Shown here: positions 1 through 64,000 of the stretch, piece after piece
Layout: each line of letters opens with the position of its first letter
Position numbering within the stretch: position 1 is the stretch's first letter
Source of the DNA: Halorussus vallis
Lineage (GTDB): Archaea; Halobacteriota; Halobacteria; Halobacteriales; Haladaptataceae
Assembly (NCBI RefSeq): GCF_024138165.1
Contig: NZ_CP100000.1
Location: 3,224,001-3,288,000 of the forward strand
Reading direction: 5' to 3'
Length of the DNA: 64,000 nucleotides
The notes under the pieces: generated by a model
The model's input: only the letters and a program-made list of their open reading frames with translations
Database searches by the model: none
Told to the model about the DNA's origin: nothing
Program-made: the position numbers and the translations under genes

Positions 1-945
1 GGGAACCTCGGTGAACTTGCCTTCGAGCAGTTCTGCCGAGAGTATCTCCCGGTCGAGATGTGGGACTGGCAAAATGAGGAGGCTATCCGTCGCTGTAACC
101 CCGAGAGTTTCTCCGGATATGATTTCGAGGTTTTTGGCTACGAAGTTGACGTTAAAACCTCACGAGATGTCTCTGCATTCCGGCCTGCAAACATTCTAGA
201 AAACGATCCTGACGATGACATCATCGTCATGGTCTGGCATCGCGACAACGAAGATGCACTCATCCTCCTCGGCTGGGAACACACTGAGACACTCAAGTCG
301 AAGGTTCGTACCCAAGCTGCATATTCAGGTGATGAGCCGGAGAAACTCGCCCACCTTGCTGCTCGCCCAATGAACGAGCTACACGATTTAGGGCCGAACA
401 CAGCCCACATGAACCAGAAACCAGAGAACCCGTTCAAACCGGGTAATCGGGTGGTGAAAGCTGGCGATGATGATGCGTCTGTGGCAGTCGTCATAGAAGT
501 TCTCCCGCCAGAGCAAGACGTCGATCTCTATGGCCAGACGATGGATGGCGAAGCCGTTAAAGTCGCGTTCCCCAGCACGCTCGACGAAGGGCCTGGAAAC
601 TGGCGTGAAATTCACCCCGCTAAGCTCGCCTCTTACTGTGACGACCAAGATATCAGGCTCTACACGTACAAACATACAAACCTCGAGTATCCGGAGAACC
701 CGTTCACCCTGGGGGATTACGTCATAAAACCCGATTATGATGATCCGGATTTAGCCAAGGTCGTTGAAACTGCACCAGATGAGCCGGAAAGAGATGTGAG
801 CATTGCGTTTGTCCATCATCTCGACAAGGAATTAGGCGACCAGAGCAATGTCCCTTCTGCAGAACTCGGTGTTCAGTGTGAGGAATCCGGCATCAAACTT
901 TATTCCTACAATCACACAGAATTGAGTTTCAAACCTCAGTATTAA
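1..945 (+). CDS. Restriction-endonuclease-fold protein with tandem C-terminal repeats (5' partial)
   Basis: The frame is open to base 1, so the true start lies upstream of the window; an internal ATG at 58 is not a convincing start because residues before it (GELAFEQFCREY) already look like the first helix of a PD-(D/E)XK fold. The core shows YDFEVFGYEVDVKTS, where D-V-K fits the (D/E)XK half of a nuclease active site. After about residue 155 the protein carries two copies of a domain of about 85 residues, each opening with P-E-N-P-F-x-x-G and containing a V-x-K...DD...A-x-V-V-E core and a C-terminal (R/K)LYTY/LYSYNHT strand. Function is unknown. The fold and the neighbouring DUF4268 nuclease-like gene suggest a defence or DNA-processing role, which is inference. 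Confidence 0.7.
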   Translation, partial: GNLGELAFEQFCREYLPVEMWDWQNEEAIRRCNPESFSGYDFEVFGYEVDVKTSRDVSAFRPANILENDPDDDIIVMVWHRDNEDALILLGWEHTETLKSKVRTQAAYSGDEPEKLAHLAARPMNELHDLGPNTAHMNQKPENPFKPGNRVVKAGDDDASVAVVIEVLPPEQDVDLYGQTMDGEAVKVAFPSTLDEGPGNWREIHPAKLASYCDDQDIRLYTYKHTNLEYPENPFTLGDYVIKPDYDDPDLAKVVETAPDEPERDVSIAFVHHLDKELGDQSNVPSAELGVQCEESGIKLYSYNHTELSFKPQY

Positions 946-1037
946 CCAGGGGAGCATATTCTGCTGAGACAGCACTGTCTCGCAACTTAACCTATCACCA
1001 CGACCCTTTACATTGCTAAACGATGATATGTGGGATA

Positions 1038-1988
1038 ATGCCCGAGTTCACTCCCTTAGTATCACAAGATGTTCGCGACTATTGGAGCCACGAAGAGCAA
1101 GAATTTACTCCGTGGCTTGCAAGGGAAATCGAAGCCGAAGAGCCCTCGAATCTGGAAAATACTCTGGGTCTTGATCTGGAGGTTCTTGAACGCGAGAAGA
1201 ACGTCGGCAAGTACAACGTTGATATCTACGGCCGGGTCGCCGACGATGGGCGTACAGTGATTATTGAGAATCAGCTCACGGTGTCAGACCATGATCATCT
1301 CGGGAAAGCTATGGCCTACGCCGCTGGGGTTGATGCGGATATCATCGTATGGATTGCGCCTCGTTTTAACGACGAGCACACAGACGCCTTTCAGTGGCTC
1401 AATAGCAACAGTCGAGAGGGAATCGATTTCTTTGCAATTCGCCTCGAGGTCTGGCGCATCGGTGATTCGGACCCTGCCGTTCGCCTGAATCCAATTGAGG
1501 AACCTAGTGAGTGGAAGGAAAAGGCAAAACGAACGAGCGATGAACTCTCAGATCGTGACAAGCGTCGAGAGGAGTTCTGGACGGAACTCCGAGATCGAAT
1601 CAACTCCCGACCAACCTCGCTACGCGCCCGGAAACCACGGCCACGACATCATTACAGTAATCCAATTGGGAAAGCCGGATTCCACATGTCATTTGCCGTC
1701 TACCCGGACGAGCACGAGCTCTGTATTGCCCTTATTATCGAGGACGATGCCGATGCCTACTACGAATTAGAAGCCTACCGGAGTGAAATTGAAGGCGACT
1801 TCGACGAGCCACTCCTATGGATAGAGCCCGAGGAGACCAGAAGCGGAAATATGCGAAGTCGAATTGAACTCCGGACTAATGGCCATCTCGAGAATCGAGA
1901 CAAGTGGGATACGTACCTCGACTGGTTTATAGAGAATGGTGAGCAGTTCCACGAGACATTTGGAAATCGGATTCAACAGCTCAATTGA
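1038..1988 (+). CDS. DUF4268 domain protein, PD-(D/E)XK-like
   Basis: The N-terminal half matches the DUF4268 family: FTPWLAREIE, then LGLDLEVLEREKNVGKYNVD followed by a strand ending IIENQL. The D-x-I and E-x-Q pair is the family's version of a restriction-endonuclease-like site (E-x-Q instead of E-x-K). A helical YAAGVDADIIVWIAPRF segment follows. The C-terminal DUF4268 part begins near residue 170 (W-K-E-K) and holds the HMSFAVYPDEHELCIALII strand. The ATG at 1038 (MPEFTPL) matches the family start better than the ATG at 1023. These proteins are widely scattered in archaeal and bacterial accessory regions; the biochemical role is not established. It sits 92 bases after the preceding nuclease-fold gene on the same strand. 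Confidence 0.85.
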   Translation: MPEFTPLVSQDVRDYWSHEEQEFTPWLAREIEAEEPSNLENTLGLDLEVLEREKNVGKYNVDIYGRVADDGRTVIIENQLTVSDHDHLGKAMAYAAGVDADIIVWIAPRFNDEHTDAFQWLNSNSREGIDFFAIRLEVWRIGDSDPAVRLNPIEEPSEWKEKAKRTSDELSDRDKRREEFWTELRDRINSRPTSLRARKPRPRHHYSNPIGKAGFHMSFAVYPDEHELCIALIIEDDADAYYELEAYRSEIEGDFDEPLLWIEPEETRSGNMRSRIELRTNGHLENRDKWDTYLDWFIENGEQFHETFGNRIQQLN

Positions 1989-2303
1989 AGAGTACGTCGA
2001 AGTACTACAAAGTCAATTGACTATCTGATTACCTTCCTTATTGCAATATACGTTGGGGGGTTACCCTTCTTGCTATATTATAAATATCGGGTGGAGAAGT
2101 AATTGGTAATGAGTTCAATACGTGCTGTCCAAGGAGGCCAGCGACCGATAAACGTTCTTGCCTCAAACATGTAGTCCATCATCCGATGAGGTTGTGGCTG
2201 CCGGCCTCCCGATGTCATCGGGAGGCCGGGAGCGGTGGGTGGGGAGGCGGGCGTGGGTGGATGGTTTCGAAAAGACAGCAAAGAGTGGAGTATCGCTATT
2301 CCT
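1989..2303. other. Intergenic region between convergent genes
   Basis: The two flanking genes converge here. The first half is AT-rich and contains TATA-like runs (TTATAAATA near 2075-2085). The second half holds a perfect GC palindrome at 2201-2229. No supported ORF was seen. Confidence 0.5.
2201..2229. repeat. Perfect 29-bp palindrome
   Basis: Arms of 14 bases (2201-2214 and 2216-2229; CCGGCCTCCCGATG and its complement) flank a single central T. It lies between convergent genes and could form a hairpin at the 3' end of either transcript. It resembles other perfect GC palindromes in this window. Confidence 0.85.
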
Positions 2304-3155
2304 TCACCGACCGCGTTCGGGGAAATTCACGGTGCTCCAGCCAGTCAGAGCCACTGAGCATCGTCCTTCGTACCAATTTTTGGCCACGCTTCGGAACTCG
2401 ACCTGCTCACCTTCTCGCACGATTGGCGCCCTGCTCTTGTGCCACACCGTGAACCTGATTCGTCCCGTCTCGTCCTCTATGAGCCCAACTTGCGCTATCT
2501 TCGGGTGGGTGGCTTGCCAGAGGACTTCCACAGTCCCGTGAATGCTCACCTCTCGTCGATTCACTTCCCCAACCTTCGCAATCGGAATCACGTACCCGGG
2601 TTCCGTCTGGAGCTCTTCGTGAACACCGACGACCGCGCTGAGCACACTCGCGCCGTCCACAACACGCTCGGCCAACCGCCGACTGATGGCCGCTCTCGAC
2701 CACCTTGGTAGCTTCTCAGCGATTCGCACCGTCTGCTGGTTCACCGCCGCCAGTTCCTCTTGCGAAAGCATTTCCCGCGGGTCATCCTGATCTGGGTGTT
2801 GCCACGGGTCGACGCTCGCCGCTCGCTTCTCGAACTCGGTGCGTCGCTCGACACTCCCCTTCTCGACTTCGGCTCTCGTCCGTGCTTCCCGGTCTGAGTC
2901 CTGGTCTCTGTCCATTCGCCGTCGCGTCCGTTCGAGTTCCCACTCGCGTGCCAACAGTCGCTCTTCGGCTTCGAGGGCGAGTCCGCGTCCGACGCCTTCG
3001 GGGTGGTTCAGGTCGACCTTCGCCTGAATCTCCAACTCGACCGTCGCTTCGAGTTCCGGGGTCTCCTCGACGTCCGGGAACCGCTCTGCGTCCGCCCAGT
3101 CTCGTTCCTGTCCATCGACCCAACGCTCTTTACCGATTGTGTTCGTAGTAGTCAT
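2304..3155 (-). CDS. OB-fold single-strand DNA-binding-like protein (RPA/SOSS-B type)
   Basis: The preferred start is the ATG at 3155 (MTTTNTIGKERW); the frame extends further upstream only through GC-rich, non-protein-like sequence. The 283-residue product has a charged middle (ERTRRRMDRDQDSDREARTR, probable helix or coiled coil) and a helical segment (SRAAISRRLAERVVDGASVL). The C-terminal OB fold has the pattern VSIHGTVEVLWQATHPKIAQ, then VGLIEDETGRIRFTVW and a closing VEFRSVAKNWYEGRCSVAL strand. That 'gly-x-val...I-D-D-E-T-G-x-I-x-F-T-x-W' arrangement is typical of haloarchaeal RPA-like proteins, which bind single-stranded DNA. Related proteins are common on haloarchaeal plasmids and islands. 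No partner gene is adjacent. Confidence 0.75.
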   Translation of the reverse strand: MTTTNTIGKERWVDGQERDWADAERFPDVEETPELEATVELEIQAKVDLNHPEGVGRGLALEAEERLLAREWELERTRRRMDRDQDSDREARTRAEVEKGSVERRTEFEKRAASVDPWQHPDQDDPREMLSQEELAAVNQQTVRIAEKLPRWSRAAISRRLAERVVDGASVLSAVVGVHEELQTEPGYVIPIAKVGEVNRREVSIHGTVEVLWQATHPKIAQVGLIEDETGRIRFTVWHKSRAPIVREGEQVEFRSVAKNWYEGRCSVALTGWSTVNFPERGR

Positions 3156-3920
3156 TGGAATCCCTGAGATTCCGAAGGCGCGCCCACTACCGCGTCTTCT
3201 GCGAGACTCACCACTACATGAGTCACAACTCGGCTCTGTCCTGCTCCTCGTCTCCTGCGCTCTCGCTCGCGCCTTCGGTGCTGTGTGGGCGCGAGCGAGA
3301 GCAGAAATAGCCAGACAGACGAGCACGCGCGCCGACCCGCCTGGAGCAAGCGACCAACTTTAAGCCGTTTTCGCGTCCGGCCCGGAGTGCGGGACCGTGT
3401 CCAGTGCGACGGTCGCGAGTACGGCGAGCCGCGTAGTGGCTCGGCGCACGCAGCGGCCCAAAGTACTGGAACGCGAAAGCCCGCGAGGGGCGCAACCGAA
3501 AGCGCGCTTAATGCTGGCGTCGAGACCAGACGCCCGGAACGGCCGCAGGCCGCACGCCCGGAATGGTCGGTCGCGAGCGCGGCGGAAGGCGGCATGCGGC
3601 GCGCGGGCGTACGCTGCGTCCACACCCACTCGAACAGCGAGTGACGGAGCCCGACCTATCCACGGGGTGGGACTGAAAGGGGCCGGCCGCTCGCGCTTGC
3701 GTGGTCGGCTCAGCGACCCCTATCCGCGTGGCGGTTGCGCGGATATGTCGCTGAGCGACCGTCTCGAGAGCGGAGCGAACGAGACCTCGCCAGTCGCAGC
3801 CCGCGCAGCGAAGCGAGCAGGACCGTCTGGCGGTGGCGAGCGGGCGGGGGCTTTCGGGGATGTGTACTGCGCGGTCTGGTCAGGAAGATCCGTTATCGGA
3901 GAAGTTGGAAGTTTGGCAGA
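3156..3920. other. Long GC-rich non-coding stretch with structured element
   Basis: 765 bases lie without a credible gene between the OB-fold gene and vapC. Bases 3360-3860 are strikingly GC-rich compared with the AT-rich island around them. ORFs here are open only because stops are rare in GC-rich sequence, and their translations are Arg/Ala/Gly-rich. The right part is copy 1 of the structured repeat (3675-3855). Confidence 0.6.
3675..3855 (+). repeat. Dispersed structured element, copy 1 (long form)
   Basis: The outer arms GAAAG (3675-3679) and CTTTC (3851-3855) pair. Inside them CCGCTCGCG and a GCGAGCGG-containing right arm pair again, separated from the outer stem by an unpaired GGG-rich internal loop. 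The interior carries a long hairpin at 3703-3760 in which GGTCG-CTCAGCGAC pairs with GTCGCTGAGCGACC (one bulged G) and TATCCGCG pairs with CGCGGATA. The flanks GGTGGGACT on the left and GATGTGTACTGC on the right are shared with copy 2. Whether it is transcribed is unknown. Confidence 0.7.
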
Positions 3921-4358
3921 TCACTCGGTGAACGTGTTTGGATCAGTTCGGTCGTAGATACCGTCGAAGTCATCGTCGAAACTCGCGATGGTATCGATAT
4001 CTCGGACGTGGCAGTGTGCCACGGTCGTCGCGTCCGTGAAGCTGAGTTCGTGATCGTCGTATGTCTCGAAACACTCGTATGCCGCATCGAAGATATCGGG
4101 GGTGACTGGCTCGAAGGTGATGACGTCCGGGTAGGGGTCGTTTCCAAGAAGCCGATTTGCCAGTGAAATGGCTGGCGCGACATCGTGCGTTCGCTTGCGA
4201 GTGAGAGTCACGGCTTCGTCGAAGATATAGTCGTTCGTGTAGGGTTGTCCGAGCTCGCCGTCCAGAACATGGTCGAAGAAGGTGCGTGCAGCGTCGTGGC
4301 GCGCGGCATCGGTGTCGTGATGGGCGTAGAAGACACCCGTATCGATGAATACGCTCAT
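3921..4358 (-). CDS. vapC: PIN-domain toxin, VapC family
   Basis: The 145-residue product has the PIN pattern. SVFIDTGVFYAH at residues 2-13 supplies the first Asp, FDEAVTL near residue 47 supplies the conserved Glu, ELSFTDATTVAH near 107 the second Asp, and TIASFDDDFDGI near 127 the last acidic cluster. These acidic residues bind the metal in PIN ribonucleases. The ATG overlaps the stop of the upstream antitoxin gene by four bases (ATGA), the standard coupled VapBC layout. As a VapC toxin it is expected to cleave RNA when unopposed; the target cannot be told from the sequence. A decayed duplicate of its 3' end lies at 7041-7135. Confidence 0.9.
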   Translation of the reverse strand: MSVFIDTGVFYAHHDTDAARHDAARTFFDHVLDGELGQPYTNDYIFDEAVTLTRKRTHDVAPAISLANRLLGNDPYPDVITFEPVTPDIFDAAYECFETYDDHELSFTDATTVAHCHVRDIDTIASFDDDFDGIYDRTDPNTFTE

Positions 4359-4630
4359 CCGTAGAGGATATCGTCGATGTCGTCCTCGGTGGTTTCTTCG
4401 CCGGACGCAATTGCGCCTTCGTGAAACGCTTCGTGTGCAGCATCGTCGACGGGAACGCGGGACTCACGGAAGGATTCGATAAACTCGTCTTTTGATGCAG
4501 TTGCATCTTCGACGAGCCGTTCAAGGATTGCTTGCTGGGTCACCTGTTCACCGGTCTTCAAGCGGATTTCTGCCTGGAGACGCTCAAGCCGTGACTTCGT
4601 CTCCTCGTCCATCTTTACTGACGTGGCCAT
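4355..4630 (-). CDS. vapB: VapB-type antitoxin
   Basis: This 91-residue acidic protein is encoded immediately upstream of vapC with a four-base overlap. The N-terminus (TSVKMDEETKSRLERLQAEI) reads as a strand followed by a helix, typical of ribbon-helix-helix dimers, and the following QVTQQAILERLVED helix fits the second helix. The C-terminal acidic tail (EETTEDDIDDILYG) is the type of flexible segment that wraps the toxin. It is expected to neutralise VapC and repress the operon. Start ATG at 4630. Confidence 0.85.
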   Translation of the reverse strand: MATSVKMDEETKSRLERLQAEIRLKTGEQVTQQAILERLVEDATASKDEFIESFRESRVPVDDAAHEAFHEGAIASGEETTEDDIDDILYG

Positions 4631-4924
4631 ACGCTCAGTAGTATCTTCTACTGAATAGCTCTTTCTACCAACTCGATACCGGGAGTGACAGTGAGGTATC
4701 CTCCGGTGGCGACGGCCAGGGGCTTTCGAGAAGCGCTTGCCGAATCAGAACGAACGAGCGTACACCATCGACGGACTCGCAATGTGAACCAATTAGGGAA
4801 ACCGTCACGAGACGGTGTTCTCTACAGCCCGAGAATCTTACCGCACGATCTCCTCGCCGTAGAGCGGTGTCTCGAAGTAGTGGTTTCGCGGACTCGCACA
4901 CGTAAGCAGCGCATGTTGGGTGCC

Positions 4925-5188
4925 ATGACCTGTAACAGACGCACCTTCATCGAGTCGGTCGGAAGCACAGTTGGAGCAATTACCGTCTACGGTAGCGTCG
5001 GCATCGCCACGGCCGCAAGTGCATATACCAAGCACAACTGCTACGGCTTCGATTACTGGCGGTACATCCCCAGTGGGGTCGTGCGGGAGATCTCCGCATC
5101 GTCATGCTCCACGGCTGTTCACAGAACCGAAAACCGACAGAAGGTGTCTGCTTCGGCCTGTACTGAAAAAGGTGGACTCGCCATATGA
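4925..5188 (+). CDS. Small Tat-exported protein, unknown
   Basis: The 87-residue product begins MTCNRRTFIESVG followed by a hydrophobic stretch and an A-S-A site, a twin-arginine-type leader. The remainder (about 50 residues, with C-Y-G-F-D-Y-W-R-Y and two further Cys) is not recognised. The frame is open upstream to 4685, but that part looks non-coding; an ATG at 4913 is an alternative start. The short mature region could be a complete peptide or a fragment of a larger secreted protein. Confidence is moderate because nothing but the leader supports it. Confidence 0.45.
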   Translation: MTCNRRTFIESVGSTVGAITVYGSVGIATAASAYTKHNCYGFDYWRYIPSGVVREISASSCSTAVHRTENRQKVSASACTEKGGLAI

Positions 5189-5251
5189 CCTCTAGGACCT
5201 AAATATCCGACTTCCAAAGTTACAAAACAGTCCACTATTGTCGTTTCAGTA

Positions 5252-6841
5252 ATGAAACGATTCCTGAGTGCATGGGGTGGACCCGTACTGGTCTTTGTTC
5301 TCGGCGGGAGTTTGACGCTATTTCATCTTGCGCACGTGATTGCAGACGGTGAATCGCTTCGAACGATCGCTTTCGGAATTCTCGTCCCGTTGTTGATGAG
5401 TCTCGGTGTACTCCATGGCGGTGTGTGGTTATACCGGAACCGAAGTGCGTTCGACACGGCTGCGAGTCGTCGCGTCGGAGTGTGGTGTCTCATCGGCGTG
5501 GTGGTCTTGAGCCTGAGTGCGCTGCTCACCATCCTCTACCAGCGTTTCCATGGCGTCTATATGGACGATCAAGGATTCGTCGTTCTCAATGCGGCATCAT
5601 TTGGTGCGCTCATCGGCCTCGTTATCGGCCTCTATGATTCTCGACACCACCATCAAAAGCGGGTGATTGAAACTCGTGAGCAGGCACTTCAGGACCTCCA
5701 TGGAACCACGAGAAATCTCATCCAGACGTCCGACCGGCAAGCGATCGCCACGCACGCAGTCGACGCGGCACGTGACATCCTTGAGCTTCCACTCAACGCC
5801 TGTTGGTTATACGATGAGACGGCGAACATATTGACGCCCGTCGCTGCCACCGACGAAGGAGACGAGCTAGTCGACGAACTCCCCACCTATACAGCGAATG
5901 AAAGCCTGTCGTGGAAGGCATTCGAGACGGGCAAAGTCATGGTTTTCGACGATGTCCGCGATGCACCAGGTCGGTATCGGTCGGACACCCCGATTCGGAG
6001 TGAGATCATCCTCCCACTCGGTGACTACGGAGTAATGAACATCGGCTCAACTGAGGCCGGTGCCTTTGACGAGATGGACATCTCGCTGGGGCGGATTTTG
6101 GCAGCGAATACCCAAACGGCATTACAGCGCGCCGACCGCGAACAGCAACTGGCTGTAGCCCGTGATCAGACGAAGCAGTTGAACCACCAGCTCACGGTTC
6201 TGAATCGTGTCTTTCGCCACGACCTTCGGAATGCAGCGAACGTTATTCAAGGCCATGCCAACCTGCTCGTTGCGGACACGGACGGTGAAACAAATAGTGC
6301 AGAGACTATCGCCGAACAAGCCACCGACCTAGTTAGGATGGGCGAGCAGGTCCGAGACATCGAACGACTGCTTCAAAACAATAGGCACGAACGCCAAATC
6401 GTCGATCTCATCGAGGTCATTACGACCCAACTTGAGCGTGTCCAACGCGATTATCCCGTGGCGAAAGTCGATGGACCAACAGGTGAGTGCGCGGTGTACG
6501 CCCATCCACTCATCGATTCTGCAATCTTCAACGTGATTGAGAATGCGGTTGAGCATAGTACTGAGCGAGAACCGCGTGTAGAGGTCACGATTGCGGATAG
6601 CGAGGACCATGTGACGGTTCAAATCGCAGATAATGGCCCCGGGATTCCCGACGCCGAAGTTGGAGTGTTAGAACGGGGGTATGAGACACCGCTTGAACAC
6701 ACGAGTGGGCTTGGTCTCTGGTTGGTGAACTGGATTGTGAACGAGTCTGACGGTGAGGTGTCGTTCCACGAGAAGTCAGATGGTAGCGTCGTGTGTCTGC
6801 AGTTCGAGAAGGCGAATTCAGCGACAAGCCCAGATGATTGA
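5252..6841 (+). CDS. Membrane sensor histidine kinase with GAF domain
   Basis: The 529-residue protein has four membrane segments in residues 10-130. A GAF-like domain follows at about 150-290 (AARDILELPLNACWLYDE). The dimerisation/phospho-acceptor helix has the H-box VFRHDLRN with His323, and the ATPase domain has the N box (FNVIENAVEHS, about 427-436), DNGPGIP (about 460) and GLGLW (about 486). It would autophosphorylate on His323 in response to an unknown cue. No response regulator is adjacent, which is common for haloarchaeal orphan kinases. The ATG at 5252 directly precedes the first membrane helix. Confidence 0.92.
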   Translation: MKRFLSAWGGPVLVFVLGGSLTLFHLAHVIADGESLRTIAFGILVPLLMSLGVLHGGVWLYRNRSAFDTAASRRVGVWCLIGVVVLSLSALLTILYQRFHGVYMDDQGFVVLNAASFGALIGLVIGLYDSRHHHQKRVIETREQALQDLHGTTRNLIQTSDRQAIATHAVDAARDILELPLNACWLYDETANILTPVAATDEGDELVDELPTYTANESLSWKAFETGKVMVFDDVRDAPGRYRSDTPIRSEIILPLGDYGVMNIGSTEAGAFDEMDISLGRILAANTQTALQRADREQQLAVARDQTKQLNHQLTVLNRVFRHDLRNAANVIQGHANLLVADTDGETNSAETIAEQATDLVRMGEQVRDIERLLQNNRHERQIVDLIEVITTQLERVQRDYPVAKVDGPTGECAVYAHPLIDSAIFNVIENAVEHSTEREPRVEVTIADSEDHVTVQIADNGPGIPDAEVGVLERGYETPLEHTSGLGLWLVNWIVNESDGEVSFHEKSDGSVVCLQFEKANSATSPDD

Positions 6842-6913
6842 ATCGTGCAAGACCGAGGCTCTCGCTAGTTAAACACGGAGTATCGAAGGCCAACGTATCC
6901 ATTGGGTGGGACT

Positions 6914-6975
6914 GAAAGGGGCCGGCCGCTCGCGCTTGTAGTAGTCTCAGCGACCGCGAGCGGCCGGGGGATTTC
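6914..6975 (+). repeat. Dispersed structured element, copy 2 (short form)
   Basis: Left arm GAAAG at 6914 and right arm ATTTC ending at 6975 (one mismatch to the consensus CTTTC). The inner CCGCTCGCG pairs with CGCGAGCGG. The loop is short, without the long inner hairpin of copy 1. The left flank GGTGGGACT and right flank GATGTGTACTGC match copy 1, and the vapC remnant that follows matches the gene following copy 1. Confidence 0.65.
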
Positions 6976-7040
6976 GAAGATGTGTACTGCTCCGTTTGGT
7001 CGGAACCACCCTGTATCGAAGAAGAAGGGAACGCTGTGAG

Positions 7041-7135
7041 TCACTCGGTAATCGTATTCAAATCAGTTCAGTCGGAGATCGAGTCGAAGTCATCGTCGAA
7101 GCGCACAATCGTACCGATGTCGTGATTCGGCCATT
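7041..7135 (-). pseudogene. Decayed 3' fragment of a duplicated vapC
   Basis: Read on the minus strand this gives HDIGTIVRFDDDFDSISD, a stop, then TDLNTITE. It aligns with RDIDTIASFDDDFDGIYDRTDPNTFTE at the end of the intact VapC encoded at 3921-4358. The Arg codon has become TGA and the upstream toxin sequence is gone. The bases between this remnant and element copy 2 also match the corresponding bases after copy 1, so the element and the toxin gene were duplicated together. Confidence 0.8.
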
Positions 7136-7286
7136 CGAAAAAGTGGTGAGACTGAGAAACAGGAACACACCACGATGGCGCTGTTGAAACCCAAAGCGTG
7201 AGCGGGATGGCGTGCTGAATACAGCGGGTATAGTCACTACGGCGTACAGATGCGGTAAAACGAGACGCTGGGAACGTCTGCAGTAT

Positions 7287-7991
7287 CTATACGGACGCTG
7301 TAAGCCCCCCATCGACGCGAATATTCTGGCCGGTGATGTAGCTTGAAGCAGGTGAGAGTAGGTACGCGACCGCGTCCGCAATCTCTGCGGTCTGTGCCGG
7401 TCGTCCCATTGGAATTTGATTCCTCGTGTCTTTATCTACGTCGTAACTATCGACGAATCCGGGTTGTACCGTGTTCATCCGAATTCCATTCGCTGCGTAT
7501 CGGTCAGCGTAGAGCTTGGTGAAACTCCCAAGGCCAGCCCGAAGCACCGATGATACGGGAAATGAACTCGACGGTTCGAATGCCGAGAAGGTAGAGATAT
7601 TCACAATAGACCCATCACCTTGTTCTTCCATAATGGGTGTGATGAGTCGAGCCATCCGGACGGTATTCAACAGAACGAGGTCTAACCCCTCGTGCCACTC
7701 CTCGTCAGAGATGTTGAGGAGGTCACCGGACGCCGGATGTCCAGTGTTGTTCACCACGGCGTCAATACGCCCATAGCGCTCATACGTCGTTTCAACGAGT
7801 GCTGCCAAATCATCAGGATTCGTCACCGAGCCTTCAAACCCATCTCCACCGAGGTCGTTCGCAACCTTGACGGCGCTCCCTGACCGTGACAACAGAACCG
7901 GCGTGTATCCATCCTCGTGTAATCGCCGGGCACAGGCTTCCCCGATACCGCTTCCCGCAGCGGTAACTACTGCGATTTTCTTTTCAGTCAT
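7287..7991 (-). CDS. SDR-family oxidoreductase, atypical active site
   Basis: The 234-residue Rossmann protein shows the cofactor motif [10 protein letters not shown] (residues 10-19), VVNNTG (about 79-84), NIST with the catalytic-type Ser133, and the C-terminal [14 protein letters not shown]. The catalytic Tyr-x-x-x-Lys is not present: the segment reads [10 protein letters not shown], with Ser147 and Arg151 where Tyr and Lys are expected. The same substitution occurs in a subfamily of SDR proteins resembling 3-oxoacyl-ACP reductases. It may bind NAD(P)H without classical SDR chemistry. No operon partner is visible. Confidence 0.88.
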
Positions 7992-8247
7992 GCAACTACG
8001 TGCCTTCTACCGTGACCGCGCTCATTAATACACCGCGACGCACACCGGCTACGAGTTCTCCTTTGGTCGCCTTTCGTCACTTGCGCGTGTCCTTCCTAGC
8101 AGTACTGGCTGAGATGGTATCCATGCCAATATGCGGTCTATCAGCACCTGCTTCTGACAACTCCACGGCAAGATAGCTTGAGCGACCAATATGGTATTCT
8201 CATTACGGGGTGGGAACGAACCGACACCCTTGCCAGTAGTTTCACGC

Positions 8248-8823
8248 TCACTTTGAAGAGAAGTCAATGACATCGTCCATTAAGCTCTGAAGTATGGCTA
8301 CTGTCTGTGACTCATGTGCATCGGAGTCAATTCGGTAATACGCGTGACCATCGACGCTTTTGACTCGGCCAATGAGCACGTGGAGGAATCGATAGGCCTT
8401 GTTCAGATCGACAAACTGCAAGAGCGAGGTCAACGAATTGAAATAGACGACGATATTGCGGTCGGTTTCTGCCCAGCGTTCCAGATACTTACTGATTTGA
8501 ATGCATAGACCAGTTAGGTCGGCTGGATTCCCAACAGCATCGAGAAATCCTAATGATGTGGTTGTCGTTGACTTCGAAGTTGTAGCGGCAGACCGCGTGA
8601 TTTCACCGACATGAATGAAGCCGAGGTCAGCGGGTTGCTGCCCGCCATAGGATTGCCAGTCCGCAAACCACTTATCTGGTCCATCTCGATAACTGATAAC
8701 GAGGAGATTTGTCTCTTCAGGTCCAGTCTGAGTTAGTATCTCGTAGATTTGTGTCTCAGCGTCTCCATCAAGGGTAGGAGCGCATAATAGCGTATTCCTA
8801 ACCGCATGAGGAGACTGACGCAT
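8248..8823 (-). CDS. Haloarchaeal DUF7504-type protein (RecA-like fold, no P-loop)
   Basis: The 191-residue product matches a common haloarchaeal family. It has an N-terminal strand (NTLLCAPTLDGDAE), NLLVISYRDGPDKWFADW, DLGFIHVGEITRS, and RNIVVYFNSLTSLLQFVDLNKAYRFLHVLIGRV. The pattern resembles KaiC/RecA-like cores but the Walker A lysine loop is absent. Members are thought to accompany signalling systems; no specific role is known. The ATG at 8823 is chosen over the TTG at 8829. It stands alone between an SDR gene and a broken VOC fragment. Confidence 0.75.
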   Translation of the reverse strand: MRQSPHAVRNTLLCAPTLDGDAETQIYEILTQTGPEETNLLVISYRDGPDKWFADWQSYGGQQPADLGFIHVGEITRSAATTSKSTTTTSLGFLDAVGNPADLTGLCIQISKYLERWAETDRNIVVYFNSLTSLLQFVDLNKAYRFLHVLIGRVKSVDGHAYYRIDSDAHESQTVAILQSLMDDVIDFSSK

Positions 8824-8963
8824 AGGCAAACCTATCTAGAATATTATTTAAAACTATCGTCATATGCTGTCGGTGGGGTGATAAACACGCTGGATTACTC
8901 GCTCCTGAGGCCTCCACCCGTCGTCGGAGAGCGTATTTACTACTGCGCAACATTGAGTGTGAT

Positions 8964-9053
8964 ATGATGCCCAAATCGTTTTTCCACGTCGCATTGAAGG
9001 TCCGCGACATCGACGAGTGTGTTGGATTTTACCGCAGGCACTTCAATGCGTAA
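8964..9053 (+). pseudogene. N-terminal fragment of a VOC (glyoxalase-like) protein
   Basis: The 29-codon ORF MMPKSFFHVALKVRDIDECV followed by GFYRRHFNA and a stop is the first beta-alpha unit of a vicinal-oxygen-chelate protein, including the first metal-ligand His (F-F-H-V). No continuation of the family was found in any frame downstream. The break falls at an AT-rich segment containing an inverted repeat, so an insertion or deletion probably removed the rest. Confidence 0.65.
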
Positions 9054-9083
9054 AAAAGTCTAATTATAGATGCAAAAATAGGT

Positions 9084-9128
9084 GGCGTAATTGGTAACGA
9101 TTTGTAGGCCACCTTCGTCAATTACGCC
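9084..9128. repeat. Inverted repeat at the VOC break point
   Basis: GGCGTAATTG at 9084-9093 and its exact complement CAATTACGCC at 9119-9128 enclose 25 bases; GGTGGC (9081) and GCCACC (9108) form a second pair. It may be the end of a small mobile element or a hairpin. Only one copy was seen in this window. Confidence 0.5.
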
Positions 9129-9192
9129 ATTATAAATATCCCTCGCGCACTAGGTCGTGATGCGAGCTCTAAGTAGAACGGAGTATGGCAGA

Positions 9193-9222
9193 AAATACCA
9201 AACAGTTTTAACGGTGGTATTT
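9193..9222 (+). promoter_or_regulatory. Promoter with operator-like inverted repeat
   Basis: AAATACCA (9193-9200) and TGGTATTT (9215-9222) are exact complements and flank a TATA-like TTTTAA at about 9206. The ATG of the small zinc-finger protein is at 9242, roughly one archaeal promoter length downstream. A dimeric repressor bound here would block TBP, so autoregulation is plausible but is inference. Confidence 0.5.
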
Positions 9223-9241
9223 GGAACCGTACATTGACAGA

Positions 9242-9532
9242 ATGGCAGGCAGATACGTTCTCGTTCCTTCTACTCACCCAACTACGTCGGACTGTTATCA
9301 TCAACCTCACGACCACGGTGAGTCCCAGCCGTATTGTACACCGTCGGCGACGTACGAACGTATCTCGCTTCAGACGGCCCTCACGCTCGAATTACGACCG
9401 TGCCAGCGGTGTGCCCACAAGAACGGATCTAGTCCGAATGCAGATGCTGATACTACTTGTCCATTCTGCACGGAAGAGGTCATGAAGACCCGACTACCAC
9501 ATCACTTACAAAACTGTCCGAAGGTACCATAG
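9242..9532 (+). CDS. Small zinc-finger-like protein
   Basis: The 96-residue protein has two Cys/His clusters: C-Q-R-C-A-H, then C-P-F-C...H-H-L-Q-N-C-P, which looks like a treble-clef or C2HC zinc site. Earlier it holds a D-C-Y-H-Q-P-H-D-H stretch and Y-C-T-P-S. The start at 9242 (MAGRYVLVP) follows a good TATA-like box with an inverted repeat; 9221 is an alternative start. No family could be named. It lies next to but convergent with a sensor kinase gene. Confidence 0.55.
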   Translation: MAGRYVLVPSTHPTTSDCYHQPHDHGESQPYCTPSATYERISLQTALTLELRPCQRCAHKNGSSPNADADTTCPFCTEEVMKTRLPHHLQNCPKVP

Positions 9533-9538
9533 CAAGAA

Positions 9539-11455
9539 TCACGATTCTTCTCGGTCCACGGTGTTGACGTTTGTGAACTCAAAGCGGGCCCCTCCTGTTG
9601 CACTTTCAGTGACCGAGTACTCCCACCCATACGCATCAGCAATTTGAGCCACGAGTGTTAGTCCTAGACCAGTTCCTTGCGTGTCCGAGGAGAATCCTGC
9701 CTGAAATACCGCCTCACGCTCGTCCGCCGGAATTCCTAGTCCATTATCTTCGACAAAGAAGCCATCGTCGAGATCGCCGACGCGGATTGTCACCGATTCG
9801 CCGGCGTGTTCGATGGCATTCCGGAAGAGGTTCTCGAATAGGTGACGGAGGTAGGTCGGTTTTCCATGGATGGCCTGCGTGGTGTCGACAATCAGTTCTG
9901 CACCGTTAGTCGCTGTCGTTGACCATGCTTCCTCGGCCTGAGTAACGAGGGTGACCGTCTCAGCCGGCGGTATCTTATCGATTCCCTTAGAGAGCATCAT
10001 GAGGATGTCGATGGTGTCTTCGATCCGTGTGAGCGCCTCGTTCACCTCGTTGAGTGCACGCCCATCACCGTCAGCAATCTGTTGGAGGTAGATTTGTGCA
10101 ATCTGAAGGGGGTTTCGGAGTTCGTGTGCCAACATACTCGCAAAGCTCTTTAAACGGGCATTCGACTCCTCAAGTTGTCGCTGGTACTCCATGCGATCAG
10201 TCACGTCTTGGACCACAAGCATACCGGCAAAGACCTCGTTGTCGGCGTCCCTGATCGGAAGGGTGTAGGCCAACAGATGTCGGTCATGGTACTCAACTTC
10301 GAACGAATTCGCCTCGCCCTCGAGCGCAGCGTAGAAATGCGGTTCGACCTCTTCGACGAGCTCGTCCGGATAAATCTCGTGCACACTACTGCCGATGCGG
10401 TCTTCCGGATTGAGGCCGGTTGCCTCTACGAGTTGGCCTCCAACAGCGGTATAGCGCAGATTCTGGTCGAACAGTCCGACTGCGCCGTTCGGAAAGTTCT
10501 CGACAAGTGTTCGGTAACGCCGTTCGCTCTCTAGGAGCGCCCGTTCACGTTCCTTCCGCTCGGTGATGTCCCGAACGACGCCGATTCGCTGGTACGCACT
10601 ATCCGCGGCGTCGGGAAGCATTGCAAACGTTCCTTCGACAGGGATGCGATCCCCGGTAGCCGTCTGTAATTCGGCCTCGATCGTGGGGTTGTCGACTTCT
10701 CCTTTGAGCATCGCGGTTCGCATCTCGGACCCCTGTTGTAATACCTCCTCGTCGATAACTAGCGTAGCATAGGACCCGAGCAGCTCATTACGGGAGTAGC
10801 CGGTCATCTCGCAGTAAGCCTTGTTAACCGTCGTGAACCGACCGTCTTCGTCAATCGCATAGACGCCGTCGTTGACTGTCTCGACGATTTTGCTCTTCAG
10901 AGCCTCCTCGTCGTGGAGGTGGTGTGCCGTCCGTTCGTCGATTGCGGTCGACAGAAGGTTTGCAACGCTTTGGACGAACTCCGCGTTATGGTCTGCAAAA
11001 TCGTGCTCTTCCGACGTGAAGACCCCTAGTATTCCCCACGGATTGTCCGTGTCGCCGATACTAACGGTAACCCCACCAACTACCTCGGTAGTGGCGAACA
11101 CCTCCGAGTCCAAAAGGTGTGACCTATCTTCGTCGTCAATAACGATGATCGGCTCTGCGGAGGTAAGTACGTCCTCAAATCCCGAGTCGCAATCTATGTG
11201 AATAGTTGCGGTCCCGACGAGCGCTTCGGCCCACCCGACGCCTTGCCTGAGATGCAGTACGTTCTTATCGGGGAGTAGTTCGAAGACCCCGCAGTAGGTG
11301 GTATCAAGGGTCTGGGTAATGGTACTCGCCGCATCACGCAGTAGCTGATCAAGATTGTCGGCTTCAATTGCCCGTTGCCCAAGCTTCGTGATGACCTCTC
11401 GGTGGCGACGTAGGTCTGTTTGATTGGGCACACTCACTTTGAAAGGTGTATCCAC
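9539..11455 (-). CDS. Cytoplasmic GAF-PAS-PAS histidine kinase
   Basis: This is a 638-residue soluble sensor kinase. GAF lies at about 30-175, PAS1 at about 182-300 (GVYAIDEDGRFTTVNKAYCE, closing VVRDITERK), PAS2 at about 312-425 (closing VVQDVTDRM). HisKA has MLAHELRNPLQ with His444. The ATPase domain has the N box (ENLFRNAIEHAG, about 541-552), DNGLGIP (about 570) and GTGLGLT (about 594). No membrane segment is seen, so it senses an intracellular signal such as redox state, light or a ligand; which one is unknown. No response regulator is adjacent. Confidence 0.93.
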   Translation of the reverse strand: MDTPFKVSVPNQTDLRRHREVITKLGQRAIEADNLDQLLRDAASTITQTLDTTYCGVFELLPDKNVLHLRQGVGWAEALVGTATIHIDCDSGFEDVLTSAEPIIVIDDEDRSHLLDSEVFATTEVVGGVTVSIGDTDNPWGILGVFTSEEHDFADHNAEFVQSVANLLSTAIDERTAHHLHDEEALKSKIVETVNDGVYAIDEDGRFTTVNKAYCEMTGYSRNELLGSYATLVIDEEVLQQGSEMRTAMLKGEVDNPTIEAELQTATGDRIPVEGTFAMLPDAADSAYQRIGVVRDITERKERERALLESERRYRTLVENFPNGAVGLFDQNLRYTAVGGQLVEATGLNPEDRIGSSVHEIYPDELVEEVEPHFYAALEGEANSFEVEYHDRHLLAYTLPIRDADNEVFAGMLVVQDVTDRMEYQRQLEESNARLKSFASMLAHELRNPLQIAQIYLQQIADGDGRALNEVNEALTRIEDTIDILMMLSKGIDKIPPAETVTLVTQAEEAWSTTATNGAELIVDTTQAIHGKPTYLRHLFENLFRNAIEHAGESVTIRVGDLDDGFFVEDNGLGIPADEREAVFQAGFSSDTQGTGLGLTLVAQIADAYGWEYSVTESATGGARFEFTNVNTVDREES

Positions 11456-11639
11456 TCCGCGTAGATAAACCCGCGCTTTCAGGGCATCCGCAACGGTATC
11501 TCTACTACATCAATGGATTATTCAATTGTCTGTCAAAGGAATATATGTCTTGGGTAGTTAGCAACCATTGGATTAGGAGTGCTATCGGCCAACGTTGTTT
11601 TGTCCTAGCTCGGAGAACTCAAAAGAGTGGTGGATAATA

Positions 11640-12017
11640 ATGTGCTCTGCCAAACGAACGTCACAAGACACCCCGCCAATCAACGACGGTGGAACATCGC
11701 TTCCAACTCGTATCTTTAGGGCTCTTGTCCATCAACGCCGTCGATACGCCCTCTACTATCTTCGTGACCACGAACAGGCCCAGACCGACGACCTTGCCAT
11801 CCAACTTGCTGCATGGGAGCAGGGCATTCCAAAACATGAAACCCCCGCTGAGGAGGTCAAACGGATCAAGACGAATCTCGTCAACACGCAGTTCCCGAAA
11901 CTCGAGGATTACGGTTTCATCGAATACGATTCGCGAAGCGAAGCTGTCTCCTATTCGTACCCGCCAGAGATTCTTGATGAAGCCCTCGAACTTGCGGCAA
12001 TCATCGAAACCCCGTAA
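11640..12017 (+). CDS. DUF7344 winged-HTH protein
   Basis: The 125-residue protein has the haloarchaeal DUF7344 pattern: HQRRRYALYYLRDHEQAQTD, then LAIQLAAWEQGIPKHETPAE, then KRIKTNLVNTQFPKLEDYGF and IEYDSRSEAVSY. That is a wHTH with helix-turn-helix followed by a wing. It is expected to act as a DNA-binding regulator or partner of sensor proteins. The ATG at 11640 is chosen over a TTG at 11595. It follows a divergent kinase gene by about 185 bases and could act with it. Confidence 0.8.
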   Translation: MCSAKRTSQDTPPINDGGTSLPTRIFRALVHQRRRYALYYLRDHEQAQTDDLAIQLAAWEQGIPKHETPAEEVKRIKTNLVNTQFPKLEDYGFIEYDSRSEAVSYSYPPEILDEALELAAIIETP

Positions 12018-12212
12018 AAGCGGGTGTGAGCGAAGGCTTGTCAGAGTTCATCTCCGACGGTAGCGAACAACCGGAGACTTTCATATGGAAGTCGAGAATC
12101 ATTACGATATATATGCAATCGATTCCCGTGATTCTTCTATTTCAAAGAGAGAAACGACAGGGTCGTTTTCACTCACCAGAAGACATTTCATTGACTATTT
12201 GAGACAAGAGGT

Positions 12213-13547
12213 ATGGTTTCCCGTAGACGGCTCCTCCAAGCTGGAGCGTTCGGCCTCTCGGCGACTGCAGGGTGTCTCTCCACCCTCCGTAAGTCCGGTC
12301 GGTCGCTTCCGAATGACGTTGGCGATGGTGAAACACAGACGCCGGGCGATGTCCCCGAGTGGACGCCAGCGTGGACACTGCCGTTCGATGACTGGCACGT
12401 CCTCGGACTCGATACTGCCGATGGACTCCTCTATGTCACATTGAGCAAGAGCAATGGTCCCTCGTCGATTGCGGCTGTCGACCCCGATTCGCAGTCAGTC
12501 CGTTGGCAGACGGAGTCGGAAGGCGAAGCAGTCGCCGGTTCTCACGTTCCCGACCAACAGACGGCAAAAGACCAGTGGGGAGTGACGCTGACCGAAGACA
12601 CCGTCTATGCCGTCGCCGGGCCGGTAGAGAAACGCGAGTGGAGTTCGCTCCACGCGCTTTCGCGGGCTGACGGAATGCGTCGGTGGTCGTTGAAACGCAA
12701 GCGCGAACTCTCGGTCGCCGGCGTCGTCGACGGATTGGTCGTTGCGACCGGTCTGGAATTCTTCCCGCCGCCCGGGACGACACCCGTGAGCCACCAGACG
12801 CCGGAGTCACCGCTCTCGACTACCGTGTACGGCCTCGATACAGCGACCGGGACGGTCCGGTGGACTCGCACATTCACTGACGTCCAGGACGTCGCCGTGG
12901 GCGATGGAATCTACGTCGCCGACACCGACCGACTCGTGGGGCTCACGGTCGATGGGAAAACGCAGTTCACGTACGACCAAGGGCCAGGCAGCTTGGTCGG
13001 GGCGACCACCGACCGTGTCTTCTACGTGACCGGCCAGGGAGTTAGTGCAACAGTTCACGGCGTCTCCCCGGACGGCAGTCGGGACTGGCGGCGAAATCTC
13101 CCGGTCGACGAAATCCTGGTCGATGGTGACCGGTTGTACACCGGCGGTGACACGGTTGCTGCAATTGACGCAGATGGAACTGTCGTTTGGACCGACAACG
13201 AGTACGGCCACTGGCTTCTCCTCGACCCGGACCGCGATACACTCTATACGCGGTCGCAGATAGCCGCCGACGCAGCGACGGCTTACGATGTTAGTGGAAG
13301 TAAGCGCTGGACGTTCGACCCACCATCGAAGGATGCGTGGCCGGAGACTGCAACCCGTGATGCAGTCATGGTCACCGCAATCACCGGGGATCACGCTGAT
13401 GAGCCGTTCTATACGCTGTATGCCGTGAACGCCAATGGGAAAGCGACTGCCGCGCTCGGCAAGGACACGGTATTCGACGCGACCGGACTCGACGGAACGA
13501 TCTATATTGGCGATGGAGAGTCGAATCTCGTCGCGCTCAACCCGTAG
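12213..13547 (+). CDS. Tat-exported lipoprotein with PQQ-type beta-propeller
   Basis: The N-terminus has SRRRLLQAGAFGLSATAGC: twin arginines, a hydrophobic core and a lipobox cysteine, so it is an exported and lipid-anchored protein. The rest (about 420 residues) consists of repeated blades with Y-x-x-x-x-x-D-x-x-T-G-x-x-x-W type motifs, such as VYGLDTATGTVRWTRTF and VYAVAGPVEKREWSSLHALS. This is the PQQ-binding-like propeller seen in BamB and alcohol dehydrogenases; catalytic dehydrogenase residues were not identified, so a binding or scaffold role is more likely. The next gene's frame opens directly after the stop. Confidence 0.88.
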   Translation: MVSRRRLLQAGAFGLSATAGCLSTLRKSGRSLPNDVGDGETQTPGDVPEWTPAWTLPFDDWHVLGLDTADGLLYVTLSKSNGPSSIAAVDPDSQSVRWQTESEGEAVAGSHVPDQQTAKDQWGVTLTEDTVYAVAGPVEKREWSSLHALSRADGMRRWSLKRKRELSVAGVVDGLVVATGLEFFPPPGTTPVSHQTPESPLSTTVYGLDTATGTVRWTRTFTDVQDVAVGDGIYVADTDRLVGLTVDGKTQFTYDQGPGSLVGATTDRVFYVTGQGVSATVHGVSPDGSRDWRRNLPVDEILVDGDRLYTGGDTVAAIDADGTVVWTDNEYGHWLLLDPDRDTLYTRSQIAADAATAYDVSGSKRWTFDPPSKDAWPETATRDAVMVTAITGDHADEPFYTLYAVNANGKATAALGKDTVFDATGLDGTIYIGDGESNLVALNP

Positions 13548-13658
13548 GTGACGGTTATCCGGATCGGCAGTCCAGGAAAGGCTTCGCGAAGTACGAGTCC
13601 CTCAGAGTCGTGGTGCGATTTCGGTGTTCTCTTAGGCGCTTGCTCGTTTAGTTCTCGT

Positions 13659-14297
13659 ATGGGGGCCGGCATCCACGTCGAAGTTGAGTTGACCGGAGTT
13701 GATTCCTGTCCTGTGGTTTCGATGAGCGAGGATTCGGAGGTGACGTCGGTCTTCACCGACCGACGACCGGGACCGAACGGGAGTCAGGTAGTCGGGGAGC
13801 TCACGGTGAGCGCAGACGATGAACGGTCTTCACCCGAATGTGTCTCGGAGGTATTCTCCGATGCCACGGAGTCGGTCTACCGGTTCTCGAACGAGCACGG
13901 CGGCTGTCCGTGTGACCGCCTACCCGACCACGGTTGTCCAGTCCGCGACATCCACGCTGCGTCGGGGGCACTCGTCGTGTCGTTCATCGTTGGCGATGTC
14001 GAGGCATTGAAACCGATTATCACTGACCTTCGGTCGCGCTATTCTTCCGTCCACGTTCGTCGATTGACGCAGTCAAATGCCGATGGCCGAGAGGCGCTCC
14101 TGTTCGTCGATCGAAGTGCATTCACCGACAGGCAATTCGAAGTACTACAAACCGCCCACGAAATGGGATACTTCGCCCAGCCGAAGCGGGCCGACTCGGC
14201 CGACGTTGCAGCGGAACTTGATATCTCCGCCGCGACGTTCAGTGAACATCTCGCGGCGACGCAGGAGAAGCTACTCGAACAAGTATTCGAGCAATAG
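13659..14297 (+). CDS. Bop-activator-type HTH regulator with Cys motif
   Basis: The 212-residue product ends in the HTH-10 domain typical of haloarchaeal bacterio-opsin-activator-like regulators: FTDRQFEVLQTAHEMGYFAQ, then ADVAAELDISAATFSEHLAA and EKLLEQVF. The N-terminal sensor part carries G-G-C-P-C-D-R-L-P-D-H-G-C-P-V, a Cys/His cluster that could bind a metal or respond to redox state. The ATG at 13659 (MGAGIHVEVEL) matches family starts; an open frame extends upstream to 13548. A truncated haemoglobin gene follows 100 bases downstream, so regulation linked to oxygen or nitric oxide is a reasonable inference. Confidence 0.85.
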   Translation: MGAGIHVEVELTGVDSCPVVSMSEDSEVTSVFTDRRPGPNGSQVVGELTVSADDERSSPECVSEVFSDATESVYRFSNEHGGCPCDRLPDHGCPVRDIHAASGALVVSFIVGDVEALKPIITDLRSRYSSVHVRRLTQSNADGREALLFVDRSAFTDRQFEVLQTAHEMGYFAQPKRADSADVAAELDISAATFSEHLAATQEKLLEQVFEQ

Positions 14298-14398
14298 TAA
14301 TGGTATTAACGTAACGGTCTTGCATATTGCTTAAATAAACCCAGGTATATTAGGAATAGGGCGTATCCCAGCTCCGCGCCGAAGACGAAGTGGAGACA

Positions 14399-14758
14399 AT
14401 GCCCCAAACAATCTACCAGGAAATCGGCGGCCAAGAGGCGGTCGAAGCCGTCGTTGACGACTTCTACGACCGCGTCCTTGCCGACGAGCAACTCATCGAG
14501 TATTTCGAGGGGATGGATATGGAGGCGCTGCGCGCCCACCAAGTACAATTCATCAGTTCGGTCGCCGGCGGACCGGTCGAATACTCCGGGACCGATATGC
14601 GCGAAGCACACGCCCACTTAGATATCACCGAACCGGACTTTGATGCCGTCGCAGAACATCTCGAAGCGGCTCTCCGGAATAACGGCGTCGGCGACGACAA
14701 TGTCGAGGCAATCATGGCGGAGGTTGCCGCGTTGAAGGCACCGATCCTCAATCGATAG
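14399..14758 (+). CDS. Truncated haemoglobin (group I)
   Basis: The 119-residue protein opens TIYQEIGGQEAVEAVVDDFY, the group I truncated-globin start with the Gly-Gly hinge and the helix B Phe-Tyr pair. DIREAH-type helix F is present as GTDMREAHAHLDITEPDFDA, with a proximal His in the E-A-H-A-H-L stretch. Such globins bind haem and O2, NO or CO. A GTG nine bases upstream (14390) is an alternative start. An HTH regulator with a Cys cluster is encoded directly upstream. Confidence 0.9.
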   Translation: MPQTIYQEIGGQEAVEAVVDDFYDRVLADEQLIEYFEGMDMEALRAHQVQFISSVAGGPVEYSGTDMREAHAHLDITEPDFDAVAEHLEAALRNNGVGDDNVEAIMAEVAALKAPILNR

Positions 14759-14823
14759 GATTCGAGAGCGGTCGAATCCTGTATTTTGACCCGTTTTCCA
14801 TTTAGTGTCTACCTCGGGTGTGT

Positions 14824-17574
14824 TCAGTAACTGTACGCTTCGACCTGCGCTCCTGTATCGTCGAAGACGAAGACGGTATCACCCGAGTTGTTCCAGATCG
14901 CAGAGCCACTGCCCCAGTAGAGGTCGCTCGACGAATCCGTCCCACTCCCAGTATGGAGCATCACTGTTGCGCCGGCATCGAGGCTAAACCCACTTGGGAA
15001 CGCGTACGTATGAGCGGTTTCGTCCTCGACCGTATACCCACTCAGGTCGAGCGACCCGCTCCCTGTACTCTCGAAGACCACATACTCGTCGTTGAGATTG
15101 TCCGTGTCGCTTCCGGAAGCGTCCGCGTGGACGCTCTGGACGGAGATGTCGCCCGTTCCTGAGGAATCGGGATACGAGTGCTGGACGACGAGCGCGCCCG
15201 TATCGTCGTAGACGGAGCAGGTGTCGCTGTCGTTGTTCCACACCGACGAGCCTCGTCCCCAGTAGAGGTCGCTCGACGAATCGGTGCCACTGCCCGTATG
15301 GAGCGTCACCTGCGCGCCGGGCGTGAGCGTGAAGCCGCTTAGGAACGCGTAGGTGTGACCAGCACTGTCCTCGACGGTCCAGCTAGTCAGGTCGAGATTA
15401 CCACTGCCCGTGTTCTCGAAGACCACGTACTCGTCGTTGAGGTTGTCAGAATCACTGCCCGACGCATCTTCGTGAATCTCGGCAATCGAAATCGACCCCG
15501 TTCCGCCGACGGAGGGGTAGGCCGAGAAGATCGGATACGAGGTGTCGAACGCGGTCGTCGTCGGGAGCGTCGAATCGGCGTTGACGTTGTTCGTCGAGTC
15601 GGTCACCTTGTCGTCGTTCAACCGGAGTTCGGAACCCAAGCCACTCGCGACGTCGTTCAGGTTCGTCACCGCAGAGTCGGGTGCACCGCTCGCGCCCATT
15701 AGGATGACCGCACCGCCGTCGTCGACGTGGCCCTGCAGTGCACTCAGCTCCGAACTCGTGAACGCCTCGGCGGGCGAGGTGACGATGAGCGCCTGGCCAC
15801 GCGAGAGGTTGTCGGTGGTGAGGTTGTTCACTTGCTCGAATTCGATGTCGAAGCCTTCGAGGTGGCGCTGGTAGTAGGCTGCATCCTCACTGCCGAGCGC
15901 CCAGTCTTCGGTGAACTGTCCGTGGCCACCGTCGATCAGGACCTGGCCGTCGAGCGAGGAGAGGTAGTCGATGAGGTTCGTCAGCACGACGAAGTTCTCG
16001 TACGTGCTCGTATCCACCGCGAAGCCTTCTTCCTGTTCGCACGATTCATCGATGAGCAGTCCACCGACGATGGCGACGCCCGCCGTTTCGTCCACCCCGA
16101 CGAGCGGGAGTTCGTCCGACCCGTAGTCGTACCCACCAGTTGTCGACTGGGTAGCCGAGGACTCCGCATAGATTGCGGCCTGCTTGTCAGGGAGCGCACC
16201 GGACGCTGTCTTCACAGTCGTTGCTTTGGGGAAGAACAGATTGTCGGCGTCTCGGTTACGGTACTCGGTGGAGTTTGCTGGGTCGCTCTCCGTCCAGACG
16301 TGCAGGGAGTCGGCCTGGGCAGTCACCTCGGCATCGTAGAACGATTCGTGGTTCAGGAACGACGAGCTGTAGAGGCGGGCGTATCCTTGCGCGACCATAT
16401 CGTAGTTGTAGAACGTATCGCGGGCGCCGTTCCCCGATTTGTCGTAGTGGATGTACCCCAGCAGTCGGTCGTAGGTGTCGAAGATGCCCGGTTCACCGTC
16501 GTCGAACGAGAGGTCGACGTTGATACCGCTCAACTCCTGGGTAGCGTAGTCCGACGCATTTGCGCCCCAGGTCGCGAGGTAGTCAAGGCTCTCGATGCCT
16601 TCCCATTCTTCTTCGCGCTCGTGCTGCTGGTACTGGGCTTTCTCGGGGGTGTCGATTCCGAGAACCCGAACGGTTTCTTCGCGGCCGCTATCGAAGCGCA
16701 CGTCGACCGTGTCGCCGTCGTTGACGTCGACGACGGCAACGTCGTGAGTGGCGTTCGGGTCAATCTCCATCCCCGGCCGATTCGCGAAGTAGTCGAAGGC
16801 GCTATTGTAGCGATCCGTGGTCGGCTTGTAGTACGCCCCACCGTTGTTCGTGTTGTCGGTCACCTGGTCGTCGTTGAAGCGGAACGCGAGCGAGAGGCTA
16901 GTAGCGAGGTCATTGAAGTTCGCCGTCTCGTCGTAGTTCGAGTAGTCAGCGCGGTCGTGGAGGAAGAGCACACCGCCGTTGGCCACGAAGTCAGAGAGTG
17001 CCTGTTTCTCCGAGGACGTGAACGCCGTCGAGGGTGCGGTAATCCACGCGGCGTCGGCCGTCGAGAGGTCCGAAGCGAGCGTCGAGGTCGCCTGGACTGA
17101 ATAGCCGTTCTCGCCGGCGTAGTTCGCCATGTTCGAGAAGTCGGTGAGCGGGTGGTACTGGTCGTGGCCTTCGTCGTAGAAGACGGTCCCGGAGCCTCCG
17201 AGGTGGGCGTCCCAGACGTTCAGGACGAACTCCTCGTTTCCGCTTCGGAAGTTTGCGTTGTTCGAGACGAGGGTTGCGCCGAAGCCGACGACATCCCCGT
17301 CAACGGCGACGAGGGGGATGTCCGTCGACCCGTAGTCGACGGCATCGCCGTTTCCATCGGAGTCTTCGTTCGATGCCGTCGTTTCTGCCCAAACGGCGAC
17401 GTTCGAATTGGTGGTCAGTTTTCCGTTGTTCGCGTTCAACAGGCTCGCCGACGAGTCGAATTCGAGGTGTTCAAGCGTCCCTGTGGCAGCGCTCGCGAAG
17501 TCGATTGTGTCCGTACTGGTTGTGCTCCCGGCGGCAGCAAGTCCAAGTACGCTGATGAATTGACGACGGCGCAT
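14824..17574 (-). CDS. Large Tat-exported SNase-type nuclease with two lamin-tail domains
   Basis: Start ATG at 17574 gives MRRRQFISVLGLAAAGS, a Tat leader. The 916-residue product has a first GATase-like/DUF4350-like segment (about 60-260). A staphylococcal-nuclease domain follows at about 277-430 with DGDTVDVRF, VRVLGIDTPEKAQ and YDRLLGYIHY; Asp288, Arg303, Asp308, Glu311 and Arg370 match the metal-binding and catalytic positions. A second GATase-like segment lies at about 460-680 and two lamin-tail (LTD) repeats at about 695-805 and 810-916 (LNDEYVVFENTGSGNLDLTS and near-copies). It is probably a secreted Ca-dependent DNA/RNA nuclease with cell-surface or substrate-binding modules. The frame opens further upstream, but the extra residues precede the leader. 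Confidence 0.88.
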   Translation of the reverse strand: MRRRQFISVLGLAAAGSTTSTDTIDFASAATGTLEHLEFDSSASLLNANNGKLTTNSNVAVWAETTASNEDSDGNGDAVDYGSTDIPLVAVDGDVVGFGATLVSNNANFRSGNEEFVLNVWDAHLGGSGTVFYDEGHDQYHPLTDFSNMANYAGENGYSVQATSTLASDLSTADAAWITAPSTAFTSSEKQALSDFVANGGVLFLHDRADYSNYDETANFNDLATSLSLAFRFNDDQVTDNTNNGGAYYKPTTDRYNSAFDYFANRPGMEIDPNATHDVAVVDVNDGDTVDVRFDSGREETVRVLGIDTPEKAQYQQHEREEEWEGIESLDYLATWGANASDYATQELSGINVDLSFDDGEPGIFDTYDRLLGYIHYDKSGNGARDTFYNYDMVAQGYARLYSSSFLNHESFYDAEVTAQADSLHVWTESDPANSTEYRNRDADNLFFPKATTVKTASGALPDKQAAIYAESSATQSTTGGYDYGSDELPLVGVDETAGVAIVGGLLIDESCEQEEGFAVDTSTYENFVVLTNLIDYLSSLDGQVLIDGGHGQFTEDWALGSEDAAYYQRHLEGFDIEFEQVNNLTTDNLSRGQALIVTSPAEAFTSSELSALQGHVDDGGAVILMGASGAPDSAVTNLNDVASGLGSELRLNDDKVTDSTNNVNADSTLPTTTAFDTSYPIFSAYPSVGGTGSISIAEIHEDASGSDSDNLNDEYVVFENTGSGNLDLTSWTVEDSAGHTYAFLSGFTLTPGAQVTLHTGSGTDSSSDLYWGRGSSVWNNDSDTCSVYDDTGALVVQHSYPDSSGTGDISVQSVHADASGSDTDNLNDEYVVFESTGSGSLDLSGYTVEDETAHTYAFPSGFSLDAGATVMLHTGSGTDSSSDLYWGSGSAIWNNSGDTVFVFDDTGAQVEAYSY

Positions 17575-17791
17575 AATAGCAACATGTGAAATACCGCAAT
17601 AAATTCTTGGAATAGTTGTATTAAGACACACAGTGTCAAAATGTGGCCAACGGTGATTCGGCATACCGACGGTAAGCACCATCGTCCCAGATAGTAAAAT
17701 TGTGATTAGTAAAATCGTGATTTAGATAATCGGCAGTGAATCAACGAGAGTGCACGAAAGCGCGTTGAAGAAGAGTCGGTAATCGCGATTC

Positions 17792-17866
17792 ATGAAATTG
17801 GTCGTCGATGCGAACGTCGTTATCTCGGCACTGACTGCAAACTTGAAATCAAGAGAGCTCAGCTGA
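17792..17866 (+). pseudogene. N-terminal fragment of a PIN-domain protein
   Basis: The 24-residue ORF MKLVVDANVVISALTANLKS plus RELS is the first strand-helix of an archaeal PIN toxin, including the first catalytic Asp. It ends at a TGA and no further PIN motif was found before the HEPN gene. It is a truncated remnant in a toxin-rich stretch. Confidence 0.65.
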
Positions 17867-17890
17867 CCGTTCGAGATGACCTGAAGGGTT

Positions 17891-18331
17891 CTACCCTTCT
17901 ACTTCACAGAGACACTCATGTCGCTGTGATGAACGACCAATGACGAATGCATGGGTTTCGCTTGCAAGAAGATACATCTTCTCAGCACGGTCGGCTGCAG
18001 CAAGCCCATCCTGATAGTACGTCTTTGCACGGTGGTTTCGCCAGAGATCTGCGAGATCCTCAGCTACCGACTCGGCAAAGATTCCAACTGAAGCTGCTTC
18101 GCGGTATACCCCGGGATGAGTACCAGGTAAGTCGTCTGGTTGCATCGTTCCACGTTCGAGTAAGCGGAACTCGACCGTCCGTTCGATAGCCACAAACGAA
18201 GCTTCGATGACGAGAGTGTAATAACCCGCTTCACGAAGCGAGTGTGCGCCAGCGAGCAGTCTACCTGAATTAAGGAGAGAGTCCCGCCGTTTACGGCGGG
18301 CGTGAATCCGATACTCCACGACACAAACCAC
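17891..18331 (-). CDS. HEPN-domain protein, 5' end interrupted by IS element
   Basis: From about residue 17 the sequence is helical and HEPN-like: SLLNSGRLLAGAHSLREAGY, YTLVIEASFVAIERTVEFRL, and RNHRAKTYYQDGLAAADRAE. It is the expected partner of the nucleotidyltransferase gene at 19862-20542. The first 15 or so residues (MVCVVEYRIHARRKRR) are encoded by the left end of the tnpB element, including its hairpin, so the native start has been lost. The protein may still be made from an element-borne start. The classical R-x4-6-H motif is seen only as R-N-H-R-A-K; activity is uncertain. Confidence 0.7.
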   Translation of the reverse strand: MVCVVEYRIHARRKRRDSLLNSGRLLAGAHSLREAGYYTLVIEASFVAIERTVEFRLLERGTMQPDDLPGTHPGVYREAASVGIFAESVAEDLADLWRNHRAKTYYQDGLAAADRAEKMYLLASETHAFVIGRSSQRHECLCEVEG

Positions 18332-18340
18332 GTTCGACGC

Positions 18341-18478
18341 TTACTCTGGGGTATCCTCTCTAACCTTTTTCTCGCCTTCAAGGAGCAGCCCCTTCCATGT
18401 CAGTCCACGGTGTTTTTTCAATTCCTTCAACCGCTCGTACTGTTCCTCGTCATCGAACTCGATGCGTACTTCGACCAT
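18341..18478 (-). CDS. Small RHH-like protein of the tnpB element
   Basis: The 45-residue ORF MVEVRIEFDDEEQYERLKEL plus KKHRGLTWKGLLLEGEKKVR and a short tail has a beta strand followed by two helices, the layout of ribbon-helix-helix DNA-binding proteins. It is divergent from tnpB, with its ATG 53 bases from the tnpB ATG, so the two share a promoter region. Similar small genes accompany other haloarchaeal tnpB elements, and a second such gene, in same-strand orientation, lies beside the tnpB at 31354. A role in silencing tnpB is inference. Confidence 0.6.
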   Translation of the reverse strand: MVEVRIEFDDEEQYERLKELKKHRGLTWKGLLLEGEKKVREDTPE

Positions 18479-18531
18479 GTAGTAACACATTAGCCACATA
18501 CTTATGTGTGTTCGGATGCAACCAGTAGTTG

Positions 18532-19812
18532 ATGAAGCGAGCCAACACGTTCGAGGTGGTTCCTCTGTCCAACGAGGACGAGGAGTTGCTTCGACGCTTG
18601 TTGGACGCTTCTGCCGCTCTCTGGAACGAAATCAACTACGAGCGCCGCGAACACTACGCAGACCCAGACAGAGACGTATGGGAAATAAGCGAGTACCGTG
18701 GTCGCTACGGCGGTGTTCTCGGTGCTTCGACAGTCCAGCAAATCGAACGCAAAAACTGCGAAGCATGGAAGTCGTTCTTCGCGCTCAAGAAGAAAGGCGA
18801 AGCCAACGGAAAACCCGGATTCTGGGGCAACTCAGAAGACGGACGGGAACTCCGAACGTCTATCCGAAACACGTCATACTCTGTCGAGTGGGGCGAATAC
18901 TCTCGCCTCGAAATTCTCGTCGGCAAAGACCTGAAAGACGAGTACGGGCTTGGATACCGTGAGCGCCTCCGACTCGAAGTTCGGGGCGACCCCAACTGGA
19001 AGGAGTACGAGAAACAGGGTCGGTTGGAGTTGTTCTACGACGAGCAAGCACAAACGTTCAGGGCCTTTCAGCCAGTCACAATCAGCGAAGACCATTCTCG
19101 GCTGGCACACCCACTGGCTTCCGAAGAAGCCGCTCTGGATATTGGTGCGAACAATCTCGTCGCCTGCACAACCACGACCGGGCAGCAATACCTGTATGAG
19201 GGACGCGACTTGTTCGAGCGATTCCGCGAGACAACGCGAGAAATCGCACGCCTTCAATCCCTCTTGGAGGAAGGTCGGTACAGTAGTCACCGCATTCGAC
19301 GCCTGTACGACCGGCGTACCAAGCGACTTGACCATGCTCAGGACGCACTCGCCCGCGACCTCATCGAACGACTGTATGGCGAGGGCGTATCGACGGTGTA
19401 CTTCGGAGCGTTAACTGACATACTCGACACATACTGGTCGGTAGAAACGAACGCGAAAACGCATAACTTCTGGGCGTTCCGAGCGTTCGTGAACCGACTG
19501 GCGTGTACCGCCGAGGAATACGGTATGTCAGTCGAGGTTCGGTCTGAGGCGTGGACGAGTCAGGAGTGTCCCAACTGTGGTTCAACAGAAGACACGACGC
19601 GCCACCGTGACACGCTGACCTGTCCATGCGGTTTCGAGGGACACGCAGACCTCACGGCGTCAGAGACGTTCTTGAGACGGCAGACAACGGTAGCACGGTC
19701 GATGGCACGGCCTGTATGCCTCAAGTGGGACGACCACGAATGGTCAGAGTCACCACGCTCAGTTCCCAACGAGGAGCATACAAACCTGCAAGTTGCCTCC
19801 GTGGGTCGGTAA
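18532..19812 (+). CDS. tnpB: TnpB RNA-guided nuclease homolog, altered RuvC-II
   Basis: The 426-residue product has a TnpB layout: N-terminal wedge/REC region, RuvC-I at about residue 203 (A-A-L-D-I-G-A-N-N), a basic bridge region ([20 protein letters not shown]). A zinc ribbon follows (C-P-N-C...C-P-C, about 346-366), and RuvC-III is HADLTAS (Asp about 373). RuvC-II reads [13 protein letters not shown] at about 287-299; the acidic residue normally present at this position (E-D-L, or G-D-L in haloarchaeal relatives) is G-A-L here. The nuclease may therefore be weakened or dead. The start is the ATG at 18532, directly after a TTG that extends the frame. Confidence 0.9.
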
Positions 19813-19861
19813 GCGATACCCCTAGCGTGAGGAAACCTCGCCGTTCACAGCGAGGAGGATG

Positions 19862-20542
19862 TCATTCATCTGCGAACACCGCCTTTCGAATCGACTGAAG
19901 ACGGTCATCGCCATACACCGTGATTCCCTCTTCGAATATCTCCTGAAGTTTCGCTCCCGCTCGTTGCGCACTCTCTTTCGATTCAACGTACGGTTCGAAT
20001 ACAAATCGATCTCCGTCGAACCGCTGGTCACTAAGATCACCGACTACATCTGTAATGAGTCGCCGTGCGCTCGTTCGGTCACCATCAACGACGATGAACA
20101 GGTCAATGTCACTTCGTCTGTCGGCAGTACCGCGAGCGACGCTTCCAAAGACGATAATCCCGAGGACAGTATTGACCTCGTCAGCCTCAGCAATGGTTTC
20201 ACGAACTTGTTCGACGAACGTCCGTATTGGGTCGCGAAACTCTGTTTGTTCGATTCCCAGTATCGGATCGTCTTTTTGCAGGCGGTCTGGGTCGATTGAG
20301 ACGTAGTTTCGCTGCGGCGTCTCTCGGATTCGAACTGCTCCGATACTGTCGAGTAAGTCAATGGCTCGCCAGACCGTCGAGCGAGCGACGTCTGTTGCAT
20401 CGACAAGTTCTGGAATCGTGAATTCTGTCTCATGGGCATCGGCTAGCAGACGGAGGATATCGTCGGCGACACCGATACGGAACACGTCGGTATCTCTACT
20501 TGGGGGTACGTCGATGCAAATGGCCGTCTGTCGTTTCGCCAT
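19862..20542 (-). CDS. MNT-type nucleotidyltransferase with N-terminal HTH (antitoxin of HEPN pair)
   Basis: The 226-residue protein begins with a winged HTH (ILRLLADAHETEFTIPELVD, ATDVARSTVWRAIDLLDSIG). It continues with a nucleotidyltransferase core GIIVFGSVARGTADRRSDID with the G-S-x10-D-x-D signature, so the metal-binding pair is intact. MNT proteins AMPylate or otherwise block their HEPN partner. Its TGA overlaps an ATG in the pattern ATGAATGA, which probably was the native start of the HEPN gene before a tnpB element inserted there. The HTH suggests autoregulation. Confidence 0.85.
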   Translation of the reverse strand: MAKRQTAICIDVPPSRDTDVFRIGVADDILRLLADAHETEFTIPELVDATDVARSTVWRAIDLLDSIGAVRIRETPQRNYVSIDPDRLQKDDPILGIEQTEFRDPIRTFVEQVRETIAEADEVNTVLGIIVFGSVARGTADRRSDIDLFIVVDGDRTSARRLITDVVGDLSDQRFDGDRFVFEPYVESKESAQRAGAKLQEIFEEGITVYGDDRLQSIRKAVFADE

Positions 20543-20731
20543 CTCGGATACTATCTGATTCTATGCAACGACATATAAAGATGAGTGGTTCTATCCACAA
20601 CAGGATGTTTTCCAGCCAGACTCAACGAAGACATTGCAGGTGAGTATCATGTGGAGAAAACTACAAACGTTCGTATCACCTCGATAATACGCGCCACCCT
20701 CAATTTCCAGCTGGTCTTTACGAGATGTTAA

Positions 20732-23700
20732 CGCGGTGCACTGCGAGGGAGACGTATCGCATCTCCTCCCAACGACAGCGCCGGTGATGCATCGTCTGCG
20801 AACACTCCCGCACCACGAGAGTACATACAAATCCAGCCGACGACAGACCAAATCTCCCCGGACGGAGTCGAGAACCATGTTCGTCGCCTGCACAGGTTCG
20901 CCCGAGAGTCGGATGACCGTTCATGGCATGGACGTCTTCGCTCGAAGGAACCTCAGACACCGAAGACAATCGAGTGGCTCATCGTTGCGACGTCCGATGA
21001 AACGCTCGAGTATTACGTCGGCATACACGGCTCAGAGAACTCGTCTCTCGACTCGCTCGAAGGTGTTCTACGAGGAATCTTCCCGGACAGCTACGAGTTC
21101 AGTCGCGAAACAGTCGACCCAGATATCCTCCTCGACAATTCCCTAGGACCTACCGAGACGGCCACCGACAAAGAGGGCAGACCTGAAGGCGAAGCACCGC
21201 CAGAATCGTCCGTCGCGAGCATCGAATTCTATAGTCAGGGTGAACGCCGTGAGGACTGGCAGACACGCCTCACTCCCTACAGTGACTTCCAGACCGACGA
21301 CTCTGATGCGCGACCGCCGCTCACCGCGGTCGTAGAAACGCTGGCCACGACGGACGTCCCCGTCGTCTTCCAAGTGCTTCTCCGTCCGAAACCCGACTGG
21401 ACGCTCAAGGCGGACTTGCGACGCCGCAAGCTCGAAAAAGGCGAAGAGTCGTTCCTCGGTCGAGTCGTCGAGAGTCTCTTCGTCCCGAACTCACCGACGG
21501 AAGAGACGACAGCGCAGACACAGCCGGTCACCCCCGAGAATCAGCGTCGGTTAGACGAACTCGACGAGAAGGAGACGCGCCATTGTTTCTCGGTGAACGT
21601 CCGAGCGGTAGCCACCGCTCGTGACCCTGCAGCCGCGAGCAGCGCTGTAGGTTCGCTCTCGACGGCCCTTGAACCAATCGGGCACTCCTGCTATCAACTC
21701 GCGGTGGAGACGAACGAGGCGGCTCCTCGTGACGCTGAAAGCAACCGGACAAACGCACTCGGTACACTCGATGCCATTCGTGACCGGGAGTTTCACGAGA
21801 TGCAGACCGGTTTCTGGACTCGTCTCCCTGGAAGGGGAACAGGCAGTCCCGAGATCATCGCCGCACCGGACGAGGTTCCAAACTTCTGTCTGCTCGGTGG
21901 GGCTGGACTCACATCGAACGCGAAGCGAGCCCTCGATCTCACACCAGGCGAGCGGACGGCCGTTCCTCGACCGCCCTCCGAGCACCTCGAACCGTATCTG
22001 GTACCTGGACTTACACTTGGCCGCCCGTTGACGCAGGACAACGCGCCAGATACGGAACTGCTGTCACTTCCGCCAGCACTCCAACCGCTCCACGTTGCGT
22101 GGTTCGGCAAGACCGGGTCGGGGAAGTCGACGAGCCTCATTCGGGCGATGCTCGACAACCACGTCGCAAACGACGGCCCCTCTATTCTCATCGACCGGAA
22201 GGGCGACGGCATGCCCATCGAGTATCTGCGTGCCCACTACGCGACGTACGGCACCCTCGAGAACATCTACTTTTTCGATTGTGCGGAAGTGCTGCCTGCA
22301 CTCTCGTTCTTCGATATTCGACCACAGCTTGCGGTCGGCGTCGACCGCGCCACGGCAGTCCAGGACGTGGTCGACCACTATATCGAACTCCTAATCGGGA
22401 TTATGGGCAGAAACCGCTTCGAGCGAGCCGTTCGGTCACCGGACATCATCCGCTACCTCGTCAAGGCGTTGTTCGACCCGGTGCATGGCTCGGATGCGTT
22501 CTCTCATCGCGACCTCCAGCGGACGGCGATGCGAATGGCCGACACGCAGGATGCTCCGCCGGTGAGCGACGAGGATCTTGCGGTCCTGCTCGGTGGGGTG
22601 GTCACGACCAGCCAACGGTCGTTCGTCGAAGTAATGCAGGGCGTGCTGAACCGTATCGAGAAGGTCCCGCTCGACGACCGCCTCGCCGAACTCTTCAATC
22701 ACGTCCCGGACGGGGGAGATGAGACGGACTCCCAGTTCGACTTCTTCGATGTCCTCGAGGAGAATGCGGTGGTTCTCATGGACACGAGCGGCCTGCGCAC
22801 AGAGAGTCGACGGGCGCTTACGCTCGTCGTCCTCTCGAACCTCTGGACGGCGCTTCGAAGACGTAAGCACCTTCACACGAAACGAGGGGCCTCTAGAACG
22901 GACTCCGAAACTGGTGAAGAAACGCAGGACCCGTCGCTCGTAAATCTCTACATCGAGGAGGCAGCTGACGTCGCGGCGTCGGGGCTGATGACCGACCTTC
23001 TTGCCCAGTCGCGTGGATTTAGCTTGTCGGTGACGTTGGCGATGCAGTTTCCGGCGCAAGTCCGGAACGCGGATACCGAGGCCTACGCGGAGATTCTGAA
23101 CAACATCTCGACGATCGTCACGGGGAACGTCGCGGTCGACGCAGATTTGGAACGCCGGCTCGCGACCGAGGGGATGCCCCCGAGCGAGGTCGGCAATCGC
23201 TTGCGTGCGCTCAGGCGCGGCCAGTGGTTCGCGACGCTTCCGGCGGGATTCAACGACCCTGAACCACGGCCGTTCCTCCTCGAATCTGCGCCGCTTCCTG
23301 CTGGGCATCCGGAGGGTGATGCGCCGCTGTCTGAAACCCAGGCGCTCGCGTTCGACGCGCTCGTCGACGTTGTCCGTGACCAGACGCGACTTGAGGCCGG
23401 ACTCGACATGCTCGGTGACGAACCTCCTACGAATACCGATGTACAGAACGAGGTTTCAGAGTCGAGTTCACCGTCGACGGAGAGAGTCGATTCTGCGCTT
23501 CCGTACACCAAGCGTCTCCCAGTGTGTATCCGTTATGACGAGGCAGTTCACGCAATCGTCTGCACTGGGTGTGAGAGCCGCCACGACCCCTCGTTTGCGG
23601 GCGTGAAACGAGGAGTTGAGTGTTGTTCGAGCTTGGAGCGTATCGATCGCAAGGACTTCCCAATTTCGAGTACCAATTTGATGCTCTCAGCACGAGAGCG

Positions 23701-24460
23701 TGAGGAAAGTGAGTACTCTGATCGCCAGCTCGCGTTCCTGCAGGCAGTCCACTCTGCCCATCAGGGTGAGTACGACCCCGAATGGGAGTACGATATCTGC
23801 TGGGACGATATGACTCGTCTTCAGGAGTACGTTGGCATCGAGGCCGAGGAAGTGCAAGACCTCCTCGACGATGACTTGCTGACTCTCGACTGCACGCATC
23901 CTCACCGCCTGTATACGGTCACAGCTGAGGGACGAAATGAAATTCAGGTCGCCTATCGGGAGGGCCTTGCATATGGCCATGGCGTCGGTGACCTCGGAGA
24001 ATCGAGTCTCCACCGTGTGATGGTAGAGTTCGGTCGTCGATACGTCGAAGAAGCCTACGCGAACGATGCTGAATCTGATGTGGTGGAGGTCGTTCCGTAC
24101 TATGAGCTCGATGATGGACACCGATTAGATGTTGCGGGCCTGGATGTTGATGGAACCATCCGGGCAGTACTTGAAGCCGAACGTGTCAACCACGATGTAC
24201 TCCGGGCTGTGCCGGAGGATTACGATAAGATGGCGGCGTTCGACCCTGAGGATGCAATTTGGGTTGTGAAGAACCGCGATGCCGCCCACGACGTACTGGA
24301 GGCGTTGAATGATCCACCGACCGGCGAGATTCGTGTCGAGAAGACGTACAGTCGCTCGTCACCGCCTCGGGCGTTCCGCCTTGATGCCCCAGGTTGTTCG
24401 CAGATTCATACGCTTCAGTACCTTCGAGACACGGTGCTCGAATTAGAACCGCCGAACTGA
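20732..24460 (+). CDS. HerA/VirB4-like DNA-translocating ATPase (5' end abnormal)
   Basis: The frame is open from 20732, directly after an in-frame TAA, but contains no ATG, GTG or TTG until the GTG at 21374. Translation of the upstream part (EYIQIQPTTDQISPDGVENH, VRRLHRFARE, TIEWLIVATSDETLEYYVGI) looks like genuine protein continuous with the rest, so about 214 codons lack a normal start. Past the GTG, Walker A is AWFGKTGSGKSTSLIR, a P-loop aspartate segment SILIDRKGDGMP follows, Walker B-like NLYIEEAADVA and a motif with LLAQSRGFSLSVTLAMQFPA. Residues after about 700 include a CxxC zinc-ribbon-like pair (CTGCESRHD) and a winged-helix/nuclease-like tail. Such proteins pump DNA in conjugation or defence. 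It converges with a primase-polymerase gene. Confidence 0.8.
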   Translation, partial: RGALRGRRIASPPNDSAGDASSANTPAPREYIQIQPTTDQISPDGVENHVRRLHRFARESDDRSWHGRLRSKEPQTPKTIEWLIVATSDETLEYYVGIHGSENSSLDSLEGVLRGIFPDSYEFSRETVDPDILLDNSLGPTETATDKEGRPEGEAPPESSVASIEFYSQGERREDWQTRLTPYSDFQTDDSDARPPLTAVVETLATTDVPVVFQVLLRPKPDWTLKADLRRRKLEKGEESFLGRVVESLFVPNSPTEETTAQTQPVTPENQRRLDELDEKETRHCFSVNVRAVATARDPAAASSAVGSLSTALEPIGHSCYQLAVETNEAAPRDAESNRTNALGTLDAIRDREFHEMQTGFWTRLPGRGTGSPEIIAAPDEVPNFCLLGGAGLTSNAKRALDLTPGERTAVPRPPSEHLEPYLVPGLTLGRPLTQDNAPDTELLSLPPALQPLHVAWFGKTGSGKSTSLIRAMLDNHVANDGPSILIDRKGDGMPIEYLRAHYATYGTLENIYFFDCAEVLPALSFFDIRPQLAVGVDRATAVQDVVDHYIELLIGIMGRNRFERAVRSPDIIRYLVKALFDPVHGSDAFSHRDLQRTAMRMADTQDAPPVSDEDLAVLLGGVVTTSQRSFVEVMQGVLNRIEKVPLDDRLAELFNHVPDGGDETDSQFDFFDVLEENAVVLMDTSGLRTESRRALTLVVLSNLWTALRRRKHLHTKRGASRTDSETGEETQDPSLVNLYIEEAADVAASGLMTDLLAQSRGFSLSVTLAMQFPAQVRNADTEAYAEILNNISTIVTGNVAVDADLERRLATEGMPPSEVGNRLRALRRGQWFATLPAGFNDPEPRPFLLESAPLPAGHPEGDAPLSETQALAFDALVDVVRDQTRLEAGLDMLGDEPPTNTDVQNEVSESSSPSTERVDSALPYTKRLPVCIRYDEAVHAIVCTGCESRHDPSFAGVKRGVECCSSLERIDRKDFPISSTNLMLSAREREESEYSDRQLAFLQAVHSAHQGEYDPEWEYDICWDDMTRLQEYVGIEAEEVQDLLDDDLLTLDCTHPHRLYTVTAEGRNEIQVAYREGLAYGHGVGDLGESSLHRVMVEFGRRYVEEAYANDAESDVVEVVPYYELDDGHRLDVAGLDVDGTIRAVLEAERVNHDVLRAVPEDYDKMAAFDPEDAIWVVKNRDAAHDVLEALNDPPTGEIRVEKTYSRSSPPRAFRLDAPGCSQIHTLQYLRDTVLELEPPN

Positions 24461-24476
24461 GACTGATTCTCGGTTT

Positions 24477-25715
24477 TCAACGAGACGAGGTGAAGATATG
24501 CTTGAGACGAGCAACGATGCCACGAGAGACGGACGTTACTTCCTGAACCTCGTTTTCGAGCGCCTTGCGTTTCGAACGTTCTGTGTCGCGCTCATCACGA
24601 AGGCGCGCGTTCTCTGTTTCGAGTTCCCGAAGCTGACGTTCAAGTGTACTAATCGTCTTGATACGTTCCTGCTCACGTTCGTAGGTAGAGTTTCTGTCTT
24701 GCGAAGGACGGACATCGACTGCCGAAGAAGACGATCCCGCCGAATCGACTGTGACAGTGGTGTCTTCTGGCCGCGCCTCGTCGGGTTTCTCACTCGGCGA
24801 GTAGTGCTCGTTGGTCACCTGAACCGCTCGATCGATGGTCGTCTCGCCATACGTACTGCCGTCGGCGTAGTGGACGACATCCCACTTCTCACGGAGCAGT
24901 CCAGATTGTCGAAACAGCCGATCCATTTGGGTCGTGTCTCCACCGGTCCAGAACGCGAGGAGGCACGCAAGCGCCATGTCTGCTTCAGAGTTGCTGTCGT
25001 ACCCATGCGTTTCACCGCGCCACAGACGTTCGAATTTCGCGCTGTTTGATGCAGCTCTGGCACGAGAGAGTAGTTCTTCGTCTGAAAGTCGACTCTCCGA
25101 TGATGAAGCTGACTGTGGTTCGGTGGAGCCGTTAGAATGTCCTGGCTCGTCAGGGGTCGATACTTCGTCTTCATCTTCGTCTGCGACGTGCTCGGCGTAC
25201 ACCCCGGAGAGGGCGTCTGTCCGTTCGATAATCTTCGTGGGTGTCGTCTCAACGTGGCTTGCAGTCACCGTGAAGAATCGAGCAGTCTCATAGAGTTCGA
25301 TATCACCGCGTCGATTTCGGCCAAGGGGGAGTTCACCCTCGATGAGCACGTGGAACCCCGTTCCTGAAGGACTGACCTCGGTGTAGGAGTTGAGTTTGTG
25401 GATGATATCCGACGCCCAGTCCTTCGGCGTTTCTGTCTTGGGATTTCGTGCATCGTCGAGGTCGATTCCGACGAATGGGTCGTGGCCACAGAAGACGAAA
25501 CCGAGCCCTTCAGCAGCACCGTTGAGTGCATATTCATGTGCCGTCTCGAAACTCCCCCACGTTTCGTCGTCGGTTGTGGATGCATAGCGACCGGTATAGG
25601 GATTAACGGGGATTTTCGTCTTCTTCTCGCCGCGAGTCTGTTCTCGCCAGCAAACCCATTGGTCGTATTCGAGAAGTGATTCCGGGATGTCGGAGGCCGT
25701 TGGCAGTGTCGTCAT
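24477..25715 (-). CDS. Primase-polymerase-like protein (NrS-1 polymerase family type)
   Basis: The 412-residue product starts MTTLPTASDIPESLLEYDQW. It has a prim-pol core: KKTKIPVNPYTGRYASTTDD, then GLGFVFCGHDPFVGIDLDDA with the catalytic D-L-D, then YTEVSPSGTGFHVLIEGELP with the His motif, and IELYETARFFTVTASH. The C-terminal helical domain (ARAASNSAKFERLWRGETHG, ALACLLAFWTGGDTTQMDRL) matches the helix-bundle domain of phage NrS-1 polymerase, and the tail is a coiled coil (TLERQLRELETENARLRDER). The frame extends to 25826, with further ATGs at 25739 and 25736. It probably primes replication of a plasmid or provirus; the adjacent HerA-like gene supports an extrachromosomal origin. Confidence 0.85.
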   Translation of the reverse strand: MTTLPTASDIPESLLEYDQWVCWREQTRGEKKTKIPVNPYTGRYASTTDDETWGSFETAHEYALNGAAEGLGFVFCGHDPFVGIDLDDARNPKTETPKDWASDIIHKLNSYTEVSPSGTGFHVLIEGELPLGRNRRGDIELYETARFFTVTASHVETTPTKIIERTDALSGVYAEHVADEDEDEVSTPDEPGHSNGSTEPQSASSSESRLSDEELLSRARAASNSAKFERLWRGETHGYDSNSEADMALACLLAFWTGGDTTQMDRLFRQSGLLREKWDVVHYADGSTYGETTIDRAVQVTNEHYSPSEKPDEARPEDTTVTVDSAGSSSSAVDVRPSQDRNSTYEREQERIKTISTLERQLRELETENARLRDERDTERSKRKALENEVQEVTSVSRGIVARLKHIFTSSR

Positions 25716-25826
25716 CTCTGGGGTTGGGCTTCTCATCATCGGGAGACGTCCGAGTACTGAGTGACGTATTCCACTACTGCAGGCAGAGTATTTCATGCTA
25801 TTCTGCCCCGAAATGATGTGATACAA

Positions 25827-26521
25827 GGTAAATTGTTCACCAGCACAATATCGAACATCTACACCCCGGGAAAACGGACCACCAGTGGCTGAGAACCTTC
25901 GACTGGTCTGCTAGTGGACTCTCTGCTCGTCTACACCCGCTGATTCTCCCGGGAGAAGGACTGTTGTGGAGAGATGTAGAAAAACGGGGATGGATCTGCT
26001 GTCAGCGGCAGTACGCTGGTCGGCACGTCGAACGATGAATCGGTGATAGAAGGCTTGAAGGCCAGTAATTAGATTTCTCGGAGAGTGGAACGTCTACGGG
26101 CGAAAACGGCGATATCGACATAGAAAGTGGGGTGTATCCCCAGATTTCACCGCCGATGATTATTACACAGTGCTTGCCAGAGATGCCGTATGCGATCCAG
26201 AAAACGTACTAGTGCAGGTTAGAAGCTCCGTTCTATTGAATCTCGGTGTAATTACCGTTTGAGTTGTTCCATGGAGTATAGACGGCTAACCCCTCAAATT
26301 CGACACTGTATCCGGTGATGTACCGTCAAATTCGGTATTCAGATGTGAACAACCGGACTCGGTGGTTTCTGCCTCTCTCCCTCTCGGGCAATGCGTAAAC
26401 GGAGACCCTTGGATACAACCGCTCTCCTCCGTCGAGACCCCAAACCAAGCGCCTATTGCGCGACCGCCAGAACCCCAGTAAACTCTGAACCGGGATACCG
26501 TACGCTACACCCCTCAACAAA
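25827..26521. other. AT-rich non-coding stretch
   Basis: Nearly 700 bases between the primase-polymerase and a small ORF without a supported gene. It contains short inverted segments such as GGGAGAAGGACTGTTGTGGAG near 25950 against CTCTCCACAACAG-like complements, but no clear family. A plus-strand ORF at 26391-26675 overlaps the next gene on the other strand and is not supported. The region could hold an origin for the flanking replication genes; no iterons were recognised. Confidence 0.4.
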
Positions 26522-26932
26522 CTACATCTCCCGGAAAGAAGGTGAATTCGTATCTGGTTCGATGATAACCGAAGACAATGAGAACACGAGAATCGAATGG
26601 ACTGAAGGGGTGTATGGAAGTATTGACGAGATTGAAAACGCCTGTTCTGAGTCGAACCTGAGCGTGTACCTGTAATAGCGATCATCGTACTGCAGTAACC
26701 GATGCTGGCTATCTGACTCGGCAAGACCGTCCTTAGTGATATTACCATCGAGGTACGCCCACTTATCGAGTTGCTTCAGTATGGATTTGAAAGCAGACGA
26801 GTAGGGGTGTGATTCACGATATGAATCTCCCCGTGCATGAAGAATGATTTCGCGTTCCTTTGAGGAGAGATTCTCACGATTCAATTGTGAATCAAGCAAC
26901 ACTGCCTGAAGAGCCTCTATGGGACTCACCAT
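26522..26932 (-). CDS. Small uncharacterised protein
   Basis: The frame from the ATG at 26932 gives 136 residues (MVSPIEALQAVLLDSQLNRE, LSSKEREIILHARGDSYRES), which look like an ordinary helical protein. Residues upstream in the open frame (to 26983) are encoded by GC-rich sequence shared with the next gene's 5' region. No motif was recognised. It marks the last AT-rich gene before the composition changes. Confidence 0.4.
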   Translation of the reverse strand: MVSPIEALQAVLLDSQLNRENLSSKEREIILHARGDSYRESHPYSSAFKSILKQLDKWAYLDGNITKDGLAESDSQHRLLQYDDRYYRYTLRFDSEQAFSISSILPYTPSVHSILVFSLSSVIIEPDTNSPSFREM

Positions 26933-26981
26933 CGGTCTGCGCCGGCAGGAATTGATAACCCCGCGGCGCGAACACCGGTCC

Positions 26982-27923
26982 ATGCCAGAATTGCACCCGG
27001 AGGCCAGCGCCTTCTTGGAAACCGTCGACGCCCTTCCGCAACCGCCCCGCTACGCGCTCACCGTCGAGAGCGCCCGCGAGGCGCTGCGGGAACTGTTCGC
27101 CGACGCAGAACGGGACGCCGAGGTCGAGGAAATGAGCGAGTTTACGATCCCCGGTCCGGTGGGGAATCTCCCCGTCCGCCTGTACACACCACGGGCCAAC
27201 GCGCCGCACCCGACGCTGGTGTTCTACCACGGCGGCGGCTGGGTGGTCGGCGATCTGGACACCCACGACAATGTCTGCAGGGCGCTGTGTGCTGGCGCCG
27301 ACTGCGCGGTCGTCAGCGTCGACTACCGTCTCGCGCCCGAGCATCCGTTCCCCGCAGCTGTCGAGGACGCCTACGCGGCCCTGAAGTGGGTCGCCGAGCA
27401 CGGCGAGGGAGCGACGCTGGATACGGATCGCCTCGCCGTGGGCGGCGACAGCGCCGGAGGGAACCTCGCCGCCGCGACCGCCCTACTGGCCCGCGACCGC
27501 AACGGGCCGGCCCTGACTCACCAGTCCCTGATTTACCCTGCCGTAGCGTCGATGGGCGTCCAGGAGTTCCCGAGTTACGAGGAGAACGGCCGGGGCTACC
27601 TGCTGGAGATGCCCGGGATGGAGTGGTACTGGGAGCGGTACGTCCAGTCGCGGGTCCACGAGCGCAATCCGTACCTTGCGCCACTGCTGGCAAGCGACCA
27701 TTCGGACCTCCCGCCCGCGACGGTCCTCACGGCCGGATTCGATCCTCTCAGGGACGAAGGCCAAGCCTATGCCGACCGTTTGGAGGCGGCTGGTGTCCCC
27801 GTCGAACGACACCACCATGAGGGACAGATCCACGGGTTCGTCAGCCTAACTGACTTCATGAGCTCGGCTGACGACGCGCTGGACGACCTCGCCGCCGACC
27901 TGCGGACGGCATTCGAGGCGTAG
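26982..27923 (+). CDS. Alpha/beta hydrolase, hormone-sensitive-lipase family
   Basis: The 313-residue protein has the HSL/type IV esterase signature: oxyanion-hole FYHGGGWVVGDLDTHD, the nucleophile elbow VGGDSAGGNLAA, the acid residue in TAGFDPLRDEG and the base in EGQIHGFVSL. It is expected to hydrolyse short-chain carboxyl esters in the cytoplasm. The ATG at 26982 (MPELHPEASAFLETVDALPQ) fits HSL starts; the frame extends to 26919. It is the first GC-rich gene after the AT-rich island. Confidence 0.93.
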   Translation: MPELHPEASAFLETVDALPQPPRYALTVESAREALRELFADAERDAEVEEMSEFTIPGPVGNLPVRLYTPRANAPHPTLVFYHGGGWVVGDLDTHDNVCRALCAGADCAVVSVDYRLAPEHPFPAAVEDAYAALKWVAEHGEGATLDTDRLAVGGDSAGGNLAAATALLARDRNGPALTHQSLIYPAVASMGVQEFPSYEENGRGYLLEMPGMEWYWERYVQSRVHERNPYLAPLLASDHSDLPPATVLTAGFDPLRDEGQAYADRLEAAGVPVERHHHEGQIHGFVSLTDFMSSADDALDDLAADLRTAFEA

Positions 27924-27965
27924 GATCCCGCCCGGTAGCTCCGAATCCCGTTCGCGAATTCCTCT

Positions 27966-28217
27966 CAGGTCGAGTCGGGGACCGCCTACCGCGTCGCGTA
28001 CAACCAATCGGCGGCCGACGCCTGACGTCGGGAGAACTGTCCGTCTGGCCCGAACCGGCAGTTCGGCGCGTGCGAGGCTCGGCAGGGCGCGGTCGTCCAG
28101 GAGCGCGCAGGCGAGACGCACGTACTGGCGGTCACGTTCGACGTCCAGGTGACGACAGAGCGCGGGACGACCGAGATGACGCTCGTCGTCGAAGCGGTCG
28201 ACCGGTCGTCGAAATAA
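27966..28217 (+). pseudogene. Broken gene remnant with in-frame TGA
   Basis: In one frame the sequence reads QVESGTAYRVAYNQSAADA, a TGA, then RRENCPSGPNRQFGACEARQ and GETHVLAVTFDVQVTTERGT followed by EMTLVVEAVDRSSK and a stop. The clean beta-strand-like C-terminus suggests a real protein domain whose 5' part is lost and whose frame is broken. The original family was not recognised. Confidence 0.5.
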
Positions 28218-28239
28218 CGAGAAGAGCGTCGAGAAACCG

Positions 28240-29493
28240 CTATGCCAGGACGAACGTCTGCTGGGCGGTGTCCGTCTTCCCGTTCTCGTCCTCGACTTCG
28301 AGGGTCACCGTGAACCGCCCGCAGACCGACGGCGGCGTCATCTCGACGGTTTCGCCGGTCGCGTCGAACGTTCCGTCGCCGTCCAGGTCCCAGCGGTAAG
28401 TCGCGATGTCGCTGTCACCGTTCGGGTCGGTCGAGGTACCGGCGTCGAGGGTCACCGTCTCGTCCGAGCCGATGGGTTCGGAGGCGGCGTCCTTCGGCGT
28501 GGTCTGTATCTCGGCGGTCGGTGCCTCGTTCGGCGCGTCGCCGGACCCGCCGTCTCCGCTACCGTCTTCGCTACCGTCTTCGCCGCCGTCGCCACTTCCG
28601 TCACTTCCATCTCCACTGCCACCGTCGCCACTGCCGTCTCCGCCGCCGTCGCTACCACCGTCGCCATCTCCGCTTCCGTCGTCTCCGTCCCCGCCGCCTC
28701 CGTCGCCCGTCGCGAACAGTTCGTCCTCGACCAGTTGGCGGACGAGGTGCTGGTGCCACTTCACCCGCTGGTCGACGGGGACGCCCTGCGTCGTGACCTC
28801 GGCGAGGTAGCCCGTCGCGCCGGCGTCGCGGGCGGCCTTGTGGCTGAACAGGCCGTCCAGCCCCCGGTCGGGAGCGGAGAACGGCGCGACGCCGAACTCG
28901 TAGCGCCGTTCGGAGACATAGTGTTCGTTCACGTACCGGGTCGCGGCTTCGGCTTCCTGTCTGGCCGCGTCGCCCCACGAGTGGAACAGCGCTTGCCCCA
29001 CGCCGCCGACCATGTCGCCGTCCCAGATGCCGGTCGACTCGTGGAGGTCGACGACCACGTCCGGGGCGAACCGCTCGACGACGCCCCAGACGGCCCGGGC
29101 GAGTTCGGTTTCGGGGGTTTCGCCGGTCGGGAACTGGCGGTTCAGGTCGACGCCGCCGTCGGCGACGCGCTGGTCCTGCGTTACGGCGAGCGCGTTCGCC
29201 CGGGGGATGGTCACCAGCGTCCCGCGGTCGATGTCCCACTGGGCTATCTCTTCTGCGGCCAGATAGCCCGCGGCCTCGTTGCCGTGCATCCCGCCGACCA
29301 CGAGCGCGGTCGGACCGGACTCGCTGGCCCGCGTCACGCGTACCGTCGTCTCTTGCTCGGTACCGCTCATAATGGTGTACGAGTCCCGCGAAAGACCGCT
29401 GCTCTGGGTCTTGCCGCTCGTCTGGAGCGCACCGACGCCGAGTAGTCCCGCACCGCCTGCAGCCATCAGAAAGGTCCGACGTGTACTAGGCAT
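28240..29493 (-). CDS. Tat-exported AstE/aspartoacylase-like zinc hydrolase with PKD domain
   Basis: The 417-residue protein has a Tat leader (STRRTFLMAAGGAGLLGVGA). The catalytic domain at about 55-260 belongs to the succinylglutamate desuccinylase/aspartoacylase fold of M14-like carboxypeptidases: GGMHGNEAAG with His70 and Glu73, VVDLHEST with His151 and YLAEVTTQG with Glu232 as the general base. A linker of Gly, Asp and Ser repeats (about 263-315) leads to a PKD-like domain (IATYRWDLDGDGTFDATGET, VTLEVEDENGKTD). It probably hydrolyses an amide or ester outside the cell, with PKD as a binding or spacing module. The linker DNA is low-complexity. Confidence 0.85.
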   Translation of the reverse strand: MPSTRRTFLMAAGGAGLLGVGALQTSGKTQSSGLSRDSYTIMSGTEQETTVRVTRASESGPTALVVGGMHGNEAAGYLAAEEIAQWDIDRGTLVTIPRANALAVTQDQRVADGGVDLNRQFPTGETPETELARAVWGVVERFAPDVVVDLHESTGIWDGDMVGGVGQALFHSWGDAARQEAEAATRYVNEHYVSERRYEFGVAPFSAPDRGLDGLFSHKAARDAGATGYLAEVTTQGVPVDQRVKWHQHLVRQLVEDELFATGDGGGGDGDDGSGDGDGGSDGGGDGSGDGGSGDGSDGSGDGGEDGSEDGSGDGGSGDAPNEAPTAEIQTTPKDAASEPIGSDETVTLDAGTSTDPNGDSDIATYRWDLDGDGTFDATGETVEMTPPSVCGRFTVTLEVEDENGKTDTAQQTFVLA

Positions 29494-29780
29494 GAGTCTA
29501 CGACTGACTCTTGGAGCATCACTCCTTCTTGTTTTTGGCCATTCATCCGGAAATACGCTGGGAAAATCTAGAATTCAAAGACTATCTGGATTTGATTTCC
29601 AAAAAGTGTGTTCTACGGTACTGTCCTCGGACAACCGGTGACCACGGCGGGACGCGTCCGAAATTACGTTACGACCTTCGAAACGGTGTCGGGGCGTTCC
29701 GAGCGTTCGCCCGGAGAAACTCCATCGCTCTCGGTCCTCCCATCGCCCCCGAACGAACTCGACAGCGACGACACACTACT

Positions 29781-30026
29781 TTACTCGAAGATTCGCTCCT
29801 TCTCTCGCGACCGTGACTGCGACCCGCCCGACCCGCCGTTCCCGCCGGAGAGTTTCGTGTACGCATAGTAGGCCAGGTACACCAGGAGGGCCAGCGCGAC
29901 GACCGTGACGAGGGTGCTGACCAGCCACGAGAGGAAGCCCAGCACCACGGCCACGATCTTCGCGACGACCCAGAGGCCGAGGAGGCCGAGCAGGAGCCAG
30001 CCGCCGATTCGAATCCACCGGTTCAT
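29781..30026 (-). CDS. Small membrane protein
   Basis: The 81-residue product starts MNRWIRIGGWLLLGLLGLWV and has two membrane segments in the first 55 residues, then a Gly/Ser-rich linker and a charged tail (SRSREKERIFE). The ATG at 30026 is favoured over a start at 30047. Family membership was not recognised. It diverges from the DUF389 gene by about 105 bases. Confidence 0.6.
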   Translation of the reverse strand: MNRWIRIGGWLLLGLLGLWVVAKIVAVVLGFLSWLVSTLVTVVALALLVYLAYYAYTKLSGGNGGSGGSQSRSREKERIFE

Positions 30027-30130
30027 ACCGCGACGGTTTCGTTTCAATCATCATACCATTTTCGGCTCTCCTTCCCGCGGAGGGGCCGGAAACGGCATTT
30101 GTCACGCTCACCGATATGTTCGAACGTGAG

Positions 30131-31054
30131 ATGCGTCTCGTACAGATTCTCATTAAGGACGAACATCGAGAGGACGTGTTCGACGCTCTAGACGAGAGCG
30201 GAGTGGACTTCGTGGCGCTCCGTACGGACCGGCGCGACGCCAGCCTCGTTGCCTTTCCGCTCCCGTCCGGCGCCGTCGAAGAGATAATGAGCCAACTGCG
30301 GGAGGTGGGCGTCGACACCGACCGGTACACCATGATCAGCAACCTCGAAGCCGCGCTCACGTCGAACTTCGACGAACTGGAGAAGCGCTACACCGAAGGC
30401 CCCGACGCGGAGTCGCGCGTCGCTCGCGGCGAACTCCGGACGGCCGCTCGCGAGATCGAACCGGACCGAACGATGTTCATGGTCCAGGCTGTCCTGAGCG
30501 CGACCGTGGCGGCCGCGGGCCTCCTGCTCGACTCCGCGATCGCCATCGTCGGCTCGATGGTGATCTCGCCGTTCACCAGTTCGCTACTGTCCGCCGCCCT
30601 CGGCGCTATCATCGGCGACTGGAACCTCTCGCTGGACGGGTTGAAATCGCAGGTGCTCGGCCTGACGCTCGCGGCCCTCGCCGCCGGCGGCGGCGGTCTC
30701 ATCGCCCGCGAAGCCGCGCTCGTACAGCCGAACCGCGCGGTCCTCCACATGCACCAGATTACGCAGTTCAGTTCGCCGAACCTGCTGTTGCTCACGATCG
30801 CGGTCACCGCGGGGGCCGCCAGTGCGATCGGCCTGGCGACGAACCAGGGAGTCGTGCTCGCCGGGGTGGCCGTCGCCGCCGCGGTCGTTCCCTCGGCCGC
30901 CACCGTCGGACTCGGCCTCGCCTGGCAGCAGCCCTCCGTCGCGTTCGGCGCGTTCCTCCTCTTACTCCTCAACATCGTGTCCATCAACGTCACCTCCGCC
31001 GTCACGTTCCTCCTGTTGGGCTATCGACCGTCGGTGCTCAAAGACGACCGATAG
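30131..31054 (+). CDS. DUF389 / TIGR00341 membrane protein
   Basis: The 307-residue protein has an N-terminal cytoplasmic ferredoxin-like domain (MRLVQILIKDEHREDVFDAL). It then carries the DUF389 membrane domain: MFMVQAVLSATVAAAGLLLD, SAIAIVGSMVISPFTSSLLS, AALGAIIGDWNLSLDGLKSQ. Several further hydrophobic segments end at LLLGYRPSVLKDDR. The SMVISPF segment is the family signature. The function of DUF389 proteins is unknown. A GTG/ATG at 30116 is an alternative start. Confidence 0.9.
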   Translation: MRLVQILIKDEHREDVFDALDESGVDFVALRTDRRDASLVAFPLPSGAVEEIMSQLREVGVDTDRYTMISNLEAALTSNFDELEKRYTEGPDAESRVARGELRTAAREIEPDRTMFMVQAVLSATVAAAGLLLDSAIAIVGSMVISPFTSSLLSAALGAIIGDWNLSLDGLKSQVLGLTLAALAAGGGGLIAREAALVQPNRAVLHMHQITQFSSPNLLLLTIAVTAGAASAIGLATNQGVVLAGVAVAAAVVPSAATVGLGLAWQQPSVAFGAFLLLLLNIVSINVTSAVTFLLLGYRPSVLKDDR

Positions 31055-31353
31055 GGCCGGCCTTCTCCGGGGCGACCGTACCTCTCTCGGACGTTACCGC
31101 ACCCGAAATCCCCGTATCGCTCGCGTCGCCGAACTCGCATCGCGTGCGTCTGGACGCGATACGGACGACCACCCCAGGCAACCTGACCGGCGGCAACCAG
31201 TCGTCGTTCGACGGATAGCCCGTCCTCTACGCGCGGCCGTTCCTATTCACTCGATTTGAGCGCCGCTCACGTGTAGACGGAATACGGTTCAGAGAGGAAA
31301 TCGGACGGCGAACGACGACCGAAGTGCGAGAGTCTCGGCAGGAGTGAACTACC

Positions 31354-32595
31354 CTACTCGCTCACGTCTGACGCTGTTCGCTCCTTGAGGGTAGGGCTTC
31401 CTGTTTCGACGACGCGCTTTGCAGACACGGACGTATCCACAGGGAGCGCAGTCTCCACAGGCGTTCCTTCGGAGTGTCCCACTCCTACATCTTCGAGGCC
31501 GCGAGACAGGATGTTCCACGCCGCGTTCGCGTCTCTGTCCGACTCAAACCCGCAGGCAGGACAGGAGTGCTCACGGACCCACAATGGCTTGTGCGTCGAA
31601 ACGCCACACGCCGCGCACTCTTTGGTCGTCCCTCTCGGGTTCACCGCGACGAAGTGCGTCCCCTCTCGCTCACACTTATATTCGAGCAGCGAGAGGAACG
31701 TCCGCCACGCGGCTGAGGCGGTGTTGCGGCTGTTCGACGGCGACTCCAGCATCCCCCTCACGTTCAAATCTTCAACTGCAACAAGGTCGTACTCCCTAGC
31801 ATAATAATTTGAGAGCTTGTGGAGGAAGTCACGGCGCTTCCGTTTCAGGTCGGCGTGACACTCCGCGACCCGACGCCGTTGCTTCTCATAATTGTTCGAT
31901 CCGTGTTGCTTCCGCGAGAGCTTCCGTTGTTCGCGTTCTAACTGCTTGCGTTCGTCGGAGAGGTCGAGCGATTCGACTGCCATGCCGTCGGTGTCGTGAG
32001 CGTATGTGAGAATCCCCACGTCAATGCCAACGCACTGCTCGGGATTCTCGGACAGGTCGGGTGGCTCACGGTTTATCTCGACACCGAAGGTGGCGAACCA
32101 CTCGCCCGTCGGCTCCTTCTTGAGTGTGACTTGCTTGAACTTCGCGTCGTCAGGGATGGCGCGGTGCAGCCGTATCGGAATGTCCGCGAGTTTCGAGAGT
32201 GACAGGACAGTCTGACCGCCCTTCTTGTCGAGCTTGAAGCCAGACTGGTTGTACGTGAAACTGCGGAATTCCCGTGGTGGCTTCCACTTGAGCGCACCAA
32301 CGCTGTAGCCGTTCTGCTTGAGTTTGGAGAGACTTTTGAGGTTGTCGAACAGCCGTTCAACGACGGTCTGGAGTACCTTCGAGTACACGTCCGAAAGGCC
32401 TTCCCACCATGTCTTGAGGTCGGGCAGCTCGGACCGTAGGGTGGTCATGGACGGCAGTTCGCCGTGTTCATCTTGGTACTCGTTGAGGCGGTAGAGCGTG
32501 TGGTTATAGAGTTGCCTGCAAATATCGCGGTGGCGGTCCAACTCCTTGCGGTGGGTGACGGACGGTCTGAGTCGATATTTGTAGGCGTAGTACAT
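31354..32595 (-). CDS. tnpB: TnpB RNA-guided nuclease homolog, triad intact
   Basis: The 413-residue product shows RuvC-I CVGIDVGILTYA (Asp192), RuvC-II YDLVAVEDLNVRGM (Glu275), a zinc ribbon C-A-A-C...C-P-A-C (about 327-348) and RuvC-III ESDRDANAAWNI (Asp353/355). All catalytic residues expected for a TnpB nuclease are present, unlike in the copy at 18532. TnpB proteins are guided by an RNA from the element's right end. The C-terminal 50 residues (after SRGLEDVGVG) are low in conservation and overlap the likely guide-RNA region. Confidence 0.94.
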   Translation of the reverse strand: MYYAYKYRLRPSVTHRKELDRHRDICRQLYNHTLYRLNEYQDEHGELPSMTTLRSELPDLKTWWEGLSDVYSKVLQTVVERLFDNLKSLSKLKQNGYSVGALKWKPPREFRSFTYNQSGFKLDKKGGQTVLSLSKLADIPIRLHRAIPDDAKFKQVTLKKEPTGEWFATFGVEINREPPDLSENPEQCVGIDVGILTYAHDTDGMAVESLDLSDERKQLEREQRKLSRKQHGSNNYEKQRRRVAECHADLKRKRRDFLHKLSNYYAREYDLVAVEDLNVRGMLESPSNSRNTASAAWRTFLSLLEYKCEREGTHFVAVNPRGTTKECAACGVSTHKPLWVREHSCPACGFESDRDANAAWNILSRGLEDVGVGHSEGTPVETALPVDTSVSAKRVVETGSPTLKERTASDVSE

Positions 32596-32598
32596 CCC

Positions 32599-32718
32599 TT
32601 ATTTCCGTTTCTCGATCAGTTCGTCCAGCTTTTCGCGGACGAACGACGAGAGGTTAAGGTGTTGGTCCTCAATCCACTCGTCTTGGTTCTCTCGAATGGT
32701 AATCGTCTTCCGTTTCAC
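32599..32718 (-). CDS. Small RHH-like protein upstream of tnpB
   Basis: A GTG-initiated 39-residue ORF reads MKRKTITIRENQDEWIEDQH followed by LNLSSFVREKLDELIEKRK. A short beta strand (KTITI) plus two helices is the ribbon-helix-helix pattern of CopG-like proteins. It ends 3 bases before the tnpB start on the same strand, so it is co-transcribed and its product may regulate the element. It is too short for most ORF callers. Confidence 0.65.
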   Translation of the reverse strand: MKRKTITIRENQDEWIEDQHLNLSSFVREKLDELIEKRK

Positions 32719-32907
32719 TGTAATGCACGCTATACGTACTATGCGTATAATAGCTTCGGGAAAGCTTGGACCGGTGGGACAAGTGGTGAACGTTTTTGGG
32801 AAATGTGCGGCGCTGTATCCCCCTCTCTATTCACTTCGCTTGTTCGTTGAGGAACGGGGCTTAGCGCTTCAATCCAGCTAAGGCGCCTCGCGACGACAGT
32901 TCCGACG

Positions 32908-34152
32908 ATGGACAGGACGTCCGACGTTCGATTCTCGCGCTGGTGGCTCGTGGCGGTCGCCGCGGTGGCGATGGGCGCGGCCGGAACGTACCAGTTCGCG
33001 TGGTCGTCGATACGGATACCGCTGGGGACGAGGCTGGCGGCCCCCGAGGTCGCGCTCGGGACCGTGTTCACACTCTTCGTCGTCCTGCAGACCGTCTCGC
33101 AGTTCCCCGCCGGGTGGGTCCGCGACCGCTTCGGCCCCCGAATCCCGACGGCCGTGGGGGCGCTCTCGCTGGTCGCCGGATACGCGGGGACGGCCTGGGC
33201 ACCGACCATCGAGTACGTATACCTGTTCTACGGAATCGCCGGGGTCGGGGCCGGGACGATATACACCGTCGCCATCAACACGCCGGTGAAGTGGTTCGAC
33301 GAGCGACGCGGGTTGGCCACGGGCGTGGTCGGACTCGCCTACGCCGGACTGAGTTTCGTCCTGATTCCGTTCGTTCGGGAGAGCGTCGCCGACGACTTCG
33401 GGCGGACGATGCTCGGACTGGCGGCGCTCGTCGGCGTCCTGACGCTCGCGGCCGTCCCGTTTCTCAGGGACCCGGCCGACGAGGACGCCGACGCCGGCGA
33501 GGTCGGGAGCGACGGCGGCACCGTCCGGGAGGACGCAGACGCGGCGGTCGCGCCCGACGCGGGGGAGTACACCTGGCGCGAAGCGGTCCGGACGTGGCAG
33601 TTCTGGCTGCTCTACGCGGTGTTCGTCGCGGTCAACGGCGCCGGCCTGATGGTCATCGCGAAGGTCGTGGCGTTCGCCGAGGCGATGGCTCTCCCGGCGG
33701 CGGCCACCGTCGCGGCGTCGCTGGTCGCGCTGGGGGACGGCGCCGGGGTCCTCGTCGGCGGCACCGCCTCGGACCGGTTCGGACGCGAACGGACCATCAC
33801 CGTCTCGCTCGTCGTCTGCGGCGTCTGTCTCGCGGGCGCCGCGGCCGCGGCGGTCGAGGGGCGCTCGATGGCGTTCGTCGGCCTCGTCACCGCGGCCGCG
33901 TTCTTCCGCAGTCCCGTCTTCGCGGTGGTGCCGAGCCTCGTCGGCGACTACTACGGGACGAGTCACTCCTCGGAGAACTACGCCGTCCTCTACTCGTCGA
34001 AGCTGTGGGGCGGGGTCGGCGGCGGAACCGTCGCCAGCGCCCTCGTCGTCCGTCTCGGGTGGGACTCGACGTTCTTCCTGGCGGCGATTCTGGTGGTGCT
34101 CGCCGGATTCGGGACCTACTTCCTGCGGCCGGTGGATTCCGACCGGTCGTAG
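32908..34152 (+). CDS. MFS transporter (OxlT-like)
   Basis: The 414-residue protein has twelve hydrophobic segments in two groups of six, divided by an acidic loop (RDPADEDADAGEVGSDGGTV). The loop between segments 2 and 3 holds GWVRDRFGPRIPTAVG, the MFS G-x3-D-R-x-G-x-R motif, repeated as GTASDRFGRERT in the second half. The N-terminus (GAAGTYQFAWSSIRIPLGTR) resembles oxalate/formate-antiporter-like members. Substrate unknown. It starts at the ATG at 32908. Confidence 0.88.
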   Translation: MDRTSDVRFSRWWLVAVAAVAMGAAGTYQFAWSSIRIPLGTRLAAPEVALGTVFTLFVVLQTVSQFPAGWVRDRFGPRIPTAVGALSLVAGYAGTAWAPTIEYVYLFYGIAGVGAGTIYTVAINTPVKWFDERRGLATGVVGLAYAGLSFVLIPFVRESVADDFGRTMLGLAALVGVLTLAAVPFLRDPADEDADAGEVGSDGGTVREDADAAVAPDAGEYTWREAVRTWQFWLLYAVFVAVNGAGLMVIAKVVAFAEAMALPAAATVAASLVALGDGAGVLVGGTASDRFGRERTITVSLVVCGVCLAGAAAAAVEGRSMAFVGLVTAAAFFRSPVFAVVPSLVGDYYGTSHSSENYAVLYSSKLWGGVGGGTVASALVVRLGWDSTFFLAAILVVLAGFGTYFLRPVDSDRS

Positions 34153-34296
34153 TGTCGCGCTTCGGGACTGCGACATCGTGACGGTGACCGAGCACTGGAC
34201 ACACGCCACACCGTCGACGGTCGCACCTCTTGACGGAGAAAACACGTTCGAAACTGACGAGAAACCGCGTCGAACCGATTCGACCGTACGCGCCGA

Positions 34297-34467
34297 CTAC
34301 GCCGGCGACGGCTGGCCGCCGCCGAGTTTCCGCAGGAGCCACAGCACGGCGAGGAACGGCAGGACGGGGAGCATCACTATCATGACGCCCGCCGCGACGA
34401 TGTATCCGATAATGCCCATCTCGCTGTTCGACCGGAATCCGGAGTACCGGGACACTTGGTGGGACAT
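34297..34467 (-). CDS. Very small membrane protein
   Basis: From the ATG at 34467 the product is 56 residues with one long hydrophobic helix pair (MGIIGYIVAAGVMIVMLPVL, PFLAVLWLLRKLGGG). The second ATG at 34419 would give 40 residues and may be the true start. Comparable small haloarchaeal membrane proteins exist without known function. Confidence 0.5.
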   Translation of the reverse strand: MSHQVSRYSGFRSNSEMGIIGYIVAAGVMIVMLPVLPFLAVLWLLRKLGGGQPSPA

Positions 34468-34674
34468 ACGTCCGAAATTACGGGTTCGAATCAAATATCT
34501 GTTACTCTCCGCTCCCGTTCCACGCCCCTGGAGGCGCTCGGATTCTGTCCAGCCAGTCAACCACGACGTGTCGAACGTCGAGAGCGACGGATTCGTCGCG
34601 CACGCGACTCGACCCGAATAGGGGTTCCTCAGCAGACGTTCGCGGTTCAGCTCCGTCGAACCCCGCGATACCGT

Positions 34675-35226
34675 TCACGCCAACTCGTCGTCCAGTCCCC
34701 ACTCGGCGGCGCGCTCGCGAGCCTCCTCGCGGGCGCGCTCTCGAATCGCGGAGATCTTCTCCTCGTCGTCGAGGAACGCCTCGACGGCCGACAGCGACTC
34801 ATCGCCACCCTCCTCCGACCCGCCGCGCCGCTCCGCCGGAGCGGCGCGGCGGGTCCGTTCGGCGAGGTCGGGGTCGCCGGCCAGGCGGTCGGCGGCCATC
34901 GCGGGGGGCACTCGTAGCTCCGCGGTTTCGTGGGCCTCGTCGAGCGCATTGCCCGCGAGTTCGTACAGTTCGGCCCGATACGGACCGGGGACCGCGAGGT
35001 CGGCGAGCGCGTTCGGCCCGCCGCGGTCGGTGCCGGTATGGTAGGCCAGCACCGGCACGCCCGCCTCGAAGGTCAGGACGCCCTTGCCGTCGGCGTCGAG
35101 CAGCAGCGCGTCCTGAGGTTCGAAGACCGCGTACCCGGTGAGTTCGCGGTCGAGTGCGGTCGTCAGCGCGGTCGCGGGGTCGGAAACCACCCGCGACCGC
35201 AGCAGGGTGCCCTGCGGGAGTCTCAT
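34675..35226 (-). CDS. Haloarchaeal protein coupled to MinD
   Basis: The 183-residue protein starts MRLPQGTLLRSRVVSDPATA, has a mixed alpha/beta N-terminal half (ELTGYAVFEPQDALLLDADG, GVLTFEAGVPVLAYHTGTD) and a helical acidic tail (AVEAFLDDEEKISAIRERAR). The ATG overlaps the stop of the MinD-like gene by four bases, so both are translated together. The linker at about residues 122-140 is encoded by a perfect 39-bp palindrome. I do not recognise a function; a regulator or partner of the ATPase is an inference from coupling. Confidence 0.65.
   Translation of the reverse strand: MRLPQGTLLRSRVVSDPATALTTALDRELTGYAVFEPQDALLLDADGKGVLTFEAGVPVLAYHTGTDRGGPNALADLAVPGPYRAELYELAGNALDEAHETAELRVPPAMAADRLAGDPDLAERTRRAAPAERRGGSEEGGDESLSAVEAFLDDEEKISAIRERAREEARERAAEWGLDDELA
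34817..34855. repeat. Perfect 39-bp GC palindrome inside a gene
   Basis: Arms of 19 bases (34817-34835 and 34837-34855, starting GACCCGCCGCGCC) flank a single central C. It lies within the coding region of the MinD-coupled gene, in a part that encodes an Arg/Ala-rich linker (RTRRAAPAERRGG). Confidence 0.85.
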
Positions 35227-35996
35227 GGTGAGTCGGGCACGACCGCGCTCCGGAAGCGCTCGGCCACGTCGTCCGATTCGCCCGCCTGCACGTCGAGCGC
35301 GGCGGCGGCCTCCCGGTAGGCGACCGCGGCCGGACTGTCGGGGGCGTGCGCGAGCAAGGGTTCGCCGGCCTGCCGGGCCGACCGCGCCGCGGGGTCGTCG
35401 GGGACCGTCGCGAGCGTCGGGCCGTCGAAGTAGCGCTCGCTCTTGTCGGCGACGCCGGCCACGTCCTCGTCGTCGTGAACCTTGTTAAACAGGACGCCCG
35501 CGGTGTCGGTGCCGTAGGAGTGGGCGTACTCCTGGACCTTCAGCCCGTCGCTCAGCGCCGGAATCGTCGGCTGGAGCACGACCACGACGCGGTCGGCGAG
35601 CACCACCGGCAACACGGCGCTTTTCGACCCGAGCGCGGCGGGCGAGTCGAGCAGGAGGACGTCGGCGTCGGCCGCGAGGTCGGCGACCACCGACCGCAGG
35701 CGCTCGGGGTCGGCGGCTTCGAACCCCGACAGACTCGTTCCGCAGGGGACGACGCGCATGCCGAAGCGCTCGTAGACCGCCTCGTCGACCGACGCCGCGG
35801 TCTCCTCGACGAGTAGGTCGTGGAGGGTCGCGTCGGCGTCGGTCAGGCCGGTGTGGAACAGCAGGTTCGCCATCCCGGTGTCGGCGTCGACGACCGTCAC
35901 GTCGTACTCGGCGGCCAGCGCCATCCCGAGCGCCACCGTCGTGGTGGTCTTGCCGGTGCCGCCCTTCCCGCTCGCCACCGCGAAGGCTTCGACCAT
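35223..35996 (-). CDS. minD: MinD/ParA-like ATPase
   Basis: The 257-residue protein has the deviant Walker A VASGKGGTGKTTTTVALG, switch I-like VVDADTGMANL and Walker B-type DVLLLDSPAALGSKSAVLP. This is the MinD/ParA P-loop ATPase family, which dimerises on ATP and positions cargo or polar structures. Haloarchaea carry several MinD paralogs, used for chemoreceptor and pilus placement rather than FtsZ ring control. The C-terminus lacks a clear membrane-targeting amphipathic helix. Coupled to the following gene by a four-base overlap. Confidence 0.88.
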   Translation of the reverse strand: MVEAFAVASGKGGTGKTTTTVALGMALAAEYDVTVVDADTGMANLLFHTGLTDADATLHDLLVEETAASVDEAVYERFGMRVVPCGTSLSGFEAADPERLRSVVADLAADADVLLLDSPAALGSKSAVLPVVLADRVVVVLQPTIPALSDGLKVQEYAHSYGTDTAGVLFNKVHDDEDVAGVADKSERYFDGPTLATVPDDPAARSARQAGEPLLAHAPDSPAAVAYREAAAALDVQAGESDDVAERFRSAVVPDSP

Positions 35997-36146
35997 CGCT
36001 CTCGGCTTGCGCGCGACCCGATAAAAATCTGTGCCTTCGGGTGGGAAATCTACGCGTCCGTGAGAGGCTCACGCGGTCCGGGCGCGGTCGGAGACGGTGC
36101 GTCGTTCGCGGCCGGCCGTCGAACCGGCGAGCCGATTCGACGGCCC

Positions 36147-37115
36147 TCAGGCGTCGGTCTGCTCGGCGTACACCCGAATCGCGTCGGCGTCCCGGTCCAG
36201 GTACTCGTTCGTCCAGGTTTCGTCGGGGTCGACCGGACCGTCGAGGAGGTCTGTCTCCGAGAGCGTCCCCGCGAGCGTTCGCCAGCGCTCGGCGTCGTGG
36301 TTGCCCCATCCGGCCTCGCGGACGTGGTCGGTCCACTGGAGTTCGTCGGCGGCGACTCCGAACTTCCGGCGTTCGACGTCCCGCGTCCGTTCGAGGGTGG
36401 CGTTGCGCGCAACCAGCGCGTCGACGGCCTCGTCCGGTTCGTTCGTGGCGGCGACCCAACCGCGGGCGGTCGCTCGGAGGAACGCCCTGACGGTGTCGGG
36501 GTTGGTCGCCGCGAACTCCGGGTTCGTCACGAGCGTCATCCCGTAGACGTCGAGGTGGTCGCCGATGGGTAACTCGTCGGCCGTTCGGCCGTGCTCTCGC
36601 TGGAGTTCGTGGCCGTTGGTGACGACGCCCACCGCGGCGTCGACCTCCCCGTCGAGTAGCCTGTGCTGCACGCGGTGGTGGGTGTGTTCGTCCACGGCCG
36701 CCAGTTCGACGTCGTCGCGCACGCCGGCGTTCTCAAGCAGTTGTGCGGTGAGGATTCGCGTCTTGGTGGCCGAGGGGGCGACAGTCCGACCCGCCAACTG
36801 GTCGGGACGCTCTAGGCGCTCCCCGAAGACGTCCCGGAGCGCGTATACCGCGGCGGGGGTCTTCTGAGTCACCGCGGCCACCGCGAGCGGCTCCGCCCCA
36901 CGACTCCGGACCGAGAGCACCGCGCTCCCGCCGGCGAGCGCGAACTCGCGCCGGCCCTTCCCGGCCTGTTCGGCGGCGAACGGCGAGCCGTGGCCCTCGA
37001 CGAATCGGACGTCGAGGCCTTCGTCCTCGTAGAACCCCCGCTCGCGCGCAAGGAAGTAGGGGGCCTGGAACCCGTTCGGTTCCCAGTTGAGCTGGAAGTC
37101 GACTGTGACCGTCAT
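36147..37115 (-). CDS. NMT1/THI5-like substrate-binding-fold protein without signal peptide
   Basis: The 322-residue product begins MTVTVDFQLNWEPNGFQAPY with FLARERGFYEDEGLDV immediately after. This L-N-W-x-P-N start is the NMT1/THI5-like signature shared by ThiY-type pyrimidine-binding proteins and yeast THI5. A ligand-site loop GSPFAAEQAGKGRREFALAG and LAGRTVAPSATKTRILTAQL follow. There is no leader, lipobox or transmembrane segment, so it is cytosolic. Its start overlaps the stop of the preceding SBP-like gene by four bases. It could be an enzyme, ligand buffer or periplasm-free binding protein; no permease or ATPase is nearby. Confidence 0.85.
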   Translation of the reverse strand: MTVTVDFQLNWEPNGFQAPYFLARERGFYEDEGLDVRFVEGHGSPFAAEQAGKGRREFALAGGSAVLSVRSRGAEPLAVAAVTQKTPAAVYALRDVFGERLERPDQLAGRTVAPSATKTRILTAQLLENAGVRDDVELAAVDEHTHHRVQHRLLDGEVDAAVGVVTNGHELQREHGRTADELPIGDHLDVYGMTLVTNPEFAATNPDTVRAFLRATARGWVAATNEPDEAVDALVARNATLERTRDVERRKFGVAADELQWTDHVREAGWGNHDAERWRTLAGTLSETDLLDGPVDPDETWTNEYLDRDADAIRVYAEQTDA

Positions 37116-38101
37116 CGGCCGACCTCCGTCGTGAAGGCGTCGTTGGGAATCCGGTCGACGCCCAGCACGTCGGCCCCCGCGACGTCGAGCAGGTGGTCGA
37201 AGAGTCGGTTCATCCCCGCCAGGGTCTCGCGGTCCCAGTCGGCGACCACCATCTCGCGCCAGCCGTCGCGAATCGCGCGAATCGTACGCGGGTCGTCGGT
37301 GTCCATCAGCCGGTCCCCGATTTCGGTCCAGAGGTCGTCGTCCTCCCGGAGTCTCGACACGGCGTCCCGGTAGGCGTCCCGGAAGCCGCCGACCGCCTTG
37401 GGCCGGTCGGCGAGGTAGCGCTCGCTCGTAAGGAACGTCGAAATCGGGAGCGTGCCGTCGGTGCCCGAGAGCCGCTGGACCAACTCCGCCATCGGGACGA
37501 CTTCCCTGCAGTCGCCGGTTTCGGTCAGTTCCGGGACGATCTGCCAGAACTGGAGGCCGGCGTCCACCTCGCCCGCCCGGAGCATCCGCGAGAGTTCGAC
37601 CTTCGAGCCGGCCTCGACCGAGGTCGCCGCCGCCTCGGGGTCGAAGTCGTGGTCCCGTCGGCAGGCTGCCCGCGTGAGAATCCAGTTCTTGTCGAGCCGC
37701 CGGACGACGCCGACGCGGCGGTCCCGGAGGTCGGCCAGCCCCTCGACGTCTGACCCGGGCGCGGCGATGAGCGAGCCGACGGTGCGACCGTAGGGGTGGA
37801 ACCCGACGATGGGAGCGCCCTCCGCACGTTCGCGGGCGGTCGAGAGGTAGTCGATGTCTATCAGGTCGGCGTCGCCCCCTTGTAGCTTGGCCTCGACGGT
37901 CTCCAGTCCGTCTTCGGTCTCGTCGGAGACGAGTTCCACGTCGAGGTGGAAGCCGTGGTCCCGGTCGAGTCCGAGTCGCTTGATAGCGTACAGGAGGTAC
38001 CGCGGACTTCCGTTGTGCTCGAACCGGGCGCGCATCACCGGTCTGTCGCCGGGCGCTTCGTGCTGTTCGTCGAACGCGGCCTGCTTCTCCTGGACGTCCA
38101 T
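37112..38101 (-). CDS. Second substrate-binding-fold protein, cytosolic
   Basis: The 329-residue protein has the type 2 periplasmic-binding fold: RYLLYAIKRLGLDRDHGFHL, then GDADLIDIDYLSTARE, then DLRDRRVGVVRRLDKNWILT and SRMLRAGEVDAGLQFWQIVP. No signal peptide is present. The start overlaps the upstream gene's TGA (TGATG). Members of this superfamily include 4,5-dihydroxyphthalate decarboxylase, which is a cytosolic enzyme, so catalysis should be considered. Middle gene of three overlapping genes. Confidence 0.82.
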   Translation of the reverse strand: MDVQEKQAAFDEQHEAPGDRPVMRARFEHNGSPRYLLYAIKRLGLDRDHGFHLDVELVSDETEDGLETVEAKLQGGDADLIDIDYLSTARERAEGAPIVGFHPYGRTVGSLIAAPGSDVEGLADLRDRRVGVVRRLDKNWILTRAACRRDHDFDPEAAATSVEAGSKVELSRMLRAGEVDAGLQFWQIVPELTETGDCREVVPMAELVQRLSGTDGTLPISTFLTSERYLADRPKAVGGFRDAYRDAVSRLREDDDLWTEIGDRLMDTDDPRTIRAIRDGWREMVVADWDRETLAGMNRLFDHLLDVAGADVLGVDRIPNDAFTTEVGR

Positions 38102-39003
38102 CACGGCCGCCCCCCGGGCGCGACGATGGAACGAATCTCGGCTTCCTCGTCGACGAGGTCGCGAGCCTTCATCCAGTCGAGGTGCTCGCGGAGTTCGTCA
38201 TAGTCGGCCAGTTCGGGCGTCTCGTACTCCGGGACGGTTATCTTCTCGCGGACCGCGTCCACGTCGACCTCCTCGAAGAGGGTCGGCGCGACCGACTCGT
38301 CCTTCTCGAGCATGTCCAGGTACAGTTCGCGGTAGTTCTCGGGGTTCTCGTTGACGGCCTCGACCGCGCGCCGGTAGCCCCGCATGAACTTCCGGAGGGT
38401 CTCGCCCGTGAGACGCTCCCCGCCCACGATTCCCATGTGGTTCTCGAACTCGGTCACCCGTTCGAACCCCAGTTCCTCGGCGAGCGTGCTGTGCGGTTCG
38501 AGCAGGGTCGCGGCGTCGACCTCCCGGTCGCGGAGCGCCCGGAGTCGGTCGGTCGGCATGCCGTGGTGTTCGAGCGTCACTTCCTCGGCGGCCACGTGCG
38601 CTTCGAGCGCGCGAATCGCGGTGTACTCCTGGCCGGTTCGACGGTTCACCGCGACCGGAACCCCCGCGAGGTCTTCGGGGGTTTCGATACCGGTGTCCGG
38701 GCGCGTGAACACGGCGTAGGGCTGGTCGGCGAACGTCCCCTTGGCTACGACTTTCCCGTCCCGCATGTCCCACGTGCGCTTGAGGCTCTCCCACTTACAG
38801 ATGGGGTAGAGGTCCACGTCGTAGTCGTCCGTCAGCGTCTCCTCGGCCGGAATGTACTTGCGCTCGACCTCTTCGCGGTCGCGCTCGACAAGTTCTACCT
38901 CCAACCCCTCGTCCCCGAAGTACCCCCGATCGCTCGCCACTCGCTGCGGTAGCATGAACGAGAACGGAAGGTGGAACAGCCGAACGGTCGTTCGTTCGGG
39001 CAT
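38101..39003 (-). CDS. Third substrate-binding-fold protein, cytosolic
   Basis: The 300-residue product starts MPERTTVRLFHLPFSFMLPQ and continues with RVASDRGYFGDEGLEVELVE. It then has DVDLYPICKWESLKRTWDMR, DLAGVPVAVNRRTGQEYTAI and DRLRALRDREVDAATLLEPH, the SBP pattern of two lobes. No leader or membrane segment. The ATG at 39003 lies close to a divergent promoter with an inverted repeat. First gene of the three-gene operon. It resembles ABC-type nitrate/sulfonate/taurine binding proteins in fold only. Confidence 0.82.
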   Translation of the reverse strand: MPERTTVRLFHLPFSFMLPQRVASDRGYFGDEGLEVELVERDREEVERKYIPAEETLTDDYDVDLYPICKWESLKRTWDMRDGKVVAKGTFADQPYAVFTRPDTGIETPEDLAGVPVAVNRRTGQEYTAIRALEAHVAAEEVTLEHHGMPTDRLRALRDREVDAATLLEPHSTLAEELGFERVTEFENHMGIVGGERLTGETLRKFMRGYRRAVEAVNENPENYRELYLDMLEKDESVAPTLFEEVDVDAVREKITVPEYETPELADYDELREHLDWMKARDLVDEEAEIRSIVAPGGRP

Positions 39004-39027
39004 AGAAAACCGGGTACCACGTTGTAT

Positions 39028-39058
39028 CACTTAGGGTTTTCCACGAATCCTTTAAGTG
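39028..39058. promoter_or_regulatory. Divergent promoter with imperfect inverted repeat
   Basis: CACTTAGGG at 39028-39036 and CCTTTAAGTG at 39049-39058 form an imperfect inverted repeat in the short gap between the divergent SBP operon and the cupin gene. TTTAAG at about 39051 is a TATA-like box some 27 bases before the cupin ATG at 39081, fitting a leaderless start. The nearby HTH-SBP regulator could act here; that is inference. Confidence 0.55.
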
Positions 39059-39080
39059 CATTAGCGTGGGTGATATTGGC

Positions 39081-39416
39081 ATGGACCAGGTGCACTTGAC
39101 CGCCCGAGAGACCGAGGAGGCAGTCGACGGCGTTCACTTCACGCAACTGGCCGCGGGGGAGAACATGAGCATCCAGCACTTCCGAATCGACGCGGGGGCG
39201 ACGATTCCGGAGCACACCCACGACCACGAGCAGCTGGGTTACATGACGAGTGGGGAACTGGTGGCCGTCGTGGACGGCGAGGAGTATCGCTTCGGCCCTG
39301 ACGATTCGTACTGCTTCCTGAGCGGGGAGCCACACGCCGCCGAGAACAGGGGCGACGAATCCGCGGTCGGCATCGGCATCTACAGTCCGCCGCGCCGAGA
39401 GGCCGACTGGAAGTGA
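39081..39416 (+). CDS. Small cupin-fold protein
   Basis: The 111-residue single-domain cupin has the metal motif IPEHTHDHEQLGYMTSGELV (H-x-H-x3-E type) and a second motif SGEPHAAENRGDES with His. The ATG at 39081 (MDQVHLTA) follows a TATA-like box at leaderless distance; the GTG at 39066 is an alternative. Such cupins act as dioxygenases, isomerases or small-molecule sensors. Two bases separate it from the VOC gene, so both are co-expressed, divergent from the SBP operon. Confidence 0.85.
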   Translation: MDQVHLTARETEEAVDGVHFTQLAAGENMSIQHFRIDAGATIPEHTHDHEQLGYMTSGELVAVVDGEEYRFGPDDSYCFLSGEPHAAENRGDESAVGIGIYSPPRREADWK

Positions 39417-39417
39417 G

Positions 39418-39846
39418 ATGCGGGGCGTAGACCACATCAACGTCGACGTCGACGACCTGACGGTCTGCCTCGAGTTCTACCGGGAGACGCTGGCTCTCGA
39501 ACTCCTGCGGTCGCCGGAGGAGTTCCGCGGCGAGCACGCCATGTTCCGCGCCGGCGAGACCGTCGTCACGCTGGCGGAGACGAACCGGGCCGAGGGGTGG
39601 CACGAACGAGGACTCGACCACCCGCTCGACAAGGCCCACGTCGCGTTCGAGGCCGACCGCGAGCGCTACGAGGCCCTGATCGACCGACTCGACGGTCAGT
39701 TCCCGAAACAGGGTCCGTACGACTGGGACGAGTTCGAGGGGTTCTACTTCCTCGACCCCGACGGGAACCTCCTGGAAGTCGTCACCTACGAGTCGCTCGA
39801 CGGCGAGCGCGAGCGGCCGCTTTTGACCCACGACGACGTCGAGTGA
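39418..39846 (+). CDS. VOC-family (glyoxalase/dioxygenase fold) protein
   Basis: The 142-residue product starts MRGVDHINVDVDDLTVCLEF with YRETLALELL after it, the VOC first module with His6 as a metal ligand. The second module holds KAHVAFEAD and FYFLDPDGNLLEVVTYE, with the conserved Glu of the D-P-D-G-N-L-L-E-V motif. His6, His (K-A-H) and Glu would form a metal site. It may be a lyase, dioxygenase or isomerase. Tightly coupled to the cupin gene, near the aldehyde oxidoreductase. Confidence 0.88.
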   Translation: MRGVDHINVDVDDLTVCLEFYRETLALELLRSPEEFRGEHAMFRAGETVVTLAETNRAEGWHERGLDHPLDKAHVAFEADRERYEALIDRLDGQFPKQGPYDWDEFEGFYFLDPDGNLLEVVTYESLDGERERPLLTHDDVE

Positions 39847-39911
39847 CGACACGAACGGGGCGGTCGGCCCCGGCGTCGAGACGCGGCGGGCGAGCGGGGT
39901 CGGACCGGTCG

Positions 39912-41564
39912 TCAGTCCCCGCTCTCGACTCTCCCTTCGGGGACCCTGCCGTCCCCGTTCCAGCCGCGGGCCTCGTAGTACTCCTCCAGCGCCGCCTCGA
40001 AGCCCGGGAGGTCGTACGGCAGGACGTCGTCGCTCCGGTCGAACCCCCGCCGGTTGTTGAAGTGCCGCTCCAGTTCCACGACCCGCGCGCCCACGTCCAG
40101 CAAGGTCCCGTACTCCGCGTCGAACAGTTCCTCCAACCGCTCCTCGCCGACGTAGCCGCTCGAGAACGCGCAGACGACGGCGCTGTCCTTGAAGGCCGCG
40201 GCGTTCTCCGACTCGACGAGGAACGACGCCTTGCCGTCGAGGCCCTCCGGGTCCAGTTCCCCCGAGTACTCCGCGGTGAGTATCTCGGAGTACATGTGGT
40301 CGGCCCCGCTGTTGGAGGTGGCGTAACTGAGCCCCTGGCCGTTGATGACCCGGCCGTCGTGGGCCGCGAACTCCAGGCCCTTCGACGTCCAGTTCTCGAC
40401 GCCGAGTTCGTCGTGGATTCGGGCCACGCCCTCCGCCAGCAGGTCGCCCACGCCCTCCCTGCGGGCGATCTTCTCGACGAGGTCGTGGACGAGTTCGGCG
40501 TTGCCGAACTCGTCCACGCTGGCGAGGTACGCCGAGACGGTGACCCCGCAGGAGATGGTGTCGAGTCCGAGTTCGTCGCAGAGGCTGTTGGACTTCATCA
40601 CGTCCACCACGTCGCCGACGCCGGCGTTACTCCCGAACGAGAACACCGTCTCGAACTCGGGACCCTCGGTTTCGAGGCCGCGTTCCTCCTCGCGGGTCGG
40701 GAGCTTGCAGGCGAACGCACACTGCGAGCAGGTCCCGCGGCGGTACTTCTTCGCCTCGACCGCGTTCCCGCCGATTTCCGCGGCGTCCTCGAAGGAGAAC
40801 TCCGAGAAGTACCTGGTCGGCAGCGAGAACTCGTCGTTGATGAGTTCGGTGCTGCCGGTCGTCCCCTGTCGCTTCATGATGTCGTCGGCGTTCGCGGCGT
40901 CGCGGTGGACCGCCGCCTGGATGTCCGGCACGTCGACCTCCGGGGCCGAGTCGCCCGCGAAGCTGACGCACTTCAGGTTCTTCGCCCCCATCACCGCACC
41001 GAGTCCGCCTCGGCCGAACGCCCGGGTGTCGGAGGTCATCATCGCCGCGTACCTGACCAGGTTCTCGCCGGCCGGCCCGGCGGTGACGAGGTGTTCGGAG
41101 CCGAGGTCGCGCTCGGTCTCGACGTACTCGCTGGTCTCGGAGACGGTCGCGCCTTCGAGAGCGGGCACCTCCTCGAACGTCACCCCGTCGTCGGTGACGT
41201 GAACCGCGAGAAGGTCGTCGCTCTCGCCGACGATTTCGACCGCCGCGTGGCCGGTCTCGACGAAGTTCCGCGAGAGGAATCCGCCCGCGTTGGTCGAGCG
41301 GATGCCGCCGGTGAGCGGCGAAACCGCCGTGGCGTTCATCCGACCGGTGAAGCTCATCCGGGACTGCTGGAGCGGTCCTGACGAGAAGTAGAGCCGATTC
41401 CGGCGGCCGAGCGGGTCGGCGTCGAACGGAATCCTGTCGTGGGCCAACTTGGTGGCGACGCCTCGGCCGCCGACGAACGACGCCAGCACGTCGTCGACGT
41501 CCTCGGTGCGGCTCTCGCGCTCGCTCAGGTCGATTGTCAGTAGCGTACCGTTCGCCCGGAGCAT
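39912..41564 (-). CDS. Aldehyde:ferredoxin oxidoreductase family (tungsto/molybdopterin enzyme)
   Basis: The 550-residue protein shows the AOR pattern: VGGRGVATKLAHDRIPFDAD, TGGIRSTNAGGFLSRNFVET (N-terminal pterin-binding sheet), AFGRGGLGAVMGAKNLKCVS, and the [4Fe-4S] ligands CSQCAFAC (about 282-289) with further Cys at DTISCG (about 345) and SAVVCAFSSG (about 470). Family members oxidise aldehydes to acids with ferredoxin, using a tungsten or molybdenum bis-pterin cofactor. Length is a little below the usual 600. It is convergent with the cupin-VOC genes and upstream of the HTH-SBP gene on the same strand, suggesting a shared pathway. Confidence 0.92.
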   Translation of the reverse strand: MLRANGTLLTIDLSERESRTEDVDDVLASFVGGRGVATKLAHDRIPFDADPLGRRNRLYFSSGPLQQSRMSFTGRMNATAVSPLTGGIRSTNAGGFLSRNFVETGHAAVEIVGESDDLLAVHVTDDGVTFEEVPALEGATVSETSEYVETERDLGSEHLVTAGPAGENLVRYAAMMTSDTRAFGRGGLGAVMGAKNLKCVSFAGDSAPEVDVPDIQAAVHRDAANADDIMKRQGTTGSTELINDEFSLPTRYFSEFSFEDAAEIGGNAVEAKKYRRGTCSQCAFACKLPTREEERGLETEGPEFETVFSFGSNAGVGDVVDVMKSNSLCDELGLDTISCGVTVSAYLASVDEFGNAELVHDLVEKIARREGVGDLLAEGVARIHDELGVENWTSKGLEFAAHDGRVINGQGLSYATSNSGADHMYSEILTAEYSGELDPEGLDGKASFLVESENAAAFKDSAVVCAFSSGYVGEERLEELFDAEYGTLLDVGARVVELERHFNNRRGFDRSDDVLPYDLPGFEAALEEYYEARGWNGDGRVPEGRVESGD

Positions 41565-41691
41565 CTCCGCTAGCCGTTCGGGCGCGAGAACGTAAACCGA
41601 TGGGGCTCTCGACGCCGTCAGACCGGCCGACCCGACGACGGTGCCTCGGGCCCGGTCCGGTCTGGTCCGGTCCGCGTCGCTCCGGCCGGAC

Positions 41692-42954
41692 TCACCCGTC
41701 GATGTCGGCCACCGCGAGCGCGGTTTCGAGTCGTCGCCACGTCTCGGGGTCCTGCCACCCCCAGCCGCGTCTGCGGACCGCGTCGCTCGACCCGAACTCG
41801 TCGGCGGCCAGTTCGAAGGTGCGTCGCTCGCTCGCGGAGTCGGCCCCGCCGACGGCGTGAACCTCGTACGGACGCCGGACCGCCTCGGCCCACCCCGCGG
41901 TCGTGGCGGCGAGGAAGTCCGCGAGCGGCTCCCTCCGCCGTCGGAGCGCCTCCTCGGGGGCTATCAGGCACGATCCGTAGATGGGAAAGCGGTCGGCCAC
42001 CAGCAGCGAGTCGACGCGGACGCCCTCCTCGCGGAGTTCCCGCGGGTCGGAGAATGACCCCGTCACGACGTCGACCCTCCCGGAGCGGAGCGCGTCCCGC
42101 TCCTCGCCCGCGACGTCGACGAGTTCGACGTCCGAGAGCACGCCCGACTGCGAGAGGAACAGCCGAGCGAGAAGTCCGACCTCGGACTCGACGGGCATCC
42201 CGATTCGGCGGCCGCGTAGCTGTTGGACGCTCTTGAACGAGGTTCCGAACCGGTCGCGCTCGGCGTAGAGGACGGCCATCGCGCGCTGGAACGGCACCGC
42301 TATCGGCACCACCTTCCGCCCTTGCTGGCGGGCCCGGAGGACCGACGTCGCCCCCGCCACGCCGACGTCGGCCGCGCCGGAGCTGACCGCCTCGACGGCG
42401 GCCGAGGAGCCGTCGTTTCGTTCGAAATCGACCGAGACCCCGCGGTCGGCGTACTCGCCGCGGCCCGCGGCCGCGAACAGCGGCAGGTGGAGACCGTTGG
42501 GCGCCCAGTTGAGGCCGACCGTCACCTCGCGACCGCCGTCCGCGTCTGCGCCTGCGTCTCCGCCGGGTTCGTCGGCGACGTCGAACACGGCTCGCGCTCG
42601 GTCGAGGAGCGCGTCGGCGTGGCCGCCGTACACCCGCTCGACGGCGGTCTCGCGGTCGCAGGAGACGTACCACGCGCGCGGCGGACGGCCGCGCGTCTCG
42701 TCCCGGACGGTGGTGGTGTTCACGAAGTCGCGCTCCTGGAGCCGAGAGAGGGCGTCCGTGACCGCGTTGCGACTCAGTTCGGTGCCGACCCGCACGGCGA
42801 GTCGCGACGCGTGCGCGTCCGCGTCGCGCTCACGCTCGGCCCGAAGCAGGAGGTACGCCAACACGCGTCCGAGGTCTTCGCCGAGTCCCACCGCGAGGCG
42901 GTCGACGAGCCGACCGTCGTCGTCGGAGAGGACCGGGAACTCGCGAACGTCCAT
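41692..42954 (-). CDS. Winged-HTH regulator fused to NMT1/THI5-like domain
   Basis: The 420-residue protein begins with a winged HTH (VLAYLLLRAERERDADAHAS, LSRNAVTDALSRLQERDFVN, TTTVRDETRGRPPRAWYVS, about 28-110). From about residue 145 it carries an SBP-fold domain with the same VGLNWAPNGLHLPLFAAAGR signature as the cytosolic protein at 36147, then GAADVGVAGATSVLRARQQG and LRGRRIGMPVESEVGLLARL. The fusion argues that this domain senses a cytosolic ligand and alters DNA binding. Its targets could be the neighbouring SBP operon or the divergent promoter at 39028-39058. It follows the aldehyde oxidoreductase on the same strand by about 128 bases. Confidence 0.88.
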   Translation of the reverse strand: MDVREFPVLSDDDGRLVDRLAVGLGEDLGRVLAYLLLRAERERDADAHASRLAVRVGTELSRNAVTDALSRLQERDFVNTTTVRDETRGRPPRAWYVSCDRETAVERVYGGHADALLDRARAVFDVADEPGGDAGADADGGREVTVGLNWAPNGLHLPLFAAAGRGEYADRGVSVDFERNDGSSAAVEAVSSGAADVGVAGATSVLRARQQGRKVVPIAVPFQRAMAVLYAERDRFGTSFKSVQQLRGRRIGMPVESEVGLLARLFLSQSGVLSDVELVDVAGEERDALRSGRVDVVTGSFSDPRELREEGVRVDSLLVADRFPIYGSCLIAPEEALRRRREPLADFLAATTAGWAEAVRRPYEVHAVGGADSASERRTFELAADEFGSSDAVRRRGWGWQDPETWRRLETALAVADIDG

Positions 42955-43040
42955 CGGTCGCCGGATGGACCACCCCTAGCGGTAAAAATCCTCGTACACC
43001 CCGCCGAACCCGGTCGACGGAGTCGGGTACCTTCGGTCGG

Positions 43041-43215
43041 TCAACTGCGAGTCGTCCTTCGCGCGCCGTACTCGACGGTCAGGAACTTGCGGCCCCGCAG
43101 CCACATCTCGTGGGGGGCGACGACTTCGGCCCGGCCGTCGGTCGGGTCGGCGGTGTCGGCGGCGAGGCCCCCGGAACCGACGTCCGGAGGTTCGTCAGCG
43201 TCTCCGTTCGCCGCC
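43041..43215 (-). pseudogene. Duplicated C-terminal fragment of the anchored protein at 43791
   Basis: Translated on the minus strand it ends VVAPHEMWLRGRKFLTVEYG and ARRTTRS, closely matching the end of the protein encoded at 43791-44756 (VATHEMWVFGRRFLTVEYAA). The frame runs into the next gene upstream without its own start. It appears to be a leftover of a tandem duplication. Confidence 0.6.
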
Positions 43216-43668
43216 TCACTCCCAGGAGTAGCCGAACTCCGACGCGTCGCGGTGGATGTAATCGTTCTCCATCACCTCGCTCACGGTCCGTCCGAGCGCG
43301 TCGAGCGCTTCGTCGATTCCCTGCACGTCGCCTCGTTCGAGCGTCTCGTCGTAGGGCTCCGGAAGTTCGTCCGGGACGGTGGGCGCGCGGTAGCCGACGT
43401 CCTCGTCGGAGGGATTCCAGTAGAAGTCGAACTCGTCGATCAACCCGAGTTCGCGAACGACTCGAAACTCCTCGTCGGTCAAGTAGGTGTGTTCGGCCCA
43501 CTCCTCGAAGGCGTCCTCCCAGGCGCCGTTCTGCAGGAACTCGGCCAGGTTCTCGCGCCGATGGGTGTCGCCCGTCTCGTCTTCCAGTTCGTCGACGGCG
43601 TCGTAGTCGCCCGGGTGTTGCGGTCCGCGGAGCGCCGGCGGGTCGGGCGTCTCGACGTCGAGCGTCAT
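43216..43668 (-). CDS. Conserved-looking haloarchaeal protein, unknown
   Basis: The 150-residue acidic protein starts MTLDVETPDPPALRGPQHPG and has helical segments (RRENLAEFLQNGAWEDAFEE, LDALGRTVSEVMENDYIHRD). The ATG at 43668 is chosen because the open frame upstream to 44727 is Arg-rich GC shadow. No domain was recognised. Same strand as the neighbouring membrane-anchored protein gene, separated by about 120 bases. Confidence 0.6.
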   Translation of the reverse strand: MTLDVETPDPPALRGPQHPGDYDAVDELEDETGDTHRRENLAEFLQNGAWEDAFEEWAEHTYLTDEEFRVVRELGLIDEFDFYWNPSDEDVGYRAPTVPDELPEPYDETLERGDVQGIDEALDALGRTVSEVMENDYIHRDASEFGYSWE

Positions 43669-43790
43669 GGCGACAATTTCGGTCGACAGCCGTATAGGCT
43701 TTCTTCCCACGGCGGAGGACGGTCGTCCGGACGCCACCGTCGTTCCGACTGCGCACGGACGGCTCCGTCCCGCCGTCGGAACCCCGACGG

Positions 43791-44756
43791 CTATTGCGAC
43801 CCCGACGAATCCTCGGTCCCGGCGGCGTACTCGACCGTCAGGAATCGCCGGCCGAACACCCACATCTCGTGTGTGGCGACGATTCCGGACGGCGCTTCGA
43901 GGTCGGATTCCTGAGCACCGGGTTCCGCGAACTCCACGTCCGCGGGCGCGTCGGTTTCCGACGCGCCCGCGGGCCGAACGCGGAACCGCTGGTCGAGCGG
44001 AAGCGCCAGCGCGCCGAGCGGCGTCAGCAGGAACAGCCCTTCGTCGCCGTCGCCGTCCCCGCCCCCGCCGTCTCCCTCTCCGCCGAGGGTCGTGAGTTCG
44101 AGTCCCGCCCCGTCCGGGTCGCCGAACTCCAGCAGTTCGGGTCGGAGGACCGTACTCAGGTTCGCGCCCGGGAGCGGCACCGCGATGTTGACGTACCGGG
44201 TCCCCTCGCGGTCGTGGTGGGCGTACAGCGCCACGAAGACGGCGCGGCCGTCCGGCCGCGTCCGGACCCACGCCCGCGTCCCGGCCCGCGGGTCGGCCGC
44301 GGGGTCGACGGCCGCGAACCGACTCCGGAGTTCGCGGACCGCTCCCTCGCGGGGACCGGGGAGGTTCAGCTGTTCGAGTCGACTCGTCAGCCTGCTGGCG
44401 AGCGCCGCGCCGAACCTGAACGGTCTGTGCCACTCGACGGCGTAGGTGAGGTCGTAGTCGGCGGTCTTCTCGTAGAAGTCCCGCACCTCGGGGTGGAGTC
44501 GGTCGGGGCCGAAGCCCGGCCGGGCGAACGCGGTCACGTCGTCCATCTCGCCCGCGACAGCCTCCTCCGTGACGATGCCCCGGCGCTCGGGGTAGTCGGC
44601 GCCGACGCGCCACCCGCCGGTGAGCGGACTGAGTGGAACGTCGGCGGCGCGGGCCGTCGCCCGCCGGAGTCCGGCGAGGGCGAGTGCGAGGAGGCCGACC
44701 AGCGCGAGCGCCCCGGCCGAGCGCCACCCCCGGCGACCGCGGTTCGACGAGTCCAT
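43791..44756 (-). CDS. Membrane-anchored protein of unknown function
   Basis: The 321-residue product starts MDSSNRGRRGWRSAGALALV with one hydrophobic segment (ALALVGLLALALAGL), so it is anchored or exported. The rest contains a catalysis-free-looking alpha/beta region (DYDLTYAVEWHRPFRFGAAL, VFVALYAHHDREGTRYVNIA) and a Gly/Asp-rich linker. A duplicated copy of its last 25 residues lies at 43041-43215. It sits downstream of cbiP on the same strand by 40 bases, but has no evident link to cobalamin synthesis. Confidence 0.6.
   Translation of the reverse strand: MDSSNRGRRGWRSAGALALVGLLALALAGLRRATARAADVPLSPLTGGWRVGADYPERRGIVTEEAVAGEMDDVTAFARPGFGPDRLHPEVRDFYEKTADYDLTYAVEWHRPFRFGAALASRLTSRLEQLNLPGPREGAVRELRSRFAAVDPAADPRAGTRAWVRTRPDGRAVFVALYAHHDREGTRYVNIAVPLPGANLSTVLRPELLEFGDPDGAGLELTTLGGEGDGGGGDGDGDEGLFLLTPLGALALPLDQRFRVRPAGASETDAPADVEFAEPGAQESDLEAPSGIVATHEMWVFGRRFLTVEYAAGTEDSSGSQ
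43940..43972. repeat. Near-perfect GC palindrome in a coding linker
   Basis: Arms of 15 bases (43940-43954 and 43958-43972; CCGCGGGCGCGTCGG and complement) enclose TTT. It lies within the 3' part of the membrane-anchored protein gene, coding for an Ala/Asp/Glu-rich stretch (ASETDAPADVEF). Confidence 0.8.
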
Positions 44757-44796
44757 ACCGCGAGTTCGTCGTCCGGCCACTCGAAGCCTCCGCCGC

Positions 44797-46347
44797 TCAG
44801 GCCGGGCGGTCGCCGGCGTCGACGCCGAGGCGCGAGAACAGCTCTCGGGCGTCGAGGTTGTCGGCGAGCAGGTCCGCGGCCGCGTCGTACGGATTCGCTC
44901 GTCCCGACTCGCCGTCGCCGCTGGCCGTCGGGCACGATTTCCCGGCCGATTCGAAGACCGTCTCCAGAAACGCCGCCCGGACGCTCTCGTTCTCGAAGAC
45001 GCCGTGGAGGTACGTGCCGAGTACGCGGTCTGTCGCCGCGCCCTCGCCACCGCTCTCACCCTCGCCTCCGAACGGGCGCTCGACCGGTCCCGTCGGCGTC
45101 GTCTCGCCGGCGTGAATCTCGTAGCCGGCGACCCGCCCGTCAGCCCCGGCGAACGGGCCGATGCCCGTCACCTCGCGCTCGACGGGTTCGACCCGCTTTG
45201 CCGCGGAGAAGCGCGTCTCGACCGGCAGGATACCGAAGCCGGCGACCTCCTGCCGGTCGCCGGTCCCCTCGACGTCGGCGTTCGTGATGCGCTCGCCGAG
45301 CATCTGGTAGCCGCCGCAGAGCCCCACGACGGGTCCCGAGAATCGGCCGAGCGCCTCGCCGAACCCGGCCTCGCGGAGCGCGAGCAGGTCGTCGACCGTG
45401 TTCTTCGTCCCCGGGAGCACGACGGCGTCGGCGTCGACGTCGGCGAGGTCGGCGTCGAGCGGGAGGTACGCCACTCGGACGCCGGGTTCGGCCGCCAGCG
45501 GTTCGAGGTCGGTGAAGTTCGAGATGCGGGGAAGTCGGGGGACCCCGACCGTCACGGATTCGTCGTCCGGCACGCCGTCGTCTCCCCCGACGACGGTCGA
45601 CTCGCCTTCCGCGGGGAGCGAGACGCTGTCCTCCTCGGGGAGTCCGGGGTCGTCGTAGGGCAGGACGCCCAGAATTGGCACGCCGGTCCGGTCCTCGATC
45701 TCCTCGATGCCCGAGTCGAGGAGCGCGGGGTCGCCCCGGAACTTGGTGATGACCGCCCCGCGGACCCGGTCGCGGACGTCCTCGGGCATCAGTTCGAGGG
45801 TGCCGTAGAGGCTGGCGAACGCGCCGCCGCGCTCGACGTTCACGACCAGGAGGACCGCGGCGTCGGCGAACCGCGCGGTTTCGAGGTTCGCGAGGTCGCG
45901 CTCGCGGAGGTTGATCTCGGCGATGCTTCCGGCGCCTTCGGCGACGACGACCTCGTGGCGGGCCGCCAGTCGCTCGTAGGCGTCGACGGCCGCGCTCCGG
46001 GCGTCCTCCCAGCGGCGCTCGTAGTACGCGCCCGCGGGGACGTGCTCGACCGCCCGGCCACGAATCACGAGTTGGCTCTCGCCGTCGCCGCGGGGTTTCA
46101 GGAGGACGGGGTTCATCTCGGTCGTGGGCGCGATTCGGGCGGCCCGCGCCTGGACGTACTGGGAGACGCCGATTTCTCCCCACCCGCCGTCGGGGTCGAC
46201 GACCGCCCGGGCGTTGTTGCTCATGTTCTGGGCCTTGTACGGCGCGACCGAGACGCCCCGACGCGTCAGCAGGCGACACAGGCCGGCGGCGACGGTGCTC
46301 TTGCCGGCGTGGCTCTCGGTTCCGGCGACCAGCACCGTCCGAGTCAC
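44797..46347 (-). CDS. cbiP: Cobyric acid synthase (CbiP/CobQ)
   Basis: The 516-residue amidotransferase amidates the b, d, e and g side chains of adenosylcobyrinate a,c-diamide with glutamine and ATP. Start [20 protein letters not shown] carries the P-loop-like motif, [20 protein letters not shown] and [20 protein letters not shown] match the dethiobiotin-synthase-like domain, and the GATase domain shows [12 protein letters not shown] with the nucleophilic Cys and YLHGVFEN with the His. Last gene of an operon cobT-cbiA-cobA-cbiP on the minus strand. Confidence 0.95.
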
Positions 46348-46366
46348 GGGTCCCCTCGCGCACCCA

Positions 46367-47074
46367 TCAGTACTCGGTCCCCCTGCGGGCGCGCTGGCCG
46401 GCGTCGATGGGGTGGCTCTCCTTCCGGACGTTCGTCACGAGGTCGGCGTCGTCGAGCAGGCAGTCGGGGCGCTCGTGGCTCCCGGTGAGTACGAGTTCGA
46501 GGCCCTCGGGCTTCGAGTGGACGAGGTCGAGGACGTCGTCGGGGTCGAGCAGGTCGCGGTCGACCGCGTAGAGAATCTCGTCGAGGACGAGCATGTGGAC
46601 GCCGTCCTCGGGCGGGCCGTCGGGTGCGAGCGGTTCGCCGAGGTCGGCCTCGTCGGCCGCCGCCACCAATTCCTCGGCGCGGGCGAATCCGGCCGACGCC
46701 TTCGCGGCGTGCTCGTCGTCGTCCGACCCGTCCAGAAAGCCGTGCCAGCCGTAGTGGCCCGTGTTCTCGTAGGAGTAGCCGGGGAAGTGCTCGATGGCGT
46801 TGTACTCGCCGCGGACGGCCTCGACGCTCGACGCGCCGCCCTTCATGAACTGGAGCATGTGGACCCGGTAGCCGTGGCCCGCGGCGCGAAAGCCCATGCC
46901 CATCGCGGCGGTGGTCTTGCCCTTGCCGTCGCCCCACCAGACCTGGACGAGGCCGAACTCCTCGGGCGCACTCGGTTCGATGTCGCGCGCTTCGGGGGTG
47001 CGTCCCTCGCCGGGGGTCCGTTCGAGTCTCGCTTCGCGGTCCGTCTCGGTTTCGTCGGTGTTCTCGTCGGTCAT
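46367..47074 (-). CDS. cobA: Corrinoid adenosyltransferase (CobA/BtuR type)
   Basis: The 235-residue protein transfers the adenosyl group of ATP to cob(I)yrinate a,c-diamide or other cob(I)amides. The P-loop [40 protein letters not shown] and [16 protein letters not shown] are the CobA motifs. Start at the ATG 47074 (MTDENTDE); a GTG at 47098 overlaps the upstream gene's TGA and may be the coupled start. The acidic N-terminal extension is typical of halophiles. Confidence 0.94.
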
Positions 47075-47094
47075 GGTATCGTCGATGGATTCGG

Positions 47095-48453
47095 TCACAG
47101 CGCGTCGACGAAGGCGTCGAACGCGCCGCTCGCCGCGTGGACGTGGCAGTAGGTGCCGAGCGTCCGGTACTCGGTCAGTCCGTCGTGCGCTCCGTCGACG
47201 CCGGTGCCGCGCTCGACGTCGAACGCGAACCGGGCGTCGGTCGCGGGGTCGGCGCTGGAGTAGTGGAACTCGTGGCCCCGGAGCGTCCCGCCCGCGCCGG
47301 CGGTCAGCGTCCCCGAGCGCGCCCGGAGTTCGACGTGGTCGAGCGCCCGGTAGCGGTCGTGCATCCGCACCTCGGCGGGGAGGACGCCGGCCATCGCGTG
47401 CGTCTCGCCGTCGCCGGTCGTCAGCGACTCCGAGAGCGCCATCAGGCCGCCGCACTCGCCGAGGACGGGCAGACCGTCGCTCGCCCGGTCGGCGAGCGTC
47501 GCCAGCGCCGGCGACTCCGCGAGGCGGTCAGCGTGGAGTTCGGGGTAGCCGCCGGGGAGGTAGACGCCGTCGCAGTCGGGCAGGTCGTCGCCCGCGGTCG
47601 GCGCGAACGTCACCACCTCCGCGCGCTCTCGGAGTCGCTCTCGGACTGCGGGGTAGACGAAGCGGAACGCCTCGTCTTCGGCGACCGCGACTCGCACGTC
47701 GCGTCGCGGTCGCCCGCGCTTCGACTGCGCCCACTCGGACTCTCCGTTCTCCGACCGCCCGCCGGCCCCCACGTCCGGACTCGAGTCCGGACGTGGGGGC
47801 CGGCGGGCGACGTCGAGGAGTCGGTCGGCGTCGAGGTGGGCCGCAACCTCGTCCAGGGTATCGGAGTCGACCGGCGACTCGTTTGCCGTGTGGAGGCCGA
47901 GGTGGCGGTCGGGGATTTCGAGGCCCTCGGTCGGGGGAATCCGGCCGAAGTACGTCAGGTCATCGGGGAGCGCCTCGCGGATGCCCGACTCGTGGCGGCC
48001 GCCGTGGGCGCGCTGGGCGACGATTCCCGCGACATCGACGTCGCGGCCGGCGTGGCGGGCGTACTCCCGGAAGCCCAGGGCGGTCGCGGCCACGCTCTCC
48101 ATCCCGGCGCTCGCGTCGACGACGAGCACCACCGGAAGGTCGAGGGCTTCGGCGACCATCGCGGTGCTCGACTTCTCGCCGTCGTAGAGTCCCATCACGC
48201 CTTCGACCACGCAGACGTCCCCGTTCCCGCGGTGGTAGTTGCGCCGGAGGCCGTCCTCGCCTTCGAGCCACGGGTCGAGGGTCCGCGACGGCCGGCCCGC
48301 GATCGCTGCGTGGTGGCTCGGGTCGATGAAGTCCGGGCCGGCCTTCGCGGGTTGGACCGCGCGGCCCGCCGCTTCGAGCGCCCGGACGACCGCGAGCGTC
48401 GCGACGGTCTTGCCGACGCCCGACGCCGTCCCGCCGACCACGAGGCCCTTCAC
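47095..48453 (-). CDS. cbiA: Cobyrinate a,c-diamide synthase (CbiA)
   Basis: The 452-residue enzyme amidates the a and c carboxylates of cobyrinate. It begins with a GTG at 48453 ([20 protein letters not shown]), overlapping the cobT stop by four bases. [20 protein letters not shown] and [18 protein letters not shown] mark the ATP domain; the GATase domain has [14 protein letters not shown] with the nucleophilic Cys. Between the domains (about residue 216-238) the linker is encoded by a perfect 54-bp palindrome and reads [20 protein letters not shown]; this looks like an insertion. Confidence 0.95.
47756..47809. repeat. Perfect 54-bp palindrome inside cbiA
   Basis: Arms of 25 bases (47756-47780 and 47785-47809; starting CGCCCGCCGGCCCCCACG) flank TCGA, which is itself palindromic. 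It falls between the two catalytic domains of CbiA and adds a Pro/Asp/Gly-rich linker. No protein-level need for the symmetry is evident. Confidence 0.92.
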
Positions 48454-49535
48454 GGGTCGGCCTCCGGTCGGTCGCTCGCGATTTCTTCGTCCGTGAGGCG
48501 GTCGTACACCTCGACCACCCGGTCGCGCACCGCCGCCGCCGAGACGCCGGTGCGGTCGGCCAGCGCCAGCGCCCCGCCCATGCCGACGCCCTCCTTGGCC
48601 TCGCCGGCCACGTAGGCGTCGGTCGCGGGGTGGGCCAACTCGCCGAACTCGGGGTCGGTGACGGTCACGTCGAGGTCGAGGTCGGCCGCCAGTTCGCGTA
48701 TCGCCGCCGTCTCGTCGTCGGCGACGAACGACGTGGTGGCCAGCGAGAGCGGCGCGTCGACGCCGGCGTGGCGGACCAGCGCCGCCGCCGCGGCCTGCTG
48801 GGTCCCGCCGGCGAGCGTCACCCGGGTTCCCGAATCGGTCGCGCCGGCGGCGAGTCCCGCGACGGCGGCCAGCACCGGGTCGCCCGCCGAGCGCAGCGCC
48901 CGAATCGGGTCGCCCGCGGCGTCTCCCGCGGCGAGGTCGCTCGCCGCGAGCGCTTGCTCGACGACCTCCCGCTTCAGGGCGAGCGGGTTCTCGGGGAGCG
49001 ACGACGACACCGTCGCTCGCTCGCCGAGCGCTGTCAGCACCCCGAGCGCAGTGGTCGTCCCGCCCGGAATCGTCTCGCCGACCACGAGTTCGTCGTCGGG
49101 GAGCGCGCGGCCGAGGTCCCTCGCTCGCTCGAAGACCGCGTCGGCCGCCGGGACGGGACTGGCGTCCCTGACGTCGCCGCCGGGGGCGTCGCCGACCGTC
49201 ACCGTGGGCGCGCCCGTCGGGGCGGCGAGGCCGGCGTCGACCGCGAGCGTCTCGAAGTCGAGCAGTTCTCGCACCGCGCGGGTCACGACGGCGGGCGTCG
49301 GACACCCCGTCGGGCTAACGGGGACGACCGGCGCGAGGGCGGGTCGGCCGTACGCCACGATTTCGAGGTCGGCGCTCGGCGTGTGGGCCATCGCGGCGGG
49401 GTCGGCGCCCGCGGCGCTGATACCGTCGATTTCGGCCGTGGCCGTGCCGCCGGCGACGACGACGAATCTCGCGCCGCGACCGCCTCCGGCCGGTTCGTCC
49501 GTCGGTGTTCGGGGACCGTCTCGTCGTGAAGTCAC
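48450..49535 (-). CDS. cobT: Nicotinate-nucleotide-dependent phosphoribosyltransferase CobT
   Basis: The 361-residue protein matches the archaeal CobT-type (TIGR00303) family, supplying alpha-ribazole phosphate for the lower ligand. [40 protein letters not shown] and [20 protein letters not shown] are the recognisable stretches. It is initiated by GTG at 49535 and its TGA overlaps the cbiA GTG. First gene of the operon; TATA-like GATTAAAGTAG lies upstream at about 49571. Length is normal for the family. Confidence 0.92.
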
Positions 49536-49740
49536 GTTCGTCCTCTATTTCGGTGTAGTTACCGCAATTCTACTTTAATCGCTCGGTACGACGCCCGGCG
49601 CCCCCGATTCGACCGCAAGTCCGACCGCAACGGTGCCGACGTTGTTCGCGTTGCGGCGGCCGGACGCGCGGGCGAAAGCACCTTAGGCAAGCACACTTTA
49701 TTTAGATAAATATTTCTTGCTCTTGGGGGAACGTGGCGGT
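49536..49740. promoter_or_regulatory. Divergent promoter region between cobT and btuF-like gene
   Basis: About 200 bases separate the two divergent starts. TATA-like TTTAAT (near 49573, minus-strand genes) and CTTTATTTAG (near 49697, plus-strand gene) are visible. TTAGGCAAGC at 49683-49692 is one half of a DtxR/SirR-like operator, but the second half is poorly conserved. Coordinate regulation of B12 synthesis and uptake from here is inference. Confidence 0.45.
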
Positions 49741-50844
49741 ATGCGAACCGCAACCGCAGTCATCGTGATTCTACTGGTCGCGACCGCCGGCGCAACGCCG
49801 GCGGTCGCGACGACGGCGACGAACCGCGCGACTACCGACGAAGTGGCGACCGCTTCGACCGCACTCGAGTGTTCGTTCCCCCTGAGCAAAGTCGACGCCA
49901 CCGGAACCGAGGTGACCGTCGAAGCGGATCCCGAGCGCGTCGTCTCGCTCTCGCCGAGCGCCGCCCAGACGATGTGGGAAATCGGCGCGAGGGACGAGGT
50001 CGTCGGCGTCACCCAGTACGCGAGCTACCTGGACGGTGCCGACCGGAAGGCCAACGTCTCGGGCGCCGGCCAGACGTACGTCGACGTCGAGAAGGTGGTC
50101 GACTTAAAACCCGACCTCGTCCTCGCGCCGAACGTCACCGACGCGGGCACGATTCAGAAGCTCCGGGACGCCGGCATCACGGTGTACCACTTCCGGAGCG
50201 CCGACTCCATCGCCGACGTCTATCGCGACGTGAACACGACCGGCCGACTCGTCGGCGAGTGCGCGGGCGCCGAGGAGACCGTCTCGTGGATGCAAGACCG
50301 TATCGCGACCGTCCGCGAGGCCGTCCGGGGCCAGGAGCGCCCGCGAGCGCTGTACGTCTTCTACGGCTACACCGCCGGCAACGGGACGTTCATCGACGAG
50401 ATCATAGAGACGGCGGGCGCCAGGAACGTCGCGGCCGAAGCGGGCGTCTCCGGGTTCAAGAAGCTCAACGCCGAGGTCGTCGTCGAGCGCGACCCCGAGT
50501 GGATACTCATGAACGACAACGACCCCGCGGTGCCCGACGGCGCGGCGTACGCCAACACCACTGCCGTTCGGCAGAACCAGACGGTCGTCGTCCCGATTCA
50601 GCGGTTGAACCAGCCCGCACCCCGAGTCGTCCTTGCCGTGACGACGCTCGCGAAGGCGTTCCACCCCGAGGCGTACGCCGCGGCGAACGCAACCGCGACT
50701 CCGACGACCGCGGGCGCGAGCAGCGACGAAACCGCCGCGGGGACCCCGGCGTCGGACTCGCAGGGCGTGGGCGTTCCCGGCTTCGGCGCGACCGTCGCAG
50801 TTGTCGCACTGCTCGCGGCGCTGTTCGTCGCCGGGCGAGAGTAG
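49741..50844 (+). CDS. btuF: PGF-CTERM-anchored BtuF-like binding protein
   Basis: The 367-residue protein has a Sec leader (TATAVIVILLVATAGATPAV). A BtuF/FhuD-type helical-backbone SBP domain follows (ERVVSLSPSAAQTMWEIGAR, DVEKVVDLKPDLVLAPNVTD, ETAGARNVAAEAGVSGFKKL). It ends in a Thr/Ala-rich linker with a PGF-CTERM signal (VGVPGFGATVAVVALLAALF) processed by archaeosortase. It binds a corrinoid or siderophore outside the cell; the gene neighbourhood favours B12. No btuC or btuD is in the window. The ATG at 49741 precedes the leader; a TTG start at 49717 is less likely. Confidence 0.85.
   Translation: MRTATAVIVILLVATAGATPAVATTATNRATTDEVATASTALECSFPLSKVDATGTEVTVEADPERVVSLSPSAAQTMWEIGARDEVVGVTQYASYLDGADRKANVSGAGQTYVDVEKVVDLKPDLVLAPNVTDAGTIQKLRDAGITVYHFRSADSIADVYRDVNTTGRLVGECAGAEETVSWMQDRIATVREAVRGQERPRALYVFYGYTAGNGTFIDEIIETAGARNVAAEAGVSGFKKLNAEVVVERDPEWILMNDNDPAVPDGAAYANTTAVRQNQTVVVPIQRLNQPAPRVVLAVTTLAKAFHPEAYAAANATATPTTAGASSDETAAGTPASDSQGVGVPGFGATVAVVALLAALFVAGRE
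49778..49810. repeat. Near-perfect palindrome in the btuF-like leader
   Basis: Arms of 15 bases (49778-49792 and 49796-49810; TCGCGACCGCCGGCG and complement) enclose CAA. It overlaps the signal-peptide coding part and the proposed cleavage region (A-T-A-G-A-T-P-A-V-A-T). Confidence 0.8.
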
Positions 50845-50913
50845 CGAGACGCGGACTCGGCCTGCACCTCGAAGAAACAAGTGGGGCGGACCGACGAAAC
50901 CTGCTTCTTCGCG

Positions 50914-51759
50914 TTACCGCGAAATGCCGTACACGTCGCCAGTCCAGTCCCGGGCCGGCTTGTCGTACACGGGATAGTCGCGGTCGAGGTCGTCAAGGCG
51001 CCGGCGGTCCGCCGCGTCGAGTTCCCAGTCGAACAGTTCGGCGTTCTCGCGGACGTGCTCGGCCGACGACGACTTCGGGATGACGACCACGTCCTGCTCG
51101 ACGGCCCACTTGAGGACCACCTGCGCGGGCGTCCGGTCGTACTTCTCCGCGAGTTCTCGGACGGTGTCGTCGCCGAGCACCTCCGTCCGGGCCAGCGGTG
51201 CGGCGGCCTCGACGACCACGTCGGTTTCCCGGCAGTACTCGACCAGGTCGGGCCGCTGGAACCACGGGTGGAACTCTATCTGGTTGACCGCGATGGGCAC
51301 CGGCGAGACGTGATGGGCGGCGCTCAACTGGTAGGCGCTGAAGTTCGAGACGCCGACGTTGCGCACCTTCCCCTCCTCGCGGAGCCGCGCCATCGCGTGG
51401 AGCGTCTCGCGCAACGAGATGGCGGGGTTGGGCCAGTGGATCAGGTAGAGGTCGAGGTAGTCGGTTCCCAGTCGGTCGAGGGAGGCCTCGCAGGCGTCCA
51501 GCACCGACTCGTAGTTCAGGTTCGACGGGAGCACCTTCGAGGTGAGAAACAGGTCCTCGCGGGCCGCGTCGGCGTCGGCCAGCACGTCACCGATTTCGGC
51601 CTCGTTCATGTAGCCCTCGGCGGTGTCGACGTGGGTGTAGCCCGAGTCGAGGGCGGCCCGCACCGAGTCGCGGACGTCGTCGTCGTGGAGCTTCCACGTT
51701 CCACAGCCGACCAGGGGCATCTCGTCGCCGCTCGGCAGGGTCACTGACGGTGTACTCAT
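50914..51759 (-). CDS. Aldo/keto reductase
   Basis: The 281-residue TIM-barrel oxidoreductase shows MPLVGCGTWKL, GYTHVDTAEGYMNEAEIGDV with the catalytic Asp and Tyr, TSKVLPSNLNYESVLDACEA with the Lys, and DYLDLYLIHWPNP with the His. GKVRNVGVSNFSAY and VVIPKSSSAEHVRENAELF are the NADP(H)-binding regions. Start at the ATG 51759 (MSTPSVTLPSG). Substrate unknown. No operon partner. Confidence 0.95.
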   Translation of the reverse strand: MSTPSVTLPSGDEMPLVGCGTWKLHDDDVRDSVRAALDSGYTHVDTAEGYMNEAEIGDVLADADAAREDLFLTSKVLPSNLNYESVLDACEASLDRLGTDYLDLYLIHWPNPAISLRETLHAMARLREEGKVRNVGVSNFSAYQLSAAHHVSPVPIAVNQIEFHPWFQRPDLVEYCRETDVVVEAAAPLARTEVLGDDTVRELAEKYDRTPAQVVLKWAVEQDVVVIPKSSSAEHVRENAELFDWELDAADRRRLDDLDRDYPVYDKPARDWTGDVYGISR

Positions 51760-51911
51760 ACCGCCCGCAGGTGTGAGGCGTATCGCCTTCAATCGTGGGA
51801 CTTCCCTCGCTTCTTGCCGAGAGCGCGGGCCGTCTTCCTCGAATGGTGGCGTGCATCAAATAACGGGGTAATACCGGGGAGATTATACCGAACCCGACGA
51901 GAACCGAGGCT

Positions 51912-52163
51912 ATGCCCTCCGAAACGAACGCGCTCTTGCAGTCGATACGCCACTGGTTGCGAGTAATCGCGCTTTTACTCGGAATCGGACTGATCACGTT
52001 GGCCCACATCGGTTACGTCCAAAACGCAACGCACCTTCTGTACTGGCAGAGTCTCGTATTTAGCGTCGTTGGCGTACTCGGCAGCGTCGTCGCGCTCGGT
52101 GCGGGTATACGGATACTCGGCAGACGCTCACGTTCCGAGTCCGTCGACCGGTCGACCGAGTAA
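51912..52163 (+). CDS. Small membrane protein, two helices
   Basis: The 83-residue protein has two hydrophobic segments (VIALLLGIGLITLAHIGYV, SLVFSVVGVLGSVVALGAGI) and a charged tail (RRSRSESVDRSTE). No family was recognised. It lies in a less GC-rich gap between an aldo/keto reductase and cbiZ. Confidence 0.65.
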   Translation: MPSETNALLQSIRHWLRVIALLLGIGLITLAHIGYVQNATHLLYWQSLVFSVVGVLGSVVALGAGIRILGRRSRSESVDRSTE

Positions 52164-52244
52164 CCGAATCGCTCGATTCGTGGTTTCGACCGAGCACGGA
52201 CGACAGCGAGGTCCCGAACCGAGAAACACCATCATCAACCACTA

Positions 52245-53012
52245 CTACGGCTCGAACGTCTCCGCCGTCCGGTCGGTCGTGACGCCGTACTCGGCCGCCT
52301 CGACAGACTCGGGCAGGGCAGTCTCGGCGTAGCGCGACCGGAGACTCTCCCGGAGGGCGTCGCGCACGCACGCCCTGGCGGCCGCGCCGACGGACGTTCC
52401 GCTCCCCGCGAACGTCGCCGGTTCGCCCGCAGGGTCGCAGGCGGCGACCACCGCGTCGGTCGTCGTGCCTGGGAACCCCGTCTCGGCCAGCAGGGTCGCG
52501 GTCTTGGCCTCGACGGCGACCGACAGTAGCGTCGCGAGGCCGGCGTTGTCGAGCGCCCGCGTCGTCCCGACGACGACGTTCACGGTGCCGGGTCGCCACT
52601 CGTCGGTTTCGCGGGTCGACCGTTCGGCGTCGTCCGACCCCTCCGACGCCTCCGAGTCGCCGGACCCGGCCGCCGCGGCGGCCGGGTCCGGCGACGCCAA
52701 ATCGACCATCGGGAGCGCCGCCGGGTTCGAGACGCCCGCGGTGACGACCGCCTCGACCGACCCCCGGCGCGCCCCGCGGGCGTGGCGGAGGTCGACGCCG
52801 GTCAGTAGCGCCGGGCCGGGTTCGGCGAACCCGGCCCGGTCGCGGCGCTCGGCGACGTAGTCGTCGAGGTCGGTGCGGTCGAATCCTTCGGGGACCGAGA
52901 CGTTGTAGGCGGCCGCCGCGTCCGCGAACCCGCCGGCCCACCCCGTGGAGAGCCACCGAGTGTCGGGTCGGCGCAACCGGAGCGCGTCGGCCCGCACCGT
53001 CGTCTCAAACAT
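52245..53012 (-). CDS. cbiZ: Adenosylcobinamide amidohydrolase (CbiZ)
   Basis: The 255-residue protein cleaves the aminopropanol side chain of scavenged cobinamide to give cobyric acid, allowing salvage. RWLSTGWAGGFADAAAAYNV, VEAVVTAGVSNPAALPMV, GTVNVVVGTTRALDNAGLAT and TDAVVAACDPAGEPATFAGS are the CbiZ motifs. A low-complexity insert (SPDPAAAAAGSGDSEASEGS) is encoded by a perfect 40-bp palindrome. The start overlaps cobD by eight bases. Last gene of the second cobalamin operon. Confidence 0.94.
   Translation of the reverse strand: MFETTVRADALRLRRPDTRWLSTGWAGGFADAAAAYNVSVPEGFDRTDLDDYVAERRDRAGFAEPGPALLTGVDLRHARGARRGSVEAVVTAGVSNPAALPMVDLASPDPAAAAAGSGDSEASEGSDDAERSTRETDEWRPGTVNVVVGTTRALDNAGLATLLSVAVEAKTATLLAETGFPGTTTDAVVAACDPAGEPATFAGSGTSVGAAARACVRDALRESLRSRYAETALPESVEAAEYGVTTDRTAETFEP
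52656..52695. repeat. Perfect 40-bp palindrome inside cbiZ
   Basis: Arms of 20 bases meet without a loop (52656-52675 and 52676-52695; GTCGCCGGACCCGGCC... and complement). It encodes an Ala/Gly/Asp-rich insert between conserved parts of CbiZ. A second palindrome lies in the same gene at 52811-52839. Confidence 0.9.
52811..52839. repeat. Second palindrome inside cbiZ
   Basis: Arms of 14 bases (52811-52824 and 52826-52839; CCGGGCCGGGTTCG and complement) flank a single G. It codes for RAGFAEPGPALLTG, in the conserved first part of CbiZ. Confidence 0.8.
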
Positions 53013-54015
53013 CGCGCATCACCGCCAGCAGGCGGTCGTTCTCCTCGGGGAGGCGGACCGCGACTCGAACGTGCGAGTCGAGGCCACGGAACGTCGTGGC
53101 GTCCCGTATCGCGATTCCGCGCTCGCGGGCGGCCGCGACGACCGCCCCGGGGTCGCGCTCGCCGACGTCGACCAGCAGGTAGGGCGCCTCCGAGGGGTGG
53201 ACCTCGAAGCGCTCGCCGAGCGCGTCGGCCATCCTGGCGCGCTCGCGCCGGACGCGTTCGCGGGTTTCGGCGACGAACGCCCCGTCCCGGAGGCAGTGCG
53301 CGCCCACCGCGGCGGCGGGCGTCCCGAGGTTCCACGCCCGACGCGCCGTTTCGAGCGCCTCGCGCTCCTCGCCAACCCCGACCGCGAACCCGGCGCGCAG
53401 GCCCGGCAGGCCGAACAGTTTGGTGAGCGAGCGCGCGACCACGACTCCCTCGGTGTCCGCGAGCGACGGTCGGTCGGTGAACCCCAGGAACGCCTCGTCG
53501 ACGACGAGCAGGCAGTCGGCGTCCCGGCATTCGGCCGCGAACGCCCGGAGTGCCTCGTCGTAGGCTCGGCCGGTCGGGTTGTTGGGGTTGCAGACCACCG
53601 CGGCGGCGCGGCCGGCGGGGTCGGCGTCCAGCACCTCGGCGGCGGGGACGAACTCGGGGTCGCCGCCCTGCAGGCGCACCTCGCGGGCGTACTCGCCGAA
53701 ACTCGGGTACGGGACGAGCACGGAGTCGCCGGGCGCGACGCTCGTGGCGAACGCGAGTCGGAGCGCCGCCAGACCGCCCGGCGTGGGGACGACGCGTTCC
53801 GAGTCCTCGACGCCCGCGAACTCGGCGGCGGCCGCCCGGAACTCGGGGTAGTCGTCGTTCGGGTACGACCGCGAGGCGTCGAGCGCGTCGGCGTAGACTT
53901 CCTCGACGCCGTCTGGCGTCTTCGGGTTGGTGTTCGCGCTGAACTCCAGCAGGTCGGGGTCGTCGCTCCCGCCGTGGGGGACTCGCCCGACCGCCCGGAC
54001 GCTATCGGGGTCCAT
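53005..54015 (-). CDS. cobD: L-threonine-O-3-phosphate decarboxylase (CobD)
   Basis: The 336-residue PLP-dependent aminotransferase-fold enzyme makes (R)-1-amino-2-propanol phosphate for the cobalamin side chain. LLEFSANTNPKTPDGVEEVY, VVCNPNNPTGRAYDEALRAF, CLLVVDEAFLGFTDRPSLAD and SLTKLFGLPGLRAGF with the PLP Lys are present. It overlaps cobY upstream by 14 bases and cbiZ downstream by eight. Both neighbours confirm the CobD assignment over a histidinol-phosphate aminotransferase. Confidence 0.93.
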   Translation of the reverse strand: MDPDSVRAVGRVPHGGSDDPDLLEFSANTNPKTPDGVEEVYADALDASRSYPNDDYPEFRAAAAEFAGVEDSERVVPTPGGLAALRLAFATSVAPGDSVLVPYPSFGEYAREVRLQGGDPEFVPAAEVLDADPAGRAAAVVCNPNNPTGRAYDEALRAFAAECRDADCLLVVDEAFLGFTDRPSLADTEGVVVARSLTKLFGLPGLRAGFAVGVGEEREALETARRAWNLGTPAAAVGAHCLRDGAFVAETRERVRRERARMADALGERFEVHPSEAPYLLVDVGERDPGAVVAAARERGIAIRDATTFRGLDSHVRVAVRLPEENDRLLAVMRDV

Positions 54016-54622
54016 CGTCGCCTCCCGGTTCTCTCGGCGGGGAATCCGACAGCAGTTCCGCCGCGAGTTCGGCGTCCGAACGTCGGTTCACGTTGACCGC
54101 GAATCGTGCGTCGTAGGTCGTGTACATGGTGTCTCGGTCGGCGTCGGCGACGACGTTGGCGCCGGTCGGCGCGAGTTCCCGGCCCCGGCCGTCGCCGTCG
54201 GGTTCGAAGGTGGTGTCTGCGCTCGCGCCCAGCGCGCGCTTCAGCGCGGCGGGGACGCAGACGGTGAGCGACCCGCCGTCGAAGGCGTCGAGGACGTCGT
54301 CGACGGCGTCGCCCGCTAGCAGGGGCAGGTCCGCTGCGACCGTGAAGACCGGCTGGTCGACGGTTTCGAGCGCGACCTGGAGGTCGGCGACGTAGCCCTC
54401 GCCGGGCGTCTCGACCACGCCGAGCGAGTCGCGGGCGGCGGCGTACTCGCGGGTCGCGGGAGCGTGGGGCGAGACGACCGCGTAGGTGGTATCGACCCGA
54501 CTGTCGGCGAGTGCGTCGGCGACGCGCTCGACCATCGGGACGCCACCGACCTCGAACAGCGGTTTCTCGCGCTCGGCGTCGAGGCGGGTGCCGCGCCCGC
54601 CGCACATCAGAAGCGCGTCCAC
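54002..54622 (-). CDS. cobY: Adenosylcobinamide-phosphate guanylyltransferase (CobY)
   Basis: The 206-residue nucleotidyltransferase activates adenosylcobinamide phosphate with GTP; archaea use CobY instead of bacterial CobU. The N-terminal VDALLMCGGRGTRLDAEREK with P-L-F-E-V-G-G is the NTP-transferase signature, and FTVAADLPLLAGDAVDDVLD carries the metal-binding Asp. Start at the GTG 54622, overlapping the cobS stop by 16 bases; the open frame upstream is a cobS shadow. Confidence 0.92.
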   Translation of the reverse strand: MDALLMCGGRGTRLDAEREKPLFEVGGVPMVERVADALADSRVDTTYAVVSPHAPATREYAAARDSLGVVETPGEGYVADLQVALETVDQPVFTVAADLPLLAGDAVDDVLDAFDGGSLTVCVPAALKRALGASADTTFEPDGDGRGRELAPTGANVVADADRDTMYTTYDARFAVNVNRRSDAELAAELLSDSPPREPGGDDGPR

Positions 54623-55404
54623 GCGAGCACCTCCGAGAGCAGTCCATTTGTGAGTCCTACGCGGAGTCCCGCGTCGAGCGCGACGACGCCGGCGTGGAGT
54701 CCCGCGAGTCGGGCGAGTTCGTTGGTCGCGCCGAAGGCGTCGCCCGAGACGCCGCCGAGCGCCCGCCGGGTCCAGCCCAGGACCGCCAGCGACGCGACGA
54801 GTGCGCCGGCGAGCGCGGCCGCGCCGACCCAGCCGAAGAGGAGAACCGGGGCGGCGACGGCGGCCGCGGCGAGTAGCGCCGTCGGCCCGTTGTCGGTGAA
54901 CCCCGAGCCGAGTCCCTCGTGGGCCGGGTCGCCGAGGCAGGCGAGGCCGGCCATGCCGAGTTTCGCGCCGACCTCGGCCGCGACGACGACGGCGACCGCT
55001 GCGAGGGGCCGAACCCGGGCGAGCGCCAGTCCCGCCAGCGCGAGGCCGGCGACGACGAGCGCCAGTGCGAGCACCGCGCCGACGCCCGCGTCGGTGTCCT
55101 TCATCACCGCGCGGCGGTCGGCCGAGTCGCCGTGGACGACCGCGGCGTCGCCGAGGTCGGCGACGCCGTCGGCGTGGTTGATGCCGGTGACGGCGTAGAC
55201 GGCGAGGAGGTACGCGAACGCGGCGGTCGGCGCGGGGAGTCCGAGGAGGAACGCGACCGAGACGAGCGCGCCGACGACCCACCCGGCGAGCGGGAAGGCG
55301 GCGGGCGTCGCCCGGAAGGCGTCCCACGCTCGCCGGTCGCGGCCGGTCGGCAGTCGGGTCAGGAAGCCCAGCGCGCCCCGGACCGCGCTCACGATTAGGG
55401 TCAC
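54607..55404 (-). CDS. cobS: Adenosylcobinamide-GDP ribazoletransferase (CobS)
   Basis: The 265-residue membrane enzyme joins adenosylcobinamide-GDP to alpha-ribazole (phosphate). GALGFLTRLPTG at the start, YAVTGINHADGVADLGDAAV, and SADRRAVMKDTDAGVGAV are the CobS motifs with the metal-binding Asp residues; six or seven hydrophobic segments follow. Start at the GTG 55404, overlapping the cbiB stop by four bases. Confidence 0.94.
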   Translation of the reverse strand: MTLIVSAVRGALGFLTRLPTGRDRRAWDAFRATPAAFPLAGWVVGALVSVAFLLGLPAPTAAFAYLLAVYAVTGINHADGVADLGDAAVVHGDSADRRAVMKDTDAGVGAVLALALVVAGLALAGLALARVRPLAAVAVVVAAEVGAKLGMAGLACLGDPAHEGLGSGFTDNGPTALLAAAAVAAPVLLFGWVGAAALAGALVASLAVLGWTRRALGGVSGDAFGATNELARLAGLHAGVVALDAGLRVGLTNGLLSEVLAWTRF

Positions 55405-56345
55405 GGAATCACCTCCGAAGCCCCGAAGACGAACAGCACCGAACCGACGTACGCCAGCGCGCCCGCGACGCCGACGATACGAATCCCGGCCAGCGACGTC
55501 TCGACCGTCGGGAATCCGGCTCGTGGGTTGAGCGCATAGACGCCGGGCTTCTCGAGGCGGGCGTCCACCGCCGCCGCCAGCGTCGCCATCGGCCACCCCG
55601 AGTTCGGCGAGGGCGGCGCGTCGGCCCACCGTCGGGCGGCGACCAGCGACCCGGGCGCGAGCGCGGCGAGCGCGACGAGCGCCGCGCTCGCCCGCGCGGG
55701 GAGCCACATGACGGCGTCGTCGAGTCTGGCGCTCGCCGTGCCGTGGGGTTTGTGGGGGTAGCCGAGCATCGAGTCGAGCGTGTTGACCGCCTTGACCCAC
55801 GCGGCCGCGCCGGCCGCCAGCGCGAGCGAGACGGGCGCGAGCGCGGCGAACGCCAGCAGGGGCGCGACCAGGCCGTCGGCCAGGTTCTCGGCGGCGCTCT
55901 CGACCGCGGCGCTCCGGACCTCGCCGGCCGACAGGTCGGCGGCGTCCCGACCCGCCAGCCAGCGCAGGCGCTCGCGGGCGGTCGGGAGGTCCGAATCGGT
56001 CGCGAGCGCGACTTCGCGGGCTTTCCGATAGAGCATCCTGAGGCTGGTCGCGCTAAAGAGTGCGAGTCCCGCGATGAGGACGCCGGCCCAGGGCGCGAGT
56101 CGCCCCGCGAGCGCGGTCGCCGCGGCGACCGCGCTCGCGGCCAGGAGCGGAAGGACGACGGCGACGGCCAATCCCGCAAATTGCGGTCCTGGCCGTCGCC
56201 ACTCGCGGTCGAACGGGGCGACGAGCCTTCCGAACCAGGCTACCGGGTGGAACCGGGTCGGGGGTTCGCCGACCGCCAGGTCGAGCGCCAGCGCCAGCGC
56301 GACGGCCCACACGGGGTTCGCCGGAAGTTCGACGGCGGGATTCAT
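55401..56345 (-). CDS. cbiB: Adenosylcobinamide-phosphate synthase (CbiB)
   Basis: The 314-residue membrane protein attaches aminopropanol (phosphate) to cobyric acid. ALALDLAVGEPPTRFHPVAW and FGRLVAPFDREWRR, SAAENLADGLVAPLLAFAAL, KAVNTLDSMLGYPHKPHGT and PPSPNSGWPMATLAAAVDAR match CbiB. Start at the ATG 56345, overlapping the HAD gene's stop (ATGA). Membrane location matches CobS. Confidence 0.95.
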   Translation of the reverse strand: MNPAVELPANPVWAVALALALDLAVGEPPTRFHPVAWFGRLVAPFDREWRRPGPQFAGLAVAVVLPLLAASAVAAATALAGRLAPWAGVLIAGLALFSATSLRMLYRKAREVALATDSDLPTARERLRWLAGRDAADLSAGEVRSAAVESAAENLADGLVAPLLAFAALAPVSLALAAGAAAWVKAVNTLDSMLGYPHKPHGTASARLDDAVMWLPARASAALVALAALAPGSLVAARRWADAPPSPNSGWPMATLAAAVDARLEKPGVYALNPRAGFPTVETSLAGIRIVGVAGALAYVGSVLFVFGASEVIP

Positions 56346-56965
56346 CCGTTCGTCTCCAACCACGTCGGGAACTCGACCAGCGGAACCTCCGACACGAGGA
56401 CGGCCTCGCCGCCGGCGTCGGCGACGCCGCCGTCGGTTTCGGGGTCGTCGCCGACGTGGACGAGGTCCTCGACGGGTGCGCCGAGTTCGTCGGCGCAGGT
56501 TTCGAACGCCCGCGGATGGGGCTTGCGCCACCCGCAGGCGACGCTGGTCACGACGGCGTCGAAGGCGTCGCGGTCGAGGTCCGAGCGGATCACGGTTCGG
56601 CGGGCGAGTTCCGGCACCGAGCAGTTCGAGAGCAGTCCCACCGGACCGCGCTCGCTCGCCGCCCGGACCGCCTCGACCGCGCCCGCTCGCGTCTCGACCT
56701 CGGGGTCGAACGCCGCCACGACCGCACGCCGGGCGGCGTTGCCCGGCGCGTCGACGCCCCTGCTGGCGAGTGCGGCGCTGACGTGGGCCGGGAGCGGAAC
56801 TTCCGCGCCGGAGGGAGCGTCGACGTGGACCTCGCGGTAGGCGTCGCCCCAGTCGTCGGGGACCGCCACGTCGCGCTCGCGGAGTTCCGCGGCGACGGCG
56901 TCGGCGGGGTCGCTCGGCCGGTCGGCGTCCACGAGCGTCCCGAAGAGGTCGAACGATACTGCCAC
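56342..56965 (-). CDS. HAD-family hydrolase at the head of the cobalamin operon
   Basis: The 207-residue haloacid-dehalogenase-like protein starts at a GTG (MAVSFDLFGTLVDADRP) with the nucleophile motif D-L-F-G-T-L. PVGLLSNCSVPEL is motif II, RKPHPRAFETCADELGAPVE motif III and LVHVGDDPETDGGVADAGGE motif IV. It is translationally coupled to cbiB and heads the operon. The last unassigned step, dephosphorylation of adenosylcobalamin-5'-phosphate or alpha-ribazole phosphate, is a candidate role; this is inference. Frame extends upstream to 57043. Confidence 0.85.
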   Translation of the reverse strand: MAVSFDLFGTLVDADRPSDPADAVAAELRERDVAVPDDWGDAYREVHVDAPSGAEVPLPAHVSAALASRGVDAPGNAARRAVVAAFDPEVETRAGAVEAVRAASERGPVGLLSNCSVPELARRTVIRSDLDRDAFDAVVTSVACGWRKPHPRAFETCADELGAPVEDLVHVGDDPETDGGVADAGGEAVLVSEVPLVEFPTWLETNG

Positions 56966-57099
56966 TACGTCGGTATTAGGGCAAGTGAACTTGAAGAATT
57001 CGGAGCGACTCGGCCGCCTCTCGGAGCGAACATATGGACCCACTACCCGCCGGTATGCGAGCGCGGGGAACGCGACGCTCGTCGACTTCAGTCACCTCC

Positions 57100-57801
57100 T
57101 TACGGCGAATCGGCCCAGTTGTAGCGCATGACGAGGGTGTCCTCGTCGATTTCGCCCGCGAGTTTGTCGACGAGTTCGTCGCGTTCGAGGTCGCCGAACT
57201 GCTCGAGTTCGTAGGGTTTGACCGTCACCGGACTCGACTCCCCGTTTGCGATGCGCTCTTGCAGTTTCACCACGCCGTAGATGAGCGCCTCGGGCCGCGG
57301 CGGACAACCGGGAACGTGGATGTCGACGGGGATGACTTCCTCGGCGCCCTTGATGACGTTGTAGCCCTCCTGGAACGGGCCGCCCGAGATGGAACAGACG
57401 CCCATGTTGACGACGAACTTGGGTTCGGGCATCTGGTCGTAAACTCGCTTCATCCGCGGGGCGAACTTCGAGACGATGGTCCCGGGCACGATCATCACGT
57501 CCGCCTGCCGGGGCGAGGCTCGCGGCACCCCGGAGCCGAAGCGGTCGAGGTCGTGCTTGACCGCGTAGGTGTGCATCATCTCGAGGCTACAGCAGGCGAT
57601 GCCGAACTGCAGCATGAACATCGACGAGCCCCGCACCCAGTTCATGAACTTGTCGAACTTCGTGAGAATGAACGGCGAGGAGCCGAACGCCTCCCGAAGC
57701 TTCGAGTTGAATCGGCTGTCGACGCCCTCCCTCCGCGCCTCACGCGTCTTGGTCTGTGGTGCTGTACTCTCGTGAATCGCGTCCCGCGGTTCGTTGCTCA
57801 T
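57100..57801 (-). CDS. nuoB: NADH-quinone oxidoreductase subunit B (NuoB), solitary
   Basis: The 233-residue protein carries the N2 [4Fe-4S] ligands: Cys70 and Cys71 ([10 protein letters not shown]), Cys136 (MGVCSISGG) and Cys166 ([12 protein letters not shown]). [20 protein letters not shown] and the ordered helices match NuoB/PSST. It stands alone: no nuoA, C, D, H or I gene flanks it. It could be a paralog or a displaced member of the respiratory complex. Start ATG at 57801 (MSNEPRDA). Confidence 0.93.
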
Positions 57802-58049
57802 TGTCCGTCTGTACGCTCCCGGGGACCGGGCCTGACCGCCGAGTGCGGAACTCCCCTCCCAGAAATACCGCGTAGAAGTTCGTGCGTGGCCCCGTCGGTC
57901 CCTCGACTGGCGTTCTTCGGCGAGCACGAAGAGTACTCTGGCCTCGTCCAGACAGTTCTCGAACCGTCTCCGTCATCGCCTGCGAGCGCCCGAGTGCGGC
58001 GGAGAGACGGTCGTTGCGGAACGCGATTCAGACGTGACCTTCGCCGACG

Positions 58050-59252
58050 CTACTCGACGGCGATGACGTTCGATTCGAGGTCCCGCGGGAAGTAGGTCAA
58101 CCACTCGACGCCGTCTTCGGTGATGGCGACGGTGTCCGAGTGGCGATACCCGTACTCGTCGGTGTAGATGCCGGGTTCGATGGTGTAGACGTGGCCCGGT
58201 TCCATCTCGGCGTCTCCCTCGTCTCTGGTTTCTCGGCCCTCGCAGTGGGCGGTCCACCCACGGTCGATGTACGGCGGTTCGTGGGCGCCGAGACCGATGT
58301 TGTGCCCGACGTGGTGGCGCGCGAGGTCGGCGACGCCCTGCTCCTCGAAGTAGTCCCACACGGCTTCGTCGACGCTGGAGACGGGGACGCCCGGCCCGAG
58401 CGCGTCGATGGCGATGGTCTGGGCTTCGAGCATCAACTCGAAGTAGTGGGCCTGCTCGTCGGTGGGTTCGCCCAGGAACATCGTCCGTTCGAGTTCCGAG
58501 AAGTAGCCGTCGACGTTCGCGCTCGCGCCGGTGATGAGCACGTCGCCCTCCTGCAGGCGGCGGTTCGCGGTGTGGCCGTGGGGCAGGGCGGTCTGCTCGC
58601 CGGTGATGTAACCCGCGAACGCCGGGCCGTCGCCGCGAGTGCGCGGGACGTACTCCGAACCGAGCGTGTCGAGCATGGTTCTGGAGGCCTCCATCGACGC
58701 CCGCTGGCTCACGGTCGCGGGGTGGGCGCCGACCTCGGTGTAGTCGGCCAGGTAGCGGTGGGCGAGGTTGCCCCACCGCGCCGACTCCCGTATCAACTCG
58801 ACCTCCGCGTCGGATTTAGCCCACCGCATCCGGTCGACCCAGTTCTGGGTTTCGACGGTCACGAACTCCGAGAGCTTCGGCCCCTCGTAGCCCATCACGC
58901 CCGGCGCGCCGTCGGCGTCGGCCGCCACGGACTCGGCGCCGAGGTCCGAGAGCATCGACGCCGCGGTTCGAATCGGCTCGCCGCCGGGGTAGTCGAAGTA
59001 GTGGTGGACGGCGTCGACGCGCGGGTTGGCCTCGACGCGCTCGACTTCGAGGCGCGGCACCGTCAGTTCGACGCGGTCGTCGGTGACCGCGAGCGCGACC
59101 GGCCGCTCGGTCTGGATGTGGTCGAAGCCCGTCAGGTACTCGATGCTGGTCGCGCCGAACCAGACGCCCGCCTCGGCGCCTGCATCGGCGATGCGCTCGC
59201 GGACGGCCGCGAGTCGGTCGGCGAACTCGGAGTCGGGTACGCGGGTCGGCAT
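58050..59252 (-). CDS. M24-family protein (Xaa-Pro peptidase/creatinase fold) lacking metal ligands
   Basis: The 400-residue protein has the N-terminal creatinase domain (FADRLAAVRERIADAGAEAG, VWFGATSIEYLTGFDHIQT) and the pita-bread domain. Of the five metal ligands of M24 peptidases, His317 (HHVGHNIGLGAHE) and Glu359 (YTIEPGIY) are present. The first Asp is Thr241 (VLITGASANVDG), the second is Glu253 (SELERTM) and the last Glu is Ser372 (YRHSDTVAITEDG). This matches metal-independent members such as creatinase or ectoine hydrolases better than aminopeptidase P. ATG start at 59252. Confidence 0.85.
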   Translation of the reverse strand: MPTRVPDSEFADRLAAVRERIADAGAEAGVWFGATSIEYLTGFDHIQTERPVALAVTDDRVELTVPRLEVERVEANPRVDAVHHYFDYPGGEPIRTAASMLSDLGAESVAADADGAPGVMGYEGPKLSEFVTVETQNWVDRMRWAKSDAEVELIRESARWGNLAHRYLADYTEVGAHPATVSQRASMEASRTMLDTLGSEYVPRTRGDGPAFAGYITGEQTALPHGHTANRRLQEGDVLITGASANVDGYFSELERTMFLGEPTDEQAHYFELMLEAQTIAIDALGPGVPVSSVDEAVWDYFEEQGVADLARHHVGHNIGLGAHEPPYIDRGWTAHCEGRETRDEGDAEMEPGHVYTIEPGIYTDEYGYRHSDTVAITEDGVEWLTYFPRDLESNVIAVE

Positions 59253-59641
59253 TTGCTACGAGCGACGGAACGCGCCGTGTTAAACGTTCACCCGCAGGCA
59301 AATCGGCCGGCGACGCGACGACCCATCGGGTCGTCGGGTCGCCGATTCGTCTCTCGTGTCGACTCCTCTCGCGTCGATTCTTCTCACCTGGACTCCTCTC
59401 GCGTAGATTCTCCGCTCGGATAGGCGACACTTATCGAGAACGCCGACCCGAGTCAGACGCGGGGACCGACGGTTCGCTCGGCCTAACTCCGCGCCCGCGG
59501 TCCAAATACGGGATTTCGAACGGGAAACGCCCGATTTCCCGCGTAAATCTGCCTTAATCCGGTTTCAAGCCGTCTGAACCGGGGTTGAGGGCTGTACGGA
59601 TTCAAACGGCTCGACGGCGTCCGGATGACCTGGGAGAACAG
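59253..59641. other. Intergenic region with tandem repeat
   Basis: About 390 bases between divergent genes. The left half carries the tandem repeat at 59361-59420; the right half holds AT-richer sequence with CGGGAAACGCCC-like complementary pieces (59518-59540). No ORF was supported. Confidence 0.5.
59361..59420. repeat. Tandem repeat, 30-bp unit, two copies
   Basis: Two 30-base units begin GACTCCTCTCGCGT; each splits into two degenerate 15-base halves (GACTCCTCTCGCGTC and GATTCTTCTCACCTG). It lies upstream of the M24 gene. No coding role. Confidence 0.75.
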
Positions 59642-60271
59642 ATGGTTGACCCAGAACAAGACGCTGATACGAACGACACGATAGACCGACGAACGATACT
59701 GAAGGGGACCGCCGTCGCGGGGTTCACCGGCGCCGGACTGACCGGCGCCGCGAGCGCCCAGTCCTGGAAGGAACTCCGGTTCGACTCGGTTTCCGAGGAA
59801 CTGTTCTCGTACACCGTCAGCGTGAGCGGGGAACTGAAGCGCGCGCCGAACCGGGACGGGGGCGACGAACTGGTCGACGAGAACACGGCGCGGGGCCGGG
59901 CCAGGGGCGGCAACCACGACGACTGGTACTTCACGGGCGAGATTACCCAACTCCAACTCAGCGGGCCGGGGAAGGTGTACGTCGACGGAGAACTCGTCGA
60001 GGACACCACCGACGACAGCGGGGACCTCCCCAACACGGTGACTATCGAGTCGAAGGGCGAGAAGGTCCGCTATCGGTTCCAGGTCGGCGGAGACGTCGAA
60101 AAGGCGGGCGAGGCCGGCGGCACCGACGAGATAGACGGCCACCGGGTGCGGGGCACCGTCGGGACGAGCGACCCCGACGACGAGATAGACACCTACCGGT
60201 ACTCCGGCGATATCGCGTTCGACGATCCGTCGGGACCGCTGTCGGTGACGCTCGACTTCGGGGACGAGTAG
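59642..60271 (+). CDS. Tat-exported protein of unknown function
   Basis: The 209-residue product has a twin-arginine leader (IDRRTILKGTAVAGFTGAGL) with an A-S-A cleavage site. The mature part is acidic and strand-rich (ELRFDSVSEELFSYTVSVSG, DDWYFTGEITQLQLSGPGKV, DIAFDDPSGPLSVTLDFGDE). It looks like a beta-sandwich. The ATG at 59642 (MVDPEQDADT) directly precedes the leader; an earlier ATG at 59585 is less likely. Function not recognised. Confidence 0.75.
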   Translation: MVDPEQDADTNDTIDRRTILKGTAVAGFTGAGLTGAASAQSWKELRFDSVSEELFSYTVSVSGELKRAPNRDGGDELVDENTARGRARGGNHDDWYFTGEITQLQLSGPGKVYVDGELVEDTTDDSGDLPNTVTIESKGEKVRYRFQVGGDVEKAGEAGGTDEIDGHRVRGTVGTSDPDDEIDTYRYSGDIAFDDPSGPLSVTLDFGDE

Positions 60272-60310
60272 CGGAGGCGACGGGCCTGCGGCCCGGGCGC
60301 GCCGGACTGC

Positions 60311-61294
60311 TCAGCCGTGGATGCCCATCGCTTCGATTTGCTCTTGGTAGCGGTTGCGGATGGTGACCTCGGTGACCTGCGCGACGTCTGCGACCTCGCG
60401 CTGGGTCTTCTTCTCGTTACAGAGTAGCGACGCCGCGTAGATGGCGGCCGCCGCGTACCCCGTCGGCGACTTGCCCGACAGCAGGCCCTGCTCGGAGGTC
60501 GTCTCGATGATCTCGTTGGCCTTGGCCTGGACTTCCTCGGAGAGGTCGAGTTTCGAAGAGAACCGCGGGACGTACTTCTTGGGGTCGACGGGCTTCATCT
60601 CCAGGTCGAGTTCCTGGGAGACGTACCGATACGTTCGGCCGATCTCCTTGCGCTCGACCCGCGAGGCGCCCGAAACTTCCTCCAGACTGCGGGGGATGCC
60701 CTCCATCCGGCAGGCGGCGTAGAGCGCGCTGGTGGCGACGCCCTCGATGGAACGACCCCGGATGAGGTCTTCCTTGAGCGCCCGCCGGTAGATGACGCTC
60801 GAAACCTCACGAACGGAGCGTGGTACACCGAGCGCGGAGGCCATGCGGTCGATCTCGCTGAGCGCGAACTGGAGGTTGCGCTCGCCCGCGTCCTTCGTCC
60901 GGATGCGCTCTTGCCACTTGCGCAGACGGTGCATCTGACTGCGCTTCTTCGAGGAGATAGAACGGCCGTAGGCGTCCTTGTCCTTCCAGTCGATGGTCGT
61001 GGTCAGCCCCTTGTCGTGCATCGTGTTCGTCGTGGGCGCACCCACGCGGGACTTGCTCTGGCGTTCCTGGTGGTTGAACGCGCGCCACTCGGGGCCGCGG
61101 TCGACGTTGTCCTCCTCCAGAACTAGTCCGCACTCCTCGCAGGTGACCTCGGTTCCGTCCGGACTCTTGATGAGTTTCGCGGAGTCGCACTCCGGACACT
61201 CCTGCTTTTCGCCGCGTTGGGCCTGCTCCTCCCCTTCCTGGGCTTCCTGCTTCGTCTGTTCGCCTCGTCCTTGCCGGCGCCTAGTTCTCTCCAC
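60311..61294 (-). CDS. tfb: Transcription initiation factor IIB (TFB)
   Basis: The 327-residue factor recruits RNA polymerase to TBP-bound promoters. It has an N-terminal zinc ribbon (C-P-E-C-D...C-E-E-C-G, about 33-56) and a B-finger/linker ([20 protein letters not shown]). Two cyclin repeats follow ([40 protein letters not shown]). The C-terminal HTH-like segment [20 protein letters not shown] contacts BRE. Haloarchaea have several TFBs; which paralog this is cannot be said. It starts with GTG at 61294 and has a charged Lys/Glu/Gln extension before the ribbon. It follows truD on the same strand. Confidence 0.95.
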
Positions 61295-61470
61295 CCTTCG
61301 AATTTATCGAGGGGAAAGGTAAGACTTGTGTGCAATGTCGAACGGATGCGAGAGGTTGTCACGCAAAGGAATCGCGGCGGTCCGGTCGCGCTCCCGTCCG
61401 GCGTTCTGCCGCACCTGTGGGAGTCATTTCGGCTAGTTCTCGGGGCTTCCTTCGCGTATTTCGCCGGCCG

Positions 61471-61560
61471 TCCTTCCGCGTACACCCCTTCCGGCCACCC
61501 TTCCGCACACCCCTTCCGCACACCCCTTCCGACTGCCCTTCCGCGTACCCCTGCCGGTCG
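61471..61560. repeat. Degenerate short tandem repeat between truD and tfb
   Basis: About seven units of 12-15 bases with core CCTTCCGCACACC are arranged head to tail, 177 bases upstream of the tfb GTG and next to the truD stop. Unit variations include CCTTCCGGCCAC and CCTTCCGACTGC. It may affect tfb transcription or be a slippage tract. Confidence 0.7.
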
Positions 61561-61577
61561 GCCCGACCCGCGTCCGT

Positions 61578-62936
61578 TCACTCGTCCGCCGGGTCGGTCT
61601 TGAGGAACTCCCGCAGGACCACCGTCGCGTACGACCCCTTCGGGAGCGCGAACGCGAAGGTCGGCGGGTCCGAGTCGACGTCGAGGTCGGTCCGGACAAG
61701 CACCGCCCGGCGGGTGCCCGTCGAGTGGAACTCGCCCGGGAGGTCGAAGTCGCTCGGTTCGAGGCCGAGGTCGTCTAACACCTCGCGCTCTATCTCGCCC
61801 TGTTCGCCCTCGGCGAGTTCGGTTTCGGTGCCGACCAGCGGGACGGTCACGAACGCCCGGCCGCGCTCGCAGTGGCGCGCGACCGTCTCGACGCGCTTTT
61901 CGGTCACGCGCTGTTCGCGGTCGACGTCCGGGAGCGTCAGGCCGTCGACCGTCTCCGAAAAGCAGACCACGTCGCCGGCCACCGGACGGCCGAAGGGCAG
62001 TCCCCGTTCGAGTCGCTCGCTCAGGATGCGGTTGAACGCGTACGACTGGGCGGCGTTGACGAACAGGCGCTGGAGGTTCGAGGGGACGGCCTCCAGGGCG
62101 GTCCGGAAGTCTGCGGGGTCGTCGCCGCCGGTTTCGACCAACGAGGACAGCATCGCGCGCTCGAACCCCAGGCGGTTCGGCAGGGCGTCCAGCGCGGCCT
62201 TCCAGTCCCGGTCGGCGAAGGCGTCCTCGACCTCCCGGCGGGCCCGCTGGGTCCCCTCGGGTTCGGAGTCGTAGGGGTTCCCGACGTAGGCCCGGACCGC
62301 CTCCTCCCACTCCCCGTCGGCGACCCGCAGGCCGACCTCGTGGGTGACCGGCCGGCGACTCCCGAAGCGCTGCTGGCCGAAGAAGTTCGGGACGCCGACC
62401 GTCGGCGGTTCGTCGCCGCTCGCCGGCGGTCCCGCGCCGGCGAACTCGGCCAACTCCTCGCGCACCCGCTGGGCGTTCTCTGGATGCTCGGCGTCCCGGA
62501 CCGTGATCTCGAACTCGTTGCCCGCCAGGTCGCCGAACTCCAGTCCGCGACCCGCCCGGCCCAGCGCTTCGATTTCGGCGTTTCGAATCTCGACGCCGTC
62601 GAGGGCCTCGGGGTCGACTTTCCGGAGGGTGAAGAGCTGAGTCGTCACTGCGTGCTTGTCCTTGGTGCCGGCCCACGAAACGCGCTCGCGGCTGATTCCC
62701 AGCGCGTCCGAGAGTCGGCGCGCGAAGTCGTTGGTGTCCCAGCCCCGGAGCGTCGCCCGGAGCACGAGGTGGGCGTACGCCCCGGGGTCGGCGTCGAGCG
62801 GTTCGGCGTCGAAGCGCTCTATCTCCCGGACCCGGAAGTCCTCGCTGTCGACCTTGATGCGGCCGCCGACGCCGTCGGCGTCGCTGACGAAGTGTTCGAT
62901 GCCGACCGCCCGCTCGACTGGGTACGCCTCGCGCAT
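61578..62936 (-). CDS. truD: tRNA pseudouridine(13) synthase TruD
   Basis: The 452-residue enzyme makes pseudouridine-13 in t[23 protein letters not shown], the catalytic [17 protein letters not shown] with Asp, [20 protein letters not shown] and RALIN-type insertion regions match TruD. Archaeal members carry an insertion domain, present here (about 190-300). Start at the ATG 62936 ([18 protein letters not shown]). Upstream of tfb on the same strand. Confidence 0.94.
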
Positions 62937-63132
62937 TCGTCTCCCGGTTGGTGGCGGGGTCGCTTGTATCTGACTTCCTGCGACCGGGGGTTGGTGGATG
63001 TTTGTGTGAATGGAGTCGGTCGAGATGTTGGCGGTACGAAAACGCAGGGGTAACTACGATGACCGCGACCGCTTCGAAAGCCACAGCACGCTCACCGTGG
63101 CACACAGCAACGACGATGACCGTAACCGCCCC

Positions 63133-63166
63133 GAAAGCCCCCGACCGCTCGCGGTCGGCCCCTTTC
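63133..63166 (-). repeat. Dispersed structured element, copy 4 (minimal form)
   Basis: On the minus strand GAAAG, GGGCC, GACCGC, a GA turn, GCGGTC, GGGGG and CTTTC follow one another in 34 bases. Two stems (GAAAG/CTTTC and GACCGC/GCGGTC) flank an internal loop of Gs. The left flank GGCGGGACT matches copies 1 and 2. It is the shortest and cleanest version. Confidence 0.7.
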
Positions 63167-63383
63167 AGTCCCGCCCTGCCAGTTGGTCAGCCGAGCGTTC
63201 CTCTGGATTGGTTCACAGGCGGTTTCGAAGGCTGAACGCCACACATGGCGCGCGCTGGCGCGGTCCCGCGGTTTGGGTCCGCGCCATCTTCGTGCGAGGG
63301 ATGAGCATCGCAGGCCGTCAGGCCGAGAAGCGCAGTCGGTTGGGGAGGGTGTGGCCTGCGGTTGCGGTGCTGTTTGGGTGGAT

Positions 63384-63503
63384 GAAAGGGGCCGGCCGGT
63401 CGCGTATACTTTAGTCGCCTCTGCAGGCCACTATTCTCGCCGAGCGCCGCAGGCGCGAGGCATGAATATCCTGCAGAGCGACCGCGAGCGGGCGGGGGCT
63501 TTC
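63384..63503 (+). repeat. Dispersed structured element, copy 3
   Basis: GAAAG (63384) and CTTTC (to 63503) enclose paired CCGGTCGCG and CGCGAGCGG-type arms and an inner hairpin in which GTCGCCTCTGCAGG (63414-63427) pairs with CCTGCAGAGCGAC (63470-63482), one base bulged. The inner stem sequence differs from copy 1 while pairing is kept. Confidence 0.7.
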
Positions 63504-63579
63504 GGAGTCATCACTGTCTTGGCTGTCTCGGAGGGTGCATGGCGAGCAGATGGAGCTTTTTGGCTGTTCTCGGTGTCCA

Positions 63580-64000
63580 TCACCGTGGTTGTCCGTGACG
63601 GCCCGCTACCCAGTACGAACCGTCTCCCCCTCGACACCGAACGTCCGAACGTTGCAGGAACGTCGGTTCCTCGGCCAACCCGTACTCGAAGAGGACGCGG
63701 AGACAGACCGTGCCGGTCGTCCTCCGGCCGACCGACAACTCCCCGCGGACGGTGTGGTCGTCGACCACGCCGTGCACCGCGACGGGGCCGAAGCTCTCGC
63801 CCGGGTCCCGGACGACGGTTTTGCTGGTCCCCGGGGCCACCTCACGCGACACCCACTCCCCGAGTCCGTCGCTCGTCTCGACGACGAAGTGGAACGCGTG
63901 CCGGGCGTCGGTCCCGTTCGCGAGTTCGACGTCGACTCGCCGGACTTCGGCCGTGCTCTCGCCGAAGCCCGCACACCCGGCGAGCAGTCCGACCGCGGTG
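63580..64000 (-). CDS. Exported lipoprotein, N-terminus outside the window
   Basis: The frame is open to the window end, and near it reads TAVGLLAGCAGFGEST, a lipobox with the lipidated Cys, so the start lies a few codons beyond base 64000. The mature part (about 125 residues) has strands such as RRVDVELANGTDARHAFHFV and GPVAVHGVVDDHTVRGELSV, an Ig-like or beta-sandwich pattern. Family not recognised. A GTG inside (63852) gives only a truncated version and should not be used as the start. Confidence 0.7.
   Translation of the reverse strand, partial: TAVGLLAGCAGFGESTAEVRRVDVELANGTDARHAFHFVVETSDGLGEWVSREVAPGTSKTVVRDPGESFGPVAVHGVVDDHTVRGELSVGRRTTGTVCLRVLFEYGLAEEPTFLQRSDVRCRGGDGSYWVAGRHGQPR

Follow-up and report, generated by a model that had tools for sequence, protein, structure and literature searches.

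The 64-kb stretch of the Halorussus vallis genome that was analysed (the window) contains a group of genes for three proteins of the substrate-binding-protein (SBP) fold, a small cupin, a VOC-family protein, an aldehyde:ferredoxin oxidoreductase (AOR) and a fusion of an HTH to an SBP-type domain (Table 1). The three SBP genes, here called the trio, are read from the minus strand with neighbours overlapping by 4 bp, and the cupin and VOC genes diverge from them on the plus strand; both the arrangement and the coordinates are as given in the initial annotation. All four SBP domains match the Pfam NMT1/THI5-like family (PF09084), SBP2 weakly (E 6e-6).

Table 1. Features of the H. vallis locus (positions in the window; locus counts refer to well-flanked trio loci).
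Feature	Position	Strand	Description
SBP1	36147..37115	-	leaderless NMT1/THI5-like SBP-fold protein, 322 aa; 40/41 loci
SBP2	37112..38104	-	leaderless PqqT-related SBP-fold protein, 330 aa; predicted PQQ binder; 41/41 loci
SBP3	38101..39030	-	leaderless SBP-fold protein, 309 aa; start probably the ATG at 39003; 41/41 loci
Putative divergent promoter/palindrome, SBP3-cupin gap	39028..39058		CACTTA...TAAGTG; suggested by eye from the element of relatives
Small cupin	39066..39416	+	probable start ATG 39081; metal site H50, H52, Q56, H90 intact; 41/41 loci
VOC-family protein	39418..39846	+	two-His/one-Glu metal site (H6, H74, E120) intact; 40/41 loci
AOR	39912..41564	-	optional member; 11/41 loci
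HTH + NMT1-domain fusion (HTH-SBP)	41692..42954	-	420 aa; probably a regulator that senses a ligand; optional here

As first reported, the trio carries no leader, lipobox or transmembrane segment, and its best 19-residue hydropathy windows are 0.57-0.87. Orthologues of the trio elsewhere start just ahead of the conserved domain, again with no leader. The export signal or lipobox expected of an ABC importer SBP is absent from the trio and its relatives alike. The further claim that no transporter is encoded nearby holds for the ABC type, in that a tblastn search of the window for the related ABC permease and ATPase found no homologue of either. It does not hold for transporters in general: an MFS transporter gene (32908-34152) lies about 2 kb from SBP1, with a MinD-type ATPase between the two.

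The spacer between SBP3 and the cupin had been described as a 78-base gap with an inverted repeat. Measured between the probable start codons it is 77 bases long, and it does contain 6-7 bp inverted repeats (39005-39041 and 39028-39058), although the repeats alone are not significant. In the spacers of relatives a palindromic divergent-promoter element has been detected, with one motif matched by 28 of 48 spacers versus 0.6 in shuffles. The H. vallis copy resembles this element by eye but does not fit the motif.

SBP2 and SBP3 are present in an identical set of 41 of the 292 genomes of the class. Five genes (SBP1, SBP2, SBP3, cupin and VOC) are retained in 40-41 of the 41 well-flanked loci, with SBP2, SBP3 and the cupin in every one. 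Conservation of gene order in relatives had been proposed as a check, and the trio, cupin and VOC are indeed kept together far beyond chance. The SBP1-SBP2-SBP3-cupin-VOC core is a real conserved unit, built on a leaderless SBP-fold set with no permease of its own encoded alongside. The AOR and HTH-SBP, originally counted in the group, occur in only 11/41 and 7/41 well-flanked loci, which does not support counting them in the core. The AOR has AFOR_N and AFOR_C domains, and its Fe4S4 Cys residues align with those of Pyrococcus AOR (1aor). Its slot in Halococcus dombrowskii is filled by a xanthine-dehydrogenase-family gene, and FdhA is found near the trio in 8 of the 41 well-flanked loci. A pathway ending in aldehyde oxidation, as was suggested, is plausible, but as an optional step only. 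HTH-SBP, the probable regulator, is elsewhere often close to importer or dehydrogenase genes; for example, it adjoins importer genes in loci L048, L089, L092 and L109.

The initial annotation overlooked the kinship of SBP2 with PqqT, the periplasmic PQQ-binding protein of Methylorubrum extorquens, and the co-travel of the cluster with PQQ-dehydrogenase genes. At E<=0.1 the only PDB matches of SBP2 are 9b1u (identical in sequence to 9b1v) and 9ooz, with E 3e-25, and the titles of these entries name PqqT with PQQ. SBP2 is a specific sequence relative of PqqT, if at only about 30% identity, and retains the LDKNWIL motif and an aromatic residue at PqqT Tyr161 (Phe186 in SBP2). SBP2 likely binds PQQ. 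In contrast to PqqT, it is archaeal, has no signal peptide, and is accompanied by two more leaderless SBPs, a cupin and a VOC protein. The periplasmic or exported location of PqqT is not shared, no leader being found in SBP2 or its relatives; what is proposed is therefore that SBP2 works like PqqT in the cytosol, not that it is PqqT. Some bacterial relatives of SBP2 (about 30% identity) adjoin a PQQ-dependent methanol/ethanol dehydrogenase and some lie among quinoprotein genes. In Sinorhizobium the relative has a PQQ-dehydrogenase homologue nearby, with pqqC at a distance of about 14 kb.

The other two members of the trio carry invariant His/Lys/Arg/Cys motifs. SBP1 has a trio-specific HTHHRVxH insertion and a KTR motif; its basic motifs differ from those of the importer relative SBP1b, so that the ligands of the two may differ. 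SBP3 has an invariant C78-K-W-E-S. Its predicted model (mean pLDDT 87.7) has ThiY, THI5 and SsuA as nearest folds, together with PqqT and the enzyme DszB, all of them generic SBP-fold neighbours with TM up to 0.65. Probably SBP1 and SBP3 take acidic ligands that are identical or related; as to what exactly the two proteins do, one can only guess.

A homologue of the PQQ-dehydrogenase model TIGR03075 (E<=1e-60) was detected in 39 of 41 trio genomes versus 10 of 251 others, and a looser search raises the former to 40/41. Counted by genus, 13 of 14 trio genera carry one (p 6e-10). The homologue lies within 10.4 kb of the trio in 21 of the 41 genomes, representing 8 genera; H. vallis itself has three, none adjoining this cluster. 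The curated TIGR03075 cut-off (480 bits) is reached in none of the 292 genomes, the best score being 413. The evidence tying the trio cluster to PQQ dehydrogenases is strong. The link is not obligatory, because one trio genome assembled as a single contig (G037) has no such homologue even by the looser search, and the 10 dehydrogenase genomes outside the trio set do without it.

The 44 haloarchaeal dehydrogenases examined all keep the Trp, Asn, catalytic Asp and Lys, and 41 of them the Glu. All 44 also have the lanthanide-type Asp (Asp+2 from the catalytic Asp) that marks the XoxF/ExaF/PedH subgroup. Bacterial PQQ-dehydrogenase clusters of this type, with their pedF, ABC and SBP genes, have in common with the haloarchaea a dehydrogenase whose PQQ and lanthanide-type site is the same, as well as genes for a PqqT-group SBP and an ABC importer. 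In contrast to these bacteria, haloarchaea have dehydrogenase homologues without signal peptides, no pqqC and a leaderless SBP set, and there is no CxxCH haem motif in the haloarchaeal dehydrogenase tested. The dehydrogenase partner F5 of the H. vallis group carries an RRxFL Tat-like motif, so the dehydrogenases of this organism may be exported rather than cytosolic. F5 is predicted with confidence to be all-helical (mean pLDDT 88.6), and its model matches nothing in the PDB significantly.

A search of 49 genomes found pqqC in none, the positive control being recovered; matches to the PqqE model were all below cut-off, occurred in all 14 control genomes as well, and look like generic radical-SAM proteins. 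On these grounds canonical PQQ synthesis in the carriers was rejected. A related ABC importer, whose lipoprotein SBP is likewise a relative, also accompanies haloarchaeal PQQ dehydrogenases. Its permease is found in 35 genomes, 33 of them with a PQQ dehydrogenase, and in all 10 dehydrogenase genomes that lack the trio. Among PQQ-dehydrogenase genomes, 16 have the trio without the importer, 10 the importer without the trio, 23 both and 0 neither, a complementarity with a Fisher p of 0.02, uncorrected for phylogeny. A permease or ATPase always co-occurring with these SBPs was named at the start as speaking against a transporter-free system; this is the case in part, the related importer being present in 23 of 41 trio genomes. 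Leaderless relatives of SBP3 (25-30%) are encoded together with an ABC ATPase, a Tat-lipoprotein SBP and a permease. Searches of an open-access library yielded no relevant work on haloarchaeal PQQ, quinoprotein or lanthanide systems.

The explanation that fits best, to which we give about an even chance, is that the trio, cupin and VOC act in the cytosol as an accessory module serving the PQQ-dependent alcohol dehydrogenases of haloarchaea, which are predicted to be of the lanthanide type. PQQ would enter via the ABC importer, or by another route in genomes without it, and would be bound by SBP2 inside the cell. The trio would capture the cofactor and hold or adjust it, possibly helped by the two metalloproteins, cupin and VOC, whose roles in the module we infer. 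PQQ could then be loaded into the leaderless dehydrogenase, and the aldehyde or acid product would be oxidised, where such an enzyme is present, by the AOR, a Mo hydroxylase or a formate-dehydrogenase-like enzyme.

The trio SBPs might instead be enzymes that, with the cupin and VOC, make or finish PQQ or a PQQ-like cofactor where pqqC is absent. This is rather unlikely, as is the corresponding idea of an undescribed archaeal cytosolic route to PQQ (or a PQQ-like quinone) that replaces import and feeds lanthanide-type quinoprotein alcohol dehydrogenases. SBP-fold enzymes exist, for example MqnA/MqnD, and THI5 and DszB are among the fold neighbours of SBP3; the intact cupin and VOC metal sites, the invariant motifs of SBP1 and SBP3, the missing pqqC and the 16/10/23/0 split, as if either trio or importer supplies the cofactor, all fit. 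However, ten dehydrogenase genomes manage without the trio, the conserved neighbours include no radical-SAM (PqqE-type) or pqqC-type gene, PqqT is a binder and not an enzyme, and the split carries the phylogenetic caveat given above. The cytosolic SBP fold is common to the trio, DszB, MqnA/MqnD and 4,5-dihydroxyphthalate decarboxylase, but no specific sequence relation to any of these was found, and no model for the decarboxylase is among the NCBIfam or Pfam matches of the cluster.

It is unlikely that the ligands of the trio are the alcohol substrate or what its oxidation yields, rather than the cofactor, with the SBPs as binding proteins or enzymes of a catabolic module downstream of the dehydrogenase (with cupin, VOC and AOR/XDH/FdhA). 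The oxidoreductase neighbours are consistent with such a role, as is the fact that some enzymes of the SBP fold act on small aromatics or acids. The grouping of SBP2 with PqqT and the PQQ gene neighbourhoods of its bacterial relatives argue for the cofactor, and the oxidoreductases are optional, whereas SBP2, SBP3 and the cupin are not. A third role, in which the cytosolic SBPs regulate the ABC importer or transcription or act as ligand sensors, is quite improbable. NrtC has a cytosolic, SBP-like C-terminal domain that is fused to an ATPase and linked to an ABC importer; the trio proteins are likewise cytosolic but free-standing, mostly without importer genes nearby. The leaderless SBP3 relatives encoded with importer parts, and the pairing of an SBP fold with DNA binding in HTH-SBP, favour regulation, but 16 dehydrogenase-bearing trio genomes have no related importer, regulation leaves the metal sites of the cupin and the VOC protein without explanation, and three distinct SBPs would be odd for a single regulatory task.

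Pyrimidine synthesis of the THI5 kind (THI5 had been offered as a parallel), or another thiamine chemistry, is very improbable: SBP1 shares its fold and family (NMT1) with ThiY (E 7e-16) and THI5 (E 1e-12), which are among its nearest solved relatives, but ThiY is exported, and the PLP lysine Lys62 and donor His66 of THI5 (PMC10848271 describes the role of the latter) align with Ala61 and Ala65 of SBP1, which has no cysteine at all and so no CCCFC motif, excluding such activity for SBP1 at the sequence level.

If the trio, cupin and VOC do serve PQQ-dependent dehydrogenases, PQQ biochemistry, and probably that of lanthanides too, would be located within haloarchaeal cells whose genomes are without canonical pqqC. 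This role would explain a protein family now annotated merely as 'ABC transporter substrate-binding protein', and it raises a testable question, namely the source of PQQ in archaea with quinoprotein dehydrogenases.

The seven open reading frames of the initial annotation lie at the positions found for them in the window sequence, and all four substrate-binding protein (SBP) domains are assigned to NMT1. In the SBP3-SBP2-SBP1 trio neighbouring genes overlap by 4 bp each. As had been proposed, the three proteins are leaderless: none (0/3) has a hydrophobic segment, and their orthologues likewise begin without a leader. Searching the window for homologues of the related ABC importer's permease and ATPase found none. 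An MFS transporter gene (32908-34152) lies about 2 kb from the cluster.

Genes of the SBP cluster in the window
Gene	Position	Strand	Assignment (Pfam)
SBP1	36147-37115	minus	NMT1
SBP2	37112-38104	minus	NMT1
SBP3	38101-39030	minus	NMT1
cupin + VOC		opposite to SBP trio	Cupin_2 and Glyoxalase
aldehyde:ferredoxin oxidoreductase (AOR)		minus	AFOR_N + AFOR_C
HTH-SBP fusion, beyond AOR		minus	NMT1 domain

SBP3 orthologues (at least 59% identity) are found in 41 of the 292 class genomes. SBP2 occupies the identical set, with no homologue at E<=1e-12 in the other class genomes. Among 41 well-flanked, deduplicated trio loci, SBP2 and the cupin occur in 41/41, SBP1 and VOC in 40/41, AOR in 11/41 and HTH-SBP in 7/41. 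From these counts the core is the trio with divergent cupin and VOC; AOR and HTH-SBP, originally included in the cluster, fall outside it. The metal-ligand sets of cupin and VOC are complete and kept. In many relatives the SBP3-cupin spacer carries a palindromic divergent TATA element (28 of 48 fit one pattern, versus 0.6 in shuffles); the window's copy is similar, yet outside that pattern. Haloplanus-type loci (L047, L063, L088, L093) show tandem SBP2 duplication.

The only solved relatives of SBP2 are PqqT entries (E 3e-25), titled in the PDB as PqqT with PQQ and also identified as PqqT in papers giving a Kd for PQQ of 50 nM (PMC12828617, PMC12124388). SBP2 retains the LDKNWIL motif and an aromatic residue at PqqT Tyr161. 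The lysine of LDKNW is probably K142 of the published K142D variant, provided that numbering includes a 27-residue signal peptide. Plasmid-borne bacterial relatives of SBP2 adjoin PQQ-dependent methanol/ethanol dehydrogenase genes in Tateyamaria, Sulfitobacter and Pseudosulfitobacter. On an Azospirillum plasmid the relative sits amid quinoprotein-associated genes, and on one of Sinorhizobium mexicanum it has a PQQ-dehydrogenase homologue nearby, with pqqC some 14 kb away from it.

Close to many haloarchaeal trio loci is a gene pair, a PQQ-dependent alcohol dehydrogenase homologue and its partner F5. The dehydrogenase was detected in 39/41 trio genomes versus 10/251 others (Fisher 1e-36) and in 13/14 trio genera (p 6e-10); in 21/41 it lies within 10.4 kb of the trio, spanning 8 genera. 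A looser search added one trio genome, leaving a single-contig genome (G037) as sole exception. In all 44 distinct haloarchaeal dehydrogenases Trp and Asn of the PQQ site are retained, as are the catalytic Asp and an additional Asp at +2; the metal-ligand Glu is retained in 41/44. Roles are assigned to these residues as in methanol dehydrogenases, and an Asp at +2 is typical of lanthanide enzymes. Since none in the 292 genomes passes the curated TIGR03075 cut-off, they form a distant branch of this family. No signal peptide was found on them; homologues of this kind with the lanthanide-type Asp occur at L053:5833-7545, L101, L102, L103 and other loci.

F5 (L053:4922-5827) is a conserved, all-helical protein of about 300 aa with no match in Pfam, NCBIfam or PDB fold comparison. 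The Tat-like RRxFL motif of some members splits almost cleanly along dehydrogenase branches: it is absent in the branch nearest the trio and present in a more distant one, including all three pairs of the window's genome. Judged by this motif, export of the distant branch, the window organism's three pairs included, is possible. Two other recurrent neighbours are without Pfam match: F8 (L053:13690-14550), a membrane protein whose N-terminus contains Cys, and F30 (L063:11380-11982), a companion of about 200 aa to a formate-dehydrogenase-like gene. Plasmids of Halomarina sp. BND7 (L101) and Halococcus dombrowskii (L100) carry compact islands of trio and two dehydrogenase genes, with Na/Ca antiporters, ferredoxin, CDC48 ATPase, methyltransferase, and HTH-SBP or importer genes; these are possibly mobile PQQ islands.

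The pqqC gene is absent from all 49 genomes with trio or dehydrogenase; the identical search succeeds in two bacterial records used as controls. An ABC importer, consisting of a Tat-lipoprotein SBP (42% identity to SBP1), two permeases and an ATPase, adjoins dehydrogenase genes, including in trio-less genomes and at 3.74 Mb in the window's genome. Its permease occurs in 35 genomes, 33 of which have the dehydrogenase. The 49 dehydrogenase genomes comprise 23 with trio and importer, 16 with trio only, 10 with importer only and none with neither (Fisher p 0.02, kinship ignored). In the window's genome (L074, C1:3738000-3755000) the importer SBP, SBP1b, with two permeases and ATPase, stands beside a dehydrogenase homologue without the Cys-Cys pair, which seems to have a cupredoxin-like stretch at its N-terminus.

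On the simplest reading, the trio would serve cytosolic PQQ handling for quinoprotein dehydrogenases. SBP2 is predicted to bind PQQ in the cytosol, and SBP1, SBP3, cupin and VOC would assist in its capture, protection, modification or loading. Oxidation might be completed by AOR, an XDH-family enzyme or, in other loci, a formate-dehydrogenase-like gene. In Halococcus an XDH-family enzyme occupies the AOR slot. A regulatory role stays alive, as leaderless SBP3 relatives are encoded alongside ABC importers.

At L076:7474-11586 and L078:4834-8578 a leaderless SBP3-like gene precedes the genes of an ABC importer (ATPase, Tat-lipoprotein SBP and permease); its product may be a cytosolic SBP companion of that importer. 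Room for a synthetic role is left by the 16 dehydrogenase genomes that have the trio but no importer. Even so, a trio genome almost always has the dehydrogenase, whereas a dehydrogenase genome can lack the trio, and this pattern suits an accessory role better than obligatory biosynthesis. THI5-type chemistry, raised earlier, is excluded for SBP1 by sequence comparison.

No prior description of a three-SBP PQQ-linked module was found in the open-access literature covered by the search. Known families cover all components but F5. The novelty lies in an archaeal module of three leaderless SBPs that is linked to PQQ, occurs in genomes where pqqC is absent, and is tied to lanthanide-type dehydrogenases.
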